DNA from: Thermodesulfobacteriota bacterium
GTDB lineage: Bacteria; Desulfobacterota; Syntrophorhabdia; Syntrophorhabdales; JANXAF01
Direction: 5' to 3'
NCBI GenBank assembly: GCA_025062045.1
Contig: JANXAF010000003.1
Coordinates: 105,444-169,443 of the forward strand
DNA: 64,000 bases
Of this stretch, positions 1 through 64,000 are shown piece by piece. The position numbers were made by a program, and so were the translations under genes. Under the pieces are notes generated by a model. The model ran no database searches. It was not told where the DNA came from and saw only the letters and a list, made by a program, of their open reading frames with translations. Every line of letters starts with the position of its first letter. Positions within the stretch are counted from its first letter, which is position 1.

Positions 1-87
1 GAAATATTTAGTTGCTTTGATAAAATTTCTCTCGTTATTCTCGGTGATACTGACATAGAACCGATAAAGGAGATATGGCTAAACTAG
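1..87 (+). CDS. C-terminal end of an upstream protein, possibly M16-family peptidase (partial)
   Basis: Frame 1 is open from the window edge to a TAG at 85-87 and gives 28 residues. The stretch [11 protein letters not shown] resembles the last strand of M16 (insulinase/PqqL-type) peptidases. In related bacteria such a gene often lies between pnp and dut, which is recalled context rather than something visible here. The frame overlaps the dut start by 13 bases, as in the rest of this packed run. The identity is tentative because only the tail is present. Confidence 0.4.
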
Positions 88-518
88 AGATACGTTTTTC
101 GAAGAGACCTGAGGCGAAGACACCAATTTACGGAACCCCTTCCTCTTCGGGTTTAGATCTGTTTTCATGTCTTGAAGAACCTATAGTGATTGAACCAAAG
201 AAATGGGCCGTTATTCCGACCGGTATTAGATTGGCTATTCCTGAGGGATACGAAGGGGAGATAAGGCCAAGAAGCGGGTTAGCTTTAAAGTATGGAGTAA
301 CCGTGCTTAACTCACCGGGCACAATCGACTCTGACTACAGGGGAGAATTGAAGGTCATTCTCATAAATCATGGGGAAAGCCCCTTTTATGTTGAGAACGG
401 TATGAGGATTGCCCAGCTCGTGATAAGGAAGGTCGAAAGGGTTGAGCTTGTAGAAGATAGATCTTTACCTGAAACGGACAGGGGGGAAGGTGGTTTTGGC
501 TCAACCGGGATCAAGTGA
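75..518 (+). CDS. dut: Deoxyuridine 5'-triphosphate nucleotidohydrolase (dUTPase)
   Basis: This enzyme hydrolyses dUTP to dUMP and pyrophosphate, keeping uracil out of DNA and supplying dUMP for thymidylate. The 147-residue length fits the homotrimeric family. All five motifs are visible in order: [37 protein letters not shown] and the C-terminal [10 protein letters not shown] that closes over the nucleotide. AAAGGAG lies only two bases before the ATG, which is unusually close. It is the first complete gene of the long co-directional run and overlaps the next gene by one base (TGATG). Confidence 0.95.
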
Positions 519-1381
519 TGGTAAGCTTCGATGAGATTCTCGATAGCTATATAACCTATCTCACAGCAGAAAAGGGAGCGTCACTAAACACAATAGAATC
601 TTACACAAGGGACATAATCTCTTATTTAGAGTTTGCAAAAAACGCTCAAGAGGAGTTACATAAGAGAGAGACGGTTGAGAAATTTGTTGTGCATCTGAGA
701 AAAAAAGGTCTAAAGCCAAGAAGTATCTCCAGATACATCTCTTCACTTAAAGGGTTTTTTAACTTTATGGTAGGAGAGGAATATCTAAAAGAGAATCCTC
801 TGTGTGACTTTGAACGTCCAAAGATAAATCCTCCCTATCCCTGTGTGCTTTCGGAAGAGGAGATAGAGTCCCTACTCCTTTTGCCGAATGACACAAAAAC
901 CGGACTTAGGGATAGAACGATGCTTGAACTTCTTTATGCGACAGGGATTCGGGTTTCAGAACTTATAAACCTTAAAAAGAGTGACGTCAATATCGACGCC
1001 GGATTCATAGTGACTGTTGGTAAAAGGTCGAAAGAAAGGATAATCCCGCTAAATAGGCATTCAGTTGAGGCACTGAAGGAATACTTTGAGAAGGTGAAAC
1101 CGAAAGGAAAGTATCTCTTTCCAAACAGGAAGGGAGAAAGACTGTCGAGGCAAGCAATCTGGAAGATCATAAAGAAATACGCAAAAGCCATCCATCGGAA
1201 GAAAGTCTCTCCCCACACCATAAGACATACCTTTGCCAGTCACCTAATCCAAGGAGGAGCAGATTTAAGGTCGGTTCAAGTCCTTTTGGGTCACGAAGAT
1301 ATCTCAACGACCCAGATTTACACTCACATAGACAAGAGGCGCCTAAAAGAGATCCACAAGAAGTACCATCCAAGATCTTAA
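518..1381 (+). CDS. xerC: Tyrosine recombinase, XerC/XerD type
   Basis: This site-specific recombinase probably resolves chromosome dimers at dif sites. It has 287 residues, typical of chromosomal Xer proteins. The N-terminal SAM-like core-binding domain spans about residues 1-90 and the catalytic domain follows. Numbered from the GTG at 515, the catalytic set is complete: R146 (GIRVSEL), K170, H234 and R237 (HTIRHTF), H260 (LGHEDIS) and nucleophile Y269 (TTQIYTH). Translation may begin at GTG 515 or ATG 518; the ATG overlaps the dut stop. The housekeeping neighbours argue against a mobile-element integrase. XerC and XerD cannot be separated by eye. Confidence 0.88.
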   Translation: MVSFDEILDSYITYLTAEKGASLNTIESYTRDIISYLEFAKNAQEELHKRETVEKFVVHLRKKGLKPRSISRYISSLKGFFNFMVGEEYLKENPLCDFERPKINPPYPCVLSEEEIESLLLLPNDTKTGLRDRTMLELLYATGIRVSELINLKKSDVNIDAGFIVTVGKRSKERIIPLNRHSVEALKEYFEKVKPKGKYLFPNRKGERLSRQAIWKIIKKYAKAIHRKKVSPHTIRHTFASHLIQGGADLRSVQVLLGHEDISTTQIYTHIDKRRLKEIHKKYHPRS

Positions 1382-3994
1382 ATGAAGGTCATAACAACGC
1401 ACACATCCGCAGACTTCGATTCCTTATCTTCAATGATTGCAGCAAAAAAGATCTACCCTGATGCGGTGCTTGTTTTTCCAGGTTCACAGGAAAAGTCTTT
1501 AAGGGATTTTTTGATTCGATCCACCCTTTACGCGTTAAATATCACAAAGATAAAGGATATAGACCTAGACTCAGTAGACACACTCATTTTAGTTGACACA
1601 AGACAGAGATCGAGGATCGGAGATTTTGCAAAGATTCTTAAGAAAAGCGACTTAAAGATCCACATATACGACCACCACCCACCAACAGATGACGACATAA
1701 AGGGCGAGGTGGAATATATCAGAAATACCGGCGCTGCAGTTACAATTCTAGTTAACATCTTAAAGGAGAGACAGATTCCGATTTCGGCTGAAGAGGCAAC
1801 GATCATGATGTTAGGAATTTACGAGGAGACGGGAAGTTTCACTTACCCCTCTACGAAGACTGATGACTTTGAGGCCGCATCGTATTTGCTTTCCAAAGGT
1901 GCGAATCTCAATGTGGTTTCTGACATGCTCGTTAAAGAGCTTACAGCTGAACACGTTGTCCTCTTAAACGAACTTATTAGTAACGCCACGAGCCACAACA
2001 TAAACGGAGTGAACGTAGTTATAACAGAGTGCATGTTGAGTCATTACGTAGGTGAAGTAGCACTCGTTGTTCACAAACTCAGGGATATGGAAAACTTGAA
2101 TGTGATATTTGCCCTGATTGGTCTTGAAGACCGGGTCTTCATCATTGGGAGAAGCAGAATCCCAGAAATAGACGTGGGATATCTTCTTACTTTTTTTGGA
2201 GGGGGAGGCCATAAGGAGGCAGGATCTGCCACAGTGAAAGGAAAAACTACGATGGAAGTGAAAGAAGACCTCATAAAGGTACTTAAAGCCAACGTAAGAG
2301 TTGTCTTTCGGGCGAAGGATGTGATGTTTTTCCCGGTAAAATACGTGGAAGCCAATGAATCGATAGATTCTGCGAGAGAAACGATGGTTAAATACGGTAT
2401 AAACGCTATGCCTGTTATGGAAGAAGATAAAGTGGTGGGGATAGTGACAAGGCAGATTGCGGAAAAGGCTTGCTTTCATGATTTGGGACATATGCCCGTA
2501 AAAGAGTACATGGTAAGTGAGATAAAAACTGTAAAAGAGGACGACCCGATAGATCTCGTGAGGGACGTCCTTCTTTTCTCGAACCAGAGATTTCTTCCTG
2601 TTTTGAGAGATGGGAGACTTGTGGGAGGAATAACGAGAACTGATCTTTTAAGACTTGTGGAAAGTAACTCTAACGTTGTGTCGGAGCAGCCCTACCTCGA
2701 AAAGAGAAGAACCATTAAGCATCTTTTACAGGAAAGAATCAAGGGAGACATATTCGAAAGGTTAAAAAAACTAGGCGAAATTGCAGATACAATGGGCTAC
2801 AGGGCATACATTGTTGGGGGCTTTGTAAGGGATCTCCTTTTGAAGAGGGAAAATTACGATGTGGACATTGTAATTGAAGGGGATGGGATAAAGTTCGCAA
2901 AAGAGGTAAAGAGAATCCTGTCAGTCAAGTTAAGGGAACATGTAGAGTTTGGGACTGCAACGCTTTACTACCCGGATGGTTTCAAAGTGGACGTAGCCAC
3001 TTGCCGTGTAGAATACTACAAAGAGCCTGGCTCACTTCCAGTAGTTGAAAGAGGCTCATTGAAACTTGACCTATCAAGAAGGGACTTTACGATAAACACC
3101 CTTGCCATATCTATCAACCAAAACACATTTGGAGAACTCATCGATTACTTTGGAGGTCAAAGGGACATAAAAGAGGGAACGGTACGGGTTCTCCACAGTC
3201 TCAGTTTTGTTGAAGATCCAACAAGGATTCTCAGGGCAATAAGATTTGAACATAGATTCGGTTTCAAAATAAGCAAACACACTATGAATCTCATAAAGAA
3301 TGCGGTAAGAACAGGATTTCTATCCAAAGTAGAAGGAATAAGGATCTGGAACGAGTTGAGACTCTGCCTTATGGAACCCACCCCTGAGAAAATAATGAAG
3401 AGACTCAGCGAACTTGGCGTACTGTCTTCCATATACGAGGAACTTTTATTCGACGAAAAGAAATACAGGCTCTTTGAGGAGATAGCCTCAATCCACAGGT
3501 GGTACGAATTACTATACAAAGACAAGCCTGCTCAAAAAATACACATGTATCTTATCGCTTTGATCCACGACATGCCTAAGAACCGTATGGACGATTTCAT
3601 GGAGAGACTTGAACTCGGTGAGTCACTTAAAAGCAAGTTGAGATCGGATATAGCTTCTCTTTGTAATTTTAAAAACCTCGTTTCGAAGTTTAAGGATATG
3701 AAAAAAAGTGAAATTGCAAAAGTTTTAAGGGAGATGTCGCAGGAAGCGATTCTTTTTGCGATGGCATCCAGTGAAGATGAGGCGTTAAGAAAAACTATAT
3801 CGAACTATATCACTACCCTTTCATACGTTAAGCCGGAAATTACGGGCGTGGATTTAAAAGCAATGGGATTGAAACCGGGTCCGATCTTCAAGGAGATCTT
3901 GGAAAACATAAGAGACCTTAAGATAGACGGTCTTTTAAAAAGCAAAGACGATGAGATTAGGTACGCACTGAGTTATATAAACGATGCTAGCTGA
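1382..3994 (+). CDS. DHH-CBS-poly(A) polymerase/tRNA nucleotidyltransferase fusion protein
   Basis: This 870-residue multidomain protein starts immediately after the previous stop. An N-terminal DHH phosphoesterase core (H7, D11, D13; DHH at 97-99) is followed by a DHHA1 motif, GGGGHKEAGSA, near 273. Two CBS domains lie at about 309-436. A class II nucleotidyltransferase head follows, with VGGFVRDLLL near 478 and the metal-binding DVD near 494, and then the RNA-binding region (DPTRILRAIRF near 612). The family adds CCA, CC, A or poly(A) to RNA 3' ends. The DHH part may act as an nrnA-like nanoRNase or oligonucleotide phosphodiesterase. Both tRNA genes in this window lack an encoded CCA, so such an activity is needed. 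Which nucleotides it adds cannot be read from sequence. Confidence 0.88.
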   Translation: MKVITTHTSADFDSLSSMIAAKKIYPDAVLVFPGSQEKSLRDFLIRSTLYALNITKIKDIDLDSVDTLILVDTRQRSRIGDFAKILKKSDLKIHIYDHHPPTDDDIKGEVEYIRNTGAAVTILVNILKERQIPISAEEATIMMLGIYEETGSFTYPSTKTDDFEAASYLLSKGANLNVVSDMLVKELTAEHVVLLNELISNATSHNINGVNVVITECMLSHYVGEVALVVHKLRDMENLNVIFALIGLEDRVFIIGRSRIPEIDVGYLLTFFGGGGHKEAGSATVKGKTTMEVKEDLIKVLKANVRVVFRAKDVMFFPVKYVEANESIDSARETMVKYGINAMPVMEEDKVVGIVTRQIAEKACFHDLGHMPVKEYMVSEIKTVKEDDPIDLVRDVLLFSNQRFLPVLRDGRLVGGITRTDLLRLVESNSNVVSEQPYLEKRRTIKHLLQERIKGDIFERLKKLGEIADTMGYRAYIVGGFVRDLLLKRENYDVDIVIEGDGIKFAKEVKRILSVKLREHVEFGTATLYYPDGFKVDVATCRVEYYKEPGSLPVVERGSLKLDLSRRDFTINTLAISINQNTFGELIDYFGGQRDIKEGTVRVLHSLSFVEDPTRILRAIRFEHRFGFKISKHTMNLIKNAVRTGFLSKVEGIRIWNELRLCLMEPTPEKIMKRLSELGVLSSIYEELLFDEKKYRLFEEIASIHRWYELLYKDKPAQKIHMYLIALIHDMPKNRMDDFMERLELGESLKSKLRSDIASLCNFKNLVSKFKDMKKSEIAKVLREMSQEAILFAMASSEDEALRKTISNYITTLSYVKPEITGVDLKAMGLKPGPIFKEILENIRDLKIDGLLKSKDDEIRYALSYINDAS

Positions 3995-4676
3995 GCTTTT
4001 AATCCCTTCCCTCAACGTGAGACTAGCCTCATACGAGGGTCCTTTATCGGTAATTCCGCTTCTAGTAAAGAGAAACCGGTTGAGCATCTGGGAAGTGCCT
4101 CTGTGTCAGATAACAGAAAAATTCATGGATTACGTTGAAGCAGCAAGGGAGATGAATTTAAAGATAGTTGAGGAATTTATCGATGTTGTCTCTTTACTTA
4201 TGGTCCTAAAATCTAGGGCCCTCATCAATTTTGAGGAAAAAAAGAACGATGTCGAAGAAAAACCTTTGGAAAACATATGTGAACACGAGGTCTTAAAAAA
4301 ATGGGCATCCGTGCTTGAAGAGTTGCCCCTTCTTAACAGAGATACTTTTAATCGTGGGAGATCTGTAATCACCCAGAGGGGTGATTTTGATCTCTATAAT
4401 CTTTTTATGACCTTTTTTGAAATTGTAAAAAGGGAACAGGTGAAATGTATTGAAATAAAACCTATAAAGCCAGCTCTTCAAGAGATTTTTTCGGAGCTTG
4501 AGGAGAAGATTTCAAAAAGAGGAATTTACATATTTGACGCAACAGATGGGGCAGACCTTTCCACAAAAATAGCGACTGTTTTATCGATGTTGGAAATGGT
4601 TAAAAGAAAAGTTGCGAGAATCATCCAGTATAGACCCTTTGGAAAAATTATACTAAAAAGGAGAGAGACGCTATGA
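3984..4676 (+). CDS. scpA: Segregation and condensation protein A (kleisin)
   Basis: ScpA is the kleisin subunit that bridges SMC heads in the bacterial condensin. The N-terminal ScpA signature is clear (YEGPLSVIPLLVKRNRLSIW, then PLCQITEKFMDY), and the C-terminal winged-helix region follows. The 230-residue length is typical. The ATG overlaps the end of the DHH-CBS gene by 11 bases, implying translational coupling. Its usual partner scpB is not adjacent and is not found in this window. Confidence 0.85.
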   Translation: MLAELLIPSLNVRLASYEGPLSVIPLLVKRNRLSIWEVPLCQITEKFMDYVEAAREMNLKIVEEFIDVVSLLMVLKSRALINFEEKKNDVEEKPLENICEHEVLKKWASVLEELPLLNRDTFNRGRSVITQRGDFDLYNLFMTFFEIVKREQVKCIEIKPIKPALQEIFSELEEKISKRGIYIFDATDGADLSTKIATVLSMLEMVKRKVARIIQYRPFGKIILKRRETL

Positions 4677-5497
4677 CCAAAAAGAGAGTTGTGCTTCTCA
4701 TACTTTTTGTATTTCTCGGCACTCTCATTTTGGGTTCGATCCTTGCCAGATTCACGATAAAAAGAATCGGGGTCATAGAGGTGGAAGGGGTGATAACTGA
4801 CTCAAAGGAGATACTTGAACAGATTGAAAAATTTAGGGAGGATGAAACGATAAAAGGGGTGGTAGTTAGGATAGAGTCTCCTGGTGGCGCCTCCGCATCT
4901 TGTCAGGAAATACACGGAGAACTAAAGAAGCTGAGAGAAAAGAAAAAGGTTTTTGTATCAATGGGATCTGTGTGTGCTTCAGGTGGATATTACATTGCGG
5001 TTGCAGGTGAAAGGATCTACGCGATGCCATCCACAATAACCGGAAGTATAGGAGTGCTCATGGAGCAGATAGTCATAGAAGATTTGCTAAAAAAAATAGG
5101 ACTTCAAACGACTACCATAAAGGCTGGAGAATTCAAAGATACTGGCAGCCCTTTTAGGAAAATGAAGGAGGAAGAGAAAATCTATCTCAAAGGAATAATA
5201 GACGCAATCCACGAACAGTTCATAGAAGATGTGGCGAAAGGAAGGAACATCCCGATCGACAAGGCAAAAAAGTTAGGTGACGGAAGGATCTTTACTGGAA
5301 AGATGGCGAAAGAATACGGACTCGTCGACGAAATAGGCACCTTTTACGACGCTCTCGAAGATCTAAGGGTCGCGCTCAACATAAAAGAAAAACCTGAAAT
5401 CGTTTACGCCAAAAAGAAGATCTCCATCTTTGAATGGTTGTTGTCCACCTTCTTTGAGGAGTTTATTAAGAAAGGATTAATAAGTGGGGTGGGCTAG
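4673..5497 (+). CDS. sppA: Signal peptide peptidase SppA, 36K short form
   Basis: This membrane-anchored serine protease degrades released signal peptides. A single transmembrane segment lies at about residues 5-26, with the catalytic domain outside the cytoplasmic membrane. The Ser-Lys dyad is visible: S103 in CASGGYY and K155 in GEFKDTGSP. The SPGGA oxyanion loop is near 69-73. At 274 residues it is the short form, which makes oligomers, rather than the tandem long form. AAGGAG lies nine bases before the ATG, and the start overlaps the scpA stop by four bases. Confidence 0.92.
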   Translation: MTKKRVVLLILFVFLGTLILGSILARFTIKRIGVIEVEGVITDSKEILEQIEKFREDETIKGVVVRIESPGGASASCQEIHGELKKLREKKKVFVSMGSVCASGGYYIAVAGERIYAMPSTITGSIGVLMEQIVIEDLLKKIGLQTTTIKAGEFKDTGSPFRKMKEEEKIYLKGIIDAIHEQFIEDVAKGRNIPIDKAKKLGDGRIFTGKMAKEYGLVDEIGTFYDALEDLRVALNIKEKPEIVYAKKKISIFEWLLSTFFEEFIKKGLISGVG

Positions 5498-5532
5498 TCC
5501 CTTTTTAAAAAAATCAAATAACGGAGGTAACC

Positions 5533-6015
5533 ATGGAGATAAAGGCCATTCCGGTCGAAATCCCAGAGGGTGCAAATATCATAATAGGACAGGCCCATTT
5601 CATGAAAACCGTGGAGGACTTGTACGAGATTTTAGCTTCATCCTCTCCTTCTTTGAGATTTGGGATTGCATTTTCTGAGGCATCAGGGCCATGCCTTGTA
5701 CGATGTGAAGGGAACGACGATGAGCTTATAAAGAAAGCTGCAGAGACGAGTCTTTTGATCTCGTGTGGCCACTCTTTCGTAATATACCTTAAAGATGGCT
5801 ATCCTATAAACGTCTTGAATGCTATAAAGGCTTGCCAGGAGGTATGTCACATTATATGTGCAACAGCGAATCCGCTAAAAATAATTGTAGCTGAGGACGA
5901 ACAGGGAAGAGGGATAATAGGCGTCATTGATGGTTTTAAACCGAAGGGTGTGGAAAAGGAAGAGGATAGAAAGGCTAGAAAGGAATTTTTAAGGAAGATC
6001 AAGTACAAGCTTTAA
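5533..6015 (+). CDS. Adenosine-specific kinase family protein (PF04008)
   Basis: This 160-residue single-domain protein matches the adenosine-specific kinase family. It has the N-terminal [17 protein letters not shown] segment, [11 protein letters not shown], and the C-terminal [17 protein letters not shown] segment. The family is known mainly from archaea and thermophilic bacteria. Its assigned activity, adenosine phosphorylation, rests on limited biochemistry. GGAGG lies five bases before the ATG. A 35-base gap separates it from sppA, so it may belong to the same transcription unit. A PfkB-type kinase beside ahcY at about 23 kb is a second adenosine kinase candidate in the window. Confidence 0.8.
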
Positions 6016-6028
6016 TTTGGGAATCTTA

Positions 6029-6057
6029 TTGATTGTTGGGTCTATCTGTGTTACTTT
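6029..6057 (+). promoter_or_regulatory. Possible promoter for the aminotransferase gene
   Basis: TTGATT at 6029-6034 is separated by 17 bases from TACTTT at 6052-6057. The -10 match is weak. If it is used, transcription would begin about four bases before the ATG at 6068, which has no Shine-Dalgarno sequence. Confidence 0.25.
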
Positions 6058-6067
6058 CAATTACCCA

Positions 6068-7252
6068 ATGGAGGAATTTTACAGAATTTCAAGACTACCT
6101 CCCTATATTTTTGGGATCATAAGGGACCTTCTCATAGAAGCGAGAAGGCGAGGGGAAGATATTATCGATTTGGGCATGGGAAATCCGGATATTCCTACTC
6201 CTAAGCAGATAGTGGCAAAACTTGTGGAAGCAGCAAAAAATCCTAAAAACCACCGATACTCTGTAACAAAGGGAATTTATAAGTTAAGAGTTGCGATCTC
6301 ACAATGGTACAAAAGGAAATATAACGTTGATATCGATCCTGAAACTGAGGTAGTGGTGACAATGGGAGCGAAAGAAGGGTTAGGGCACCTTGTCCTTGCA
6401 ACCATAACTCATGGTGATACTGTGATAGTTCCCAGCCCTGCATATCCGATTCATACTTACTCTGTAGTTATAGCAGGAGGGGATTTAAGGACAATCCCTC
6501 TCCTTCCTCTGAATGGTTTCTTCGAAAGGTTAGAAAGTGCAGTTAAATCTCAATGGCCAAAACCGAAGATGGTAATTGTAAGTTTTCCAAATAACCCGAC
6601 AACTGCCACAGTGGAGATTGACTTCTTCAAAAAACTGGTTGCCTTTGCAAAGGAATACGGCCTTATGGTTGTGCACGATATCGCATATGCCGATATAGTT
6701 TTTGATAACTACAGGGCACCTAGTTTTCTGGAAGTAGAAGGCGCAAAAGATGTGGGAGTAGAGTTTTTCTCCCTTTCAAAGAGTTACAGCATGCCAGGTT
6801 GGAGGGTTGGATTTGCGGCTGGAAATACAAAGATGATAAATGCACTTGGGAGGATTAAGAGTTATTTCGATTATGGGATGTTCCAGCCTATCCAAATTGC
6901 CTCAATCATCGCCCTAAATGAATGTGACAACGAGGTCAAAGAAATCGTAGAGAAGTATAGAAGAAGGCGGGATGTTCTCTGCGAAGGGCTTTCGAGATAC
7001 GGATGGATTGTAGAAAAACCTAAGGCTACAATGTTTGTATGGGCAAAGATCCCTGAACCTTTCAGGGAGATGGGATCCTTTGAATTCTCAAAGTTACTGC
7101 TCAAAGAGGCGAAGGTTGCAACTTCACCTGGGATTGGTTTTGGGGAGTACGGAGAAGGGTATATAAGGTTCGCATTAGTTGAGAACGAACACCGGATAAG
7201 ACAAGCAGTAAAAGGTATAAGGAATCTTCTCTTTTCAGCTAGGAAGAAATGA
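6068..7252 (+). CDS. Class I PLP-dependent aminotransferase, alanine/aspartate/LL-DAP group
   Basis: This fold-type I aminotransferase has the PLP-binding lysine at K238 in [11 protein letters not shown]. The substrate-arginine region is near the C-terminus ([10 protein letters not shown]). The N-terminus [15 protein letters not shown] matches relatives annotated as alanine transaminase or LL-diaminopimelate aminotransferase, so ATG 6068 is preferred over the TTG at 6017, giving 394 residues. There is no clear Shine-Dalgarno sequence. It overlaps hom by four bases, so it probably serves aspartate-family or alanine metabolism. The exact amino donor cannot be told from sequence. Confidence 0.85.
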
Positions 7253-8537
7253 TAAAAGTAGGGATTATAGGGTTTGGAACAGTCGGGGAGGGGACCGTAA
7301 AAATTCTCAGGGAGAGTCAAAACCTCATAAAAAAGAGAACAGGCCTAGATGTGAGGCTAGTAAAGATAGCCGATACAGATCTCGAAAAGAGAAGGCGAGT
7401 GAAAGTGGAAGAGGACCTTTTGACAGAAAATGCCTTTGAAATCATAGAAGATAAAGAGATTGACATAGTTGTTGAACTTATAGGGGGCATACATCCAGCC
7501 TACGAGTATATCTGTGAAGCGCTAAAACGGGGTAAATGGGTCGTGACGGCAAATAAGGCATTACTGGCGGAGAAAGGAATAGAGATCTTTAAACTCGCTA
7601 AAGAAAAAAACTGTGAAGTTGGATTCGAGGCATCCGTATGCGGCGGAATCCCAGTAATAAAGGCGATAAGGGACGGTCTAATAGGCAACAGAATAACTTC
7701 AATCCTCGGTATTTTGAACGGCACGAGTAACTATATTCTTACAAGAATGGAGGAAGAAGAGTCTTCCTTTCATGAAGCTTTGTCGGAAGCTCAAAGATCC
7801 GGATTCGCCGAAAAAGATCCATCTCTGGATGTAGATGGAATAGATGCGGCACACAAACTTTCAATCCTCATCCTTGTGGCCTTCCATCACCCTGTGAGTA
7901 CGAAAGAGGTTGCCATAAGGGGGATCAGGAAGATAGATAAGGTAGATATAAAGTTTGCCAAAGAGTTTGGGTACAAGATAAAACTTCTCGCAGTGGCAAA
8001 GCTTGTTGGAGATGAGATTGAAGCTAGGGTTGAACCGGTTATGCTTCCTCTTGACCACCCTTTAAGTAGTGTTGACGGAGTTTACAATGGAGTTTACATA
8101 GTTGGCGACAGAACAGGGCCGAACCTGTACTATGGAAAAGGTGCAGGGGGAGACCCAACCGGAAGTGCAGTTGTAAGTGATATACTCGATATGGCCATGA
8201 GGATGGAGGCAGGACGAAGGATTCCGAGAATTCCAGTGATTTCAGATGAGATAAAAGGAATAAAAAAGGTGGATGAAGCCTACGCCCCTTTTTACATGAG
8301 GTTTATAGCCGAAGATAGACCGGGTGTTCTCTCTAAAATATCAGGTGTACTCGCAGAATATAACATAAGCATCCAGGCAGTGATTCAAAAGGGAAGGAAG
8401 GAAGGGGGATGGGTTCCAATTGTGATGCTTCTCCATGAGGCAGAAGAAGCTTCGCTAAAAAAAGCAAAGGAAGAGATAGATCGTCTACCTTTTATAAAGG
8501 AAGAGAGTCTGTATCTCAGGATAGAAGAACTGAACAT

Positions 8538-8541
<4 letters not shown>
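7249..8541 (+). CDS. hom: Homoserine dehydrogenase with C-terminal ACT domain
   Basis: This enzyme reduces aspartate semialdehyde to homoserine with NAD(P)H, the branch leading to threonine and methionine. The Rossmann motif [10 protein letters not shown] sits at the N-terminus. The homoserine dehydrogenase signature [12 protein letters not shown] and the catalytic region [14 protein letters not shown] follow. A C-terminal ACT domain (from about residue 350, [15 protein letters not shown]) suggests feedback inhibition, commonly by threonine in this family. The length of 430 residues is typical of the monofunctional enzyme. It overlaps both neighbours through ATGA junctions. Confidence 0.95.
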
Positions 8542-12167
<3,626 letters not shown>

Positions 12168-12186
<19 letters not shown>

Positions 12187-13154
12187 ACTCTATTGTTAAA
12201 CTGGGCAAAGAAGTCCTAAAAAAAGAGGCGGAAGCTATTTTGAAGGTAATGGAAGAACTGGATGAAAACTTCTATAAAGCCGTACAACTTATAGAATCCT
12301 GCAAGGGAAGGATTATCGTTTCGGGCATGGGCAAGTCCGGAATCATATGCAAAAAGATAGCTGCTACTCTTACAAGTATCGGTAGCCCGGCCATATTTTT
12401 ACATCCTGCGGATTCATTGCACGGAGATCTAGGAATGTTGCGGAAAGGAGATTGTGTGGTGATCGTAAGCCGGAGTGGAGAAACGGAAGAGATCATAAGG
12501 ATCCTACCCCTTATAAAACGGATAGACCTTTCTACCATAGTAATAACTGGCAACATGGATTCGACCATAGCAAAATACGGAGATGTCGTTTTGAAAATAG
12601 ACGTTGATGAAGCATGCCCTTTTAACATAATCCCCACATCCAGCACGACCGCATCCCTTGCCCTTGGAGATGCGATAGCCGTAGCCATAATGGCAATAAG
12701 AAAGGTAAAATTAGAAGACTTCGCATGCTTCCATCCAGGTGGTACAATAGGAAGAAAGCTACTACTCAAAGTTGAAGATCTTATGCACACTGGTGATGAG
12801 ATGCCGAAGGTCTACCAAGACACCCTTATGAAGGACACGATCTTAGAGATAACCTCAAAAAGACTAGGTGTGACCGGTGTTTATAACAGAAACGAGGAGC
12901 TCGTTGGGGTCATAACCGATGGCGATCTGAGAAGGGGGATAGAAAAGTACAAAAACCAATTCCTTGAGAAGACCGCGTCAGAGGTCATGACATCGAATCC
13001 GAAAACGATACTGAAGGAGAGTCTCGCCACAGATGCCCTAAAAAAGATGGAGCATTACGCTATCACTTCCCTTTTCGTACTTGAGAAGGAGGGGGACAAA
13101 AGACCTGTCGGAATAATACATATCCACGATCTTTTAAAGGCAAAAATAGTTTAA
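12168..13154 (+). CDS. kdsD: D-arabinose 5-phosphate isomerase (KpsF/GutQ family)
   Basis: This enzyme interconverts ribulose 5-phosphate and arabinose 5-phosphate, supplying the substrate of KdsA encoded just upstream. An N-terminal SIS sugar-isomerase domain (VSGMGKSGIICKKIA, SRSGETEEII, NIIPTSSTTASLALGD) is followed by two CBS domains from about residue 205. The 328-residue length is typical. It overlaps kdsA by 19 bases. The KDO 8-phosphate phosphatase kdsC, which often follows, is absent here, so that step must be encoded elsewhere or by another phosphatase. Confidence 0.93.
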
Positions 13155-13169
13155 GGTTCGATCGATCTA

Positions 13170-14093
13170 ATGTTTCTAAGAAGAATAACAGTATATGCCT
13201 TCTCAGGGTTGGTATTACTGGTAACGCTCCTTTCATTTTACTTCTTTTTTAAGAAACCTTACAGGTTCAATCCGCCGAAAATAGCCGAAGAAACAAAAAG
13301 AATGGTAGTAGTAAAAGATGCGATCTATTCAACCGAAAAGGATGGAACTGTGAATTTTACAGTCCGAGCTAAATTGGCAAGGAAGTATTTGGAGAGAGAT
13401 GAGATAGAGATGGAAGGTATCGAAGGCACCTATCTCTCAGGACGTAGAGGCAAATTTCATTTTAAAGGGGAAAAGGGGATCATCGACACGGCAAAAAAAA
13501 GAGGAACAATTTATGGATTTACGGCTAGTATTCTCGACGAATATCTGATAAAAATAGCATCCGTAAGCTTCGATTTGAAAGATGCTTTAGCGACGAGCGA
13601 AGATCGTGTCTACATTGAGGGAGAAAGGCTAATGATGCAGGGAATCGGTATAAAAGGAGATTTAAGAAATGGGAGGTTTACTCTGCTTAGAAGCGTATCT
13701 GGACTTGTCAGGATAAACGATGACGGATACAGTTTTCAGTCAAATACTTTCACTTACGACAGGACAAAATCGATGTACACGCTCTCTGGGAAGGTAAAAG
13801 TATTGAAATCTGACACTCGGATTAGATGTGACACTATGCACGTGTATATGGATAAAGATAGGCCAAAAAGGCTAGAAGCCATAGGGAGCGCAGAGATGTT
13901 TTCCAATGGAACTGTTGCGAAAAGCGAAAGAGCGGTATATGATTTTAGCCAAAAGAGGATCTTTTTTCTCGGTAATGCTTATGTAAAAAGGGATGATCTG
14001 GAGCTCAAAGGAGAAAAAATAGAATACGACTTGGAAAGGGGGAGTTTCATAACCGCATCACCAAAGATGAAAATGTTTCGGAGTGGTTTTTAA
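13170..14093 (+). CDS. lptC: LptC-LptA fusion, LPS export periplasmic bridge protein
   Basis: This 307-residue protein has one N-terminal membrane anchor (about residues 8-27) and no other transmembrane segment. Residues 35-180 look like the LptC beta-jellyroll (KDAIYSTEKDG onward). Residues from about 185 to the end look like an OstA/LptA domain: alternating strands such as YTLSGKVKVLKSDTRIRCD, then AVYDFSQKRIFFLGNAYVK and LKGEKIEYDLERG. LptC alone is usually about 190 residues and LptA about 160-180 with its own signal peptide. No separate lptA lies before lptB, where it normally sits. I infer that the two are joined, tethering part of the LPS bridge to the inner membrane. Confidence 0.72.
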   Translation: MFLRRITVYAFSGLVLLVTLLSFYFFFKKPYRFNPPKIAEETKRMVVVKDAIYSTEKDGTVNFTVRAKLARKYLERDEIEMEGIEGTYLSGRRGKFHFKGEKGIIDTAKKRGTIYGFTASILDEYLIKIASVSFDLKDALATSEDRVYIEGERLMMQGIGIKGDLRNGRFTLLRSVSGLVRINDDGYSFQSNTFTYDRTKSMYTLSGKVKVLKSDTRIRCDTMHVYMDKDRPKRLEAIGSAEMFSNGTVAKSERAVYDFSQKRIFFLGNAYVKRDDLELKGEKIEYDLERGSFITASPKMKMFRSGF

Positions 14094-14816
14094 GTGCTTC
14101 AAGCATTAGGCATAAGTAAGTCCTACAACGGAAGGCTAGTGGTGGATGACCTGAACCTTTCCGTAAAGGAGGGTGAAATAGTTGGACTTTTCGGTCCAAA
14201 TGGCGCAGGGAAGACCTCTTCATTTTACATGATCATTGGCTTTCTCAAGCCCGACAGAGGAAGAATAATGCTTGACAAAGAAGATATAACGGCTCTGCCC
14301 ATGTTTATGAGGGCCAAAAAGGGCATCACTTACCTTCCGCAGGAGCCTTCTGTTTTTAGGAAGATGACGGTGGAAGACAACCTTATAGCCATTCTGGAGT
14401 TTCACGGATTAAGTAAGGAGGCGATAAGAGGCAAGGTAAATGAGTTGCTTGAGGCCTTCAAGCTTGAACATCTGGCTAAAAACAGAGCCGAGTCGCTTTC
14501 TGGAGGTGAAAGGAGGAGACTGGAAATAGCCCGTGCCCTTATGGTTTCTCCCAGATTTATTTTGCTAGATGAGCCATTTTCCAGCATAGATCCACTTTCA
14601 ATATCGGAATTGAAAAAGATAATAAAAAACCTAAAAAAGAAAAACATAGGAATTCTCCTTTCCGATCACAATGTTCGGGACTCTCTTCCCCTGTGTGACA
14701 GGGCTTATGTTATAAACAACGGGAAGCTCTTATTAGAGGGTACCCCTGACGAGATAGCGAACGATAGAACTGTTCGTAAAATCTATCTGGGGGAGGAGTT
14801 CTCCATAAATGCTTGA
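14094..14816 (+). CDS. lptB: LPS export ABC transporter ATP-binding protein
   Basis: LptB is the ATPase that powers extraction of LPS by the LptBFGC complex at the inner membrane. Motifs are complete: Walker A GPNGAGKTSSF, Q-loop YLPQEPSVFRKM, signature LSGGERRRLEIA, Walker B FILLDEPFSSIDP and a switch histidine in LLSDHNVRD. It has 240 residues. The start is GTG directly after the stop of the LptC-LptA gene, and the 3' end overlaps rpoN by eight bases. The lptF and lptG permease genes are not in the window. Confidence 0.96.
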   Translation: MLQALGISKSYNGRLVVDDLNLSVKEGEIVGLFGPNGAGKTSSFYMIIGFLKPDRGRIMLDKEDITALPMFMRAKKGITYLPQEPSVFRKMTVEDNLIAILEFHGLSKEAIRGKVNELLEAFKLEHLAKNRAESLSGGERRRLEIARALMVSPRFILLDEPFSSIDPLSISELKKIIKNLKKKNIGILLSDHNVRDSLPLCDRAYVINNGKLLLEGTPDEIANDRTVRKIYLGEEFSINA

Positions 14817-16155
14817 GCTAAAACAAGAGCAAAAACTAGCACCGATTCTTACCCAGAGGCTTCAACAGGCAATCAAACTGCTCCAGCTTTCCCGAATGGA
14901 GCTTATGGATGTAATTGAGGAGGAACTAAGAGAAAACCCTGTTTTGGAGATCAAGGAAAAAGATGAAGGTGAAACACAAGAAGAAAGTGTAACAAAAGAG
15001 GAAATCGTCGAACTTCTGGAGAAATACTCACCTTCCGAGGGCTATGAAGAGTACGAGGAAAAGGAAGTTCCAGACTACGAGAGAATCTTAAAAAAAAATC
15101 AGAATCTCAGAGATTATCTTAGGTGGCAGGTGAGTGTTTCTGATTTTTCCCAGGTGGAAAGACAAGTTGCAGAGTGGGTGATAGAGAGTATAGACGACAA
15201 TGGTTATCTCATGACAGACCCGGAAGAGATATCGAAAGAATCAGGATTTTCAAAGGAGCTCGTAACTAAGGTTTTAGAGAAGATTAAAAAACTCGACCCT
15301 CCCGGGGTTGGAGCTCAGAGCTTGAAGGAATGTATACTTTTGCAATACTACTCTAAAGAAAAGGCAGACCCACTCTTTGAGCTAGTTCTTAAAAAGTACT
15401 TTGAGTTGCTTAAGGATGGGAAACTTTTAGAGATATCGAAAAAGACAGGAATTCCACTTAGCAAGGTCAAAGAGATGTATAATGAACTTAAGACCTTCGA
15501 TCCAAAACCGGGCCGAAATTTTGCGGACGAAAACACGATTTATGTGGTGCCTGACGTATTCGTTGTGAGAAAGGATGATGGGTTCGATGTGGTGCTTAAC
15601 GATGAGGAACTGCCGGAGCTCAGAATAAATAAGTATTACCTTCAACTATACGCCGACGATAAAGTAGACCCTAAAACAAAGAAATTCATAAAGAACAAGA
15701 TTAAACAGGCAGAGTGGTTCATAAAAAGTTTGGAACAAAGAAGAAAGACACTTTACATGGTGGCAAAAAGTATAGTCAGGTTCCAAGAGGAATTCCTAAA
15801 AAAAGGTATACGCTATTTAAAACCTCTGACACTTAAAGATGTTGCCATAGATGTTGGAGTTCACGAATCAACTGTGAGCAGAATCACGACAAACAAGTAT
15901 ATGTCTACTCCTTTTGGAACGTACGAGATGAAATTCTTCTTTCCTCAAGCCATAGATAGCGTTGCGTCCGATTCTGTAATGAATCTCATAAAAGAGCTGA
16001 TCGACAAGGAGGATAAAAAAGCACCCCTAACGGACGATGAGATAACTTACATACTTAGGGAAAAGTACGGAATAAAAATCGCAAGGAGGACGGTCGTAAA
16101 GTACAGGGAGGCACTAAATATAGGTTCTTCAAGGCAAAGAAAAGAAAAAATGTGA
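14809..16155 (+). CDS. rpoN: RNA polymerase sigma-54 factor
   Basis: This alternative sigma factor recognises -24/-12 promoters and needs an AAA+ activator. Region I is glutamine and leucine rich (QEQKLAPILTQRLQQAIKLL). The core-binding region occupies the centre. The DNA-binding part includes VHESTVSRITTNKYMSTPFG, and the RpoN box is ARRTVVKYREALNI near the C-terminus. Its 448 residues are normal. A matching activator (39495-40844) and a clear sigma-54 promoter (43384-43399) occur in the same window. It overlaps lptB. Confidence 0.97.
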   Translation: MLELKQEQKLAPILTQRLQQAIKLLQLSRMELMDVIEEELRENPVLEIKEKDEGETQEESVTKEEIVELLEKYSPSEGYEEYEEKEVPDYERILKKNQNLRDYLRWQVSVSDFSQVERQVAEWVIESIDDNGYLMTDPEEISKESGFSKELVTKVLEKIKKLDPPGVGAQSLKECILLQYYSKEKADPLFELVLKKYFELLKDGKLLEISKKTGIPLSKVKEMYNELKTFDPKPGRNFADENTIYVVPDVFVVRKDDGFDVVLNDEELPELRINKYYLQLYADDKVDPKTKKFIKNKIKQAEWFIKSLEQRRKTLYMVAKSIVRFQEEFLKKGIRYLKPLTLKDVAIDVGVHESTVSRITTNKYMSTPFGTYEMKFFFPQAIDSVASDSVMNLIKELIDKEDKKAPLTDDEITYILREKYGIKIARRTVVKYREALNIGSSRQRKEKM

Positions 16156-16179
16156 TGAAGATTTTATCGGAGGGGAAGG

Positions 16180-16704
16180 ATGGAGATATCTATAAGTTTC
16201 AGACACATGGAACCGAGTGACTACCTCAAACAATATGTCGAGGAAAAACTAAAAAGGCTCGAACGGTACGTGGAGGCACCCCTTGATGCCCATGTAGTGA
16301 TGTCTGTCGAAAGGAAGCATCTAAAAAGAATCGATGTTATGCTTAATCTCAACGGGATTGTGATAAACGCGCAAGAAGTGATGGATGATATGAGGGCTGC
16401 TATAGACAAGATTCTAGACAAACTTGAAAGGAGACTTAAAAGATACAGAGAAAAGATCAGAAAGATGAGGGAGAAAAGAAAAAAGAGGGAGGAACCTCTG
16501 GCTGAAGAAGAGATCGAAAGGGTGGTAATCAGAAAGAACATAGACCTTAAACCCATGGATGTTGAGGAAGCTATCCTTCAACTCGAAGCCTCAGGAAATA
16601 ACTTTGTGGTATTTAAAGACAGGGAAAATGACCACGTCTGCGTTTTATACAAAAGGAAGGACGGAAACTTCAGTATAATTGAAACAAGGGGCAGAGCCGT
16701 TTGA
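16180..16704 (+). CDS. hpf: Ribosome hibernation promoting factor, long form
   Basis: This stress-induced ribosome dimerisation factor has an N-terminal S30AE domain (about residues 1-100: ISFRHMEPSDYLKQYVEEKL) and a basic linker. A C-terminal dimerisation domain (from about 112: NIDLKPMDVEEAILQLEASG) identifies the long form that makes 100S ribosomes. It has 174 residues. GGAGGGGAAGG directly precedes the ATG. The position right after rpoN and before ptsN is the common proteobacterial order. Confidence 0.94.
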   Translation: MEISISFRHMEPSDYLKQYVEEKLKRLERYVEAPLDAHVVMSVERKHLKRIDVMLNLNGIVINAQEVMDDMRAAIDKILDKLERRLKRYREKIRKMREKRKKREEPLAEEEIERVVIRKNIDLKPMDVEEAILQLEASGNNFVVFKDRENDHVCVLYKRKDGNFSIIETRGRAV

Positions 16705-17171
16705 GACTTTCTGACATCCTAAAAGAGACCTGCGTTCTCCCATCGTTAAATGTCAAGACTAAAGAAGAGGCTATAAAATACTTAGTCGATCACCTTCATA
16801 AACAGAACCTTATACCTGATCCGGAAGAAGCGCAAAAGGTAGTAATGGAGAGGGAACGAATCGGTTCTACTGGAATTGGCGATGGAGTAGCAATTCCCCA
16901 TGGTAGGTTAAAGAGCTTGAAAAATCCAGTCTGTGCGCTTGGTGTATCGCAGGCCGGTATAGATTTCGACTCGGTCGATGGTAAACCAGTACACCTGATC
17001 TTTTTACTTTTCACTCCTGAAGTTGGTGTCTGCACCCATTTAAGCTTGCTGTCAAAGATATCGAGAATCGTAAAAAACAGTGTGGTAAGTAAAAAGATAA
17101 CTGAGAGTGGTTCGGCGCAGAAAATATTGGAGATTTTAAAAAGAGAGGCCTTTGATACGGAAGATGGCTAA
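16701..17171 (+). CDS. ptsN: PTS EIIA-Ntr (nitrogen PTS) component
   Basis: This 156-residue PTS EIIA of the fructose/Ntr class normally regulates potassium, nitrogen and carbon responses rather than transporting sugar. The phosphorylated histidine is H67 in VAIPHGRL, preceded by ERIGSTGIGDG. Translation appears to start at TTG 16701 overlapping the hpf stop (TTGA); the initiator is unusual but gives the family N-terminus RLSDILKE. It sits in the rpoN-hpf-ptsN-rapZ order and next to HPr and EI genes that could phosphorylate it. Confidence 0.93.
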   Translation: MRLSDILKETCVLPSLNVKTKEEAIKYLVDHLHKQNLIPDPEEAQKVVMERERIGSTGIGDGVAIPHGRLKSLKNPVCALGVSQAGIDFDSVDGKPVHLIFLLFTPEVGVCTHLSLLSKISRIVKNSVVSKKITESGSAQKILEILKREAFDTEDG

Positions 17172-18024
17172 TGATGGGCTTCGTGTTGTAATAGTTACGG
17201 GAACTTCTGGATCGGGAAAGACAACCTTTTTGCGCGCCCTTGAGGATTTGGGCTATTTCTGCGTCGATAATTTTCCTGTTGTTATGCTCGATCGATTCTT
17301 AGAGCTTTTCTCACTATCAGACAAAAAAGAGAGAAGATGTGCACTTGTTATAGACGTAAGAGAAAAGGAGTTCTTCTTAGAGGGGCAAGATATTGTAAGA
17401 TCTGCAAAGGAAAAGTACAATGCGGAAATCGTTTTTCTCGACAGCTCGGACGAAGTTCTCATAAGAAGGTTCAGCCAGACGAGGAGAGCTCATCCGCTTT
17501 CTTACAAAGGGAGTGTAAAGGCAGCAATTGAAGAGGAAAGGAAACTTCTAAAGTGGATTAAAGACCTCTCGGATAGGATAATCGATACATCTTCAATGTC
17601 GGCTAGAGAGCTTAAAAATCTCGTTTTTAAGAACTACTCCGTTTTGGGGAAGGGGATGAAAGTAAACTTGATCTCCTTCGGCTATTCTTATGGAGTTCCT
17701 CTAGAAGCTGACTTGCTAATAGATGTGAGGTTTTTGCCAAATCCGAATTATGTCGAAGAGCTGAAGTCAAAAACGGGCCTTGATGACGAAGTGAGATCTT
17801 ATATCCTTCAAAGCGAGATCTATGGCATTTTTAGCGAAATGCTATGGAATCTTCTCTCCTTTTTGTTACCCCAGTACGAGAAAGAGGGAAAAAGCTATCT
17901 TACGATTGGGTTCGGTTGTACAGGCGGTAGGCATAGGTCTGTCTGTGTGGCCACGGATTTCTCTGAAAGGTGCTCAAATATGGGATATAATGTAACCGTA
18001 ATCCACAGGGACATAGGAAGGTGA
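17164..18024 (+). CDS. rapZ: RNase adapter/nucleotide-binding protein RapZ
   Basis: This P-loop protein of the RapZ/YvcJ family controls glucosamine-6-phosphate synthesis through small RNAs in enterobacteria. Walker A GTSGSGKTTF lies near the start. DLGYFCVDNFP and the C-terminal GCTGGRHRSVC are diagnostic. ATG 17164 is chosen over the in-frame TTG at 17152 because relatives begin a few residues before the P-loop; this gives 286 residues. It overlaps ptsN by eight bases. Confidence 0.93.
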   Translation: MANDGLRVVIVTGTSGSGKTTFLRALEDLGYFCVDNFPVVMLDRFLELFSLSDKKERRCALVIDVREKEFFLEGQDIVRSAKEKYNAEIVFLDSSDEVLIRRFSQTRRAHPLSYKGSVKAAIEEERKLLKWIKDLSDRIIDTSSMSARELKNLVFKNYSVLGKGMKVNLISFGYSYGVPLEADLLIDVRFLPNPNYVEELKSKTGLDDEVRSYILQSEIYGIFSEMLWNLLSFLLPQYEKEGKSYLTIGFGCTGGRHRSVCVATDFSERCSNMGYNVTVIHRDIGR

Positions 18025-18028
18025 AGGC

Positions 18029-18424
18029 ATGGTAGGAATCGTTGTGTGTGCTCATTTCAATTTGGCGAAGGAAATGGTGCTTGCTACTGAGTTAATTGCG
18101 GGAAAACAGGATCAGATATGGTACGTAAATGTGAATCCCGAAGTGGATATGGAAAAAGTGAGGATGGAGCTTGAAAGGGCGATAAAAGAGGTCGACTCTG
18201 GAGAAGGTGTGATAATATTCACCGATATGTTTGGTGGGACGCCCTGTAATATAAGTCTTTCTTTTCTTGAAAAAGGGCGAATAGAAGTGATAACTGGAGT
18301 GAATCTTCCCATGTTGATAAAGACGGTTCTGGAGAGAGAGGGTAAAAAACTCGATGAACTTGCAGAAACAGTTAAGGATTACGGCCAGAAACATATATAT
18401 TTAGCGAGGGACCTTCTTAAGTAA
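18029..18424 (+). CDS. PTS mannose-family EIIA component
   Basis: This 131-residue EIIA domain of the mannose class carries the active histidine at H9 (VCAHFNLAKEM) and the family segment FTDMFGGTPCNISL. The matching EIIB, EIIC and EIID subunits are not encoded in the window. In Desulfobacterota-like genomes the same partial set is thought to be regulatory. It lies four bases after rapZ and two bases before the HPr gene. Confidence 0.9.
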   Translation: MVGIVVCAHFNLAKEMVLATELIAGKQDQIWYVNVNPEVDMEKVRMELERAIKEVDSGEGVIIFTDMFGGTPCNISLSFLEKGRIEVITGVNLPMLIKTVLEREGKKLDELAETVKDYGQKHIYLARDLLK

Positions 18425-18426
18425 TC

Positions 18427-18693
18427 GTGGTAAAGAGTAAGTTCGTTATAAAAAATAGACTGGGTCTTCATGCGCGGCCTGCTGCGATTTTTGTCAAAAA
18501 AGCAAATGAATATAGCTCTGAGGTCCGTATCGAAAAGGATGGTAAAAAAGTGAATGGAAAGAGTATAACGAGCCTCCTTATGCTTGCATGTCCATTTGGG
18601 ACTGAAATCACACTTGAAGTGGAAGGTGAAGACGAGGAGGAAGCTTTTAAAGAACTCTCAAAAATAATAGAAGAGGGGTTCTACGAAGAGTGA
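18427..18693 (+). CDS. ptsH: PTS phosphocarrier protein HPr
   Basis: This 88-residue HPr carries the phospho-histidine H15 in GLHARPA and a conserved regulatory serine S46 in GKSITSL, the site used by HPr kinase/phosphorylase where that enzyme exists. No hprK gene is seen in the window. It begins with GTG, two bases after the EIIA stop, and overlaps the EI gene by four bases. It transfers phosphate from EI to the EIIA proteins encoded upstream. Confidence 0.95.
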   Translation: MVKSKFVIKNRLGLHARPAAIFVKKANEYSSEVRIEKDGKKVNGKSITSLLMLACPFGTEITLEVEGEDEEEAFKELSKIIEEGFYEE

Positions 18694-20471
18694 GTCAAGA
18701 AAGAAGGGTAATTAAGGGAATCGGAACATCATCAGGAGTCTCAATAGGAAGGTCCTATGTACTAGAAAGGGGGAAGATCCCCGTACCGAAGAGAAAGATA
18801 AGACCTAAATTGCGGGAAAAGGAGATAAACAGATTTAGGAATGCATTGCAGGATGCCCAGTATGAGCTTAGATCTATAAAAGACCGACTCGACGAGGAGA
18901 TAAGGAAACACGCATTCATAATAGATGCACACCTTTTAATCCTCCAGGATGAGTTCCTCATAAACTCGGTAATAGATGTGATAAAAACCGAAAACGTAAA
19001 CGCCGAATGGGCACTCGATATTGTGGTATCGAAAATCCTTTCGACCTTAGAAAAGATAGAGGACCCTTACCTGAGGGAAAGGGCCATGGATTTTGAGTAT
19101 GTGTATAAAAGACTCATGCGACTTATGGTAAAGAAGGTCAAACTGGACTTAGACAAGATAAATGTGTCCGGAAAGACCATAATTGTAGCTCACGATCTCT
19201 CACCAGCCGATACCATACATTTGAACCTAAGAAAAATAGCAGGGTTTGTAACTGACATGGGCGGAAGAACATCCCATACGTCGATAGTGGCCAGGGCTTT
19301 AGAAATACCAGCAGTTGTGGGAGCACAGGTTGCATCAAGCACCATTAAAAACTTTGAGAGGATAATAATAGATGGGGACGAAGGAATAGTCATCGTAAAT
19401 CCCACAAAGGAAGATATAAGGTATTATAAGAGGAAGCAAAGAATTTTAAAGCAAAAAAAGAACCAGTATTTGAGAATTGCCAAACTAAAATCCGAAACGA
19501 AAGACGGGTTTAAGGTAAAAATCGGTGCCAATATAGAACTCATTCCGGAGATGGAGATTGTGGAAAAGTATGGTGGTGAGGGGATCGGTCTTTACAGAAC
19601 CGAATATCTTTATCTTTCTAGGAGGGATGTCCCCACAGAAGAAGATCACTTTCAGGTATATAAAAAACTGGCAGAAAGAAAGAGTTTCCAATACGTTACA
19701 ATAAGGACTCTCGATATAGGGGGGGACAAATTCGTCTCCCATCTTGATCTGGCGAAAGAGCTAAACCCAGCAATGGGGCTTAGGGCAATAAGGCTTTGCA
19801 TAAGGGAAATTCCACTTTTTAAATCACAGCTTAAAGGTATTTTGAGGGCAAGTGCCTATGGACCCTTGCGAATACTTATTCCGATGGTATCTGGGCTTGA
19901 AGAAGTTCTAAAGACAAAAGAGATCATAAATGAGTGCATGAAAGAACTCGATGAAAAGAATATAAAGTACGATAGGAACATAAAAATCGGGGTGATGGTG
20001 GAGGTACCGTCCTCCTGTTTGATAAGTGATATTTTGGCAAAGGAAGTAGACTTCTTTAGCATCGGCACAAATGACCTTATCCAGTACACTTTAGCCATAG
20101 ACAGGGTAAACGAGTACGTATCTTACCTTTACGAGCCTCTCCATCCAGCTGTTCTCAAGCTCATAAAGAATACAGTTGATGCTGCTCACAAGGAAGGGAT
20201 AGAAGTGGCTTTGTGCGGAGAGATGTCCTCTGAGCCTCTTTACATCCCGGTTCTTTTGGGACTCGGGATAGATGAACTGAGTATGAACCCGTACTCCATA
20301 CCTAGAGCTAAAAACGTTATAAGAAAATTGAATCATGATTATTGTAGGGATTTAGCGACACATGTTTTGGGAATGAAATCAGGTAAAGAGGCAGAGGAAT
20401 TTCTAAAAAAAGAGCTAAAGGATCTATTGAAAGAAGAATGGGTTTTAAACGATAATAGGTGGATTCACTGA
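18690..20471 (+). CDS. ptsI: PTS enzyme I (phosphoenolpyruvate-protein phosphotransferase)
   Basis: EI takes phosphate from phosphoenolpyruvate and passes it to HPr. The phospho-histidine is H196 in [13 protein letters not shown]. The PEP-binding C-terminal barrel shows [23 protein letters not shown] and ALCGEMSS. It is 593 residues, full length without extra domains. It begins at GTG inside the ptsH stop. With no sugar-specific EIIB/EIIC nearby, the chain most likely ends at the regulatory EIIA proteins. Confidence 0.95.
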
Positions 20472-20499
20472 AAAAGAGCAAAATATCAAGGAGGAAAGA

Positions 20500-21663
20500 A
20501 TGGAAATGAAGAGGTACTTATTTACTTCGGAATCTGTAGCAGAGGGCCATCCAGACAAGATTGCTGATCAGATTTCCGATGCGGTTCTCGATTCGCTAAT
20601 CGAACAAGATAGAACAAGTAGGGTTGCCTGTGAGACACTTGTGACAACTGGTCTTGTTTTTGTCGGAGGAGAAATAACTACCAAAGGCTATGCGGATATT
20701 CCAAAAATAGCTAGAGAGACAATAAGGGAAATAGGATATAACAACTCCTCCATGGGTTTCGATTGGGAAACCTGCGCGGTTATCACCGCAATCGACGAAC
20801 AATCGCCTGACATAGCCATTGGAGTGAATGAAACTGAAGACCACGAGATGGGAGCAGGAGACCAAGGGATGATGTTTGGTTATGCCTGCACAGAAACACC
20901 AGAACTTATGCCCATGCCCATAATGCTTGCGCACAAATTGGTAAGAAGATTATCGGAAGTGAGAAAGAAAAATATACTTCCATTTCTCAGACCAGATGGG
21001 AAGAGTCAGGTAACGGTCGAGTATATAGACAGAAAACCAGTAAGGGTTGACGCAGTTGTAATAGCCGCGCAACACTCCCCTGATGTGGATTATCAAACAC
21101 TAAGAGAAGGGATAATCGAAGAAGTAATAAAAAAGGCTATCCCTCCTGAGATGATGGATAAAGATACAAAGATATACATAAACACAACAGGTAGATTCGT
21201 AATCGGAGGACCCAGGGCTGATTGTGGTATGACTGGCAGAAAGATAATTGCCGACACCTACGGAGGGGTGGCAAGCCACGGCGGAGGTGCGTTTTCCGGG
21301 AAGGATCCGACCAAAGTCGACAGAAGCAGTTCGTACATGGCCAGATACATCGCAAAAAACTTGGTAGCGGCAGGGGCCGCCGATCAAATAGGGATCCAGA
21401 TTGCTTATACGATAGGTATTGCCCGTCCTATATCAGTGATGATTGACACATACGGAACATCCAAAGTCGATCCCGAAAGGATTCTAAAACTTGTAAATGA
21501 ACTCTTCGATCTTAGACCGAAAAAGATAATAGAACATCTTGACCTTCTTCGACCAATTTATAAGAAGACCGCCTGGGGAGGTCACTTTGGAAGGGAGGAG
21601 CCCGAATTTACATGGGAGAGGCTCGACATGGTAGATGTAATAAAAAGAGAATTGGGGCTCTAA
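20500..21663 (+). CDS. metK: S-adenosylmethionine synthetase
   Basis: This enzyme makes S-adenosylmethionine from methionine and ATP. Signatures include [47 protein letters not shown] and the C-terminal [11 protein letters not shown]. It has 387 residues. A strong AAGGAGG lies about seven bases before the ATG, and the gap to ptsI is 28 bases, too short for a SAM riboswitch. It forms a methyl-cycle group with ahcY and the downstream kinase. Confidence 0.97.
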
Positions 21664-21681
21664 AGTCTTTACGGGGGAATA

Positions 21682-23007
21682 ATGGATTACCACATAAAGG
21701 ACATAGGACTTGCCAATGAAGGATTGGAAAAGATAGAGTGGGCCGAAAGAAGAATGCCGGTCCTAAAAAGGATAAGAGAGAGGTTTGAAAAAGAAAAACC
21801 GCTTCTTGGTGTGAAAATAGCGTGTTGTCTTCACGTAACTACAGAAACTGCGAATCTTTTAAGGACTTTGAAAGATGGAGGTGCGGAAGTGGTACTCTGT
21901 GCCTCCAATCCGTTGAGTACCCAGGACGAAGTTGCCGCCTCCATAGTGAAGCATTTCGAAATCCCGGTCTTTTCCATAAAGGGAGAAGATGAGGATACGT
22001 ACTACACCCACATATCAAAAGCATTAAGCTTCTTTCCCAATATAACCATGGATGATGGAGCTGATCTTGTAAGCTCCTTACATATGATTGCGACGAAGAG
22101 GTTCGACGTCCTTCCGAAAAAAGTGAGAGAATGGGCCGAAAGTATAAGCGAAGAAGAAAGAAAAAGGCTTGTAGAAGGTGTTATTGGCGGAACTGAAGAG
22201 ACCACAACTGGAGTCATAAGGTTAAAAAGTATGGAAAAAAACGGTGTACTTCTCTTTCCTGTGATTGCCGTAAACGATGCCTACACAAAGCACATGTTCG
22301 ATAATAGGTACGGTACTGGTCAAAGCACAATAGATGGTATACTTAGGGCAACGAATGTACTCCTTGCCGGTTCGAAAGTTGTCGTTTCTGGTTACGGATG
22401 GTGTGGAAAAGGCGTAGCCATGAGGGCAAGGGGGATGGGTGCCCATGTAATTGTAACTGAGGTTGACCCAATAAGAGCACTAGAAGCCCACCTAGATGGG
22501 TACGAGGTTATGGAGATGAGGCGGGCGGCAAGAATTGGAGACATTTTTATTACTACGACAGGCAATATAAACGTAATCCGAAAAGAGCATTTCGAAGTGA
22601 TGAAGGACGGAGTTATCGTTGGAAATTCTGGACATTTCAACGTAGAGATAGACATACCCGCCCTCGAGGAGATGAAGGTAAAAAAGAGAAAGATAAGGAA
22701 TTTTCTGGAAGAGTACCTTTTAAAGGACGGAAGACGGATATATCTTGTGGCCGAGGGGAGGCTTATAAACTTGGCATGTGCGGAAGGCCATCCTTCAGAG
22801 GTTATGGACATGAGCTTTTCGAATCAAGCGCTTTGTGTCGAATTCATTTGGAAAAATGGAAAGAAGCTTCAAAGAAAAGTTTATCCTGTCCCAAAAGAGA
22901 TAGATGAAGAAGTGGCCGCCCTTAAGCTCTCATCGTACGGAATAAAGATAGATAGGCTTACAAATGAGCAACGATCATACCTTTCCTCATGGGAACTTGG
23001 AACGTAA
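21682..23007 (+). CDS. ahcY: S-adenosylhomocysteine hydrolase
   Basis: This NAD-dependent enzyme hydrolyses S-adenosylhomocysteine to adenosine and homocysteine. Motifs include [30 protein letters not shown], the NAD fold [29 protein letters not shown] and a C-terminal [20 protein letters not shown]. Its 441 residues are near the usual bacterial length. It follows metK by 18 bases and overlaps the PfkB kinase gene, whose product could remove the adenosine formed. Confidence 0.95.
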
Positions 23008-23924
23008 TCAATCTTATTGCGGTAGGTACGATTGCCTTTGACTCGATAAAGACACCTTTCGGAGAGGCAAAGGGTATAATCGGTGGGTCGGTACTACACT
23101 TTGCTAGCTCGGCAAGTTTTTTCTCTGATTGTGGAATAGTTGCCGCTGTTGGTGCAGACTTCGATATGGGTCAAATTAAGTTCTTGGAGGAAAGAAACGT
23201 TGATTTAAGAGGGATCGAAATTTTGGACGGAAAAACGTTCAGATGGCAGGGCATGTACGGGTATGATCTTAACGTGGCTTTCACTCTTGGGACTGAATTG
23301 AACGTGCTAGAAAATTATAAGCCTGTTCTTCCAGAGGCCTTCAGATCTGCGAAATTTGTGTTCCTTGCTAACATAGATCCGGAACTCCAAGCTTTTGTTA
23401 TCGATCAGCTAGAAAACCCCATGGCATATATTGCGCTTGATACAATGAATTTCTGGATAGAGAGAAAAAAAGAGGCTCTGCTTAAAGTTATAGAGAGGGT
23501 TGATATGCTAGTTGTCAATGAGGCAGAGCTAAGACAGATAACTATGGAGTATAGCCTTCTCAAAGGGACAAGAAAGATCTTGTCAATGGGGCCGAAGACA
23601 GTGGTTGTAAAAAGGGGAGAGTACGGAGTTTTAATGGTAAACGGTGAAGACATCTTTCTGTGTCCTGCCTATCCATTGGAAGAGGTCTTCGATCCTACAG
23701 GCGCCGGGGACACATTTGCAGGTGGAGTTTTAGGTTACTTATCGAATGTGGGTGAAGTGTCGACCGAGTCTTTAAAGCAGGCGGTGATCATGGGTTGCGT
23801 TATGGCCTCCTTCAATGTGGAGGACTTTGGTCCAAGAAGGATGGTTTCGCTAACCCACAAAGAAATAAAAGAGAGGTATTCGAAATTCAAAAAATGTGTT
23901 GAGTTTGGAGATCTAAGGCTTTAA
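22989..23924 (+). CDS. PfkB-family kinase, candidate adenosine kinase
   Basis: This 311-residue ribokinase-fold kinase has an N-terminal glycine pair in [14 protein letters not shown]. The C-terminal anion hole and catalytic aspartate lie in [17 protein letters not shown]. PfkB proteins phosphorylate sugars or nucleosides, and the motif set does not settle the substrate. Overlap with ahcY by 19 bases makes adenosine an attractive substrate, because ahcY runs toward hydrolysis only if adenosine is removed. It is the last gene of the long plus-strand run; the next gene is convergent. Confidence 0.8.
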
Positions 23925-23934
23925 TGAGCACTAA

Positions 23935-24993
23935 TTAGAACATGGAAAGTCTTCTCATTGCGTCCAACTTTTCCCTGTCTTTCAACTTTGCTTTCTCTAT
24001 GGCGGATTTTAAAAATTCGATAGTCTCGTCGTAAACTTTTCTATTTACGGGATAAGGATGTCCGTCTTTTCCGCCATGAGCAAAACTGAACCGTGCAGGA
24101 TCTTTAAAGCTCGGCGGGCTTTGGTATATGAGCTCGGAGACTAAGGACAAAGCTGCGATTGTCTTTTTACCGACTCCGTAAATCTTTATGAGGTCAACGT
24201 AAGATTCGGGTTGGTTCTCGTGTATAAGAGTGAGGATCTTTTTAAGCCTCTCCATATCTAGATCGTCTTTTGATATATAGTGCCTTTCAGGCATAGAAAG
24301 TGTAATCTTTTTTAGATCTTTCATCATGAGATCAGGGTCCTGTCTTACAAAGTCGAGCATCGCCTCTTGAGCCTTTTTGCTCTCTTTTGTTGCGAGGTTA
24401 AGTACAGTATGAGTTTTGTCACAGGTGATACCGGTGTGCGGATCTGCGACTAGATCCAGATTTTCACTTGACAGCCACTGGTAGCGACGGGCCATTCGAG
24501 AAGTCTCGTTTAATCCCTGCTGAATTACGGCCCAACTACCGTCCTTTGTGAATATGAAGGTATGGTGGTAGAGATCATATCCATCCTGAAGTAAAACATT
24601 ATCGATTTTTGCACAAAGCCTACTTTTTTCGATGAGTGAATCCACATCAATCCCCCATTTCTCTCCGTAAAAGATTATCTCCTTTGGCGTCTCGAGAGCC
24701 TTTTTTGCCTTCCCGCCACAAATCGCGATAGGTAGATCTGGAAGCACCAAACTTGCCTCCTTTATAGCAGCGCAAACGGTTGTTGTTAGGCCGCTACTGT
24801 GCCAATCGAATCCTGCAGCCGAGCCAAAAGCCTGAAACCAGATAGGATCAGAAATTCTTTTCAAAAACTCATGCGGGTTGTATTCAAAAAGGATGATCTC
24901 CATCACACTACATGCAAACTTCACCATCCTCTCAAATAGCCAAGAAGGAGCCTTTCCATGGTGAAGAGGCAAAAGCGTAACTTTCCTTCTCAT
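23935..24993 (-). CDS. DUF763 domain-containing protein
   Basis: This 352-residue protein matches the uncharacterised DUF763 family, known largely from archaea and thermophilic bacteria. The start TLLPLHHGKAPSWLFERM, the segment AFGSAAGFDWHSSGLTT and a C-terminal helix-hairpin-helix-like stretch (IYGVGKKTIAAL) are visible. That stretch hints at nucleic-acid contact, but the function is unknown. ATG 24993 is chosen over the TTG at 25029 because relatives begin close to the LPLHHGKAP motif and because a TATAAA lies nine bases upstream. Its 3' end is 10 bases from the convergent PfkB gene. Confidence 0.8.
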   Translation of the reverse strand: MRRKVTLLPLHHGKAPSWLFERMVKFACSVMEIILFEYNPHEFLKRISDPIWFQAFGSAAGFDWHSSGLTTTVCAAIKEASLVLPDLPIAICGGKAKKALETPKEIIFYGEKWGIDVDSLIEKSRLCAKIDNVLLQDGYDLYHHTFIFTKDGSWAVIQQGLNETSRMARRYQWLSSENLDLVADPHTGITCDKTHTVLNLATKESKKAQEAMLDFVRQDPDLMMKDLKKITLSMPERHYISKDDLDMERLKKILTLIHENQPESYVDLIKIYGVGKKTIAALSLVSELIYQSPPSFKDPARFSFAHGGKDGHPYPVNRKVYDETIEFLKSAIEKAKLKDREKLDAMRRLSMF

Positions 24994-25002
24994 AGAGTAT
25001 GT

Positions 25003-25029
25003 TTTATAATTTGTGTGGCTTTTCTTCAA
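25003..25029 (-). promoter_or_regulatory. Promoter of the DUF763 gene, overlapping a divergent promoter
   Basis: Read on the minus strand, TATAAA (25008-25003) lies nine bases before the ATG at 24993, with TTGAAG (25029-25024) 15 bases further upstream. No Shine-Dalgarno sequence precedes the ATG, so a 5' leader of only a few bases is expected. The same bases contain TATAAT on the plus strand (25005-25010). Confidence 0.4.
25005..25010 (+). promoter_or_regulatory. Candidate -10 box of the DUF1460 gene
   Basis: A perfect TATAAT lies 25 bases before ATG 25036 on the plus strand. No good -35 is visible at 16-18 bases. It overlaps the minus-strand -10 of the DUF763 gene, so the two divergent genes would compete for RNA polymerase. 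Confidence 0.4.
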
Positions 25030-25035
25030 GACATA

Positions 25036-25740
25036 ATGGAGATTCTTTTTAGACCCGGAAATCTTTTACCGACGATAGAGGATATGCTAAGAAGAGGTTT
25101 TCCAAATGTAGGTGAAAAGATTGCGAAGGTTTCAGAAATATTTCTCGGTGTCCCGTATATGGAGAAGACTTTACCGGATTGGAACTCGCATGAGGTATTA
25201 GTTGCCAATTTTGAAGGGATGGACTGCATGACTTTTTTAGAGTACGTTGAAGCTTTACGCCACTCCTCAAATTTTGAAGAGTTTTTCGAATGGCTCAAAA
25301 AAGTAAGGTACAAAGAGGGAAAAATAACGTTTAAAGACAGGAAGCACTTCTTCACGGACTGGATATACTACAACACGGGCCTAGATGAGGTCACAGGGTC
25401 TCTCAAAAAAGGGGGCTTTAAAAGGATTGTAAAGATTCTCAACGAATCTGAAAATGGTTCGAGGATCATTCCCGGACTTGAAAGAGAAGAAAGAGAGATC
25501 CTTTACATACCCAAAGAGATGATCGACAAGGAAGTAACGGAGAAGCTTTTTCTGGGTGACTACGTAGGATTTTTCACCCATAAGGCGGGGCTTGACTGTT
25601 CCCATGTGGGAATAATCGTAAAAAAAGGGCCTAAGACCTACCTCAGGCACGCATCCAAAGTAAAGGGGTGCGTATTGGATGAAGACTTTTTGGACTATGT
25701 GGAGAAGAAGGAAGGGATAATCGTTTTAAGACCGAGGTAG
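25036..25740 (+). CDS. DUF1460 family protein, N-acetylmuramoyl-L-alanine amidase-like
   Basis: This 234-residue protein matches the DUF1460 family of NlpC/P60-like cysteine peptidases. A conserved cysteine lies in EGMDCMTFLEYVEAL, and GLDCSHVGIIV and LRHAS follow. The family cleaves cell-wall peptides, for example removing L-alanine from muramyl peptides. No signal peptide follows ATG 25036. The longer frame from 24958 runs into the divergent gene and adds a short hydrophobic stretch, but it lies upstream of the TATAAT box, so the shorter form is preferred. Cytoplasmic recycling of wall fragments is one possible role. Confidence 0.75.
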   Translation: MEILFRPGNLLPTIEDMLRRGFPNVGEKIAKVSEIFLGVPYMEKTLPDWNSHEVLVANFEGMDCMTFLEYVEALRHSSNFEEFFEWLKKVRYKEGKITFKDRKHFFTDWIYYNTGLDEVTGSLKKGGFKRIVKILNESENGSRIIPGLEREEREILYIPKEMIDKEVTEKLFLGDYVGFFTHKAGLDCSHVGIIVKKGPKTYLRHASKVKGCVLDEDFLDYVEKKEGIIVLRPR

Positions 25741-25742
25741 AA

Positions 25743-26780
25743 ATGCTTGTACCAGTTTTTCTTCCCAACCTTGGGTGCTATTCGAGGTGTATTTATTGTG
25801 ATCAAAGCTACATAGTGGATTTGAAAAATGAGAATCTAAAAGACTACATAGATCGAGCCTTAAGAAAGGAAGGCCCGTTCGAAGTTGGACTTTATGGTGG
25901 AAATATCTTGGGGATGGATAAGGTACAACTACAGAGCATCCTTAGACTTTTCGATCCCTATCTTGAAAAGATATCGAGAATTCGATTATCCACAAAACCT
26001 GTAAGACCGGAAGGGGAAGTTTTAGACGTTATACACCTTCTTCAGACCTACAAGGTCGAAATCTTCGAACTTGGCATTCCGATCTTCGATGACGGGATCC
26101 TTAACTTTCTCCAAAGAAACCACACGGTAAAGGACTTGGAAGACATGTATAAATACTTGAGGGAAAGCGGATTTAAAGTGGCACTCCAAGTTATGGTTGG
26201 CCTTCCCCATGAAACTCGGATACACGTAGTAGAGACCGTAAAAAGGATACTAGAGCTAAAACCCGAATATATAAGGATCTATCCTTTAGTAATCATAAAA
26301 GGAACGCCTATGGAAAGGATGCTTTTTGATGGAAAGATAAACCTTGTAGACTTTGAGGAAGTAAAAAAAAGGACTGCTTACATTTATGCCAGTGCTGCGA
26401 TAAACGGAATTATGACCTTAAAGATAGGGCTTACTGATAATGAAGCCCTAAGAAAAAATACTGTTGGCGGCTTTTACCATCCTTCCTTTGGCTATCTAGT
26501 AAAATGCTATATCTTCTGGGAGGCCTTAAAGGGGGCTATGCTGAAATATAGGATTAACGGAAAGACGGATTTGATTATAAACGAGGAGAATATTGCCTAT
26601 TTTTACGGTTATAAAGGAGAGAATCGTAGAGCTTTAGAAACCTTGGGTATAAGTTTAAAAAAAACCGACCCGTCCTTAGATAGCTGGGAGTTTGTCCTAA
26701 TACGTGAGGATGGCTCGGAAGTGAAAGGAAAGATTCTCGAAGTTTTTTTAGAGAGCCTCTCATTCTTTCCGCAAACTTGA
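25743..26780 (+). CDS. Radical SAM protein, Elp3/HemN-like
   Basis: This 345-residue radical SAM enzyme has its cluster cysteines C12, C16 and C19 in LGCYSRCIYCDQ. Downstream barrel strands are visible, including LQVMVGLPHET and IYPLVIIKGTPMERM. The core resembles the Elp3 radical SAM domain, but the acetyltransferase domain of true Elp3 is missing. Substrate unknown. It starts two bases after the DUF1460 stop and is probably co-transcribed with it. Confidence 0.78.
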   Translation: MLVPVFLPNLGCYSRCIYCDQSYIVDLKNENLKDYIDRALRKEGPFEVGLYGGNILGMDKVQLQSILRLFDPYLEKISRIRLSTKPVRPEGEVLDVIHLLQTYKVEIFELGIPIFDDGILNFLQRNHTVKDLEDMYKYLRESGFKVALQVMVGLPHETRIHVVETVKRILELKPEYIRIYPLVIIKGTPMERMLFDGKINLVDFEEVKKRTAYIYASAAINGIMTLKIGLTDNEALRKNTVGGFYHPSFGYLVKCYIFWEALKGAMLKYRINGKTDLIINEENIAYFYGYKGENRRALETLGISLKKTDPSLDSWEFVLIREDGSEVKGKILEVFLESLSFFPQT

Positions 26781-26809
26781 TTGACAGTCTCTTTAATCTG
26801 GGGTACAGT
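26781..26809 (+). promoter_or_regulatory. Sigma-70-type promoter of the 2-oxoacid oxidoreductase operon
   Basis: A perfect TTGACA at 26781-26786 is followed after 17 bases by TACAGT at 26804-26809. The first base of the GTG start codon at 26816 lies seven bases after the -10, where +1 is expected, so the mRNA may be leaderless. A second AT-rich hexamer, TATACT, overlaps at 26809-26814. Confidence 0.55.
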
Positions 26810-26815
26810 ATACTA

Positions 26816-27346
26816 GTGATTGAAATAAAGTTTATCGGCAGGGGCGGTCAAGGAGCTGTTGTTGCCGCCCAGATACTGGCTAAGGCGTTCTTTTTAGGGG
26901 GTTTTTATCCCCAGTGTTACTCCCTATTTGGGGGCGAAAGAAGGGGCGCACCGGTAAAAAGTTTTTTAAGGGTAGATTCAAATCGAATCCTTTTAAAATG
27001 CGAGATAAAAAGAGCAGACCATCTTATAATCATGGCCAAGGATCTTCTCCTTGAAGAGCCGATCACAGCCAACGTAAAGGATGGAGGGATAGTTCTTATA
27101 AATTCGTCCGCTCCAGTTGAGCTAAAAAAAGATATAAAGGTTGCTTATATAGATGCGCAAAGGATAGCTCGCGAGTGTGGTCTCGGTCCAATCATAAACA
27201 CTGCTATGTTGGGAGCTTACGCTAAGATAAACCCGGACCTCAAAATAGAAGAGCTTGAAAGGGCAGTCAGAGAGTACGTGCCGGCAAAAGTGGAAGAGAA
27301 CGTTACTGCCTTGAGGAGAGCGTATGAGGAGACCAGTCCCGTTTGA
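26816..27346 (+). CDS. porG: 2-oxoacid:ferredoxin oxidoreductase, gamma subunit
   Basis: This is the gamma subunit of a pyruvate- or 2-oxoacid:ferredoxin oxidoreductase. It begins IEIKFIGRGGQGAVVAAQIL and contains CYSLFGGERRGAPVKSF, both diagnostic. GTG 26816 is chosen over TTG 26777 because family members start right at this motif and a promoter sits between the two. There is no Shine-Dalgarno sequence. The product is 176 residues. It heads a four-gene operon of gamma, flavoprotein-delta fusion, alpha and beta, overlapping the next gene by 23 bases. Confidence 0.88.
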   Translation: MIEIKFIGRGGQGAVVAAQILAKAFFLGGFYPQCYSLFGGERRGAPVKSFLRVDSNRILLKCEIKRADHLIIMAKDLLLEEPITANVKDGGIVLINSSAPVELKKDIKVAYIDAQRIARECGLGPIINTAMLGAYAKINPDLKIEELERAVREYVPAKVEENVTALRRAYEETSPV

Positions 27347-29045
27347 AGAATTAATGCCCATCTCCAGAGTCTCAACTGAGATTCAAAAAACCGGTCTATG
27401 GGGAAAATTAAAACCCCTCTACCAGGAAGGGATCGGACCCTGCAGGGAGTCGTGCCCTTTGGGGACCGACATACCCCTTTTCGTCTCCTTCGTAAAAGAA
27501 GGCGATTTTGTCCGGGCTAAAGAGACCATCCTTTTCGAGAACCCATTTCCTGCTGTATGCGGGAGAGTATGTTACCATCCCTGTGAAACGAGCTGCAATA
27601 GGAGAGAGTTCGATTCATCGGTCTTGGTGAGGGCCCTCGAGCGATTCGTAGGAGATCATATTTCATTTCACATACCTATCTCGGAAAGTAAGAATTCGAA
27701 AAAAGTTGCCATCGTCGGCTCTGGCCCCGCAGGCCTTTCTTGTGCCTATTTTCTTTTGAGGCTAGGTCATAGAGTTACAATCTTTGAAAAAGAAAGAAAT
27801 TTGGGAGGACTTTTGAGATGGGGTATACCCCCCTACAGGTTGCCAAAGGAAGTTTTAGAGCGAGAAATATCGAGGCTTTTGGCTCTGAATCCAAAAATAG
27901 AGCTAAAGAGAGAGATTTCGGGAAATGAAATCCTTTCACTCCTTCGTGAGTTTGACTACGTTTTTCTTGGCGTGGGGCTTGGAGAGCCAAAGACTCTAAA
28001 TGTGGAAGGGGCCGAAAAAAAGGGAATTCATTACGGATTCGAATTTTTAAAGAACCGGACAATAGCAGAAGATGAGGTGTGGGACGTTGTGGTGATAGGC
28101 GGAGGCGATGTGGCAATGGATGCAGCCCGAACGGTAAAGAGACTTAGGCCTAAGGCCACTGTGCGAATCTTTGCCCCTGAAACCGTAGATTCGCTTCCAG
28201 CTTTAAAGGAAAACTTTGAAGAAGCGAAAGAGGAAGGGATTGAGATTGAGGGTGGATATGTGCCCATTGCATTTAGGGGAAGAGAGGGGGTTGAGAGTGT
28301 AATTTTTCGGGAAACGGAAGTAAGAAGGGACCCAATGACAGGTGATTTAGTCTTTAATCCAAAGGATGGCATTATAGAGGCGAAAGCAGATACTGTAATT
28401 GTGTGCATAGGGCAGAGGCCCGAAAAAAAATTAGTTGAAAGCGGATTCATCGAAGGGAGGGGGTTCATACTTACGGATAGAATGGGAAGGACAAAGATAA
28501 AAGGTATCTACGCCGGTGGTGACGTGACAGGACAAAAAGCCTCTGTTTCTGATGCCTTAAGCTCTGGAAAAAAAGCCGCCATAGCCATAGATATGGATGC
28601 AAAAGGGTTAGAGATCCCTCCCGAAGAACTTTCTTTGGGCCAAAAAGGCTCCGTTTCTTTCAAAAAATATTTGGATCTGGAAAAAAAGAATGTGAAAAAG
28701 GTAGTCTTCTTTTCCGACCTCAATACACTGGTTATAGAGAGAGAACCGGAAGCAAAGATTTGGAAAGAGCCTCCAAAAGAGAGGATAGTCGATTTCAGGG
28801 AGGTATCTAGGACCCTTGAGGAACTGGATGCAAAATCGGAAGCGAGTAGATGCCTCACCTGTGGGCAGTGCAGGAAGTGTGATCTTTGTTTTTATTTATG
28901 TCCAGATGTCTCGGTAAAAAGAAAAGATGAAGGGCTTTATGAGGTAAATGAAGATTACTGTAAGTCATGTGGAATATGTGTGAGGACATGTCCTTCCCAC
29001 GTAATAGAAATGGTGGAGAAAAATGGTGGAGCTACTTTCCGGTAA
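27324..29045 (+). CDS. GltD/NfnB-like NAD(P)H flavoprotein fused to PorD-type ferredoxin
   Basis: This 573-residue fusion has an N-terminal Fe-S domain with C40, C44, C79, C83, C87 and C91. An FAD-binding fold (VGSGPAGLSCAYF, about 131-143) and an NAD(P)-binding fold (VIGGGDVAMDAAR, about 257-269) follow. The C-terminus (about 512-560) carries cysteine clusters CLTCGQCRKCDLC and CKSCGICVRTCP, typical of a two-[4Fe-4S] PorD subunit. The flavoprotein part resembles GltD and NfnB, which pass electrons between NAD(P)H and Fe-S centres. It sits between gamma and alpha genes with overlaps on both sides. I infer that it links 2-oxoacid oxidation to NAD(P)H as well as to ferredoxin. Confidence 0.85.
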   Translation: MRRPVPFEELMPISRVSTEIQKTGLWGKLKPLYQEGIGPCRESCPLGTDIPLFVSFVKEGDFVRAKETILFENPFPAVCGRVCYHPCETSCNRREFDSSVLVRALERFVGDHISFHIPISESKNSKKVAIVGSGPAGLSCAYFLLRLGHRVTIFEKERNLGGLLRWGIPPYRLPKEVLEREISRLLALNPKIELKREISGNEILSLLREFDYVFLGVGLGEPKTLNVEGAEKKGIHYGFEFLKNRTIAEDEVWDVVVIGGGDVAMDAARTVKRLRPKATVRIFAPETVDSLPALKENFEEAKEEGIEIEGGYVPIAFRGREGVESVIFRETEVRRDPMTGDLVFNPKDGIIEAKADTVIVCIGQRPEKKLVESGFIEGRGFILTDRMGRTKIKGIYAGGDVTGQKASVSDALSSGKKAAIAIDMDAKGLEIPPEELSLGQKGSVSFKKYLDLEKKNVKKVVFFSDLNTLVIEREPEAKIWKEPPKERIVDFREVSRTLEELDAKSEASRCLTCGQCRKCDLCFYLCPDVSVKRKDEGLYEVNEDYCKSCGICVRTCPSHVIEMVEKNGGATFR

Positions 29046-30180
29046 TCACGCAATAGCAGAGGCTGTAAGACTTTGCAAGGTCGATTTTATTGCCGCCTAT
29101 CCCATAACACCCCAAACACCGATATACGAAAAGATTGCGGAGATGGTTTCGGATGGAAGAATAAAGGGACAGATGATGAGGGCAGAATCGGAACATTCTG
29201 CAATGGCTGCCTGTATCTCAGCTTCTCTCACAGGAGTGCGTGTTTTTACGGCAAGCTCATCCCAAGGAATCGCATTCATGCATGAGATGCTCCATTTTGC
29301 TTCAGGTAACAGAGTTTCTATCGTTATGGCCTGCGTAAACAGGGTAGTTTCAGCGCCATGGGCGTTTGGCAGCGACCAGACAGATACCCTTTCCCAGAGG
29401 GATACCGGATGGATACAGCTTTACTGCGAGGATGGACAAGAGGCACTGGACACGGTGATTATGGCGTATAGAGTCGCCGAGACTGTCTTTTTACCAGTTA
29501 TGGTCACGATAGACGGTTTTTATACATCCCATTTCATTGAACCGGTTGACATTCCAGATGAGAAGGCCGTTGATAAGTACCTTCCTCCAAAAAGTTTACC
29601 CAACAGATTCGATTTGAAAAATCCTGCCTTTATCCAAAATGTCGTGGATTCGCATTACTATTCTGAGTTCAAAAAGAGACAATTCGACGATACAATGAAA
29701 GCAAAGGAAACAATTATAGAGGCAGATAAAGAATTTGGAAAATTATTCGGAAGATCATACGGTGTGGTTGAAGCTGATGATCTAGAGGACGCGGATGTAG
29801 GTATAGTTACATCTGGTGCTCTCGTCTCATGTGCACGGATAGCTAAGAAGAATCTTAGGGAAAAAGGAATAAAAGTAGGCCTTTTAAAGATAAAACTCTT
29901 TAGGCCATTTCCGTATGACGAGGTCATAAAACATTTAGCAAACCTAAAGAAAGTCCTAGTCATAGATAGAAATGTGTCATGTGGCAAAGGTGGCATATTC
30001 TGCGATGAACTGAAAGGGGCCATGTACAATTTAGAAAAAAGACCGAAGATATACGGATTTATAGGAGGCCTTTGCGGCGAGGATTTGCCTCCAGAGACGA
30101 TAGAGAAAATAGCGCTTTACGTCATAAATGAAGATAAGGCCCCGGAGAAGCCGATATGGATACACGGGATGACCTTCTAA
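29023..30180 (+). CDS. porA: 2-oxoacid:ferredoxin oxidoreductase, alpha subunit
   Basis: This alpha subunit contains the pyrimidine-binding region AAYPITPQTPIYEKI, the segment AESEHSAMAACI, and a C-terminal transketolase-like domain (VGLLKIKLFRPFPYDEV). At 385 residues it is the normal separate-subunit form. It overlaps the flavoprotein-ferredoxin fusion by 23 bases and porB by 25 bases. With porB it forms the catalytic core that splits pyruvate or another 2-oxoacid to acyl-CoA, CO2 and reduced ferredoxin. Confidence 0.92.
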   Translation: MVELLSGNHAIAEAVRLCKVDFIAAYPITPQTPIYEKIAEMVSDGRIKGQMMRAESEHSAMAACISASLTGVRVFTASSSQGIAFMHEMLHFASGNRVSIVMACVNRVVSAPWAFGSDQTDTLSQRDTGWIQLYCEDGQEALDTVIMAYRVAETVFLPVMVTIDGFYTSHFIEPVDIPDEKAVDKYLPPKSLPNRFDLKNPAFIQNVVDSHYYSEFKKRQFDDTMKAKETIIEADKEFGKLFGRSYGVVEADDLEDADVGIVTSGALVSCARIAKKNLREKGIKVGLLKIKLFRPFPYDEVIKHLANLKKVLVIDRNVSCGKGGIFCDELKGAMYNLEKRPKIYGFIGGLCGEDLPPETIEKIALYVINEDKAPEKPIWIHGMTF

Positions 30181-31034
30181 GACAGGGACATTACGCGTGT
30201 CCTGGATGTGGTCTTGCTATAGCGATGAAACTTGTTCTTTCGGCACTTGGGGAAAGAACCATAGTAGTTATAATTCCTTCCTGTGAGGCAGTGATAAGCG
30301 CCACGTATCCCTTTTCTGCTCTCAAAGTACCAGCATTCCATTCCGCCTTTGTAATTGCCGCACCGACAGCAGCGGGAATCTCAAGGGCGCTAAAGGTGAG
30401 AGGCGAGGATGATATAACCGTTTTGGCTTTCGCAGGTGATGGGGGTACTTATGACATAGGTCTCCAATCTCTATCAGGTGCGGCAGAAAGGAACGAAGAT
30501 TTCATATACGTCTGCCTCGATAACGAGGCTTACATGAATACTGGGATCCAAGCAAGTTCTTCAACACCATTTTGTTCTTGGACTGTAACCACACCCAAAG
30601 GTAAAAAAGAAAGAAAAAAGAGGCTTATGGATATAATCGTTGCGCATTCTATCCCTTACTGTGCGACCGCAACCATAGGCTATCCTGAAGATTTAATCGA
30701 AAAAGTAAAAAGGGCGAAGAAGAAAAAAGGGACAAGGTTCATACATATACTTACCCCTTGTCCCACCGGCTGGAGAATGAGAGAAGATCTAACAGGTATT
30801 GTCTCCATGCTCGCCTTTGAGACAAAGATCTTTCCACTTTACGAAGTATACGATGGCGAAATCTATAGGATAACGAAGATGCCCAAGGGGCTACCTGTCA
30901 AAGAGTACCTTTCCCTTCAAGGAAGGTTTTCCCACCTAAAAGAAGAAGAGATAGAGGAAATCCAAAAAAATGTCGACAAGGAATGGGCAAGGCTTTTATA
31001 CCTAGCCAAAAGGAATGCGGAGAATTGCGCTTAA
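30156..31034 (+). CDS. porB: 2-oxoacid:ferredoxin oxidoreductase, beta subunit (TPP-binding)
   Basis: This beta subunit binds thiamine diphosphate. The TPP motif begins FAGDGGTYDIGLQ and ends with YVCLDNEAYMNTGIQ. Cluster cysteines lie at the start (YACPGCGLAI) and near IIPSCEAV, with a further cysteine in LTPCPTGW. The NEAYMNTGIQASSSTP segment is like pyruvate-specific enzymes, so pyruvate is the most likely substrate, though 2-oxoisovalerate-type use cannot be excluded. It has 292 residues and overlaps both neighbours. Confidence 0.92.
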   Translation: MDTRDDLLRQGHYACPGCGLAIAMKLVLSALGERTIVVIIPSCEAVISATYPFSALKVPAFHSAFVIAAPTAAGISRALKVRGEDDITVLAFAGDGGTYDIGLQSLSGAAERNEDFIYVCLDNEAYMNTGIQASSSTPFCSWTVTTPKGKKERKKRLMDIIVAHSIPYCATATIGYPEDLIEKVKRAKKKKGTRFIHILTPCPTGWRMREDLTGIVSMLAFETKIFPLYEVYDGEIYRITKMPKGLPVKEYLSLQGRFSHLKEEEIEEIQKNVDKEWARLLYLAKRNAENCA

Positions 31035-31671
31035 AAGAGCGGAGTCGATAAGAAAAAAGGTCTATAAATACCTTAGGGAAAAGATACTGAAAGGAGAACT
31101 GAAGCAGGGCGAACGGATTTATGAGGGACGAATTGCGAAAGAGATAGGTGTTTCCCGTACCCCAGTGAGGGAAGCACTCCACGCTTTAGAGCACGAAGGG
31201 CTTTTAGTTTCACGTTCCAGGGTTGGCTATACGGTGAAAATTTTAAGCAAAGAAGAGGTTTACGAAATATGCGAGATAAGAAAAGTTATCGAAGGACTCG
31301 CGATTTTATGGGCAATGAAAAAGAATAGAGAGAAGCTCATCCGGGAGCTGAGAAAGAATATAGAGCTTTCTGAAAAGAGATTGAATGACGGTGATGTAAG
31401 GTCATTTATAGATCTCGATGCAAGATTTCACGAAGCAATCGCGAAAATAAGCGGTAGCGAAAGGATCCTAGAGCTTGCGCTCACTTTAAGACGCCATATG
31501 CTCATGTATAGGATTGAGAGTATTTACGCCAGAGAGAACGTGGAAAGAGCAATAGAGGGACATAAAAAAATACTTATGGCATTAGAAGAAGGCTCTGAGG
31601 ATCAAATAAAAAAGGCGCTAATGGAGCACATAGACACATCGAGAGAGGATATTTTAAAATACGCCTTTTGA
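31015..31671 (+). CDS. GntR-family transcriptional regulator with FCD domain
   Basis: This 218-residue FadR-subfamily regulator has an N-terminal winged helix (GRIAKEIGVSRTPVREALHAL) and an all-helical FCD ligand domain. The FCD metal-ligand pattern is visible (DLDARFHEAIA, then GHKKIL, then MEHIDTSRE). FCD regulators often sense small organic acids such as lactate, pyruvate or glycolate. It overlaps the end of porB by 20 bases and lies just before a LarA-like gene. I infer it controls this 2-oxoacid/2-hydroxyacid operon. Confidence 0.88.
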   Translation: MRRIALKRAESIRKKVYKYLREKILKGELKQGERIYEGRIAKEIGVSRTPVREALHALEHEGLLVSRSRVGYTVKILSKEEVYEICEIRKVIEGLAILWAMKKNREKLIRELRKNIELSEKRLNDGDVRSFIDLDARFHEAIAKISGSERILELALTLRRHMLMYRIESIYARENVERAIEGHKKILMALEEGSEDQIKKALMEHIDTSREDILKYAF

Positions 31672-31678
31672 GGGGTTT

Positions 31679-32974
31679 ATGGGGAACGTCTTCCATATAA
31701 ATTACGAGGATAAAAAGCTACAATTTGTTCTACCCTCAAATTGGAATGTGAAGGTTTTGGAGGGAAAAAGATCTTTTGATAGCTGTCTCGATGATGAATC
31801 GGAGATAAAAAGAGCCATAGATGAGCCGATCAAATCCAAAAGACTTGAGGAATTGGCTAAGCTTTCTTCTGAAATTGCGATTCTTTTCGATGACGCACAA
31901 AGAAACACACCGTGCCATAAGATAATTCCGATTGTTGTCGATAGGTTAAACAGAGGAGGAATACCAGACGAGAGGATAAGACTCGTATGTGCCGTGGGAA
32001 CCCATCCAGTCCTTACCGATGAAGAGCTAAAAAGGAGAGTGGGTGAGTCTCTCTATGAAAGGTTTAAAGGTAGGATATTCTCCCATGACCCATTCGGGGA
32101 ACACGTCTTTATTGGAAGGACAAGACGGGGTACGCCAGTAGAGATTAGTAAAATAGTACATGAGTCCGATCTTATAGTCGGTGTTGGTAGTTGTATGCCC
32201 CACCCATCCGCAGGGTTTGGAGGGGGATATAAGATAATCATGCCAGGGGTTGTCTCGTATGAGACCACAGAAAGGCACCACATGACCTTTCTGAGGAATA
32301 GAAAAAGTACCGTGAGCCTTCTTCGGGGGAACCCTTTTTACGAAGAGATCAAAGATATAGGAGAGATGGCCGGTCTAACCTTCAAAATAGACGTGGTCCT
32401 TGACGAGGCTGGAAGACTCCTTAAAGCTTTTGCTGGCCATCCTTACTTTGAGCATGTTTCCGCTTCTCGATACTCCGCTCGGGTGCATGAAACTTTGGTA
32501 GATGGTCTTTCAGACGTCACAATCACATCGGCCCATCCGCTGGAAGTGGGTGTTCAGGCAACAAAGGCCCTTCTTTTTGCCCAGTATGTGACAAAAAGGG
32601 GTGGCGTAATTGTGTGGGTTGCACCGCACAGAAAGGCAGGTTCCATAGGTCCTCTTTTGGAGGAGATGAAAAAACCACACTCCGCCTCCGAGTATCATAA
32701 ACGATTCATTTGTGAGGGGATTCCGGAAAATCTAAAGCATCTGGGGGTATCGTACGTAATGCAGATTGTCCATTTTAAAGAGATAGCTGAAAGGTACAAA
32801 GTCATACATGTAACGGAAGGTCTTGGGGAGGAAGATGTGAGAAGAATGGGATTTCGCTACGCAAGATCGATGGATGAGGCGATAGATTTGGCACAAAGCA
32901 TGATCAGAAAGGACGCCAACGTTTATGTCATACCTTCTGGGGGTAGCATCCTACCGAGGGTTGTCAATTTATAA
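31679..32974 (+). CDS. larA: LarA-like nickel-pincer 2-hydroxyacid racemase
   Basis: This 431-residue protein belongs to the LarA (lactate racemase and relatives) family. Residues corresponding to the nickel-pincer active site are at nearly identical positions: R75 (DDAQRNTP), H109 (VGTHPVL), H175 (MPHPSAG), K185 (GGGYKIIMPG) and H200/H201. These match recalled Lactobacillus LarA R75, H108, H174, K184 and H200. The substrate may be lactate or another 2-hydroxyacid. The pincer-cofactor genes larB, larC and larE are not in the window. It follows the GntR gene by seven bases, and its 3' end overlaps convergent mreB by 11 bases. Confidence 0.85.
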   Translation: MGNVFHINYEDKKLQFVLPSNWNVKVLEGKRSFDSCLDDESEIKRAIDEPIKSKRLEELAKLSSEIAILFDDAQRNTPCHKIIPIVVDRLNRGGIPDERIRLVCAVGTHPVLTDEELKRRVGESLYERFKGRIFSHDPFGEHVFIGRTRRGTPVEISKIVHESDLIVGVGSCMPHPSAGFGGGYKIIMPGVVSYETTERHHMTFLRNRKSTVSLLRGNPFYEEIKDIGEMAGLTFKIDVVLDEAGRLLKAFAGHPYFEHVSASRYSARVHETLVDGLSDVTITSAHPLEVGVQATKALLFAQYVTKRGGVIVWVAPHRKAGSIGPLLEEMKKPHSASEYHKRFICEGIPENLKHLGVSYVMQIVHFKEIAERYKVIHVTEGLGEEDVRRMGFRYARSMDEAIDLAQSMIRKDANVYVIPSGGSILPRVVNL

Positions 32975-33989
32975 AGACCCTTTTATACCTTTCCATATCT
33001 TCCAATGTTTTACCCGCACCTATAACTACCGATGTCAGTGGATCTTCCGCCATTCGCACAGAAATCCCAGTTTCAAGCTCAATTCTTTCCCTTAGACCTT
33101 TTAAGAGGGCACCACCTCCTGTCAAGACCATCCCGGACTCATTAAGATCCGAAACGAAATCAGGAGGAAGCTTCTCAAGTGTTCTCTTTATCGCCTCAAC
33201 TATCGCAGCGACAGGTTCCTCCACGGCCTCCGCCAGTTCTTTTTTCGATATTTTGACACTCTTTGGTGTTCCTGTCAAAATGTCCTTCCCGACGATTGTT
33301 ACGTACTCATCGGATGAAGGATAAAGAGATGCGTGTTCTATTTTAATTTTTTCAGCGGCTATGAGACCTATGGAGATCTGATGTTTTTTTTGCAAGTACC
33401 TCACTATGGACTCATCGAGTTCATCCCCAGCAACCCTTAAAGACTCACTGAAAGCGACGGCAGATAGACTTATTATGGCTACCTCTGTGGTTCCCCCGCC
33501 TATATCGACAACCATGTTGCCCCTTGGAAGCTCAATCGGCATCTCAGAACCGATTGCCGCTGCCATCGGTTCTTCTATAAGATAGATATTTTTGACACCC
33601 ACCTGTAGACAGGCGTCTATCACCGCCTTTTTTTCCACCTGCGTTATTCCGGATGGCACCCCTACGACCATCTTTGGTCTAGATACCTTTCTTTCCTTCC
33701 TGACCTTTTCAAGAAAGTACTTTATCATTGCCCTTGCCACATCGAAGTCGGCAATAACCCCGTCCTTTAGGGGCCTTATGGCACTTATATTGGGAGGCGT
33801 TCTGCCGATATATTCCTTTGCCTGTCTTCCAACGGCTATAACCCTGCCTAGGTTGTTGTCTATCGCCACAACGGATGGTTCATTAAGTACAATGCCTTCT
33901 CCCCTCATGTATATGAGAGTATTGGCAGTTCCCAGATCCATTGCCAGATGCGATGAAAAAAACCTCGATATTCTATCAAGGAATCCCAT
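32964..33989 (-). CDS. mreB: Rod-shape determining protein MreB
   Basis: This bacterial actin homologue guides sidewall peptidoglycan synthesis. The phosphate-1 loop MDLGTANTLIY, the adenosine motif VLTGGGALLKGL and the VDIGGGTTEVAIISL segment are present. It has 341 residues. A purine-rich AAGGGGGCGG precedes the ATG. mreC and mreD, which normally follow, are not next to it here: downstream is convergent larA, and upstream is an unrelated GAF protein gene 11 bases away. Confidence 0.96.
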   Translation of the reverse strand: MGFLDRISRFFSSHLAMDLGTANTLIYMRGEGIVLNEPSVVAIDNNLGRVIAVGRQAKEYIGRTPPNISAIRPLKDGVIADFDVARAMIKYFLEKVRKERKVSRPKMVVGVPSGITQVEKKAVIDACLQVGVKNIYLIEEPMAAAIGSEMPIELPRGNMVVDIGGGTTEVAIISLSAVAFSESLRVAGDELDESIVRYLQKKHQISIGLIAAEKIKIEHASLYPSSDEYVTIVGKDILTGTPKSVKISKKELAEAVEEPVAAIVEAIKRTLEKLPPDFVSDLNESGMVLTGGGALLKGLRERIELETGISVRMAEDPLTSVVIGAGKTLEDMERYKRVFIN

Positions 33990-34000
33990 TATCCGCCCCC

Positions 34001-35368
34001 TTATTCTCCGAGTTTTTCAAGAAGCGAGGCTAATTCTACACCATCTTCCGGAAAAAAAACTAGTCTTGACTGAACAGCCTCCTCTTTTCTTTCGAACTTG
34101 GTTTTTCCGTTGTAACATTCGTAGATGGCCTTAAAAATAGTATAATCGATTATCTTTGCCGTATTTTTCACACTCGATGGGTCCTTCCTCGGAAAAATTA
34201 GGTAGAATTTCCCCCCGCTCTTCCTTGCCACAAAAGAGGTCCCTCCTGAAATATTCACTATTAGATGGTAGGCCTTTCTCAAGACTTCTTCGGTAAAGTC
34301 TATGCCCCTTTCACGGTTAAACGTCCGGATATTCAGTAACGCAACCTTAAGAAGAGCAAATTTTATCGGTTTTTTTATAAGCTCTTCGGCAATACGCAAA
34401 AAGTAATTAAACTGCAAAGCACCCGTCACGGGATCTGCCTCTTTTAATTTCTCAAGGTACTCCTTTGTCCATAATGCCGAATAGTACATTGAAAGCATTG
34501 TAGAGATGTCCCTCAAAGTGGTAATGGAACTCTCAAAGAGCGGTCTATTTTTACTTGTTGCGAATCCTAAGACGCCAAAGACGATGTCTTCGACAAGAAG
34601 AGGAAAACCGAAAAATTGTCGGGCTCGAAAGACTTCACCTTCAAAAATTAGAGGTTTCTCCTTGAAATACCCAGTGTCGAAGGGAAGAAGGAGTTCACCC
34701 CCTCCCTCTATGACGCTTGAGGCTATGCTTTCCCCAATGGGAGAGATTCTGCCGTTATACTCGGTTGCTCCAATTCCAACCGCGTCCTTTATTTCGAGTT
34801 TTCTTCCCTTTTCCAACCCAACAAAGCACGTATCACCACCAGAAAGTCTAAGTGCTTCGAAGAGTAAATCTCGAATGGTTAGCTTTTTAGAAAGTAGATC
34901 TCTGAACATAGAGAATATAAACTTCTTTGTGTTAAGTTCGTTTATCTTTTCTTCCAGTTCCGAACCTTTATCCTCCTCCTCTATCTCCTCGATTATAAGG
35001 GGAATGAATCCGGCTAAATTTTTTTTCTCCTTATCCGTGAAGGAATACTTCTTTTTACTGTCAAGACATATAACCCCTACTTCTCCTATAGGATAGGCCA
35101 TAAAAGACTTTATCTCCTCATCTTTCTCGTAGTAGCCGAGAGCTCCGGTCTCAGTTGAAAAATTGGCTATTATGAGAGGTTCTTTATGCCTTAAGACCCA
35201 TCCCGCCAAGCTTTCGTCCAAAGAGAGGGTTTTCCATTTTGTGAAGTTTGTGGAAAGTGTATAGAAAGAAAGACATCTAAGTGCGTTACTTTCTCTTTTG
35301 TAAATGGCGACTGTGTGTGCCTCGTAGATATTGAAGATAAGCCTGCAAAGACTGTCAAGCCTTTTCAT
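34001..35368 (-). CDS. GAF-domain protein with degenerate GGDEF domain
   Basis: This 455-residue cytoplasmic protein has two GAF-like sensory regions (about 15-130 and 165-300) and a C-terminal GGDEF-like fold (from about 310: EADPVTGALQFNYFLRIAEE). The active-site signature reads SGGKF instead of GGDEF, so metal-binding and catalytic residues are lost and diguanylate cyclase activity is unlikely. It could bind a nucleotide or act through protein contacts. Its ATG overlaps the ttuA stop by four bases, and mreB lies 11 bases downstream; the role is unknown. Confidence 0.7.
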   Translation of the reverse strand: MKRLDSLCRLIFNIYEAHTVAIYKRESNALRCLSFYTLSTNFTKWKTLSLDESLAGWVLRHKEPLIIANFSTETGALGYYEKDEEIKSFMAYPIGEVGVICLDSKKKYSFTDKEKKNLAGFIPLIIEEIEEEDKGSELEEKINELNTKKFIFSMFRDLLSKKLTIRDLLFEALRLSGGDTCFVGLEKGRKLEIKDAVGIGATEYNGRISPIGESIASSVIEGGGELLLPFDTGYFKEKPLIFEGEVFRARQFFGFPLLVEDIVFGVLGFATSKNRPLFESSITTLRDISTMLSMYYSALWTKEYLEKLKEADPVTGALQFNYFLRIAEELIKKPIKFALLKVALLNIRTFNRERGIDFTEEVLRKAYHLIVNISGGTSFVARKSGGKFYLIFPRKDPSSVKNTAKIIDYTIFKAIYECYNGKTKFERKEEAVQSRLVFFPEDGVELASLLEKLGE

Positions 35369-36300
35369 AGACTGAAATCCAACTTTTCGTATTTAAAAAC
35401 ACCATCTGGGTTTATCTTTTGAAGGAGCGAGCAAAATGCACATTTTTCACCGACGGATGGATAATTGCACAATCTGCAATAGTTCGAAGGCTTCTCTTTG
35501 CAATCTTCAGTCTCTTTCTCGACCCTTTTGAGATAACCTTTAACAAAATTAAGCTTTGTTCCGGGAGACTCATTCTCTATTCTATTTAAGATCTCTTTGT
35601 ATAGAAGGGTCTTAGCACCTACCGAGTAAGGACACTCATCTTGTACATAATCTATGCCGTTTAGTAAAGCATACGCGGCTATTTCTCTCTCGGATAAGAG
35701 AAAGAAAGGTTTTATTTTCCTTGAAAGGCGGTCTTTTTCAGCTTCCAAAGCTATATTTTTCTTCCAAAGGTAGGGTTCCTTCCAGTATAAGAGGTTTCCC
35801 AAAAGAGAAGAAGCTTCGTCGTCTAGATTGTGCCCCGTTGCCAGAGAGTCATATTTTTCTTCGAGGGCAACCCTGTTCATTATGTACCTTTTGATGGTTC
35901 CACATGCAGAGCAGCTCTTTCTCCTCATAGTATGGGATAATTCTCTGATACCTTTTTCGAATATCTCTTTTAGACGGACAACGAAAAGCTTTCCACCTAT
36001 TTTTTTTGCGAAATTGACAGCCTTCTCCAAAGAGATATCAGAGTATCTGTCTATGCCCAAATGAATGTAAAGCCCATCCGATTTATAGCCGAGATTTTTT
36101 AAAATGTGCCAGAGCGAAAGACTGTCTTTCCCACCAGAGACAGCGACGAGAACCGACTCCCCCTCTTTTAGCAAGGCAAAGGTTCGAATAGTTTCTTTTG
36201 CCCTTCTTTCCACAAACGACAAGAAGTGGTCAGAACAGAAGGCTGTGTTATAGGCCCTTATTTTTATCACAGCCTTACTGTTACAGAACCTGCATCTCAA
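35365..36300 (-). CDS. ttuA: tRNA 2-thiolation enzyme, TtuA/TtcA family
   Basis: This ATP-dependent tRNA thiolase has a PP-loop at AVSGGKDSLSLW. Two zinc-finger cysteine sets are present: C3, C6, C22 and H25 at the start, and C275, C278, C287 and C290 near the end. Candidate [4Fe-4S] ligands C130, C133 and C223 match recalled Thermus TtuA ligands almost exactly. This architecture fits TtuA, which makes 2-thioribothymidine at tRNA position 54, rather than TtcA. The start is TTG overlapping the stop of a small sulfur-carrier gene. It has 311 residues. In known organisms this modification is linked to growth at high temperature. Confidence 0.83.
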   Translation of the reverse strand: MRCRFCNSKAVIKIRAYNTAFCSDHFLSFVERRAKETIRTFALLKEGESVLVAVSGGKDSLSLWHILKNLGYKSDGLYIHLGIDRYSDISLEKAVNFAKKIGGKLFVVRLKEIFEKGIRELSHTMRRKSCSACGTIKRYIMNRVALEEKYDSLATGHNLDDEASSLLGNLLYWKEPYLWKKNIALEAEKDRLSRKIKPFFLLSEREIAAYALLNGIDYVQDECPYSVGAKTLLYKEILNRIENESPGTKLNFVKGYLKRVEKETEDCKEKPSNYCRLCNYPSVGEKCAFCSLLQKINPDGVFKYEKLDFSL

Positions 36301-36500
36301 CCGCCAGAAACCACCTTGACAATTTTTACAATGTCACTATTTTTTACGACTTCTTCCTCTGTGGCAAGCCTTCCATTTACAAGGACGAGAAAACTTTCGG
36401 GATTGAGGGAAAGCCTCTCAAGTAATCTTTTTACCGTAGTAGGCTCATCGATATCGATTCTCTTTCCCTCGAAATCACAAGGCATGAGAATTGATAACAT
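36297..36500 (-). CDS. ttuB: ThiS/MoaD-like sulfur carrier, probable TtuB
   Basis: This 67-residue ubiquitin-fold protein ends in VVSGG, with the C-terminal Gly-Gly needed for thiocarboxylation. The core VKRLLERLSLNPESFLVLVNG matches the ThiS/MoaD family. It overlaps the downstream thiolase gene (TTGA junction), so it most likely donates sulfur to TtuA, as TtuB does in Thermus. ThiS or MoaD roles are less likely because no thiamine or molybdopterin gene is nearby. An E1-like activating enzyme (TtuC) is not seen in the window. Confidence 0.78.
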   Translation of the reverse strand: MLSILMPCDFEGKRIDIDEPTTVKRLLERLSLNPESFLVLVNGRLATEEEVVKNSDIVKIVKVVSGG

Positions 36501-36530
36501 ATAAAGCCTTAATTTTCAAGGGCCTTATAG

Positions 36531-36564
36531 CAAGATTGCTAAAAAAAGCCTCTTTTCAATCTTG
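36531..36564. repeat. Inverted repeat between ttuB and the M50 peptidase gene
   Basis: CAAGATTG (36531-36538) and CAATCTTG (36557-36564) form an 8-base-pair inverted repeat with an 18-base loop. It lies just after the stop of the minus-strand peptidase gene. The T-run following the second arm is on the plus strand, where no gene ends, so terminator function is uncertain. Confidence 0.3.
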
Positions 36565-36568
36565 TTTT

Positions 36569-37369
36569 TTATAACCCTTTTTTGATCTCGTCGAATACGT
36601 TGAACTCCGGAAAAGGTGATGGAGTAAAAGAGAGGGCGAAAATGAAAAAGATTAAAATTGCAAGAAACTTTCTCTTTCTGTCTAACTCCGTTTCCATATC
36701 GTACGGCTCAGGATGCCTCATTCCAAAAATCATAAGAAGCAAAACTAAAGCTAGCCATCCGGGATTGTAAAAAACCGAAAGAAGAATCATAAATACCATC
36801 GTACCAAAATAGATTACCCTCGAGCTCGGACCGAAGATAGCATAAATTACGTGACCGCCATCCAGCTGACCAACAGGGAGAAGATTTAAGGCTGTTACAA
36901 ATAGACCTACCCATCCGGCGTATCCAAAAGGGTGAAGCACTATATCGTAGCCGGAGGGAAGCTCGCCAAAGAGGATCCTTTGCACTATCTTGAAGAGGTA
37001 GGGATCTCCAAGCCTTATAAATCCTGGTCCCTCTGGAATCTTCTGTACGTTCGAGAGTTTCATTCCGATTACAGTAAATGGTAAGGAAAAAATAAAACTC
37101 ATTATAGGACCCGCAACGCCGATATCGAAAAGGGCTTTTTTGTTTATTATTATTCCTTTCATTTTTATTATGGCGCCAAACGTTCCAAATGGAGAAAGAG
37201 GAAAGGGGATGAAATAGGGGAGACTCGCAGGAATCCCGTATCTTTTGCTCATAAAGTAATGGCCCATCTCATGGGCAAGAAGGATAGTCATTATGGCAAA
37301 GCTGTACTGCGGACCTCCAACGAGTGTGGTGGATAGAACGGTAAGTATAAAGAGGATGAGCTTAAACAT
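36569..37369 (-). CDS. M50-family site-2 protease (membrane metalloprotease)
   Basis: This 266-residue polytopic membrane protein has zinc motif HEMGH in LLAHEMGHYFM and the third-ligand motif NLLPVGQLDGGHVIY. Several hydrophobic segments cover most of the chain, and no PDZ domain is present. Such proteases cut transmembrane substrates, often anti-sigma factors or signal peptide remnants. The start overlaps the holA stop by eight bases. The specific substrate is unknown. Confidence 0.85.
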   Translation of the reverse strand: MFKLILFILTVLSTTLVGGPQYSFAIMTILLAHEMGHYFMSKRYGIPASLPYFIPFPLSPFGTFGAIIKMKGIIINKKALFDIGVAGPIMSFIFSLPFTVIGMKLSNVQKIPEGPGFIRLGDPYLFKIVQRILFGELPSGYDIVLHPFGYAGWVGLFVTALNLLPVGQLDGGHVIYAIFGPSSRVIYFGTMVFMILLSVFYNPGWLALVLLLMIFGMRHPEPYDMETELDRKRKFLAILIFFIFALSFTPSPFPEFNVFDEIKKGL

Positions 37370-38312
37370 CGAAGCCCCTAAGAAGGATCAATTCGAGTAG
37401 CGTTCTTTCAAACTTAGTTCCCGTTTTTAACTTTAGATCGTATGTACCAAGCGACCTCAAAAGGTCTTTGAGCCGAATAAGCGACACTCTACTAGCAAAA
37501 GCAGCAATATTCATTGCATGCCTTGGGTTTAGACTTAAAAAGTAATTTTTTTTGTCTTCCGAAGGAACAGGGTACGTCTGCTTTATACCGTAGAACTTTC
37601 TCATAAATGAACTTTCCGAATTGTAAGGGTCTAAAAGATGGGAGAAGTCCTTTGCCTGTAAAAGGAGCCTAAGTATGCGTGATAAATATGAACTTACGAT
37701 CAAAGGGGCAAGGCCCCTATCAAGAAGGCCGTTAAGTACTTTTGTAGCCTCTTTTCGATCCCCACCTTTTATAGCATCGAAGAGGCGGGATACGTCGGCT
37801 TCGTCGGAAGACGTGACGATCCTTTCAACGTCCTTCGATTTGATCTCCGTTCTCTCGCCTACATAGTTTACAAGCTTCATAAGCTCAGCCTCTAGAAAGT
37901 CCGAATTTCCCACTCGCCTAGTAAAGAGTAAGAAAGCCTTATCTGTCATGGTCTTTTGGTGTTTCTTCAGAAATGAAAGCACACTTTTTTTCAAATCTCT
38001 CTCCGTTTCATCAGCCCTCTTTGAGATTGTCCTATCGTCCTCTTTTACCTCGTATATAACGACCCAGATCTTTTTGCTTACCTCGTCAATCTGATCCTTT
38101 AGAACCTTTAACGTGTCTCTTTGAGGATCGACAAGGACTAAAATCAAGTTTTCTTCAGGGAACAATGAAGAATAGATTTTCATTATCGCATTTTTTATCT
38201 CCTCTCTTTCTGCAACAAGGACCTTAGGAAAATGGTGTAATCTTCTTGCCGTCTCACGAATGTCTGATACTAGTTCACCTTTCTGAACCGATCTGATTAG
38301 AATACCGGCCAC
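37362..38312 (-). CDS. holA: DNA polymerase III, delta subunit
   Basis: This 316-residue protein fits HolA, the clamp-loader subunit that opens the beta clamp. The match rests on overall pattern rather than a sharp motif: an N-terminal nucleotide-fold remnant, the TRRVGNSDFLEAELMKLVNYV segment (start about residue 130), and the C-terminal collar helices with KTGTKFERTLLELILL. Translation apparently starts at GTG 38312, 18 bases after the histidine kinase stop, without a good Shine-Dalgarno sequence. The N-terminus is shorter than in most relatives. Confidence 0.75.
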   Translation of the reverse strand: MAGILIRSVQKGELVSDIRETARRLHHFPKVLVAEREEIKNAIMKIYSSLFPEENLILVLVDPQRDTLKVLKDQIDEVSKKIWVVIYEVKEDDRTISKRADETERDLKKSVLSFLKKHQKTMTDKAFLLFTRRVGNSDFLEAELMKLVNYVGERTEIKSKDVERIVTSSDEADVSRLFDAIKGGDRKEATKVLNGLLDRGLAPLIVSSYLSRILRLLLQAKDFSHLLDPYNSESSFMRKFYGIKQTYPVPSEDKKNYFLSLNPRHAMNIAAFASRVSLIRLKDLLRSLGTYDLKLKTGTKFERTLLELILLRGFDV

Positions 38313-38330
38313 GACGTTTTCACGCTGGTC

Positions 38331-39074
38331 TTACTTTAAAGGTGGGATGCGGACGATAAATTTTGTCCCTTTCTCCTCTTCACTGTGTATCTGAATATCT
38401 CCTCTTGCTCTTTCTAAGATGACTTTAACACAACTCAACCCGAAACCCAATCCTTCCACATTACCATCTTTTTTCAGACCCATATGAGCGAACCTTTTAA
38501 ATATACATTCCTTTTTTTCCTGGGTTATGCCAGGACCATCGTCTTCGACTTGAATATATAAGTCCCTATCGCCAAAAACGTTGATCACGACATTCTTTCT
38601 TCTGTACTTAAGTGCGTTACTAAAGAGATTCCTCATAATTTGCAACACCTTTGTACGATCGTGGAAGAAGTCTTCATTTAAATACCTTCCCTCAATTGTC
38701 ACAAATATGCAAGCATTTTGGAGCTCGGATATGAAATTTTCGTCGTCCTGACAAAGATAAAGCCTTTCCGCCAATTCAGGAAGTTGCAGATCGAGTACTT
38801 CTATGAGTGCTTCTTTTATCGCGTCTTTGACAGAAAAGTAAGAACCGTCAAATCTTCCCTCTTCGGATTTTAAAGCCTCCACCATCTCTGAAAGGAGATA
38901 CTGCGCCTTTTTTGCATTTCTTAGAGTCCTTTTGAGCACTTTTTTCTGCTCTTCTGTGAGTTTTCCGTACCTCTCTTCCTTAAAGAGAAGGTTTGTAAGG
39001 TCACTATTGATTATAGAGATAGGACCCCCAAGGTCGTGGACAAGAAGATCGTGTAGACTTTCTTTCTTTCGCAC
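38331..39074 (-). CDS. Soluble orphan sensor histidine kinase
   Basis: This 247-residue histidine kinase has no transmembrane segment and no recognisable sensory domain. The phospho-acceptor is H13 in LLVHDLGGPIS. The N box is IMRNLFSNALKYR, G1 is VEDDGPGITQ, and G2 is GLGFGLSCVKVI. It starts at GTG 39074. No response-regulator gene is directly beside it; the nearest (39495-40844) pairs better with the membrane kinase next to it. It may be an accessory kinase that acts with another sensor. Confidence 0.85.
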   Translation of the reverse strand: MRKKESLHDLLVHDLGGPISIINSDLTNLLFKEERYGKLTEEQKKVLKRTLRNAKKAQYLLSEMVEALKSEEGRFDGSYFSVKDAIKEALIEVLDLQLPELAERLYLCQDDENFISELQNACIFVTIEGRYLNEDFFHDRTKVLQIMRNLFSNALKYRRKNVVINVFGDRDLYIQVEDDGPGITQEKKECIFKRFAHMGLKKDGNVEGLGFGLSCVKVILERARGDIQIHSEEEKGTKFIVRIPPLK

Positions 39075-39123
39075 AGCGAGTAATATGTTCTAAAATTATG
39101 AAAGGTTTGTCAACAAGCTACCC

Positions 39124-39146
39124 AAGCTTTTGCGCGAAAAAAGCTT
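39124..39146. promoter_or_regulatory. Palindrome over the -35 region of the 39169 gene, candidate operator
   Basis: AAGCTTTT (39124-39131) and AAAAGCTT (39139-39146) form perfect 8-base arms around a 7-base spacer. The repeat covers the -35 hexamer of the adjacent promoter, a common place for a repressor site. Confidence 0.4.
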
Positions 39147-39158
39147 CTGTGGTATAAG
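39130..39158 (+). promoter_or_regulatory. Promoter of the 39169 gene
   Basis: TTGCGC (39130-39135) and TATAAG (39153-39158) are separated by 17 bases. Transcription would begin about four bases before ATG 39169, giving a near-leaderless mRNA. Confidence 0.45.
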
Positions 39159-39168
39159 TTTTAAGGCA

Positions 39169-39498
39169 ATGGAAATCTTCGTTCTTATGGATAGCGCTTT
39201 CTTCGGAAGGGGTGTATTCGGAATATTTACGAGTATGGAACTTGCTACAAGTTACAGAGACTCCATCGACGATGTGATCTCTTGGTGGGAAATAAAAAAG
39301 TTAAGTTTGATCGGCGGAGAACCTGACGACGAAAAGGTGTACGCCGCCTACACTTATTATGAACTTTACGACTGTTATAGCCTCGAAGGCATCTACGCAA
39401 ACGGAGAAGACGCGAAGGAAGCTGTTGGGAAAAAAGGCATGGTAGTCGAGTTCGTTCTGGATCGTCCTAATCAAAAAAGACTCCTTCTTGAAACTTAA
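39169..39498 (+). CDS. Hypothetical protein with an apparent internal duplication
   Basis: This 109-residue cytoplasmic protein is not assigned to a family with confidence. It seems to contain two related halves: MEIFVLMDSAFFGRGVFGIF plus a following helix, and KVYAAYTYYELYDCYSLEGI plus a following helix (EDAKEAVGKKG). Each half has the form strand, acidic turn, strand with Gly, then helix, recalling small DUF7336-like proteins. ATG 39169 is preferred over the TTG at 39130, which lies inside the promoter. It is a lone plus-strand gene between two minus-strand signalling operons, convergent with the response regulator (4-base overlap). Confidence 0.6.
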   Translation: MEIFVLMDSAFFGRGVFGIFTSMELATSYRDSIDDVISWWEIKKLSLIGGEPDDEKVYAAYTYYELYDCYSLEGIYANGEDAKEAVGKKGMVVEFVLDRPNQKRLLLET

Positions 39499-40844
39499 GG
39501 TTTCTCCTTCTCGATCCCGTACTTTTTCATCTTGTACCTCAACATTCTTTCACTTAACCCTAAAATCTTCGCAGCCTTCGTCTGAATCCAGTTACTTTCA
39601 TCTAAGGCCTTAATTATCATGCTTTTTTCGATAGATTCGGTAAATTCTCTAAGTGTTGTTTTTTGCTCCAATTTAGAGCTTTGAGGAAGCCCAAAAAGGT
39701 CCTCTGTCTTTATGTACTCGTCCCTTGTGAGAACTACTGCCCGTTCAATTATGTTTTCGAGTTCTCTCACATTTCCGGGATAGTCGTGTTTCAAAAGAGT
39801 GTCTCTTGCTTCCCTCGATATGCCTTTTATGTTCTTTTTATGCTTCAAACTATATTTTTTTATGAAATGCTCAACAAGGGGCGGTATGTCCTCTTTTCTT
39901 TCTCTCAAAGGCGGAATGTATATCCTTATCACGTTCAGTCTAAAGTAGAGGTCCTCACGGAATAACCCTTTTTTAATAAGCTCTTCTAAGTTTTTATTAG
40001 TTGCGGCAAGAATTCTCACATCAACCTTTATCGGCCTTATAGAACCAAGTGGGTGAATCTCTCTGTTTTGGATCACCCTTAGAAGCTTTGCCTGTATAGA
40101 AAGCGGCATATCACCAATTTCGTCAAGAAAAATGGTTCCTTTCTGTGCCAATTCAAATTTTCCAGGCTTTCTTTGGTATGCACCGGTGAACGCCCCTCTC
40201 TCATATCCAAATAGCTCACTTTCTAGCAATGTTTCTGGAAAAGCTGCGCAGTTAACCTTCACGAGCGGGTGCTTAGCCCTATCACTCAACGCATGCATAA
40301 GATCAACAACTACCTCTTTCCCCACGCCGCTTTCGCCTTCTATAAGACATGTGGAATCAGTTTTTGCAACCCTTACTATTAGGCTTGCCACCTCCTTCAT
40401 GCTTACGCTTTCAAAAATGAAGTCCTCGGTTTTGAGTCTTTCCTTCAACGTCTCCCTTAGGATTCTGTTTTCCGAAATGAGAGCTCTTTTTTCTTCTAAC
40501 TTTTTCAGTTTTATCAGTAGATCTTCGAAGTTTATAGGTTTTGTTAGATAATCCTCTGCGCCGGATTTTAATGCCTGAACAGCACTCTCTACACTTCCGT
40601 AAGCAGTTACAATTATGATACTCAGTTCGGGGTCCTCTTTTTTGAGTTCTCTCACGAGAGTGACCCCGTCTATGTCAGGAAGCCTAAGATCGAGAATGCA
40701 AAAATCGATAGGTAACCTTTTTACTATCTCCAATCCATCGTAGGCCTTTTCTGCTTCGTAGACTGTGTACCCATCCTGTCTTAAAAGGTGGCAAAGGAGC
40801 TCCCTTTGGAGTCTTTCATCTTCTATAACGAGTACATTAGCCAT
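39495..40844 (-). CDS. Sigma-54-dependent NtrC-family response regulator, ZraR-like
   Basis: This 449-residue regulator has a receiver domain with phospho-acceptor D52 (FCILDLRLPD). An AAA+ domain follows with Walker A GESGVGKE and the sigma-54 contact loop GAFTGA. The C-terminus is a Fis-type helix-turn-helix (TKAAKILGLSERMLRYKM). It activates promoters read by RpoN, encoded at 14809-16155. It follows the kinase gene by 15 bases, and both lie downstream of two ZraP/Spy-like genes with a sigma-54 promoter, giving a complete regulator-target set. Confidence 0.93.
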   Translation of the reverse strand: MANVLVIEDERLQRELLCHLLRQDGYTVYEAEKAYDGLEIVKRLPIDFCILDLRLPDIDGVTLVRELKKEDPELSIIIVTAYGSVESAVQALKSGAEDYLTKPINFEDLLIKLKKLEEKRALISENRILRETLKERLKTEDFIFESVSMKEVASLIVRVAKTDSTCLIEGESGVGKEVVVDLMHALSDRAKHPLVKVNCAAFPETLLESELFGYERGAFTGAYQRKPGKFELAQKGTIFLDEIGDMPLSIQAKLLRVIQNREIHPLGSIRPIKVDVRILAATNKNLEELIKKGLFREDLYFRLNVIRIYIPPLRERKEDIPPLVEHFIKKYSLKHKKNIKGISREARDTLLKHDYPGNVRELENIIERAVVLTRDEYIKTEDLFGLPQSSKLEQKTTLREFTESIEKSMIIKALDESNWIQTKAAKILGLSERMLRYKMKKYGIEKEKP

Positions 40845-40859
40845 AATTGAGCCTTTTTT

Positions 40860-42410
40860 CTAATTGGGAAATAGGATGGAAACTTTTGTTCCTTTCCCTT
40901 TCATACTTTCAACCTTTATTTCGGCTCCGTGGTCTTTAAAAATCGCGTAAGATATTGGGAGTCCAAGTCCTAGCCCCTTTTCCTTCGTTGAGTAGTGGTA
41001 CTCGAATATCTTTTCTAGATCCTCACGATCTATTCCGCAGCCACTATCCTTTATGGAAATCACAAGACCCTTGTCTGTCTTTCTTGCGTCGATTTTTACA
41101 AAACCACCGTTTTCTGTGGCCTCTATTCCATTCAAGATAACGTTTATAAAGGCCTGTTTGAGTTTTTGCCTCCGACCTGATATTTTGAGGCCTGGCGGGA
41201 CAAGATTTTGAAGCTCTACCCCTCTCATTTTTGCCTTCTCCTCAAGAACTAGGATAATGTCATCCATGAGAACTTTTAAATCGAGATTCTCCTCTTTCGT
41301 CTCCTTTTTAGAAACCACGATAAACTCCTCAACAATTCGATTTATCCTTAGTACTTCATCTTCCACCGCCCCGAGAAACCTCTCGAATTCCACTCTGCGT
41401 GAGTCATTTGGCAGAAAATCTCTTCCTAGCCTTTTCAAAGATAGGGAGATAGCGTTTAGTGGATTTCTTATTTCATGAGCCATGGCGGATGAGAGTAACC
41501 CAAGGGACATAAGCCTTTCGTTTCTAGCCTTTTCTTTTTCGATCTCGATCATCTTAATTTTTAGTCGCTTCTCAAAGAAAAGTATAGCAGAGATTGCAAG
41601 CAAACTTATGCCAAGGAGGAGGAATAGCGTAAATACCACCATAAAACTCATTCTTTTTATTGTTTCGTCTATGATGTTTCGAGTAAGTAGAATCTCTACC
41701 GAATAACCCCTAAAGTAATTTGATTCAAGCCTTTTAAAGTACCTGTAAAGTCCGTCATGAGACTGGCAAGCTATGTAATAAGGCCGGCCATCCGCATCGT
41801 AAATATTGATGCCTTTGAGCTTCAATCTTTCCATCTCTCTTTCGACAATTTTTTTTAATATCGATTTTCTTTTCAGCTCGAGCATTTCATCTTTAGTGAG
41901 AGATAGAATCACTATCCTATCTTGAAAATTAAAGCCCAAAATCACATAGGATCCCTTTTCCTTCATTTTAAAAAGAATACGATCCTTTCCCGAAAGCAGA
42001 CTTTTTAAAAGGTCAGTTTCGTCCTTTATCTTTCCCTTTCTTTCTATGGGAAATCCTTTTGAATCAAAAATGGTGTATGTGGCTACGGGAGCATCTCTTT
42101 TTTCTTGAAATGCTTTTATCACCTCATCAAGAAGTTCCTCGATTAGTACCTCCTCGTAGGTTATAAGATCGAGAAATGCCTGGGTTAAAAAAATGTTCGA
42201 GTGTTCTATAAGGTCGAGGTACCCAAAAGTTAAGTCTATCTCCCGGGCCAAATGGCGGTGTATGATTTCGGCTTCTTTGACGAGAAGATCTTCCATACTC
42301 TTTTTTATGTTGGCAATCTGAGCATAACCAATAAACACGACAATTCCAAAAAGTGCACAAAGGATACAAAAAAGATAGACCGATCTTTTTCTCGCAGTGA
42401 AGTTAAACAT
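40860..42410 (-). CDS. Membrane sensor histidine kinase, ZraS/NtrB-like
   Basis: This 516-residue kinase has two transmembrane segments (about 11-31 and 254-279) flanking a periplasmic sensor region of roughly 220 residues, which looks Cache-like. The phospho-acceptor is H312 in SAMAHEIRNPLNAI. ATPase motifs are FINVILNGIEA, IKDSGCGID and GLGLGLPISYAI. The start codon overlaps the stop of the upstream Spy-like gene by one base (TAATG). It is inferred to sense envelope or metal stress and to phosphorylate the adjacent regulator. Confidence 0.92.
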   Translation of the reverse strand: MFNFTARKRSVYLFCILCALFGIVVFIGYAQIANIKKSMEDLLVKEAEIIHRHLAREIDLTFGYLDLIEHSNIFLTQAFLDLITYEEVLIEELLDEVIKAFQEKRDAPVATYTIFDSKGFPIERKGKIKDETDLLKSLLSGKDRILFKMKEKGSYVILGFNFQDRIVILSLTKDEMLELKRKSILKKIVEREMERLKLKGINIYDADGRPYYIACQSHDGLYRYFKRLESNYFRGYSVEILLTRNIIDETIKRMSFMVVFTLFLLLGISLLAISAILFFEKRLKIKMIEIEKEKARNERLMSLGLLSSAMAHEIRNPLNAISLSLKRLGRDFLPNDSRRVEFERFLGAVEDEVLRINRIVEEFIVVSKKETKEENLDLKVLMDDIILVLEEKAKMRGVELQNLVPPGLKISGRRQKLKQAFINVILNGIEATENGGFVKIDARKTDKGLVISIKDSGCGIDREDLEKIFEYHYSTKEKGLGLGLPISYAIFKDHGAEIKVESMKGKGTKVSILFPN

Positions 42411-42838
42411 TACTCAAAGATGCGTTTTAACCGTCTTCTCTCATTTTTGCAGAAATCTTCAAAAATTCTCCTTTGGTGGGGATTGAGAACGGAGCTAATC
42501 TCGTCTTTATACCTTTCGTAGAGCATCTCCCTTTTTAATTTTAGATCTCCGATCTCACGCCTAATCCTTAGTATCCTTACCCTATTGGCATCCCCTTTTT
42601 TCATTTCATGTATCATCTCGAGTCTTTTCCGTAAAAGTTCCTCCCTTGTTGCTAAAATTTCTTGGAGGTACCTTTTTTTTATCTCTTCTATCTTAATTTT
42701 CTGGTCCAAGCTCAGACCGAGCTCCTTTTCTAAATCGTGATCCTGTGCAAGAAGGGGGAAAGAAAAAAAGAAAAGAAAAAGAATGTGTAAACTAAACCTT
42801 TTTTTTATTTTAACAATCTCGAGCAATTTGGCCAACAT
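42410..42838 (-). CDS. Periplasmic Spy/CpxP/ZraP-like protein 2
   Basis: This 142-residue secreted protein has an N-terminal hydrophobic signal (FSLHILFLFFFSFPLLAQ) and then a charged, all-helical mature part. The LTXXQ-type motif appears as LGLSLDQKIKIEEI and again as VLNPHQRRIFEDF. ATG 42838 is chosen over the open frame to 42949 because it gives a proper signal peptide. A TATAAT lies nine bases upstream (42853-42848) and no Shine-Dalgarno sequence is present. It is followed directly by the kinase gene, consistent with a periplasmic chaperone that tunes the sensor. Confidence 0.72.
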   Translation of the reverse strand: MLAKLLEIVKIKKRFSLHILFLFFFSFPLLAQDHDLEKELGLSLDQKIKIEEIKKRYLQEILATREELLRKRLEMIHEMKKGDANRVRILRIRREIGDLKLKREMLYERYKDEISSVLNPHQRRIFEDFCKNERRRLKRIFE

Positions 42839-42847
42839 TGAGACTCT

Positions 42848-42853
42848 ATTATA
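42848..42853 (-). promoter_or_regulatory. Candidate -10 box for the second Spy-like gene
   Basis: A perfect TATAAT (minus strand) ends nine bases before ATG 42838. The -35 region is poor. It would start a nearly leaderless mRNA for the Spy-like protein, kinase and regulator, independent of the sigma-54 promoter upstream. Confidence 0.35.
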
Positions 42854-42870
42854 ACGCGAGGATGAGGAAA

Positions 42871-42892
42871 TAAAAAAGGGCCAGAAGGCCCC
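42871..42892 (-). terminator. Rho-independent terminator after the first Spy-like gene
   Basis: On the minus strand GGGCC, loop TTCT and GGCCC form a five-base-pair GC stem followed at once by six T residues. It lies about 30 bases after the stop at 42924 and would separate this gene from the next, perhaps with partial read-through. Confidence 0.65.
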
Positions 42893-42923
42893 ACAAAAAG
42901 AAGAACTTTGAAGTCCGATTGAG

Positions 42924-43343
42924 CTATCCACACCTAAAAAACCGTCCAAAGCGACAGTCCCTCATTTTTTCCAACTCGCTTGGTGAAAAAAGCTTCCTCT
43001 CTTCTAGTTTGCGTTCCAAAATTTTCTCCCTGAGCCTTTCAAGAAGGCTGGCCAATTCTTTATGCTTAGCCCTTATTTCTTCTTCTTTTGCCTGAGGATC
43101 GAAATAGAGCCTTCGAAGCTCCATCTTTGTTTTGATGATCTCTTCCCTTAATAGCTCGGCTTCTTTTCTAAATCTTTCTCTTATTTCTTTCAACCTTTCT
43201 AGCTTCTCTTTGGAAAGGTCGGCAAGGATTGGGATGTCACGTTTTTCCTTTAGGCATCCTATGAATCCTTGGGCATACGTATGACTTAAGCTTCCGAAAA
43301 TGAAAAGAATTGCGATGAGCATTACTTTTAGGCTTTTCCGCAT
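42924..43343 (-). CDS. Periplasmic Spy/CpxP/ZraP-like protein 1
   Basis: This 139-residue secreted protein has a signal peptide (LIAILFIFGSLSHTYA, cut near residue 24) and a long charged helical mature region typical of Spy/ZraP chaperones. Cysteines at C30 and in the tail (RDCRFGRFFRCG) could bind metal or form a disulfide. A strong AGGAGGT lies about seven bases before the ATG. A sigma-54 promoter sits upstream and a terminator downstream, so it is likely the main induced target of the adjacent kinase and regulator. Which metal or stress is sensed is unknown. Confidence 0.75.
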   Translation of the reverse strand: MRKSLKVMLIAILFIFGSLSHTYAQGFIGCLKEKRDIPILADLSKEKLERLKEIRERFRKEAELLREEIIKTKMELRRLYFDPQAKEEEIRAKHKELASLLERLREKILERKLEERKLFSPSELEKMRDCRFGRFFRCG

Positions 43344-43383
43344 TTTCTGACCTCCTTCTTTATTAGCTCTTTAACTGAAATAT

Positions 43384-43399
43384 AGCAAGGACCGTACCG
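43384..43399 (-). promoter_or_regulatory. Sigma-54 promoter of the first Spy-like gene
   Basis: Read on the minus strand, CGGTACGGTCCTTGCT matches the -24/-12 consensus with the invariant GG and GC exactly ten bases apart. The predicted start site is near 43373, leaving about a 30-base leader with a strong Shine-Dalgarno sequence before ATG 43343. Confidence 0.75.
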
Positions 43400-43424
43400 A
43401 AAATGGCCTCTAGAAACAGAATGA

Positions 43425-43435
43425 CTTAGGCTAAG
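43425..43435. promoter_or_regulatory. Palindrome upstream of the sigma-54 promoter
   Basis: CTTAGGCTAAG is a perfect 5-1-5 palindrome centred about 57 bases upstream of the predicted sigma-54 start. It could be an activator site, though closer than is usual. Confidence 0.3.
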
Positions 43436-43449
43436 ATGTCGGAAGATTC

Positions 43450-43476
43450 TGTCGAGATTAAAAAAATGACTCGACA
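43450..43476. promoter_or_regulatory. Inverted repeat, candidate enhancer site for the NtrC-type regulator
   Basis: TGTCGAG (43450-43456) and CTCGACA (43470-43476) are perfect 7-base arms 13 bases apart, centred about 90 bases upstream of the sigma-54 start. Position and symmetry fit an upstream activating sequence. Confidence 0.45.
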
Positions 43477-43499
43477 TTTTTGTCGATCTTCGCTAATAT
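43471..43499 (+). promoter_or_regulatory. Promoter and operator-like palindrome of the HDAC-family gene
   Basis: TCGACA (43471-43476), 17 bases, then TAATAT (43494-43499) form a plausible promoter whose +1 would fall on the GTG at 43506. The -35 is one arm of the palindrome TCGACA-TTTT-TGTCGA (43471-43486), so a protein bound there would block it. Confidence 0.45.
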
Positions 43500-43505
43500 T
43501 ACCTT

Positions 43506-44345
43506 GTGACCAAGGTTGGGGTTTTTTTCCATCCGCATTTTGCCGAGATGGATTGGCCTGTGATTGGAAACAAGTACAAGAATTTTCCATTGATCCTTAA
43601 ACGCTTTTCGGGGAGAGAAGACATCAGGATCTTTGAGCCTCCGGATCCGGACATTGAACTCATCCTTCTGGTCCACAAAAGATCTTATGTCGAATCGCTA
43701 AAGAGTATGTGGTATTTCAGAGCTGCCGCCCTTTCAGTCTCCGGGACTCATATGGCCTTAAAGATGATAAAGGAAGGGTTGATTAGAAACGCCCTCGTCT
43801 TTTCCTGTGCGGCCGGGCATCACGCAGAGAGAGACTCCGGATGGGGGGGAACGTATCTCTCATGTATAGGTCCTGCCGTTTACTCTTACTGGAAAGATTA
43901 CGGTAGGGAAAGGTTCGCCATAATAGACACCGATAGCCACCACGGAAACGGGACGAGGGATATCTTTAGAAACGAACCGGATGTTCTCCATGTTTGTTTC
44001 TGTTCCATGAACAGAGTGGAAGGTCAGGGGGAAAAGGTAGATGTGGACGTGGGTTTTGAAATATCCGATGACGATTATCTTAGTCTCGTGGAAAGAGAAT
44101 TCTACCCACGTGTTGAGGCCTTTAAGCCCTACGCCATATTTCACAACTTTGGACACGACACCTGTAGGGGCGACTACGGAGATCGGGGTTTGAGTGAAGA
44201 TTTCTTTTTAAGACTTGCAAGACAGGTTAAGTCTTACGCATCCTCCCTGTGTGAGGGGAGATACATAGTTATAACCCACGGAGGAGCAAGAAGAGACGTA
44301 GCCGAATACATTTTTCCGGAGATCATAAACATTCTGGCGGAGTAA
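43506..44345 (+). CDS. Histone deacetylase superfamily protein, apparently lacking the catalytic tyrosine
   Basis: This 279-residue protein has an arginase/deacetylase fold. The two active-site histidines H105 and H106 (AAGHHAERDS), zinc ligands D143 and H145 (DTDSHHGNGT) and the third ligand D218 (FGHDTCRGD) are visible. The usual GGGYN loop carrying the transition-state tyrosine reads HGGARRD instead, and the protein is shorter than most relatives. Bacterial relatives act on acetylated amines or lysines. Activity may be altered, as in eukaryotic class IIa enzymes where this tyrosine is replaced. It starts at GTG with no Shine-Dalgarno sequence and a -10 six bases upstream. Confidence 0.83.
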   Translation: MTKVGVFFHPHFAEMDWPVIGNKYKNFPLILKRFSGREDIRIFEPPDPDIELILLVHKRSYVESLKSMWYFRAAALSVSGTHMALKMIKEGLIRNALVFSCAAGHHAERDSGWGGTYLSCIGPAVYSYWKDYGRERFAIIDTDSHHGNGTRDIFRNEPDVLHVCFCSMNRVEGQGEKVDVDVGFEISDDDYLSLVEREFYPRVEAFKPYAIFHNFGHDTCRGDYGDRGLSEDFFLRLARQVKSYASSLCEGRYIVITHGGARRDVAEYIFPEIINILAE

Positions 44346-44370
44346 AAAGGAAGGGTTCGCAAAAAGAGTC

Positions 44371-44862
44371 TTAAGTTTTTTGAGATTTTTTTATCTCTAA
44401 GAAGTTCAGGCAGAGATACCCGCTTTGGTTCTGCCAGCATATTTTTGGTTCTTTCTTTGACCAGTCGTAGGTCACTCGATAAGAACCCTTATCAAGCGTG
44501 AGGATCTCCTTTTGTCTGAGATACTCACCCGCAAACCATATATCCTCTATGATTTCTCCGATGGGAAAATAGAGTAGGTCCCTAAATTCTTCATTTTCTT
44601 CTCCAAATGTTACGTAACTGCGCGATCCTTTCAAAGTGAGAAGTGTCGTTCCAAAAGGTCCTAAGATTTCGGCTCTGAAATCTGGGTAATTCAAGTTAAA
44701 ACTGATAAATCCCTCAAATGAGAAACTGCTAGTAGCTACACTTAATTCGCAGTATGCAATTATAGTTGATGCATCTTTAGGCCACTCAGTTCGGTATATC
44801 TTTTTGGAACATGAACTAAAAATAAAAAGGATCAAAAAGACGCAGAAACCGAACCTACGCAT
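44371..44862 (-). CDS. Outer-membrane lipoprotein, LolB-like
   Basis: This 163-residue lipoprotein has a signal peptide ending in lipobox FSSC with the lipidated cysteine near residue 18. The mature part has a beta-rich pattern (FEGFISFNLNYPDFRAEILG, then PFGTTLLTLKG) like LolB and related lipid-binding lipoproteins. It follows the TPR gene by five bases, an arrangement seen in related bacteria. Function is inferred as lipoprotein or lipid handling in the envelope; identity as true LolB is unproven. Confidence 0.65.
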   Translation of the reverse strand: MRRFGFCVFLILFIFSSCSKKIYRTEWPKDASTIIAYCELSVATSSFSFEGFISFNLNYPDFRAEILGPFGTTLLTLKGSRSYVTFGEENEEFRDLLYFPIGEIIEDIWFAGEYLRQKEILTLDKGSYRVTYDWSKKEPKICWQNQSGYLCLNFLEIKKSQKT

Positions 44863-44867
44863 AAAAA

Positions 44868-46541
44868 CTACTGATTTTTTCTTTCAAGCCTTTCTTTGAG
44901 TTCTTTTAACTTCTTTTCCAAGTCCCGTTTTTTCTCCAACCTTTTTTCTAGCCTCAGAGACTTCTCAAAGTACTCGATAGCCCTCTCCAAGTTACCAAGA
45001 GCCATATACACATCCCCTAGATGTTCTAAGACAGTGGGATCATCCGGTAAAAGTTCGTAGGCCTTAAGTAACTGCTCTAGAGCTTCCTCTAGACGGCCCT
45101 GTCTATAATACACCCACCCAAGACTGTCTATTATGTATCCGGCATTCGGCTTTTTCTTTAAGGCTTTTTTTATCATCTCTTCTGCCTGCTCTAGGTTTAC
45201 GTTTCTGTCGGCAAAAGTGTAGCCAATAAAGTTTAAAGCGTCCGCGTGCTCAGGATCTATCGAAAGTATTCTTTCCATGTATTTTAGTGCTTCTTCTGTT
45301 CGTCCAGATCTCTCGTACAACATCCCTAGGCCGTACAAAACCTCAATGTTTCGCTCGTCCAGTTTTTCAGCTTCCTTTAGGATTTCAATACCAACCTCGT
45401 AGTCCTCCTTTTCCTCGTAGAGCCAGGAAAGCATAAGGTACACGTCCGGTTTGTTTTTCAGCCTTGGGAAAAATTCTTTGAGTCTTTTTATCCCTTCGTC
45501 GACCATGTTAGCCTTTATGTAGAGGAACGTCAAGTGCCTTAGAGCTGTCGGAAACTCCTCCGAGTCAAGAGGAACTTTCAACAACTCCTCGATCGCGTTC
45601 TTGTATAATCCTTTCTCCCTCAGTGCCTGGCTGAGATACAACCTTACAGTTCCGTTGTTAGGGTCAGAGCCGAGAAAGAGGTTGAATTCACGGATTGCTT
45701 CATCGTAACGTCCCATTTCCATGTAAAGAAGACCTATCTTTACCCTAAAAGAGAGATCTTTCCTGTCGATTTCGGAAAGTTTCTCGAACTCAGATATGGC
45801 TTTCTCGTAGTTTTTCTCTCTCACGTATATGTTTGCGATTCTTGCCCTCACAGCCCTGTTTAGAGGATTGATCGTTAGAATTTTTTGATACGTCTCTTTG
45901 GCTTTCGCCAATTCCCCCTCTATCTCGTATACGGTTGCCAGATCGAAAAGCCCTATCTCGAAATTCGGTTTTATCTCAAGTAGTCTTATGAAGTATTCTT
46001 TTGCAGCTTTGTAATCCTTTAGTTCCGCCCTTATCCTTCCCAGATAGTACAGGGCAATTATATTTTCTGGATCGTAAGATAAGATCTTCTCGTAAATTTT
46101 TTGAGCATCTCCAAAAGCTCCCTGAAGTAACATTACCGATCCTAAATGGATGTAACACTCTGTATCATTCTCGAAGAACTCGGCACACTTTTCATACATT
46201 TTTTTTGCACCTTCTAGATTACCTTGCGAAGAGTAAAGTCCTCCAAGAATGATAAGAGCATTCCTATTTCTTGGATTGATCCTTAACGCCTCTTTGAGAT
46301 GGAATTCGGCCCTTTTTAGGTCCCCCTTTCGGAGATAGAAACTGCCGAGTTCCTCCCTTAATTGGGAAGACGATGGATCAAACTTTATCGCTTGTTCTAG
46401 ATCCGCTATAGCTTCATCGTAATTACCTTTGACGGCCTTATCGATTGCCCTAAGGAAATAGTATATTGCGGAAGAGTGATAAAAACCCCAAACTAGTGCT
46501 GGAGAGAAAAAGAGAAGAAAAAGAAGGATCCATTTTTTCAC
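44868..46541 (-). CDS. Secreted tetratricopeptide-repeat protein
   Basis: This 557-residue protein has a signal sequence (WILLFLLFFSPALVWG). The rest of the chain is almost entirely TPR motifs (more than a dozen 34-residue repeats with the W/L-G-Y-A-P pattern, e.g. AIADLEQAIKFDPSSSQLRE). It ends in a charged coiled-coil-like tail. Such periplasmic scaffolds often serve envelope assembly or export. It starts at GTG 46541 with a TATTAT six bases upstream and no usable Shine-Dalgarno sequence. It is co-transcribed with the LolB-like lipoprotein gene. Confidence 0.82.
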   Translation of the reverse strand: MKKWILLFLLFFSPALVWGFYHSSAIYYFLRAIDKAVKGNYDEAIADLEQAIKFDPSSSQLREELGSFYLRKGDLKRAEFHLKEALRINPRNRNALIILGGLYSSQGNLEGAKKMYEKCAEFFENDTECYIHLGSVMLLQGAFGDAQKIYEKILSYDPENIIALYYLGRIRAELKDYKAAKEYFIRLLEIKPNFEIGLFDLATVYEIEGELAKAKETYQKILTINPLNRAVRARIANIYVREKNYEKAISEFEKLSEIDRKDLSFRVKIGLLYMEMGRYDEAIREFNLFLGSDPNNGTVRLYLSQALREKGLYKNAIEELLKVPLDSEEFPTALRHLTFLYIKANMVDEGIKRLKEFFPRLKNKPDVYLMLSWLYEEKEDYEVGIEILKEAEKLDERNIEVLYGLGMLYERSGRTEEALKYMERILSIDPEHADALNFIGYTFADRNVNLEQAEEMIKKALKKKPNAGYIIDSLGWVYYRQGRLEEALEQLLKAYELLPDDPTVLEHLGDVYMALGNLERAIEYFEKSLRLEKRLEKKRDLEKKLKELKERLERKNQ

Positions 46542-46547
46542 ACCCTC

Positions 46548-46553
46548 ATAATA
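46548..46553 (-). promoter_or_regulatory. Candidate -10 box of the TPR gene
   Basis: TATTAT on the minus strand ends six bases before GTG 46541, so +1 would coincide with the start codon. The -35 region is not recognisable. Confidence 0.3.
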
Positions 46554-46582
46554 CCATACGGTAGGATGGAAAATCTAGGAAG

Positions 46583-46623
46583 GCAAACCGAAGCAAGGAG
46601 ATTCCATCCTTGCTTCGGTTTGC
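46583..46623 (-). terminator. Perfect 16-base-pair hairpin after fdhA, probable terminator
   Basis: GCAAACCGAAGCAAGG (46583-46598) and its exact reverse complement (46608-46623) flank a 9-base loop. It begins 12 bases after the fdhA stop. The T-tract on the minus strand is weak (CTTCCTAGATTTT), so it may act as a terminator or as a 3' stabilising hairpin. Confidence 0.55.
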
Positions 46624-46635
46624 TGTCAATCTAAT

Positions 46636-49305
46636 TTAGGCAGCTTTCGATATTTTTACGGCTGTAAATTTGAGTTCAGTAATCTTACATTCGGGGTCGA
46701 AACTCGTGCCTGTTAAGACATTCACGGGAGAATTGGGGTAGTGGAAGGTAGTAAAGACAGTCCCTTTTTGAACTCGGTCCGTCAGTTTAGCTTTGAGAAG
46801 TACGGACCCTCTTCTACTTTCTACTTTTACATTCTCCCCATCTTTTATCCCCAGATACTCAGCATCCTTCGGGTTCATCTCTAGGGTTGCTTCAGGAGCC
46901 AAGCTGTTTATGAGAGCTGACTTTCCGGTCATCGTTGCGGAATGGTAGTGATAATAGTGTCGGCCGATGATTAGTACAAATGGAAAGTCGTCATCCAAGG
47001 CGTCAGCTGGGGGCCTATATTCAACCGGTAAGAATAGACCCTTTCCCCTTACTATCCCACCCACATGAAGGATAGGCGTTCCAGGATGGTCTTCCGATGG
47101 GCATGGCCAATGGATCCCGCCCTGTTCTAATCGCTCGTAAGTTATCCCGGCGTATTGCGGCGTAACTTTCCTTATCTCTTCAAAGACATCTTTTGGCGAT
47201 TTGTAGTCCATCCAATAGCCCCACTTGTTTGCGAGCATCATTATGATTTCCCAATCCGGCTTTGCACCATCAGGCGCTGGAATGACTCTTCTTACTCGCT
47301 GAACCTTTCTTTCCGTATTTGTAAAAGTCCCGTCCTTCTCAAGGAAGGAACACGCAGGAAGTACAACGTGGGCAAGCTTTGCAGTCTCTGTTAAAAATAT
47401 GTCCTGGACAACCAAAAACTCTAAAGATTCGAAAGCCGTCCTTACATGGTTCAAATCCGGGTCCGTAACAAGTGGATTCTCCCCCATTATGTACATGGCC
47501 TTTATTTTGCCTTCTTGCGCGGCTTCCACCATCTCAGTTAAGGTTAAGCCAGGGCTTTCCGGCAATTTATGTCCCCATGCCTCTTCGAACTTCTCTCTTA
47601 TTTGGGGTATATCGATTCTCTGATATCCTGGGTAAACATTAGGAAGCCCCCCCATGTCACAGGCACCCTGAACATTGTTCTGTCCCCTAAGCGGATTTAT
47701 ACCTGATCCAGGCCTACCTATGTGCCCACAGAGAAGGGCTAAATTAGAAAGAGCCTTCACATTATCTGTTCCGTGGGAATGTTGTGTAAGACCCATGCAG
47801 TAAACTATGGAAGCCCTTTCGGCAGAAGCATACATTTTTGCAACTTTAATTAACTCTTCCTTCGTTATTCCTGTTATCTGCTCGACAAGGTCCGGGTTAT
47901 ATTTCTCAACGGTCTTTTCGAAAGCTTCGAAATTATCAGTGTTAGCTTCGATAAATTCCCTCTTGTGCAAATTTTCCTTTATTATTATGTGGCAAAGGCC
48001 ATTAATTAGGGCGACATCAGTCCCGGGCCTTATTTTTAAGAACACGGTAGCTTCCTCTGTTAAATCTATCGCCCGCGGGTCAATAACTACAAGCTTTACA
48101 CCCCTGTATTTTGCCAAGTGTTTAAGCCACATCCCTATAACAGGGTGATTCTCGGTAGGATTACTTCCAGAAACTATTATCACCTCCGAATTTTTTAGGT
48201 CATCAATGTTATTGGTCATTGCACCAGAACCGAGTGTTGTGGCAAGCCCTGCCACCGTAGGAGAGTGTCAGAGTCGGGCACAGTGGTCCACGTTGTTTGT
48301 TCCTATAACTGCCCTCATAAACTTCTGAAACAGATAGTTGTCTTCATTCGTGCATCTGGCGGAGCAGAGCCCTCCAATAGAGTTGCTGCCATAAGTTTCC
48401 TTTATCTCCGAAAACCTCCTTACGATGAGATTTAAGGCTTCGTCCCACGTTGTCTCGATAAAGGTGTCTCTTACCCGAATAAGGGGCTTTGTAAGCCTTT
48501 CTTTGCTCATCGCAAACTCGTAGGCAAATCTGCCTTTGACGCACAAGGTCCCTTTGTTTGGTCCGTTGGTGCCGTCTGCCGTAACCTTGATGATCCTTTT
48601 GCCCAAAACGTGAAAATCAAGAACGCAACCCACTCCGCAGTATCCACATACGGTTTTGACTCTCTTCGTTTGCCAAATTCTCCCCTTTATCGGACTTACG
48701 TTTTCGGTCAAGGCCCCGACTGGGCATACGGACAAGCACTCTCCGCAACTTATGCACTTTTGCGGATTTACGGCCTCTATTTTCGCTTCCATACCTTGTC
48801 CAACGATGTCTAGCACCTCCCTGCCAACCCATTCTCTGCAAACCCTCACACATCTCTGACAGAGGACACACCGCGCTGGATGATGTTTTATTGCTTGAGT
48901 GGCCCACCCATTTCCGTTCTTTTTCGGTTTCAGTTTAGGAAGGGTGACCTTTTCGATCTCATATTCGTATACCAAATCCTGTAAAACGCATTCCCCTGCT
49001 TTGTCACATATCGGACAGTCAAGAGGATGATTCATAAGCAAAAGTTGGAGGATCTCCCTTCTTATGTTTTTAATTCTCTCTGTGTGCGTAAAAACCCTCA
49101 TTCCGTCAGAAACGTAACTCTCACACGCCGGAATCGGTTTTTCGAACCCTTCAACCTCGACTACGCAGATCCTACATGAACCAATAGGAAGCACTTTCTC
49201 GAGATAGCAGAGTGTAGGAATCCTAATACCGGCCCTTTTCGCGCACGCAAGGATAGTCTCGTTTTCTTTTGCCTTGATTTCTTTCCCGTCGATGTAAACT
49301 ATCAT
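46636..49305 (-). CDS. fdhA: Formate dehydrogenase catalytic subunit, selenocysteine-containing
   Basis: This is one 889-residue gene interrupted by an in-frame UGA at 48270-48268. The surrounding protein reads DHCARL-U-HSPTVAGLA, the classic active-site motif, so residue 346 is selenocysteine. The N-terminus carries a [2Fe-2S] set (C33, C44, C47, C61), a His-ligated cluster (H93, C97, C100, C106), two ferredoxin clusters (C146-C156 and C184-C194) and the cysteines of the molybdopterin-domain cluster (from C220). The rest is the bis-pterin Mo/W domain. The architecture matches NAD- or ferredoxin-linked cytosolic formate dehydrogenases. AAGGAGGG precedes the ATG. No FdhB/NuoF diaphorase is adjacent; etfBA lie upstream. 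Confidence 0.93.
48239..48270 (-). promoter_or_regulatory. Selenocysteine UGA codon and SECIS-like hairpin
   Basis: The UGA (48270-48268) is followed after 12 bases by GTGGCA, loop GGGCT, and TGCCAC (48255-48239), a perfect six-base-pair stem. Spacing and a five-base loop starting GG resemble the Escherichia coli fdhF SECIS element read by SelB. Confidence 0.82.
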
Positions 49306-49409
49306 CGCCTGGCCCCCTCCTTTTGATTATGGCTAGCTCTTTACGCGAGCGGCCAAAAATGAATAAGAGACGACTTGGAAGGCTGGGCCTCCGAAAATTT
49401 GAAAATCCA

Positions 49410-50393
49410 TTACCTTCCCAGCTTGGCTTTGAACTTTTCTATAAGCTTTGGAATCACCTGATAGAGGTCTCCCACTATCCCAAACGTGGCAATTTTAAAT
49501 ATGGGAGCATCAGGGTCTTTGTTTATGGCCACGATACAGTCTGATGTCCTCATACCGGCAAGATGCTGGATTGCGCCAGAGATACCACAAGCGATGTAAA
49601 GTTTAGGCTTTACAGTCTTTCCTGTCTGTCCGACCTGATGTTCGTATGGGATCCATCCAGAATCTACAGCCGCTCTAGATGCCCCAACAGCCCCACCTAT
49701 AAGATCTGCAAACTCCTTAAGGAGATTAAAGCCTTCGGGTTTTCCGACTCCTCTTCCCCCTGAAACTATAATGTCTGCCTCGACCAGATTTACTGTAACT
49801 GCTGATTTAACAAAATCGAGGATTTTGATTAGGGCGTCCGATTCTCCAATTGACACACTTTCCTTTATGATCTCTCCTTCCTGACCGTCCTTTTTTTCGG
49901 GCATTTCGAAAGCTTTCGGCCTCACAGTAACGAGTTTAGGAGTAACTCTTTCATTTGCCACTGTGACGTTGAATCTTCCACCAAAGGCGGACCGAACCAT
50001 CTTTAAAACATTACCGTCATGGTAAACATTTATAGCATCGGCGCAAAGTCCAACCTGAAGTTTTCCCGCAACACCAGAGGAAAGGTCAGTTCCCTGCGTT
50101 GTGGATCTAAAGAGGACGATGTCTGGTCCATACTTACTTATAAGTTCGCAGGCAGATTTAGTGAAAAGGTCACTTCTAAAACTTTTAAGAAGAGGGTTAG
50201 ATACAACGTAAACCTTTTCGGCCCCGTACGAGAAGGCTTCTTTTGCAAGAGGGTCAACATTTTCTCCGATTATCAGCGCACAGACCTTCCCGCCTCTTTC
50301 CTGAGCAAGTTTTTTACCTATTCCTAAAAGTTCGAAAGAGAGTGGGGATGCAACACCGTCTTTATGCTCTATGTATACCCAAACGTCTCCCAT
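49410..50393 (-). CDS. etfA: Electron transfer flavoprotein, alpha subunit
   Basis: This 327-residue ETF alpha subunit has the C-terminal FAD-binding motif GQTGKTVKPKLYIACGISGA and the SGGRGVGKPEGF segment. With EtfB it carries electrons between flavin dehydrogenases and other carriers. No acyl-CoA dehydrogenase or ETF:quinone oxidoreductase gene is nearby, so the partner is unknown. It follows etfB by 10 bases. fdhA follows after 104 bases and could share the transcript. Confidence 0.93.
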   Translation of the reverse strand: MGDVWVYIEHKDGVASPLSFELLGIGKKLAQERGGKVCALIIGENVDPLAKEAFSYGAEKVYVVSNPLLKSFRSDLFTKSACELISKYGPDIVLFRSTTQGTDLSSGVAGKLQVGLCADAINVYHDGNVLKMVRSAFGGRFNVTVANERVTPKLVTVRPKAFEMPEKKDGQEGEIIKESVSIGESDALIKILDFVKSAVTVNLVEADIIVSGGRGVGKPEGFNLLKEFADLIGGAVGASRAAVDSGWIPYEHQVGQTGKTVKPKLYIACGISGAIQHLAGMRTSDCIVAINKDPDAPIFKIATFGIVGDLYQVIPKLIEKFKAKLGR

Positions 50394-50403
50394 TTTTTCC
50401 TCC

Positions 50404-51201
50404 TTACTTTATAATTTTGAGATCAAGTAGCTTGGAAACCAAAGTTTCTGCTATCTCTTCTAAATCACCTTTGAGTATCTCTCCCTGTCCTTTTGGGGGT
50501 GGCACAGATATCTCTGTTACCCTTGTTGCTGAAGCTGCGAGTCCAATTTTGTCTTTTTCGAGCCCCAAATCATCGCAGTTCCACTTAGGTATTTCCATCT
50601 TAGCCGCTTTTCTGATACCCATAAGGTTTGGAAGTCTAGGCTCATTTATGCCCTTAATTACCGAAACAACAGCAGGTAATTTGCCTTCCACCACCTCAAA
50701 TCCACCCTCGATTGCTCTCTCAACAACTATCCTTTTAGCCTTGAAGTCTATCTCCCTTATCTTTGCAACATAGGTAAGTGGAGTATAACCTAAGATCGAA
50801 GCGATTTCACCGGGCACGGCACCAGTGGAACCATCGGTTGATTGCCTACCCATAAAAACTATATCCACATCCCCTATCTTTTTTATGGCATTTGCCAAAG
50901 CGTATGCGGTACCGAAGGTGTCAGATCCTGAAAGCTGAGGATCGTTTATGTGGTAAACACCGTTCACACCCAGCGCAAGGGCATTTCTTAAAACCTCTTG
51001 GGCTCTTTCAGGTCCCATGGATATCGCATATATCTCGCAGTCGTATTTCTCTCTCGTAAGTAGTGCCTCTTCAATTGCAAACTCGTCAAAGGGATTTGTT
51101 ATGGGGTCAATGGCATCCCTTTTTAGTACACCCTTCTCAGTATCCCATTTTATTTCGGCTTCGGTATCCGGGACCTGCTTGACACAAACAGCAATCTTCA
51201 T
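50404..51201 (-). CDS. etfB: Electron transfer flavoprotein, beta subunit
   Basis: This 265-residue ETF beta subunit starts MKIAVCVKQVPDTEAEIKWD. It includes NPFDEFAIEEAL and GRQSTDGSTGAVPGEIA. The last segment recalls the DGDTAQVGPEIA region of bifurcating ETFs more than the mitochondrial type, but I cannot decide this by eye. ATG 51201 is chosen over the longer frame to 51237 because GGGGAGGT lies just upstream and family members start there. It overlaps nothing and is followed by etfA. Confidence 0.92.
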   Translation of the reverse strand: MKIAVCVKQVPDTEAEIKWDTEKGVLKRDAIDPITNPFDEFAIEEALLTREKYDCEIYAISMGPERAQEVLRNALALGVNGVYHINDPQLSGSDTFGTAYALANAIKKIGDVDIVFMGRQSTDGSTGAVPGEIASILGYTPLTYVAKIREIDFKAKRIVVERAIEGGFEVVEGKLPAVVSVIKGINEPRLPNLMGIRKAAKMEIPKWNCDDLGLEKDKIGLAASATRVTEISVPPPKGQGEILKGDLEEIAETLVSKLLDLKIIK

Positions 51202-51242
51202 CTTATACCTCCCCTGGAAGTTTATAAAAAATTTCACAATCT

Positions 51243-51269
51243 TTTATAACAAAAACTGGGGCTTGTCAA
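51243..51269 (-). promoter_or_regulatory. Candidate promoter of etfBA
   Basis: On the minus strand TTGACA (51269-51264) is followed after 15 bases by TATAAA (51248-51243), about 40 bases before etfB. The spacing is short, so the assignment is tentative. Confidence 0.4.
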
Positions 51270-51301
51270 CGAAAATCAGACCTTGAGGAGGGGGAAGAAA
51301 T

Positions 51302-51376
51302 CGTCCCCAGGGGGATTTGAACCCCCGTTGCCGGCTTGAAAGACCGGTGTCCTGGGCCTGACTAGACGATGGGGAC
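51302..51376 (-). tRNA. tRNA-Glu (anticodon TTC)
   Basis: Read on the minus strand, the sequence folds as a cloverleaf. The acceptor pairs GTCCCCA with TGGGGAC, the anticodon stem-loop is CCGGTCTTTCAAGCCGG with TTC in the loop, and the T arm is GGGGGTTCAAATCCCCC. The discriminator is G, as usual for tRNA-Glu. The 3' CCA is not encoded. It lies three bases after tRNA-Lys. Confidence 0.95.
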
Positions 51377-51379
51377 TTA

Positions 51380-51453
51380 TGGGCCGTGGAGGACTCGAAC
51401 CTCCGACTCTCTGCTTAAAAGGCAGATACTCTACCAGCCTGAGTTAACGGCCC
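51380..51453 (-). tRNA. tRNA-Lys (anticodon TTT)
   Basis: The minus strand gives a 74-base cloverleaf. The acceptor pairs GGGCCGT with ACGGCCC, the anticodon arm is TCTGCCTTTTAAGCAGA with TTT, and the T arm is GGAGGTTCGAGTCCTCC. The discriminator is A, and CCA is not encoded. It is the first gene of a two-tRNA unit with its own promoter. Confidence 0.95.
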
Positions 51454-51463
51454 GTGGCGTATA

Positions 51464-51492
51464 AGCATATGAAAATTCGGCCGTAAAGTCAA
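51464..51492 (-). promoter_or_regulatory. Promoter of the tRNA-Lys/tRNA-Glu unit
   Basis: On the minus strand TTGACT (51492-51487), 17 bases, then TATGCT (51469-51464) end ten bases before the tRNA-Lys 5' end. Spacing is ideal for sigma-70. Confidence 0.6.
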
Positions 51493-51533
51493 GAATAGAG
51501 GGTTAAGAAGATTCCTAACCGACAGAAACTTAG

Positions 51534-53000
51534 CTAAAATCTGCTCACTCTGTCTATTACCGTACCTTTCGAATCCCGTATCTCTATCATAAGAGGCATT
51601 CTTCCTGGAATTACGTGTGTTGCGCAACCAAAGCAAGGATCATAGGCACGAAATGCCATCTCCACATAGTTTAAGAGTCCTTCCTTGTCTTCCAATCTTC
51701 CCTTACTTATGAATGCCTTTGCAGCTTTTTTCACAGAGAGAGCTATGGGAGCAGCGTTGTGCTGGGTTGCAACGATAAGATTAACCCTTGTTACAATGCC
51801 TTTTCCATCTACTTCGTAGTCATGAATGAGAACCCCCCTACAGGCTTCCAAGCACCCCACACCTTTTCCTGTCAGTTCGTAGTTTGTGTTTCGTATATCT
51901 TTTCCAGTAAGGAGTGGATCATTCGCTATTTTTTGCATCTCCTCAGCAGCCTGCAAGGCCTCAATTAGTCTTGCCCAGTGATACGCCAAAGTGCTATGAA
52001 CTGGCTTTCCCAAAAGGGAGACCATTTCTTCATGCTCCTTTTGAGCAAGGGGAGTGGCCATACCGTAACAGACGTTGTATCTCGCAAGGGGTCCCACTCG
52101 GTAAAGAGAAGAGTCCCACCCTTCTTTTATGCCCTTCCAGCCGAATCTTCTAAGATAGTTCAACTTCACATAAGTCCAAGGCTCAACCCATTCTGCAATA
52201 TGCTCCACGTATTCCCTGGGATGAAAGAATGCGATTTCGTTTCCATCAGGATCCACAATCCTCAACATACCTTCATAATAACTTTGCCTCATATAGTCAT
52301 CAACCATTCCCATATAGTAAGTTTTTAGTGTGTATGCATCACTCATTATCAGATCTAAATATTCGCGTCTTCCTAAAACCTTTTCTTTAAAAAGCTTAAG
52401 AGCATATATTGCAAATTTTACACACATATTCGCAGTTTCCAAAATGAAATTCCTGTCCTCCTCCTTTATGCCTTTCGAGACACCTCCTGGAAGCCCTCCT
52501 TCAGGGTGTGCAGGTTTACTTGCGATAAGCTTTATGATATTTCTTGTCCTTTTTCTAACTTCAATAACTTCTTTTGCCAATTCGACACCAAGTTCTTCAA
52601 TGATCCCTAAAATGTTTCTCTTTTTTGGACTAGCATCGGGCCCAACTATGAAATCAGGTGCCCCGAGGAAAAAAAAATGCAAGAAATGGTCTTCCACGTA
52701 AGCCGCGCAAAGTTGCAGTTTTCTTATTAGTTTCGCTGTCGGTGTCGGAGCTGCCCCATAAATTACATCTAGAGCCTTAGTAGAAGCCAAATTGTGAGGA
52801 GTTGGACAGACACCGCATATGTTCGGAACTATCCTTGGCATCTCTTCTACTGGTCTTCCAATGCAGAACTTTTCAAAGCCCCTAAGCTCAGTGACCTGAA
52901 AGTAGGCCTCTTCCACGTCGCCGTCGTCATTCAAGAATATGTCGATCTTTCCGTGGCCTTCGAGCCTTGTTACTGGATTTATCGTTAGTCTTTCGCCCAT
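51534..53000 (-). CDS. mvhA: NiFe hydrogenase large subunit, MvhA-like (group 3)
   Basis: This 488-residue catalytic subunit has nickel ligands in both motifs: the N-terminal ICGVCPTPHN and the C-terminal DPCFGCATH. The tail after the last histidine (VIPGRMPLMIEI onward) is unusually long for a cleaved peptide; MvhA relatives carry similar tails. All four ligands are cysteine, with no UGA. ATG 53000 is preferred over the frame to 53048 because it begins the family N-terminus ERLTINPVTRLEGHG and has AGGTGGT upstream. It follows the small subunit and completes a hydrogenase with the GltD-MvhD fusion. Confidence 0.92.
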   Translation of the reverse strand: MGERLTINPVTRLEGHGKIDIFLNDDGDVEEAYFQVTELRGFEKFCIGRPVEEMPRIVPNICGVCPTPHNLASTKALDVIYGAAPTPTAKLIRKLQLCAAYVEDHFLHFFFLGAPDFIVGPDASPKKRNILGIIEELGVELAKEVIEVRKRTRNIIKLIASKPAHPEGGLPGGVSKGIKEEDRNFILETANMCVKFAIYALKLFKEKVLGRREYLDLIMSDAYTLKTYYMGMVDDYMRQSYYEGMLRIVDPDGNEIAFFHPREYVEHIAEWVEPWTYVKLNYLRRFGWKGIKEGWDSSLYRVGPLARYNVCYGMATPLAQKEHEEMVSLLGKPVHSTLAYHWARLIEALQAAEEMQKIANDPLLTGKDIRNTNYELTGKGVGCLEACRGVLIHDYEVDGKGIVTRVNLIVATQHNAAPIALSVKKAAKAFISKGRLEDKEGLLNYVEMAFRAYDPCFGCATHVIPGRMPLMIEIRDSKGTVIDRVSRF

Positions 53001-53016
53001 TTTACCACCTACCTTT

Positions 53017-53976
53017 CTATCTTCTCTTTCGAATAATTGATGATCCAATTGTGAACCTATAAAAGTAACCTACGGGATCTGCGATACCGTCAATCACACG
53101 TCTTCTTTCTTCCTCAGTGTTTCCTTCCACAAGACAAGAAAGCATAGAAAGATACTTTGAACCCATATCCTTTAGAGCTTCTACGGGTCCCATACAACCC
53201 CTACAAGGTAGGTTTATATCGAGACAGACATTACCGCATCCGCTCCTTGTGGACGGTCCAAGACAGATAACACCCTGCGCAAGGAAGCATAGATTAGGAT
53301 CTGCCTCTATCTCGTGTATCCTCTTTACGCTCCTTATCTCCAAGCGCTCAGGTTTTGTGTCGTTTCTTTGACATACAGCACAGAGTGCGACAGATGACGC
53401 AAGAGTAGTTCCTTTTGGAGGCAGGTCTCCTGATGATACTATGTTGAACATCTCCCTCACAAGGTCCGAAGAGGGTGGACAGCCAGGTAAGAAGTAGTCC
53501 ACGTCCACAACCTCAGAGACAGGTTTCACTTCCTCGTAGAATTCGGGTAGGGTAAGGTGCCTACCATCTTTTAAGTAAGATGACAGGGGTGCATTCCTTT
53601 CAGGATTCACAACGGTTGGAGCGTCCCTGTAGACAAAACGGAATATATCGTCTTTCGTCAATAGATTTGCAAGTGAGGGAGTCCCTCCGAAGCAGGCGCA
53701 CGCACCGAATGCCACAACATACGTTGACTTTTTCCTTAAGAGTTTTAGGATCTCGTAATTCTCTGAGTTTCTAACTGAACCGTTTATTACGCTCACAAAG
53801 ATTTGACCATCCTTTAGAGTTTCGATCTCCTCATATTTAAAATCCATAGCCACGGGCCAAAGAACGATTTCGAATAAATCAGCAATCCTTAGGATATCTT
53901 CGTTTAGATCTAGGATAGTCTCATCACATCCTCCGCAGGCGCCGAGCCAGCATATGGCAATCTGAGGTTTCCCCAT
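53017..53976 (-). CDS. mvhG: NiFe hydrogenase small subunit, MvhG-like
   Basis: This 319-residue Fe-S subunit begins with the proximal-cluster motif CWLGACGGCDE and includes FGACACFGG and LPGCPPSSD. Further cluster cysteines follow (GVICLGPSTRSGCGNVC, INLPCRGCMGP). No twin-arginine signal is present, so the enzyme is cytoplasmic. It matches F420-non-reducing or methyl-viologen hydrogenase subunit G. It starts 11 bases after the flavoprotein fusion stop and carries electrons from the NiFe site to MvhD. Confidence 0.92.
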   Translation of the reverse strand: MGKPQIAICWLGACGGCDETILDLNEDILRIADLFEIVLWPVAMDFKYEEIETLKDGQIFVSVINGSVRNSENYEILKLLRKKSTYVVAFGACACFGGTPSLANLLTKDDIFRFVYRDAPTVVNPERNAPLSSYLKDGRHLTLPEFYEEVKPVSEVVDVDYFLPGCPPSSDLVREMFNIVSSGDLPPKGTTLASSVALCAVCQRNDTKPERLEIRSVKRIHEIEADPNLCFLAQGVICLGPSTRSGCGNVCLDINLPCRGCMGPVEALKDMGSKYLSMLSCLVEGNTEEERRRVIDGIADPVGYFYRFTIGSSIIRKRR

Positions 53977-53987
53977 AACTTCCCTCC

Positions 53988-56162
53988 TTATCCTCGTAAA
54001 GGCTTCAAGGACCGGATTCTGTCAACAAAAGTATTTATGAAACCCTGAATTCTTTGAGCTTCGAGATCTATATCTGTCACTATCTCCAACCTTTCCTTTT
54101 CATATCCAAAAGCCTCAAGAACTTTCCTCAACATGTGTATACGTTTTTTTGCCTCCTCGTTACCGTCTTGAAAGTGACATTCGCCATCTGCGCAGCCAAA
54201 AAGTAAAACGCCGTCACTACCTGACTGGAACGCAAGTAGAATGTCTGTAGCCTCCACCTTACCTATACATAGAACCGGGATAAAGGCCTTTACATTTTTG
54301 ATTTCCATTCTATCCGCTGCCGGACCCCATCCGAATTTGCATGCAAAACAGACGATCCCAGTACCTTTTTCTAACTTTAGAGCCTGCTCCACTGGATCTG
54401 GAACTATCTGCCTTGCCCCCGATGGACATGCGGCCACGCACATTCCGCAAGCTTTACAGAGTAAGGGATCGGTATATGAAATCTTTTTAAATCCAACCTC
54501 CCTCCCTTCGAATACTACCGGAACCTCCCTAAGCTGTGCAGTATGATAGTTGCAAGCCGTAACGCATATGCTACATCCGCTACAGAGATCTTCATCTACC
54601 TTTACCGTCGGTAATTCATCCTGCAGATTGACAGCCACACATGCTTTACAAGAGATACACGGTCCGCATTCGAGACACCTTCTAGCCTCTCTTATTGCTT
54701 CCTCAAGTGTGAAACCGATTTCAAACTCGTTAAAGTTCATTCTTTCTTCAATTCTTCTCCACTTTGGCTTTGGTTCAGGCTTAAATATGCGCCTATTGGG
54801 AGTTTTACTGGCCTCGTAAATTACCACCCATTTTGCAAGACTTACTCCTCTTAAGTACCTGTCTATGAAATCGGCCGCCTCACGACCTTCTGCCATGGCA
54901 TCAACCATAAAGCCTATTCTCCTTACATCACCGCCAACGAAAACGTTTTTCTTCCTCAAACTCTGTCTCGTGATTGGATTTACAGAGAGTCTCCCTAGTT
55001 CGTCGAAAAGCCCTGCCTTGAGAAGCAAAGATCGGTCCGGCATCTGTCCTATCGAAATAAGGAGGACATCACCTTCAATTTCGATTATGTCATTCATATC
55101 GAATTTAGGATTGAACCCCTTTTCATCAAAAACAGAAACGCATCTTGGACACTCGATCTTTTTAAACTTGCCGTTTTCTCCGATTACAGATTTTACCCCT
55201 CTGGAATAAACTATCCTCACTCCCTCTTGTTCAGCACCCTCTATTTCTTCTTCATCGGCCGGTATGCCATCCTTCGATTTTTTATCCCACGTTTCAAGAC
55301 AGACTATGGTAACCTCGCCACCTAGTCTTACCGCAGACCTTGCCACATCGAAAGCCACATTACCGCCACCGATAACTATGACCCTTTTTCCCTTGAAGTA
55401 GTCTGAGGGAAGGGACTCTTCAGAAAGCTTACTAAGAAAATTGATACCGTAATCGACGTTTTCGATTCCTTGCCATTCAACAGGGGTCGTCCCCAGTGTG
55501 AGCGGTCTAGGTTGTGGAGTTCCGGGAGCGATGAATATTGCTTTAAAACCCTGTGCTTCAAGTTCCTCCACAATAGATCCCTCGAACCTCACCTGTGTCT
55601 CAACCTTTATTCCGGCTATGCGGATGAGGTTGTCTATAGTTGCATCCAAAACAGTCTCTGGAAGCCTATACTTTGGAATATACCTTAGTGCTCCACCCAG
55701 CTTCTTCCTGGCTTCAAAAACAGTTACATCGTAGCCTTTCTTGCTCAATTCGTACGCACACATAAGACCTGCCGGACCCCCACCAAGAATCGCAACAGGC
55801 CCTTTATCCTTTCTTAACGATAAAGGTTTCTTTTCGTAAAGGTAGGGTATGTACCACTGAGCCAAAAATTTTTTAAGGAGCCTCCTTTTTATAGCTCCCC
55901 CTTTTAGTCTGTAATTACATTCACGCTCGCAGATTCCACAAACATAACCACAGACTGTAAAAAAAGGGTTCCTCTCGTAGAGGAAATCACCTATCTCGAT
56001 CACTCCTTGCCTTGCCTTTTCTTCGTTTTCCGGAAGAAGGGATATCATGACATTCGTTCTCTGGATAGGTTCCTTTATGGGACACCTTATCTGGCATGGG
56101 GGTAAGATCTGCTGGACTGCAGCTTCTGCTTGGGCCTGCTCATCGGTCCTCAGTCTCCACAT
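53988..56162 (-). CDS. GltD/NfnB-like flavoprotein-ferredoxin-MvhD fusion
   Basis: This 724-residue protein joins three modules. Residues 1-110 form a GltD-type Fe-S domain (C23, C27, C71, C75, C78, C82). Residues about 120-440 carry FAD (GGGPAGLMCAYEL, 127 on) and NAD(P) (GGGNVAFDVARSA, 265 on) folds. Residues 496-580 hold several cysteine clusters for [4Fe-4S] centres, including two ferredoxin-type sets (CSGCSICVTAC, CKACGMCVAACP). Residues 602-724 are an MvhD/FlpD domain (C605, C608, C632, C657, C662; CADGECHFQDGN). MvhD normally links MvhAG hydrogenase to heterodisulfide reductase HdrA. Here a GltD-like NAD(P)H flavoprotein takes that place, so H2 oxidation is probably coupled to NAD(P)+ and perhaps ferredoxin. 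GGGAGGG precedes the ATG. Confidence 0.88.
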   Translation of the reverse strand: MWRLRTDEQAQAEAAVQQILPPCQIRCPIKEPIQRTNVMISLLPENEEKARQGVIEIGDFLYERNPFFTVCGYVCGICERECNYRLKGGAIKRRLLKKFLAQWYIPYLYEKKPLSLRKDKGPVAILGGGPAGLMCAYELSKKGYDVTVFEARKKLGGALRYIPKYRLPETVLDATIDNLIRIAGIKVETQVRFEGSIVEELEAQGFKAIFIAPGTPQPRPLTLGTTPVEWQGIENVDYGINFLSKLSEESLPSDYFKGKRVIVIGGGNVAFDVARSAVRLGGEVTIVCLETWDKKSKDGIPADEEEIEGAEQEGVRIVYSRGVKSVIGENGKFKKIECPRCVSVFDEKGFNPKFDMNDIIEIEGDVLLISIGQMPDRSLLLKAGLFDELGRLSVNPITRQSLRKKNVFVGGDVRRIGFMVDAMAEGREAADFIDRYLRGVSLAKWVVIYEASKTPNRRIFKPEPKPKWRRIEERMNFNEFEIGFTLEEAIREARRCLECGPCISCKACVAVNLQDELPTVKVDEDLCSGCSICVTACNYHTAQLREVPVVFEGREVGFKKISYTDPLLCKACGMCVAACPSGARQIVPDPVEQALKLEKGTGIVCFACKFGWGPAADRMEIKNVKAFIPVLCIGKVEATDILLAFQSGSDGVLLFGCADGECHFQDGNEEAKKRIHMLRKVLEAFGYEKERLEIVTDIDLEAQRIQGFINTFVDRIRSLKPLRG

Positions 56163-56190
56163 ATTGTCCCTCCCTCTTTTTATTCGGAAG

Positions 56191-56219
56191 AGATTAAATG
56201 AAAAATTTCACAAAGTCAA
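56191..56219 (-). promoter_or_regulatory. Candidate promoter of the hydrogenase operon
   Basis: On the minus strand TTGACT (56219-56214), 17 bases, then TAATCT (56196-56191) precede the GltD-MvhD gene, with a Shine-Dalgarno sequence downstream. The -10 is weak. Confidence 0.4.
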
Positions 56220-56247
56220 GAGAAGAGAGGCATCAAAATTGAATGAA

Positions 56248-56273
56248 AACTTCCACCCAGAGGGGTGGAGGTT
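56248..56273 (-). terminator. Probable katG terminator
   Basis: Arms of 11 bases with one mismatch (56248-56258 and 56263-56273) enclose a four-base loop, starting four bases after the katG stop and followed on the minus strand by a T-rich stretch. Confidence 0.5.
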
Positions 56274-56277
56274 GAAA

Positions 56278-58458
56278 TCAAAGATAATACGTCGGACACG
56301 GATTCTTTCGGAGATCGAAGCGGTCAAGATTCATAATCTTGTGCCATACGGCAACAAAATCGTTAACGAATTTTTCCTCTCCGTCCGAGCACGCGTAAAC
56401 TTCAGCAATTGGTCTCAGCTCGGAATGGTGACCGAATATGAGATCTACCCTTGTGGCAGTCCACTTATGTGCGCCTGTCTTTCGGTCATAGCCGTAATAT
56501 AAATATCCTTTTTCGTCCTTCCTCTCCCATCTCCATCTCATATCGAGCAAATTCACGAAGAAATCGTTACTTAATGTACCTACGTTTTCCGTTAGGACAC
56601 CGTAATCGGTTTTACCGTAATTTGCTCCAAGCACCCTCATACCACCTAAAAGCACAACCATCTCCGGAACCGAAAGTGTCAAAAGATGAGCCTTGTCGAC
56701 TAAAAGATACTCTGGAGAGTAAGATGTCTTCCCAGTAAAGTAATTCCGGAATCCACAGGCTACAGGCTCAATTGCCTTGTAAAACTCAACCTCTGTCTGT
56801 TCCTGGGTTGCATCGACCCTTCCTGGCGTAAAAGGGACTTTTACTTCGATCCCTGCTCTCTTTGCCGCCTCTTTTATGGCAACACATCCGCCAAGCACTA
56901 TAAGGTCAGCCATCGAAATCTTCTTTTTTCCAGATCTAGAATTGAAATCCTCCATTATTGTTTCAAAAATGTTAAGAATCCTTTTTAGTTCTTGGGGATG
57001 GTTCACCTCCCAGCTGTTCATGGGATAAAGCCTTATGCGTCCTCCATTTGCGCCACCCCTTCTATCAGAACATCTAAATGTTGAGGCAGAGGACCAAGCA
57101 GTGTATACAAGCTCTGTTATGGTAAGCCCCTTTGCCAAAATTGCCTGAGAGAGAGCAAGCATGTCTTTTTCATCTATCAAATCGTAGTCCCTTTCTGGCA
57201 AAGGGTCCTGCCATACGAAAACTTCTTTTGGAACTTCTGGTCCCACATAGCACGAGAGCGGACCCATGTCTCTGTGGGTGAGTTTAAACCAGGCCTTTGC
57301 AAAAGCCCTCTCGAATTCATCCATATTTTCCATAAACCTTTTTGCGATCTTTGCATAGTCTGGATCGAACCTCAAAGCGAGATCACTTGTGAGCATAGTT
57401 GGCTTGTGTTTCTTTTGCGGATCGTAAGGATCGGGTATTATCTCCGGCGCATCTTTTGCAACCCACTGATACTTACCGGCAGGAGACTTGGTGAGCTCCC
57501 ATTCGTAACGAAAAAGGATGTGTAAGAAAGCGTTGCTAAATTTTGTAGGTGTGGGGGACCATATAACCTCGAATCCGCTTGTATAAGTGTCCGGCCCCAT
57601 ACCGGTCTTAAAACTACATTTCCATCCAAGACCCTGCTCTTCGTAAGGTGAACTTTCGGGGTCGGGACCTAGAAAAGTCTCAGGACATGCTCCATGAGTC
57701 TTTCCAAAAGCATGGCCACCGGCTATCAAGGCAACCGTTTCTTCGTCATTCATGCCCATCTTCGTGAATATCTCCCTTATCTGCTTTGCGGAGGCGAGAG
57801 GATCCGGATTTCCCTCCGGACCTTCCGGGTTAACATATATCAAACCCATCTCTGTTGCTGCAAAGGGCCTTTCAACTTCACCTTCCTTTACACGTTTGTC
57901 GCCTTTTAACATCTCCTCTTCTGGCCCCCAGTCAGGACTCTCATCAGGTTCGTACATGTCGACCCTTCCTCCGGAAAATCCAAAAGTCTTTACCCCCATC
58001 GATTCTAATGCTACGTTTCCGGCAAGGATTATTAAATCGGCCCAGGAAATCCTACGCCCATACTTCTGTTTGATAGGCCAAAGAAGCCGTAATGCCTTAT
58101 CTAGGTTTATGTTGTCGGGCCAATTTATCCTTGGAGGAAAACGGATCTGTCCTGTATTCGCTCCCCCCCTACCATCGAATACTCTATAGCTACCGGCACT
58201 GTGCCATGCGAGCCTGATCATAAGCCCGCCGTAATGTCCGAAATCTGCAGGCCACCACTCCTGAGAATTGCGAAGAGCTTCCTCAATGTCCTTCTTTACG
58301 GCTTGAAGATCAAGTTTTTCAAACTCGCTCACGTAGTCGAAATCAAAACCGTACGGGTTCGAACAAGGGCAATTCTGCCTAAGTATCTTCAAATTTAGCC
58401 TTTCTGGCCACCAATCTTGAATCCATCTTTTTCTTATGGTCTTCTCTTTCTCGTCCAT
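56278..58458 (-). CDS. katG: Catalase-peroxidase
   Basis: This 726-residue bifunctional heme enzyme removes hydrogen peroxide. The distal heme site [11 protein letters not shown] and GGLIRLAW-like second half are typical of the duplicated KatG fold. The proximal region [16 protein letters not shown]-type segment reads [15 protein letters not shown]. Residues of the Met-Tyr-Trp crosslink are suggested by the tryptophan in LAWHS and the tyrosine in [16 protein letters not shown] lies before the ATG and a near-consensus promoter upstream. It indicates oxidative-stress defence in an otherwise anaerobic gene set. Confidence 0.96.
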
Positions 58459-58486
58459 GGTAAACTCCTTTTTAGAATTTTTTTAA

Positions 58487-58515
58487 TTTATATTTTGTCC
58501 AGCCCACGTTGTCAA
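58487..58515 (-). promoter_or_regulatory. Sigma-70-type promoter of katG
   Basis: On the minus strand a perfect TTGACA (58515-58510), 17 bases, then TATAAA (58492-58487) sit about 28 bases before the ATG, with a Shine-Dalgarno sequence between. No obvious PerR or OxyR palindrome overlaps it. Confidence 0.7.
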
Positions 58516-58556
58516 TCTTTTTTTTGAAAAAACTTTCAACCTTCAGATAGGTGTTG

Positions 58557-58562
58557 TAAAAT
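58557..58562 (+). promoter_or_regulatory. Candidate -10 box of pyk
   Basis: TAAAAT ends ten bases before ATG 58573. The -35 region is weak. No Shine-Dalgarno sequence precedes the ATG, so a leader of about four bases is predicted. Confidence 0.3.
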
Positions 58563-58572
58563 TTTGCAAATT

Positions 58573-60027
58573 ATGAGAAGGACCAAAATCATAGCGACCT
58601 TAGGACCCTCATCGGAAGACCCGGAGAAGATAAAAGAGCTCATAGAGACAGGCGTTAATGTCTTTAGACTGAATTTTTCCCACGGAGATCAAAATTATCA
58701 CAGGATCCTCTTTCAACGGGTAAGGTCGGTCGCCCAAACATTGAAGCTTCCAGTTGGGATACTACAGGACCTATCGGGCCCAAAGATAAGGGTATGTGAG
58801 GTGAAAAGACCATTTATGGTTCATAAGGGTGAGACTGTGGAGATAATAAAAAAGGAAGTAATTGGGGAAAAGAGAGACGGGATAGCGATAATTAGCATTG
58901 ACAGACCTCAAATCCTAGAAGACCTAAAAGAAGGGGATACTGTCTGTCTCGCAGATGGTCAGATAAAGCTTACGGTGATTTCTAATCTTTTTGACCGGGT
59001 CCTCACACAGGTCGTTCAAGGAGGTACGATTTCATCTAGAAAGGGCGTTAACTTTCCAGGTGTGAGACTATCGATTCCGGCATTTACAGAAAAGGACAGA
59101 GATGACCTTATATTTGGATTGAGAATGGGAGTCGATTTCGTTGCTCTCTCATTTGTTAATAACAAAAACGACGTCATGGAGTGTAGGAAGGTGATCGAAG
59201 AGTTTGGCTCGGGTCAGCCGATTTTTTCAAAAATTGAGACAGAAAACGCATTAAAAGAGATAGACAGTATACTTGAGGTTTCCGATGGGATACTGATAGC
59301 GAGAGGTGACCTTGGAGTCGAGATCCCATTAGAGAGAGTACCTATCGAACAGAAAAGACTGGTGGAAAAAGCGAGAGCAAAGAACAAAATTGTGGTGGTC
59401 GCAACGCAGATGCTAAACTCGATGGTCCATTCCAGTGCCCCAACAAGGGCCGATATATCGGACATAGCCAACGCAGTATTGGATGGTGCCGATGCTCTTA
59501 TGCTTTCGGACGAGACAGCAGTTGGTGAATTTCCTACTGAATCAGTTCGTATGATGGCGAAAACGATAAAGGAGGCTGAAAAAGTTTATCCTTACTTTCA
59601 ACAGATATTTGACGAAGAATCCCCAGATTATGCCATAGCGAAAAGTAGCTGCATATTGGCCAAAGAGATCAAAGCATCTGCAATTGTAGTCTTCACAAAG
59701 AGTGGAAGCTCAGCTTTCAGGGTTGCCAAGTTTAGACCAAGAACGCCAATCGTTGCAAATGTACATGACCCGGAAATCCTAAATAGGCTCACGGTTATTT
59801 GGGGTGTAAAACCGTACATGGTTCTATCTGGTATAGATGATCCTTCGCGAATGGTAGAAGAATTTTTGTCCCAAGCGCATAAAGACAGTTTTATTAAAGG
59901 CGAAGAAACTATCGTTCTTACTATGGGTTATCCAGTAGGAAAGGTCGGTTCAACCAGTCTTATCCGAGTCCTTAGGCCAGACCAGATAAGAGAGACTCTG
60001 CAACGTAAAATCGAGTTTTCCGCTTAA
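58573..60027 (+). CDS. pyk: Pyruvate kinase
   Basis: This enzyme converts phosphoenolpyruvate and ADP to pyruvate and ATP. Signatures include MRRTKIIATLGPSSEDP, NVFRLNFSHGD, LQDLSGPKIR, the catalytic lysine region IFSKIETENAL, and ARGDLGVEIPLE. The C-terminal allosteric domain (ASAIVVFTKSGSSAFRVAKF) is present. ATG 58573 (484 residues) is preferred over the TTG at 58564. The last 78 bases overlap the convergent uracil-DNA glycosylase gene. Confidence 0.95.
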   Translation: MRRTKIIATLGPSSEDPEKIKELIETGVNVFRLNFSHGDQNYHRILFQRVRSVAQTLKLPVGILQDLSGPKIRVCEVKRPFMVHKGETVEIIKKEVIGEKRDGIAIISIDRPQILEDLKEGDTVCLADGQIKLTVISNLFDRVLTQVVQGGTISSRKGVNFPGVRLSIPAFTEKDRDDLIFGLRMGVDFVALSFVNNKNDVMECRKVIEEFGSGQPIFSKIETENALKEIDSILEVSDGILIARGDLGVEIPLERVPIEQKRLVEKARAKNKIVVVATQMLNSMVHSSAPTRADISDIANAVLDGADALMLSDETAVGEFPTESVRMMAKTIKEAEKVYPYFQQIFDEESPDYAIAKSSCILAKEIKASAIVVFTKSGSSAFRVAKFRPRTPIVANVHDPEILNRLTVIWGVKPYMVLSGIDDPSRMVEEFLSQAHKDSFIKGEETIVLTMGYPVGKVGSTSLIRVLRPDQIRETLQRKIEFSA

Positions 60028-60645
60028 AAGCAGAGCTTTTGCCCTTTTTATGTCTTCCTTAACCTCTTCGATTTTGTCCGGGTTTCTTAAAAGGAACGAA
60101 GGATGGTATGTGGGGATAACCTTTATCCCACAAAAATCTCTTAGCTCCCCCCTAACTTTGGTTATCCTTTCTTCGCAATCGAATATGGTGTTATAAGCGT
60201 ACCTTCCGAGGGTAACCAGTACTTTAGGCCTTACGAAAGCTATTTGGAGGAACAGATACTCCCTACACTGTTCTATCTCATCTTTTTCCGGGTCCCTATT
60301 ATCCGGAGGCCTGCACTTTAGGACGTTACATATGTACACTTCCGACCTTCTCAGCCCAACATCCTCGATGAGTTGAGTAAGAAGCCTTCCTGCCTTACCG
60401 ACAAATGGTCTTCCTTCTCTGTCCTCTTCTTCGCCAGGAGCCTCCCCTACAAACATTAGCTCCGCGTTCCAGTTTCCCTCTCCGAAAACGACGTGCGTAC
60501 GGGTTAAAGAGAGACGACATCTTTTACAGTCATGCACTCTCTTGGAAAGACTGAGCAGATCTATGCCTTCTTCAAGGAAGACTTTTTTTATTCCCATCGT
60601 TTCTAAAGACGAAAGAAAACGGAGAGCTTCAGGAAAGGTATTCAT
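59950..60645 (-). CDS. Family 4 uracil-DNA glycosylase (Fe-S type)
   Basis: This 231-residue enzyme removes uracil from DNA after cytosine deamination. Motif 1 is [18 protein letters not shown] and motif 2 is [10 protein letters not shown]. Fe-S cysteines are C40 and C43 (VHDCKRC), C111 and C127. Family 4 is common in thermophiles, where deamination is fast, and complements the dUTPase at the other end of the window. The last 26 residues, which overlap pyk, extend beyond the usual domain end. The start overlaps gatA by 17 bases. Confidence 0.9.
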
Positions 60646-62092
60646 CGGGAATAGTTTTAACCTTCATTTCTTTTTCAAGGACATAGGCGACCTTGAGCAA
60701 AGTTTCTTCCTCCAGAGGACGGCCAATAAGCTGAAGTCCAATGGGAAGATTTTCCGAATCGAAACCGCATGGCAAAGACATAGCTGGAAGCCCTGCCAGA
60801 TTAGCAGGGATTGTAAAGATGTCAGAAAGATACATCTTTAAGGGGTCATGTATCTTTTCTCCTAATTTGAAGGCGGTTGTAGGAGAAGTGGGGGTCACAA
60901 TCACATCACAGACTCTAAATGCATCTTGAAAATCTCTGCGTATAAGTGTTCTTACCTTCGATGCCTTTTTATAGTAAGCATCATAATAACCGGTGGACAG
61001 AACATAAGTTCCAAGGATTATCCTTCTTTTCACTTCCTTCCCAAAACCCTTAAGCCTAGTCTTTTTGTACATCTCCACTATGTCTTTTCCTTCAATCCTT
61101 AACCCGTACTTAACACCGTCATACCTTGCAAGATTGGAAGAGGCTTCAGCTGTGCAAATTATGTAATAGGTGGCGAGCGCATATTTTGTATGGGGAAGGC
61201 TTATCTCATCGACTTTTGCGCCTAAGTCATAAAGTAGCTTTATAGCATTGGTAGTAGCCTCCTTCACATCCCGATCTATCCCCTCTGTGAAATACTCCTT
61301 TGGAATTCCTATCCTCAACCCCTTTATATCTTGTCCAAGGAAGGAAAAATAGTCGGGTGGGGAAAACGGAAGGGATGTGGAATCGTAGGGGTCATAGCCG
61401 GCGATTATTTCGAGAAGAATAGCAAGATCAGTGACATTTCTCGCCATAGGACCTATCTGGTCTAAGGAGGATGCAAACGCAATAAGACCGTATCTCGATA
61501 CTGCTCCGTACGTGGGTTTGAGGCCAAAAATTCCACAAAATGAGGCAGGCTGCCTTATAGAACCTCCTGTATCAGTACCTAAAGAAGCGACACATAGCCC
61601 CGTTGCCACAGCGGCAGAGGAACCGCCGCTTGAACCCCCAGGAGTCCTATCCTTTTTCCATGGATTTCTAGTAATTTGAAACGCGGAATTCTCAGTAGAA
61701 GACCCCATCGCAAATTCATCCATGTTGAGTTTTCCGAGAAGAACACAGCCTTCCTCCTTAAGCCTCTTTATCACCGTTGCATCATAGGGTGGGATGAATC
61801 CTTTAAGGATCTTAGAAGCGCAGGTAGTTTCGATCCCTTTTGTGCAGATGATGTCCTTTACCGCTAAAGGAATCCCTAAGATCTTTCCATCTTCCCCTTT
61901 TTTTATCCTTCTGTCCGCCTCCTCGGCCATGGCTATAGCCGTGCCTTCTGTAATTTCGATGTACGAACCTATCTCGCCGTCGTATTTCGCTATTCTTTCT
62001 AGAAAGAAACGGGTTAGTTCTGAGGAAGTGAATTCCTTCTTTTTCAATCGTTCCCTTATTTCTTTTATCGTCATCCCTAAAATTTCATTCAC
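60629..62092 (-). CDS. gatA: Aspartyl/glutamyl-tRNA amidotransferase subunit A
   Basis: This amidase subunit of GatCAB releases ammonia from glutamine or asparagine to amidate Glu-tRNA(Gln) or Asp-tRNA(Asn). The catalytic triad is K79 (LAVKDIICT), S154 (PGGSSGGSS) and S178 ([11 protein letters not shown]), the same positions recalled for Staphylococcus GatA. It has 487 residues. It follows gatC by six bases. gatB is not in the window, so the complex is encoded at two loci. Confidence 0.97.
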
Positions 62093-62098
62093 TTTAGG

Positions 62099-62401
62099 CT
62101 AGGCCTCCGTTTCTATCACTGGGGGAACTTTAAAGAAGGGTCCCATCCTCTGAGGAGCGTTCATCATAGTTTCTTCCTGGGCCAGAGAAGGTCCTCTTTG
62201 ATCTTCCCTCAGCGAAAGTTTTAATTCGATTGCGTGGGATGTGGGTTCTATGCCGTCAGTGTTGAGCTCATTTAATTGATCCATGTACTTTAAAATTGTG
62301 TCGAGCTGGTAGGTGAACTCGCTTATCTCTTCCTTTGTGAGTTCTATCCGGCTTAGATGGGCAAGGTATTTCACCGTTTCTTCATTTATCTTCGTCTTCA
62401 T
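62099..62401 (-). CDS. gatC: Aspartyl/glutamyl-tRNA amidotransferase subunit C
   Basis: This 100-residue stabilising subunit wraps around GatA. Typical segments are EETVKYLAHLSRIELTKEEI, FTYQLDTILKYMDQLNELNT and the tail LREDQRGPSL. The ATG overlaps the valS stop by four bases (ATGA), so valS, gatC, gatA and the glycosylase gene form one transcription unit. Confidence 0.94.
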   Translation of the reverse strand: MKTKINEETVKYLAHLSRIELTKEEISEFTYQLDTILKYMDQLNELNTDGIEPTSHAIELKLSLREDQRGPSLAQEETMMNAPQRMGPFFKVPPVIETEA

Positions 62402-64000
62402 CTTATAGCCTCTAAGCGTTTTCTTCCTATGGCGAGTTTCGATCTTTTGTTTCTTAGCTCCTCCAAAGTCTCTTTGTTCTTTTCTATCACTTCCGGAGGT
62501 GCCTTTTCGAGGAAATCTTTGTTGTTGAGCTTTTTAAATACTTTTTCGAGCTCTTCGTCCAGTCTTTTCATCTCTTTTTCGATCCTTGAAATCTCCTTGT
62601 CAACATCGATAATGTCGGTAAGGGGTATATAGATCTCCACGTCATCCACTACTTCGATTGCGCATTTTTCTTGGATTTCTTCTTCGACAAAAAATACGTT
62701 TCTGAGCTTGGCAAGTTCCATAACGTACGGCACGTAAAGCTTTAAAAGTTCTTCCTTATCTTTAGCTTTTATGTGCGCGTCGATCTTCACATTTGGCTGG
62801 ATATTTACTTCTCCCCGTATCCTTCTTATGGCATCTATCGTTTCTATTATCACAGACATCTTTCTTTCCGCTTCTTCATCCATTAATGATTCGTCCGCTT
62901 TAGGATAGCTATCTATCATTATGCTTTCTTTTTCCTTATGAGGGAGCATCTGATAGATCTCCTCAGTGATAAAAGGCATAAAAGGATGAAGGAGTTTGAG
63001 GATCGAACGAAATGTAAAAAAAAGCGTTAACCTTGTCTTTTTGGAGTCGAATACGGAGACTCTTCCGTAAAGGTTCGGTTTTATAAGCTCCAAATACCAG
63101 TCACAGAACTCGTGCCAAATAAAATCGTAAAGGGCTATCGATGCCTCATTGAAATGGTAGCTTTCTAAAGCGTCCGTCACTCTTTTTATCACCTTTACGA
63201 GTCTCGTTACTATCCATCTGTCTGGCAAGAAAGTCGAATCGTTCCTGAAGCTTCCTTCTTCAAAAAAGTCCATACCTTCAAGGAAAGGAAGGGAAAGTCT
63301 TGCAGCATTCCAGATCTTGTTTACAAAATTTCTGGACCCTTCTATTCTCTCAGTGGAAAGTAAGATATCCCTTCCTTGCGAAGTAAGCATAGCTAAAGTA
63401 AATCTAAAGGCGTCGCATCCATATTTCTCTATCATTATAAGGGGATCTATCACGTTTCCTCTCGATTTGCTCATCTTCTTTCCTTCGGCATCCCTTACTA
63501 AAGCGTGTATGTAGACTTCCCTAAAAGGGACATCCCCCATAAATTTGAGGCCCATCATAATCATTCGGGCAACCCAGAAAAAGAGAATATCGAACCCGGT
63601 AACGAGAAGGGATGTGGGATAAAAGATCTCTAAGTCTTTAGTCTTTTTAGGCCATCCAAGTGTTGAAAAAGGCCAGAGAGCCGAAGAAAACCAGGTATCC
63701 AGAACATCCTCATCCTGAATAAGTCTTTGACCACAAGATTCGCATAGCTCCAAATCTTCCCTGGATACGTAAGTTTTTTCACACATCTTACAATACCAGA
63801 CGGGTAACCTGTGTCCCCACCATATCTGTCTAGATATACACCAGTCTTTTATGTTATTCATCCAGTCAAAGTAAACCTTCTCCCACATCTCAGGTATTAT
63901 CCTTACCCTTTTACTTCTGACAACCTCAATTGCTGGCTCCGCAAGAGGTTTCATTTTCACAAACCACTGGAGTGAGAGAGAAGGCTCAACTACGGTTTTA
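62398..64000 (-). CDS. valS: Valyl-tRNA synthetase, C-terminal part (cut by window edge)
   Basis: The minus-strand frame is open through the last base of the window, so the visible 533 residues are the C-terminal part. They begin within the ValRS segment EPSLSLQWFVKM and continue through ISRQIWWGHRLPVWYC. A zinc-finger-like CEKTY...CESC pair is present. The KMSKS loop reads KKMSKSRGNVIDPL. The anticodon-binding domain follows, and the chain ends in the coiled-coil tRNA arm (EISRIEKEMKRLDEELEKV). It charges tRNA-Val with valine. The HIGH motif and editing domain lie outside the window. Confidence 0.95.
   Translation of the reverse strand, partial: KTVVEPSLSLQWFVKMKPLAEPAIEVVRSKRVRIIPEMWEKVYFDWMNNIKDWCISRQIWWGHRLPVWYCKMCEKTYVSREDLELCESCGQRLIQDEDVLDTWFSSALWPFSTLGWPKKTKDLEIFYPTSLLVTGFDILFFWVARMIMMGLKFMGDVPFREVYIHALVRDAEGKKMSKSRGNVIDPLIMIEKYGCDAFRFTLAMLTSQGRDILLSTERIEGSRNFVNKIWNAARLSLPFLEGMDFFEEGSFRNDSTFLPDRWIVTRLVKVIKRVTDALESYHFNEASIALYDFIWHEFCDWYLELIKPNLYGRVSVFDSKKTRLTLFFTFRSILKLLHPFMPFITEEIYQMLPHKEKESIMIDSYPKADESLMDEEAERKMSVIIETIDAIRRIRGEVNIQPNVKIDAHIKAKDKEELLKLYVPYVMELAKLRNVFFVEEEIQEKCAIEVVDDVEIYIPLTDIIDVDKEISRIEKEMKRLDEELEKVFKKLNNKDFLEKAPPEVIEKNKETLEELRNKRSKLAIGRKRLEAIR

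Follow-up and report, generated by a model that had tools for sequence, protein, structure and literature searches.

A ZraPSR-like operon with a predicted sigma-54 promoter and a conserved paired CGACA enhancer in the Syntrophorhabdales

Does a bacterium of the order Syntrophorhabdales carry an envelope-stress circuit of the ZraPSR kind, and is this circuit under the control of sigma-54? The question is raised by four genes on the minus strand of a 64,000-nucleotide stretch of DNA (the window, by which the whole stretch that was analysed is meant), taken from a genome of 1.76 Mb in 29 contigs. The original prediction described a ZraPSR-like set of two secreted proteins, a sensor kinase and an activator behind an exact sigma-54 promoter, with a terminator and a second promoter between the first two genes. 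Here the proteins, the upstream DNA and the intergenic signals are compared with those of related genomes and of known systems.

Gene content and protein kinship

The four genes lie in the predicted order on the minus strand: spy1 (43343-42924), spy2 (42835-42410), a kinase gene (42410-40860) and a regulator gene (40844-39495). The spy1 gene starts with an ATG at 43343 and encodes a secreted ZraP-family protein of 139 aa, and spy2 encodes a second ZraP/Spy-like secreted protein of about 141 aa, the start codon of which is uncertain. A near full-length orthologue of the kinase was found in 40 of 59 relatives, and all 40 come from the 45 genomes that share the family or order of the window's genome. 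The named relatives of the kinase are Syntrophorhabdaceae, Syntrophorhabdus, and 'Deltaproteobacteria' MAGs, from which the order is taken to be Syntrophorhabdales. These 40 kinase loci form the comparison set; four of them (L048, L056, L059, and L080) end at a contig edge before the promoter, which leaves 36 relatives with usable upstream DNA. A spy1-type gene begins less than 200 nt from the promoter in the window and in 32 of the 36 relatives, L068 and L081 begin with a different kind of gene, and no spy1-type gene was found near the promoter in L061 and L065. The recurring gene order is spy1-(lipoprotein)-spy2-HK-RR, with a glycine-zipper lipoprotein gene sitting between spy1 and spy2 in most relatives. 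No lipoprotein gene is present in the operon of the window or in that of L046, the closest relative that has nothing between spy1 and spy2, and a search for a relative of that gene elsewhere in the window's own genome gave a weak match alone (E 0.002).

The kinship of spy1 with ZraP needs a profile to be recognized, as BLASTP of spy1 against E. coli ZraP gave no match. The Pfam model Metal_resist scores 25.9 bits on spy1, under its gathering cut-off of 29.2, and matches 16 of 16 aligned members of the spy1 family at E 0.01 or better. When a profile of the family was compared with the PDB, the best match was ZraP (3lay, E 2.6e-11), and hhalign of the family with E. coli ZraP gave 97.8%. The AlphaFold2 model of spy1 (mean pLDDT 73.9) is a short helical hairpin whose best fold match is again 3lay (TM 0.85 by target length, with a Foldseek E of only 0.04), followed by CpxP (3qzc, 3itf) and CnrX, with NccX also present. 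A cysteine lies within the last 25 residues in 29 of 33 spy1 proteins, and none lies in the core; this terminal residue is reminiscent of E. coli ZraP, with its Gly-rich Cys tail. According to the profile and the modelled fold, spy1 belongs to the ZraP family. For spy2, the LTXXQ model gives 22.2 bits, under its cut-off of 24.3, and the best PDB match of the family profile is ZraP (3lay, E 1.5e-5), followed by Spy (3o39, E 0.17).

The third gene encodes a membrane sensor histidine kinase of 516 aa with HisKA and HATPase_c domains. Its ZraS-like kinase core accounts for the 29% identity to E. coli ZraS, which is confined to this region, and its sensor has no detectable sequence similarity to the ZraS sensor. 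Fold comparison of the sensor domain (KinD best, E 3.6e-6, TM about 0.33) tentatively points to a dCache-like periplasmic domain. The fourth gene encodes a response regulator of 449 aa that is 43% identical to E. coli ZraR over its length and contains a receiver, a sigma-54 AAA+ domain with the GAFTGA motif, and a Fis-type helix-turn-helix (Response_reg, Sigma54_activat, and HTH_8). With these domains, and with rpoN in the genome, it is an NtrC-type sigma-54 response regulator, and it is a predicted enhancer-binding activator. The rpoN gene is the only copy in the genome, and its sigma-54 DNA-binding domain (PF04552, E 1.1e-56) lies at 15682-16143 on the plus strand of the window. Among the 38 regulators reaching the motif, 37 have GAFTGA and one has GSFTGA, and almost no variation is seen in the recognition-helix region (QTKAA..LG.SERMLRYK). 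The equivalog models remain below cut-off (ZraS 153 of 479 bits, ZraR 383 of 760 bits), the AtoS and AtoC models outscore them on the kinase and regulator, and a placement of the regulator with ZraR by tree was abandoned, as the tree does not pair the two. The ZraPSR-like composition that had been predicted is supported by the ZraP kinship of spy1 and by the GAFTGA regulator.

The sigma-54 promoter and its upstream enhancer

Upstream of spy1, the predicted GG-N10-GC site is present on the minus strand as CGGTACGGTCCTTGCT (43399-43384), followed by the Shine-Dalgarno sequence AAGGAGGT (43357-43350), and transcription is predicted to start near 43373. To call this promoter exact was an overstatement, since it has two mismatches to the fuller consensus TGGCACGNNNNTTGCW and since motif counts are no higher than expectation or controls. 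Within the window, GG-N10-GC has 284 matches against 276 ± 15 expected and TGGCACGNNNNTTGCW at up to two mismatches has 3 against 4.2 expected; across the whole genome, 24 sites match GGYAYN5TTGCW, against 18 for a reversed control. These counts led us to stop assessing the promoter from its sequence alone. Chance can account for the site by itself, but not for where it lies and how it is conserved: in all 36 relatives with upstream DNA, the operon is preceded by a -24/-12 site that has two mismatches at most, and an equally good site appears in 0.5% of dinucleotide-shuffled upstream regions of 256 nt.

Further upstream lies a paired element. UAS1 (43487-43470, minus strand) is the palindromic enhancer ATCGACAAAAATGTCGAG with the core TCGACA-N4-TGTCGA (43486-43471), and it matches TTCGACANNNNTGTCGAA at 12 of 14 positions; UAS2 (43456-43441, minus strand) is a second half-site, CTCGACAGAATCTTCC, that follows 31 nt after the start of UAS1 and has the consensus TTCGACATTTATTKCC in relatives. 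A further CCGACA lies beyond UAS2 in the window. The palindrome TTCGACA-N4-TGTCGAA is found at 11-14 of 14 positions upstream of the promoter in 37 of 37 loci (the 36 relatives and the window), always 88-134 nt upstream of the -24/-12 site, and a match of at least 12/14 occurs in 0.07% of shuffled regions. The second CGACA half-site begins 31-32 nt after the palindrome start in 34 of the 37 loci. The -24 element lies 88-90, 108-110, 120-125, or 133-134 nt from the UAS, and this clustering suggests that a constant face of the DNA has been kept; the Rayleigh tests of this phasing are descriptive and carry no p-value weight, because the sequences are related.

In the 1.76 Mb of the window's own genome, the perfect 16-mer TCGACA-N4-TGTCGA is found only once, at this operon, and among the 24 sigma-54-like sites of that genome the operon promoter is the only one with a UAS (12/14), the rest reaching at most 9/14. 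Defined as the palindrome plus a CGACA 6-26 nt further on, the tandem-UAS pattern has 88 matches in the own genome and the 59 relatives, compared with 3 for a reversed control, and it is present in 42 of 45 genomes of the same order and in 2 of 14 other genomes. A search for further targets in the own genome with the palindrome at up to two mismatches was given up as too loose, since it matched 102 sites per strand and the reversed control 57. The conserved enhancer, which formed no part of the original prediction, is the strongest line of evidence. Together with the promoter in the 36 relatives, rpoN, and the GAFTGA motif, it supports by sequence comparison the sigma-54 dependence that had been proposed.

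The spy1-spy2 gap and enhancer sites elsewhere in the order

A terminator had been placed after the first gene, and a terminator-like hairpin, GGGGCC-TTCT-GGCCCT followed by a T-run, does lie after spy1 at 42892-42877 on the minus strand. A hairpin with z below -2 follows spy1 in 18 of 33 loci (19 of 35 before L068 and L081 were dropped) and is not significant in the other 15; its sequence differs between clades, and in many relatives the T-run is missing. The separate promoter that had been assigned to spy2 fared less well. The hexamer TATAAT is present at 42853-42848 on the minus strand, and is probably not a promoter: its '-35' matches 3 of 6 positions by eye, the promoter scan did not report it, it does not score as sigma-70, and by eye it is absent before spy2 in L046. 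An internal TATAAT promoter was rejected as unsupported on account of the poor -35 and the scan. The proposal that the first protein is made in excess is partly supported by the stable hairpin after spy1; the second promoter is unsupported. The hairpin fits partial termination or protection of the 3' end, either of which would raise spy1 over the rest of the operon.

Relatives carry the enhancer at other genes as well. Outside the 40 kinase loci, 41 tandem sites were followed in 40 stretches hand-picked from the 88 matches. A sigma-54 site with at most two mismatches lies 61-144 nt downstream of the UAS at 31 of these 41 sites, against 1 of 1111 background windows from the same loci; the other ten lack one, and five of these ten are in G003 and G007. 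Of the 41, at least L240 and L241 supply 5' parts that are absent from split operons, and in L223 spy1 and lipoprotein genes form a second pair. Among the genes downstream of the extra sites are those for small secreted proteins, for a FecR-domain protein, and for a glycine-zipper lipoprotein; another, which has no good -24/-12 site, encodes an FKBP-type isomerase. By eye, the C-terminal tail PPGxWVxVPGxWxxGxWVPxHxxWVPVNP is common to several of these secreted proteins and to the lipoprotein of the operon, and a Pfam scan of ten target proteins left six without a match. The operon may be the core of an order-wide sigma-54 regulon for envelope remodelling in the Syntrophorhabdales, a reading that we hold to be evenly balanced between true and false. 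In such a regulon one ZraR-like activator would act from the paired CGACA enhancer, at fixed and helically phased distances, on its own two-chaperone operon and on small secreted proteins and lipoproteins, several with the common tail, and the small genome of the window would keep only the self-activating core.

Proposed mechanism, alternatives and known systems

We consider it quite probable that the locus is a sigma-54-dependent operon for envelope stress that regulates itself and functions in the manner of ZraPSR. The kinase (40860-42410) would sense envelope trouble in the periplasm and phosphorylate the GAFTGA activator (39495-40844), which would bind the paired CGACA sites (43487-43441) and loop to the sigma-54 polymerase at CGGTACGGTCCTTGCT. 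The whole operon, from spy1 through spy2 and the kinase to the regulator, would then be transcribed, with the hairpin after spy1 leaving the first ZraP-like protein in excess of the rest. The two periplasmic proteins would act as chaperones, probably damping the kinase, and may bind zinc. Positive autoregulation would arise because the kinase and regulator genes are transcribed as well.

Part of this mechanism could be assigned differently. As the own genome has eight other clear NtrC-type activators, one of them might bind the paired CGACA sites while the neighbouring regulator acts elsewhere; we regard this as highly improbable, given that the UAS pattern follows the order (42 of 45 genomes, against 2 of 14 others) much as the operon with its regulator does (40 of 45), that the recognition-helix region of the regulator hardly varies, and that no other sigma-54-like site in the own genome has a UAS. 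It is somewhat less improbable, though still doubtful, that spy1, spy2, and the kinase gene are separate units, spy1 ending at the T-run terminator (42892-42877) and spy2 starting from its own TATAAT (42853-42848). Both elements can be seen in the window, but the -35 is poor, the scan does not report the hexamer, and in most relatives the lipoprotein gene fills the gap with tight spacing. The hairpin of relatives, moreover, often has no T-run, which points to partial read-through or mRNA stabilization rather than a full stop.

A different objection accepts the circuit and disputes its signal, in that the operon might serve metal resistance, with spy1 as a scavenger of zinc or copper, rather than general envelope stress. 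The Metal_resist match, the terminal cysteine shared with the tail of E. coli ZraP, and the presence of CnrX and NccX among the fold matches all speak for this. On the other hand, the operon has no metal exporter, and the enhancer targets in relatives include lipoprotein, small secreted, FecR-domain, and FKBP proteins, not metal pumps. For E. coli, PMC7657598 argues that ZraR serves envelope stress, in a wider envelope response for which zinc may act just as an activator. In D. alaskensis, a zraP was strongly lowered under copper according to PMC8836040, which is a warning against assuming metal induction. We judge a metal-resistance role to be unlikely.

The general-envelope-stress operon that we favour resembles ZraPSR of E. 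coli and Salmonella in its ZraP-family periplasmic protein, membrane kinase, GAFTGA regulator, sigma-54 promoter, and paired upstream sites. In both, as PMC4987338 describes, ZraP is a zinc-dependent chaperone and ZraR drives divergent sigma-54 promoters of zraP and zraSR. The operon here is instead co-directional, and it is not filed as ZraPSR itself, because it was tested for the divergent layout and the equivalog cut-offs and shows neither. The paired repeats of E. coli (GAGTAAAAATGACTCG) and the UAS agree at 7 of 14 positions at most, and the UAS, when sought in the E. coli zraP-zraS spacer, had no match. A second ZraP-like gene is found here, and a lipoprotein gene is added in relatives. 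CpxP and Spy are likewise periplasmic helical-hairpin chaperones or adaptors of the same fold; CpxAR is not known to have a sigma-54 activator.

A parallel in the former Deltaproteobacteria is DVU3381/DVU3382 with DVU3384, which we take to be ZraP-like, as here too a GAFTGA sigma-54 regulator targets its own operon. According to PMC4641369 and PMC3333781, the sigma-54 regulator DVU3381 of Desulfovibrio vulgaris has its own operon and DVU3384 as targets and is classed as an envelope stress response, so this kind of system is already known in related bacteria; the table of PMC4641369 lists the target gene and the kinase-regulator genes as separate units. No paper on such a system in the Syntrophorhabdales appeared among open-access titles and the opening lines of abstracts. 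The new features are the enhancer, as compared with the E. coli repeats, an operon whose genes all run the same way and include two for ZraP-like proteins, and additional enhancer sites in related genomes.

The best-known examples of ZraPSR are those of enterobacteria, in which the system chiefly targets itself; PMC8249747 lists E. coli ZraR as a single-target autoregulator, though ChIP-seq gave more targets. A syntrophic anaerobic order appears to keep a relative of this circuit in which the enhancer is different, a second chaperone-like protein is present, and, where genomes are larger, the targets are more numerous. It would be a natural case to compare when asking how an autoregulator with one target grows into a regulon, and its enhancer can readily be used to look for envelope-stress genes in bacteria that are difficult to grow.

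The C-terminal tail of the secreted proteins

Several enhancer-linked secreted proteins and the operon lipoproteins share, as judged by eye, a C-terminal tail, PPGxWVxVPGxWxxGxWVPxHxxWVPVNP. Among stretches of relatives' genomes, tail-bearing secreted proteins are encoded at L218:1688-2083, L220:1120-1545, L222:13-447, L235:3214-3645, L239:2435-2860, and L227:2361-2798; a Pfam scan of three small ones (L220, L222, and L239) returned no match.

Genes flanking the operon

Upstream, a histone-deacetylase-like gene (43506-44345, plus strand) lies on the opposite strand and starts 20 nt from the enhancer, and the nearest relatives carry similar-looking DNA on this side. Downstream of the regulator gene, a second histidine kinase of 247 aa is encoded on the minus strand (38331-39074), in which a domain search found nothing beyond HATPase_c and a weak HisKA match. 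A 122-aa reading frame (39130-39498, plus strand), convergent with the regulator gene, has a sub-threshold match to DUF7336.

Departures from the common arrangement in relatives

At two kinase loci, L065 and L068, the only reading frame just after the conserved promoter, at the position occupied elsewhere by spy1, is very short or unclear. At L229-L233, in the genomes G003 and G007, a -24/-12 site is not recognisable near the tandem CGACA enhancers, two of which have FKBP-like genes downstream. GSFTGA replaces GAFTGA in the G003 regulator, and the G007 regulator retains GAFTGA.

What the first reader, a model, noticed from the sequence alone, without database searches (positions are those of the whole stretch)
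51534..56162. NiFe hydrogenase with MvhD fused to a GltD/NfnB-like NAD(P)H flavoprotein
The sequence shows MvhG- and MvhA-like subunits directly after a 724-residue protein carrying GltD-type Fe-S, FAD and NAD(P) folds, several Fe-S cluster motifs and a C-terminal MvhD domain. In known systems MvhD hands electrons to HdrA. Here no Hdr gene is present and a GltD-like flavoprotein occupies that position on one chain. I infer a cytoplasmic hydrogenase coupling H2 to NAD(P)+ and possibly ferredoxin, perhaps by flavin-based bifurcation as in NfnAB.
Basis: partly seen in the sequence, partly recalled or inferred. Interest (0 to 1): 0.8.

Follow-up and report, generated by a model that had tools for sequence, protein, structure and literature searches.

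The report
NADH-linked Mvh hydrogenase lacking HdrA
A bacterial hydrogen enzyme of a type that normally works with the heterodisulfide-reductase protein HdrA is here joined, through its wiring subunit, to a protein that handles NADH, so it probably swaps electrons directly between hydrogen gas and NADH, and annotation by hydrogenase class alone would name the wrong partner.

Summary
Window 56162-51534 (minus strand) encodes a 724-residue protein (GltD-like FAD/NAD module, two-cluster ferredoxin, MvhD/FlpD domain), then MvhG and MvhA with all metal ligands. The set recurs in the same order in 19 other distinct loci, fused or as GltD + MvhD. In 395 genomes of the phylum, the 13 with the GltD protein at >=51% identity are exactly the 13 with MvhA at >=56%. 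The next-nearest MvhAs fetched lie almost all beside HdrA.

The NfnAB-style bifurcation idea is not supported. The GltD module is of the StnC/NfnABC type: it has StnC's lysine cluster ligand (glutamate in NfnB), and the helix with two cluster cysteines has moved from the N- to the C-terminal side, as in StnC, whose FAD was shown experimentally not to bifurcate. The NADP motif YRR is replaced by an invariant Glu, so NAD(H) is predicted.

Best reading: a soluble, reversible, non-bifurcating H2:NAD+ oxidoreductase in which a StnC-type GltD module has taken HdrA's place. A sister fusion in the same genome sits with MetVF. I found no description of this hydrogenase in the papers held, but the 2015 Syntrophorhabdus genome paper was not available. 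New variant of a known kind; no activity has been shown.

The parts
53988..56162 (-). GltD-ferredoxin-MvhD fusion protein, 724 aa
   Evidence: Pfam/NCBIfam; 19 other distinct loci in the same order
55851..56138 (-). N-terminal Fe-S domain (Fer4_20), residues 9-104: C23, C27, C75, C78, C82 and K97; lacks the RCxxC of NfnB (A15, Q18 instead)
   Evidence: ligand counts; alignments to NfnB/NfnABC; NfnB ligand list in PMC7596348
55872..55874 (-). codon of K97, equivalent of StnC K170 (ligand of the FAD-proximal cluster); Glu in NfnB/NfnI
   Evidence: PMC10482914
54885..55796 (-). FAD- and NAD-binding module (Pyr_redox_2), residues 123-426
   Evidence: 1.1e-26; fold search
55293..55295 (-). codon of E290, where NADP enzymes have the YRR motif
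   Evidence: 21 of 21 hydrogenase-type sequences; PMC7596348
54627..54791 (-). relocated cluster helix, residues 458-512 (RC496LEC499GPC502xxC505xxC508)
   Evidence: profile hits NfnB N-terminus 1.2e-9 and the C-terminal side of NfnABC/StnC
54414..54584 (-). two-cluster ferredoxin domain, residues 527-583
   Evidence: eight Cys invariant
54006..54356 (-). MvhD/FlpD domain, residues 603-719; Cys 605, 608, 632, 657, 662
   Evidence: PDB MvhD 5odc_D 3.6e-18
53017..53976 (-). MvhG, hydrogenase small subunit, three clusters expected
51534..53000 (-). MvhA, [NiFe] large subunit (ORF listed from TTG 53048)
56252..56269 (-). terminator-like hairpin between katG and the fusion gene
   Evidence: weak (15 found, 11.6 expected)
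51501..51520 (-). terminator-like hairpin after MvhA
   Evidence: weak (15 found, 11.6 expected)

Best explanation
A soluble, reversible, non-bifurcating H2:NAD+ oxidoreductase. Inferred route: H2 at the [NiFe] site of MvhA; the clusters of MvhG; the [2Fe-2S] of the MvhD domain; the two-cluster ferredoxin domain; the distal cluster of the GltD module (C23, C82, C496, C499); the proximal cluster (C27, C75, C78, K97); FAD; hydride to NAD+. It can run backwards when H2 is kept low. HdrA's flavin core has been replaced by a StnC-type GltD module, while a ferredoxin-MvhD tail like that of HdrA2 is kept as the plug for the hydrogenase. Shown: genes, domains, ligand conservation, gene linkage, sequence and fold similarity to StnC/NfnABC. 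Inferred: complex formation, direction, cofactor occupancy, NAD preference, absence of bifurcation.
For: Same gene order in 20 distinct loci, MvhD fused in 8 and separate but in place in 12. In 395 genomes the 13 with the GltD protein are exactly the 13 with this MvhA. GltD-linked MvhAs form one clade, 19 of 21 rows, 100/100. Ni ligands and MvhG cysteines intact; hypD present in the genome. K97 and the relocated helix as in non-bifurcating StnC; best folds NfnABC and StnABC. E290 for YRR. Tail 516-721 like the HdrA2 tail (1.4e-35), through which MvhAG electrons enter HdrA (PMC9012536).
Against: No biochemistry. The NAD prediction rests on one motif. In L012 and L072 hdr genes follow the hydrogenase genes on the same strand, and the genome has other HdrA loci, so an Hdr partner is not excluded. 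The two-cluster ferredoxin domain could exchange with free ferredoxin. R166, the N5 arginine of NfnB, is conserved, as it also is in StnC. C502/C505/C508 are unexplained. AlphaFold confidence is low in the tail.
Confidence: 0.62

Rival explanations
1. Electron bifurcation or confurcation: H2 drives NAD(P)+ and ferredoxin reduction together, the GltD FAD being the branching flavin as in NfnB, or the complex recruiting a HydBC-like module from elsewhere.
For: GltD fold shared with NfnB; R166 conserved; ferredoxin-like domain and extra Cys triad; NuoF-like genes exist elsewhere in the genome.
Against: StnC-type lysine and permuted helix, StnC shown non-bifurcating; no second flavin subunit, NfnA, HydBC or HdrBC in the operon; clusters on one side of the FAD only, as far as the domains show.
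Confidence: 0.15
2. Plain H2:NADP+ (not NAD+) oxidoreductase by the same wiring.
For: StnC and NfnB use NADP(H) at this module; one of four MetVF-type relatives keeps YRR-like residues.
Against: YRR replaced, E290 in 21 of 21 hydrogenase-type sequences; DsrL work ties YRR to NADP use (PMC7596348).
Confidence: 0.1
3. MvhAG feeds an HdrABC encoded elsewhere in the genome, with the fusion as a side entry for NADH, so that the whole is an Hdr-linked confurcating complex.
For: Three HdrA loci in the genome; hdr genes downstream in L012 and L072; L122 joins HdrC-HdrB-HdrA/GltD-MvhD-MvhG-MvhA.
Against: Each HdrA locus has its own MvhD; GltD-linked MvhA is a separate clade from Hdr-linked MvhA; hdr genes are absent from most of the 20 loci.
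Confidence: 0.1
4. MvhAG passes electrons through the fusion to another acceptor (for example free ferredoxin at the two-cluster domain), the NAD site being vestigial.
For: Ferredoxin-like domain next to MvhD.
Against: FAD and NAD motifs are invariant across distant relatives: G127, G129, G265, G267, D412, E290.
Confidence: 0.03

Closest known systems
MvhAGD-HdrABC (group 3c [NiFe] hydrogenase with heterodisulfide reductase; PDB 5odc)
   Same: MvhA, MvhG and MvhD homologues; MvhD joined to a two-cluster ferredoxin domain; HdrA2-like C-terminal tail.
   Different: No HdrA flavin core, no HdrB/HdrC; a GltD module sits in their place.
StnABC / NfnABC transhydrogenases (8oh5, 9bov, 9n5u)
   Same: GltD module with lysine at the proximal cluster and the relocated cluster helix; best fold matches.
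   Different: Those have a NuoG-like part and a HydBC-type bifurcating module and use NADPH; here MvhD and a hydrogenase follow, and NAD(H) is predicted.
NfnAB
   Same: GltD fold, FAD and two N-terminal clusters.
   Different: Glu ligand, unpermuted helix, NfnA partner and NADP motif in NfnAB; none of these here.
NiFe-HydABCSL of Acetomicrobium mobile (7t2r; PMC8880783)
   Same: A [NiFe] hydrogenase coupled to NAD; its large subunit is the top PDB hit of MvhA.
   Different: Uses NuoF-like HydB with FMN and bifurcates; lacks MvhD and GltD.
DsrL
   Different: Partner is DsrAB; no MvhD domain, no hydrogenase.
HdrL / type III HdrA (HdrA-GltD fusions beside mvhD; PMC2702500, PMC12054007)
   Same: GltD and MvhD brought together, in a Bathyarchaeota case with mvhADG.
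   Different: They keep the HdrA core; here it is gone.
MetVF with RnfC2 or HdrABC-MvhD (type III and IV MTHFR; PMC8760232)
   Same: An NADH module plugged onto a catalytic pair; this genome has a GltD-MvhD-MetV-MetF version.
   Different: Other catalytic pair; GltD in place of RnfC2 or HdrA.

Membership tests
Group 3c (Mvh-type) [NiFe] hydrogenase, catalytic part | MvhA with two CxxC Ni motifs and MvhG with a three-cluster pattern, closest to Mvh/Vhu | tested here: met
   7t2r_D scores as high as 5odc_F for MvhA, but MvhG is clearly nearest 5odc_E
Group 3c (Mvh-type) [NiFe] hydrogenase, catalytic part | MvhD subunit with conserved cysteines | tested here: met
   FlpD 2.1e-26; C608, C632, C657, C662 conserved
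MvhAGD-HdrABC complex | HdrA (FAD core) and HdrBC encoded with it | tested here: not met
   none in the operon; no CCG domain on the window's contig; Hdr loci elsewhere have their own MvhD
NfnAB-type bifurcating transhydrogenase | Glu ligand at the FAD-proximal cluster | tested here: not met
   K97, 20 of 20; Glu in NfnB/NfnI
NfnAB-type bifurcating transhydrogenase | NfnA (FAD, [2Fe-2S]) partner | tested here: not met
   no such gene in the operon
StnC/NfnABC-type GltD module | Lys ligand and cluster helix on the C-terminal side | tested here: met
StnABC/NfnABC complex | NuoG-like part and HydBC-type module | tested here: not met
   neither in the protein nor in the operon; NuoF-like genes only on contigs C2 and C8
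HydABCSL-type bifurcating [NiFe] hydrogenase | HydB (NuoF-like, FMN) and HydC in the cluster | tested here: not met
DsrL | encoded with dsrAB and without MvhD | tested here: not met
   dsrA is on contig C7, the window on C3; MvhD domain present
H2:NAD+ oxidoreductase (function) | catalyses H2-dependent NAD+ reduction without ferredoxin | not testable with these tools
   needs purified enzyme

The most novel reading that the evidence does not exclude
The GltD-ferredoxin-MvhD protein is a general, HdrA-free NADH plug for MvhD-dependent enzymes: one branch serves the MvhAG hydrogenase, a sister branch the methylene-THF reductase MetVF. It arose when a StnC-type GltD module replaced HdrA's flavin core while the HdrA-like ferredoxin-MvhD tail was kept, turning bifurcating machines into plain NADH-linked ones.
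Probability: 0.45. Interest if true: 0.62.

Novelty: new variant of a known kind. Interest (0 to 1): 0.52.

Why it matters
Group 3c hydrogenases are commonly read as HdrABC-linked, bifurcating enzymes. In at least 13 of 395 sampled genomes of the phylum (8 families), and in an acidobacterial MAG, that reading would give the wrong partner, the wrong energetics and probably a ferredoxin yield that does not exist. The family also suggests that MvhD can be served by a flavoprotein other than HdrA, and it offers testable residues (K97, E290, C496/C499) for the question of what makes a GltD module bifurcate or not.

Tried and rejected
NfnB-type bifurcation: rejected as the leading reading on residue and permutation evidence. 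DsrL membership: rejected because of the MvhD domain and hydrogenase context. Plasmid-borne relatives: the listed matches are about 27-33% identical, GltD-like proteins only. AlphaFold model: flavoprotein core mostly confident, but N-terminus, linkers, ferredoxin and MvhD parts low (mean pLDDT 76, pTM 0.67); coordinates do not reach the tools, so no cofactor distances were measured. Promoter scan: not above shuffles (14 against 16.6); terminators 15 against 11.6, so operon limits are weak evidence. Literature: ten searches found no description of a GltD-MvhD-MvhGA hydrogenase; the Syntrophorhabdus aromaticivorans genome paper (10.1111/1462-2920.12444) is not held, so an earlier mention cannot be excluded. 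A Geobacter proteomics paper that names an Mvh hydrogenase gives no partner for it (PMC7894505). No MvhA tree with reference groups 3a, 3b and 3d was made, so 'group 3c' rests on best matches.
Full report
WHAT IS THERE. On the minus strand, upstream to downstream: katG (58458-56278), the 724-aa fusion (56162-53988), MvhG (53976-53017) and MvhA (to 51534; start probably 53000). After a 297-base gap follow EtfB, EtfA and a selenocysteine FdhA. Terminator-like hairpins lie on either side of the three hydrogenase genes (56269-56252 and 51520-51501), which suggests a three-gene operon, but such hairpins are not clearly above chance here. The fusion has a GltD-type Fe-S domain, an FAD/NAD module, a two-cluster ferredoxin domain and an MvhD domain. 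No NCBIfam model reaches its cut-off; the best is PRK12771 at 328 bits against 516. Residues 516-721 match the C-terminal ferredoxin-MvhD tail of HdrA2 (1.4e-35); a blast of the tail against this genome's own HdrA and MvhD agrees.

CONSERVATION. A scan of GTDB contigs gave eleven MAG loci with the same set; whole-genome searches gave nine more, one with a sequence already seen. With the window that is 20 distinct loci with the order GltD[-MvhD], MvhG, MvhA. MvhD is fused in 8 and is a separate gene in the same place in 12, which argues that the fusion reflects a real complex. In 395 genomes drawn from the phylum, the 13 with the GltD protein at 51% identity or more are exactly the 13 with MvhA at 56% or more, in 8 families. 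Within the window's own order, 11 of 41 genomes have the fusion at 63% or more. Of 16 next-nearest MvhA loci fetched, 14 have HdrA beside the hydrogenase genes; L123 ends at MvhD at the contig edge and L137 showed no HdrA hit directly beside them. In the MvhA tree 19 of 21 GltD-linked rows form one clade (100/100) with the window inside; L014 falls among Hdr-linked MvhAs, a partner swap, and L015 branches apart.

WHICH KIND OF GltD MODULE. Three features bear on this. First, NfnB holds its FAD-proximal cluster with a glutamate (PMC7596348; PMC10482914). At that place the Pyrococcus and Thermotoga proteins read LERF, the NfnABC proteins LKRF, and the window LKKF. K97 is invariant in 20 of 20 hydrogenase-type and 4 of 4 MetVF-type sequences. 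Second, the two N-terminal cysteines that NfnB uses for its distal cluster (C39, C42) are absent here (A15, Q18). A profile of residues 458-512, with the invariant C496 and C499, hits the N-terminus of T. maritima NfnB (residues 11-49, 1.2e-9) and of Pyrococcus NfnI (1.5e-5), and hits NfnABC and StnC on the C-terminal side, as here (6.8e-7 to 1.9e-4). So the cluster helix has moved to the other end of the module, as in StnC. Third, the best fold matches are NfnABC and StnABC. In StnABC the FAD of this module was shown not to bifurcate; it passes NADPH electrons into a cluster chain. A caution: the arginine that touches FAD N5 in NfnB is conserved in StnC and here (R166), so it does not discriminate.

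NAD OR NADP. DsrL enzymes with a YRR motif use NADP(H) (PMC7596348). Here the place reads C/A-L-E, with E290 in 21 of 21 hydrogenase-type sequences. NAD(H) is predicted from this motif alone.

HOW IT MOST LIKELY WORKS. [quoted passage not shown] A like tail sits here on a GltD core, so the simplest route is [NiFe], MvhG clusters, MvhD, ferredoxin clusters, distal and proximal GltD clusters, FAD, NAD+. My own estimate from standard potentials: H+/H2 at pH 7 is about -296 mV at 10 Pa H2, and NAD+/NADH about -290 to -276 mV at ratios of 10 to 30. The reaction is thus near equilibrium at syntrophic H2 levels and can run either way. The genome has dissimilatory sulfite reductase, CODH/ACS and hypD, so H2 uptake to NADH and H2 release from NADH are both plausible; the direction is not shown.

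A SISTER SYSTEM. The same genome has a second GltD-MvhD fusion (L009 11760-9691), followed by MetV and MetF; the cluster recurs in L086, L087, L089 and L090. It has the same lysine and relocated helix. It looks like an NADH plug for methylene-THF reductase, beside the known RnfC2 and HdrABC-MvhD types (PMC8760232).

RELATION TO KNOWN SYSTEMS. HdrA-GltD fusions beside mvhD are known (HdrL in Desulfobacterium autotrophicum, PMC2702500; type III HdrA in archaea, PMC12054007; NfnB-like insertions in ANME-1 HdrA, PMC9012536). L122 is of that kind, with MvhG and MvhA attached. What is different here is that no HdrA core remains. I found no paper in the library describing that arrangement.

LIMITS. 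Nothing here is biochemical. The invariant C502, C505 and C508, absent from the four MetVF-type sequences, are unexplained; with C71, which is invariant but not an NfnB ligand, they might hold one more cluster. In L012 and L072 hdr genes follow the hydrogenase genes on the same strand. The 13-of-13 match is not 13 independent events. The literature search covers open-licence papers only.

Noticed in passing
L009 1113-5136 (own genome, contig C4); L086 13650-17667: A [NiFe] hydrogenase small and large subunit pair directly followed by MetV and MetF, within 1-13 bases, 81-83% conserved hydrogenase in a second genome of the family: possibly an H2-linked methylene-THF reductase.
   Followed up: partly
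L009 8144-11760: Second GltD-MvhD fusion (689 aa) followed by MetV and MetF; same cluster in L086, L087, L089, L090.
   Followed up: partly
window 48268-48270: In-frame TGA (residue 346) inside the formate dehydrogenase gene 49305-46636(-), read as selenocysteine; the mechanical ORF list splits it in two.
   Followed up: yes
window 49305-51237: EtfB and EtfA genes directly upstream of the selenocysteine formate dehydrogenase, an unusual pairing.
   Followed up: no
L006 8511-9359: HdrA-linked MvhD with an in-frame TGA where the second cysteine of CxWC is expected (CHWU), a likely selenoprotein; one search also shows a TGA in the MvhD of L003/L008.
   Followed up: no
window 56278-58458: A catalase-peroxidase (KatG) gene directly upstream of the hydrogenase genes in a genome with sulfite reductase and CODH/ACS.
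   Followed up: no
L014 8001-12680: Window-type GltD-MvhD fusion (62%) beside MvhG/MvhA (42%/52%) whose MvhA falls in the Hdr-linked clade: a partner swap.
   Followed up: partly
L015 8067-10757: A second, Hdr-type MvhD gene directly upstream of the fused GltD-MvhD.
   Followed up: no
L122 3505-11263: HdrC, HdrB, a 1132-aa protein with a GltD part, MvhD, MvhG, MvhA: a possible intermediate between Hdr-linked and GltD-linked hydrogenases.
   Followed up: partly
window 54755-54791 and 54627-54680 (residues 458-512): Three further invariant cysteines (C502, C505, C508) found only in the hydrogenase-type proteins; ligand role unknown.
   Followed up: partly
L129 9254-11605: A 783-aa protein with an MvhD domain at its N-terminal side, right after an MvhD-MvhG-MvhA set.
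   Followed up: no
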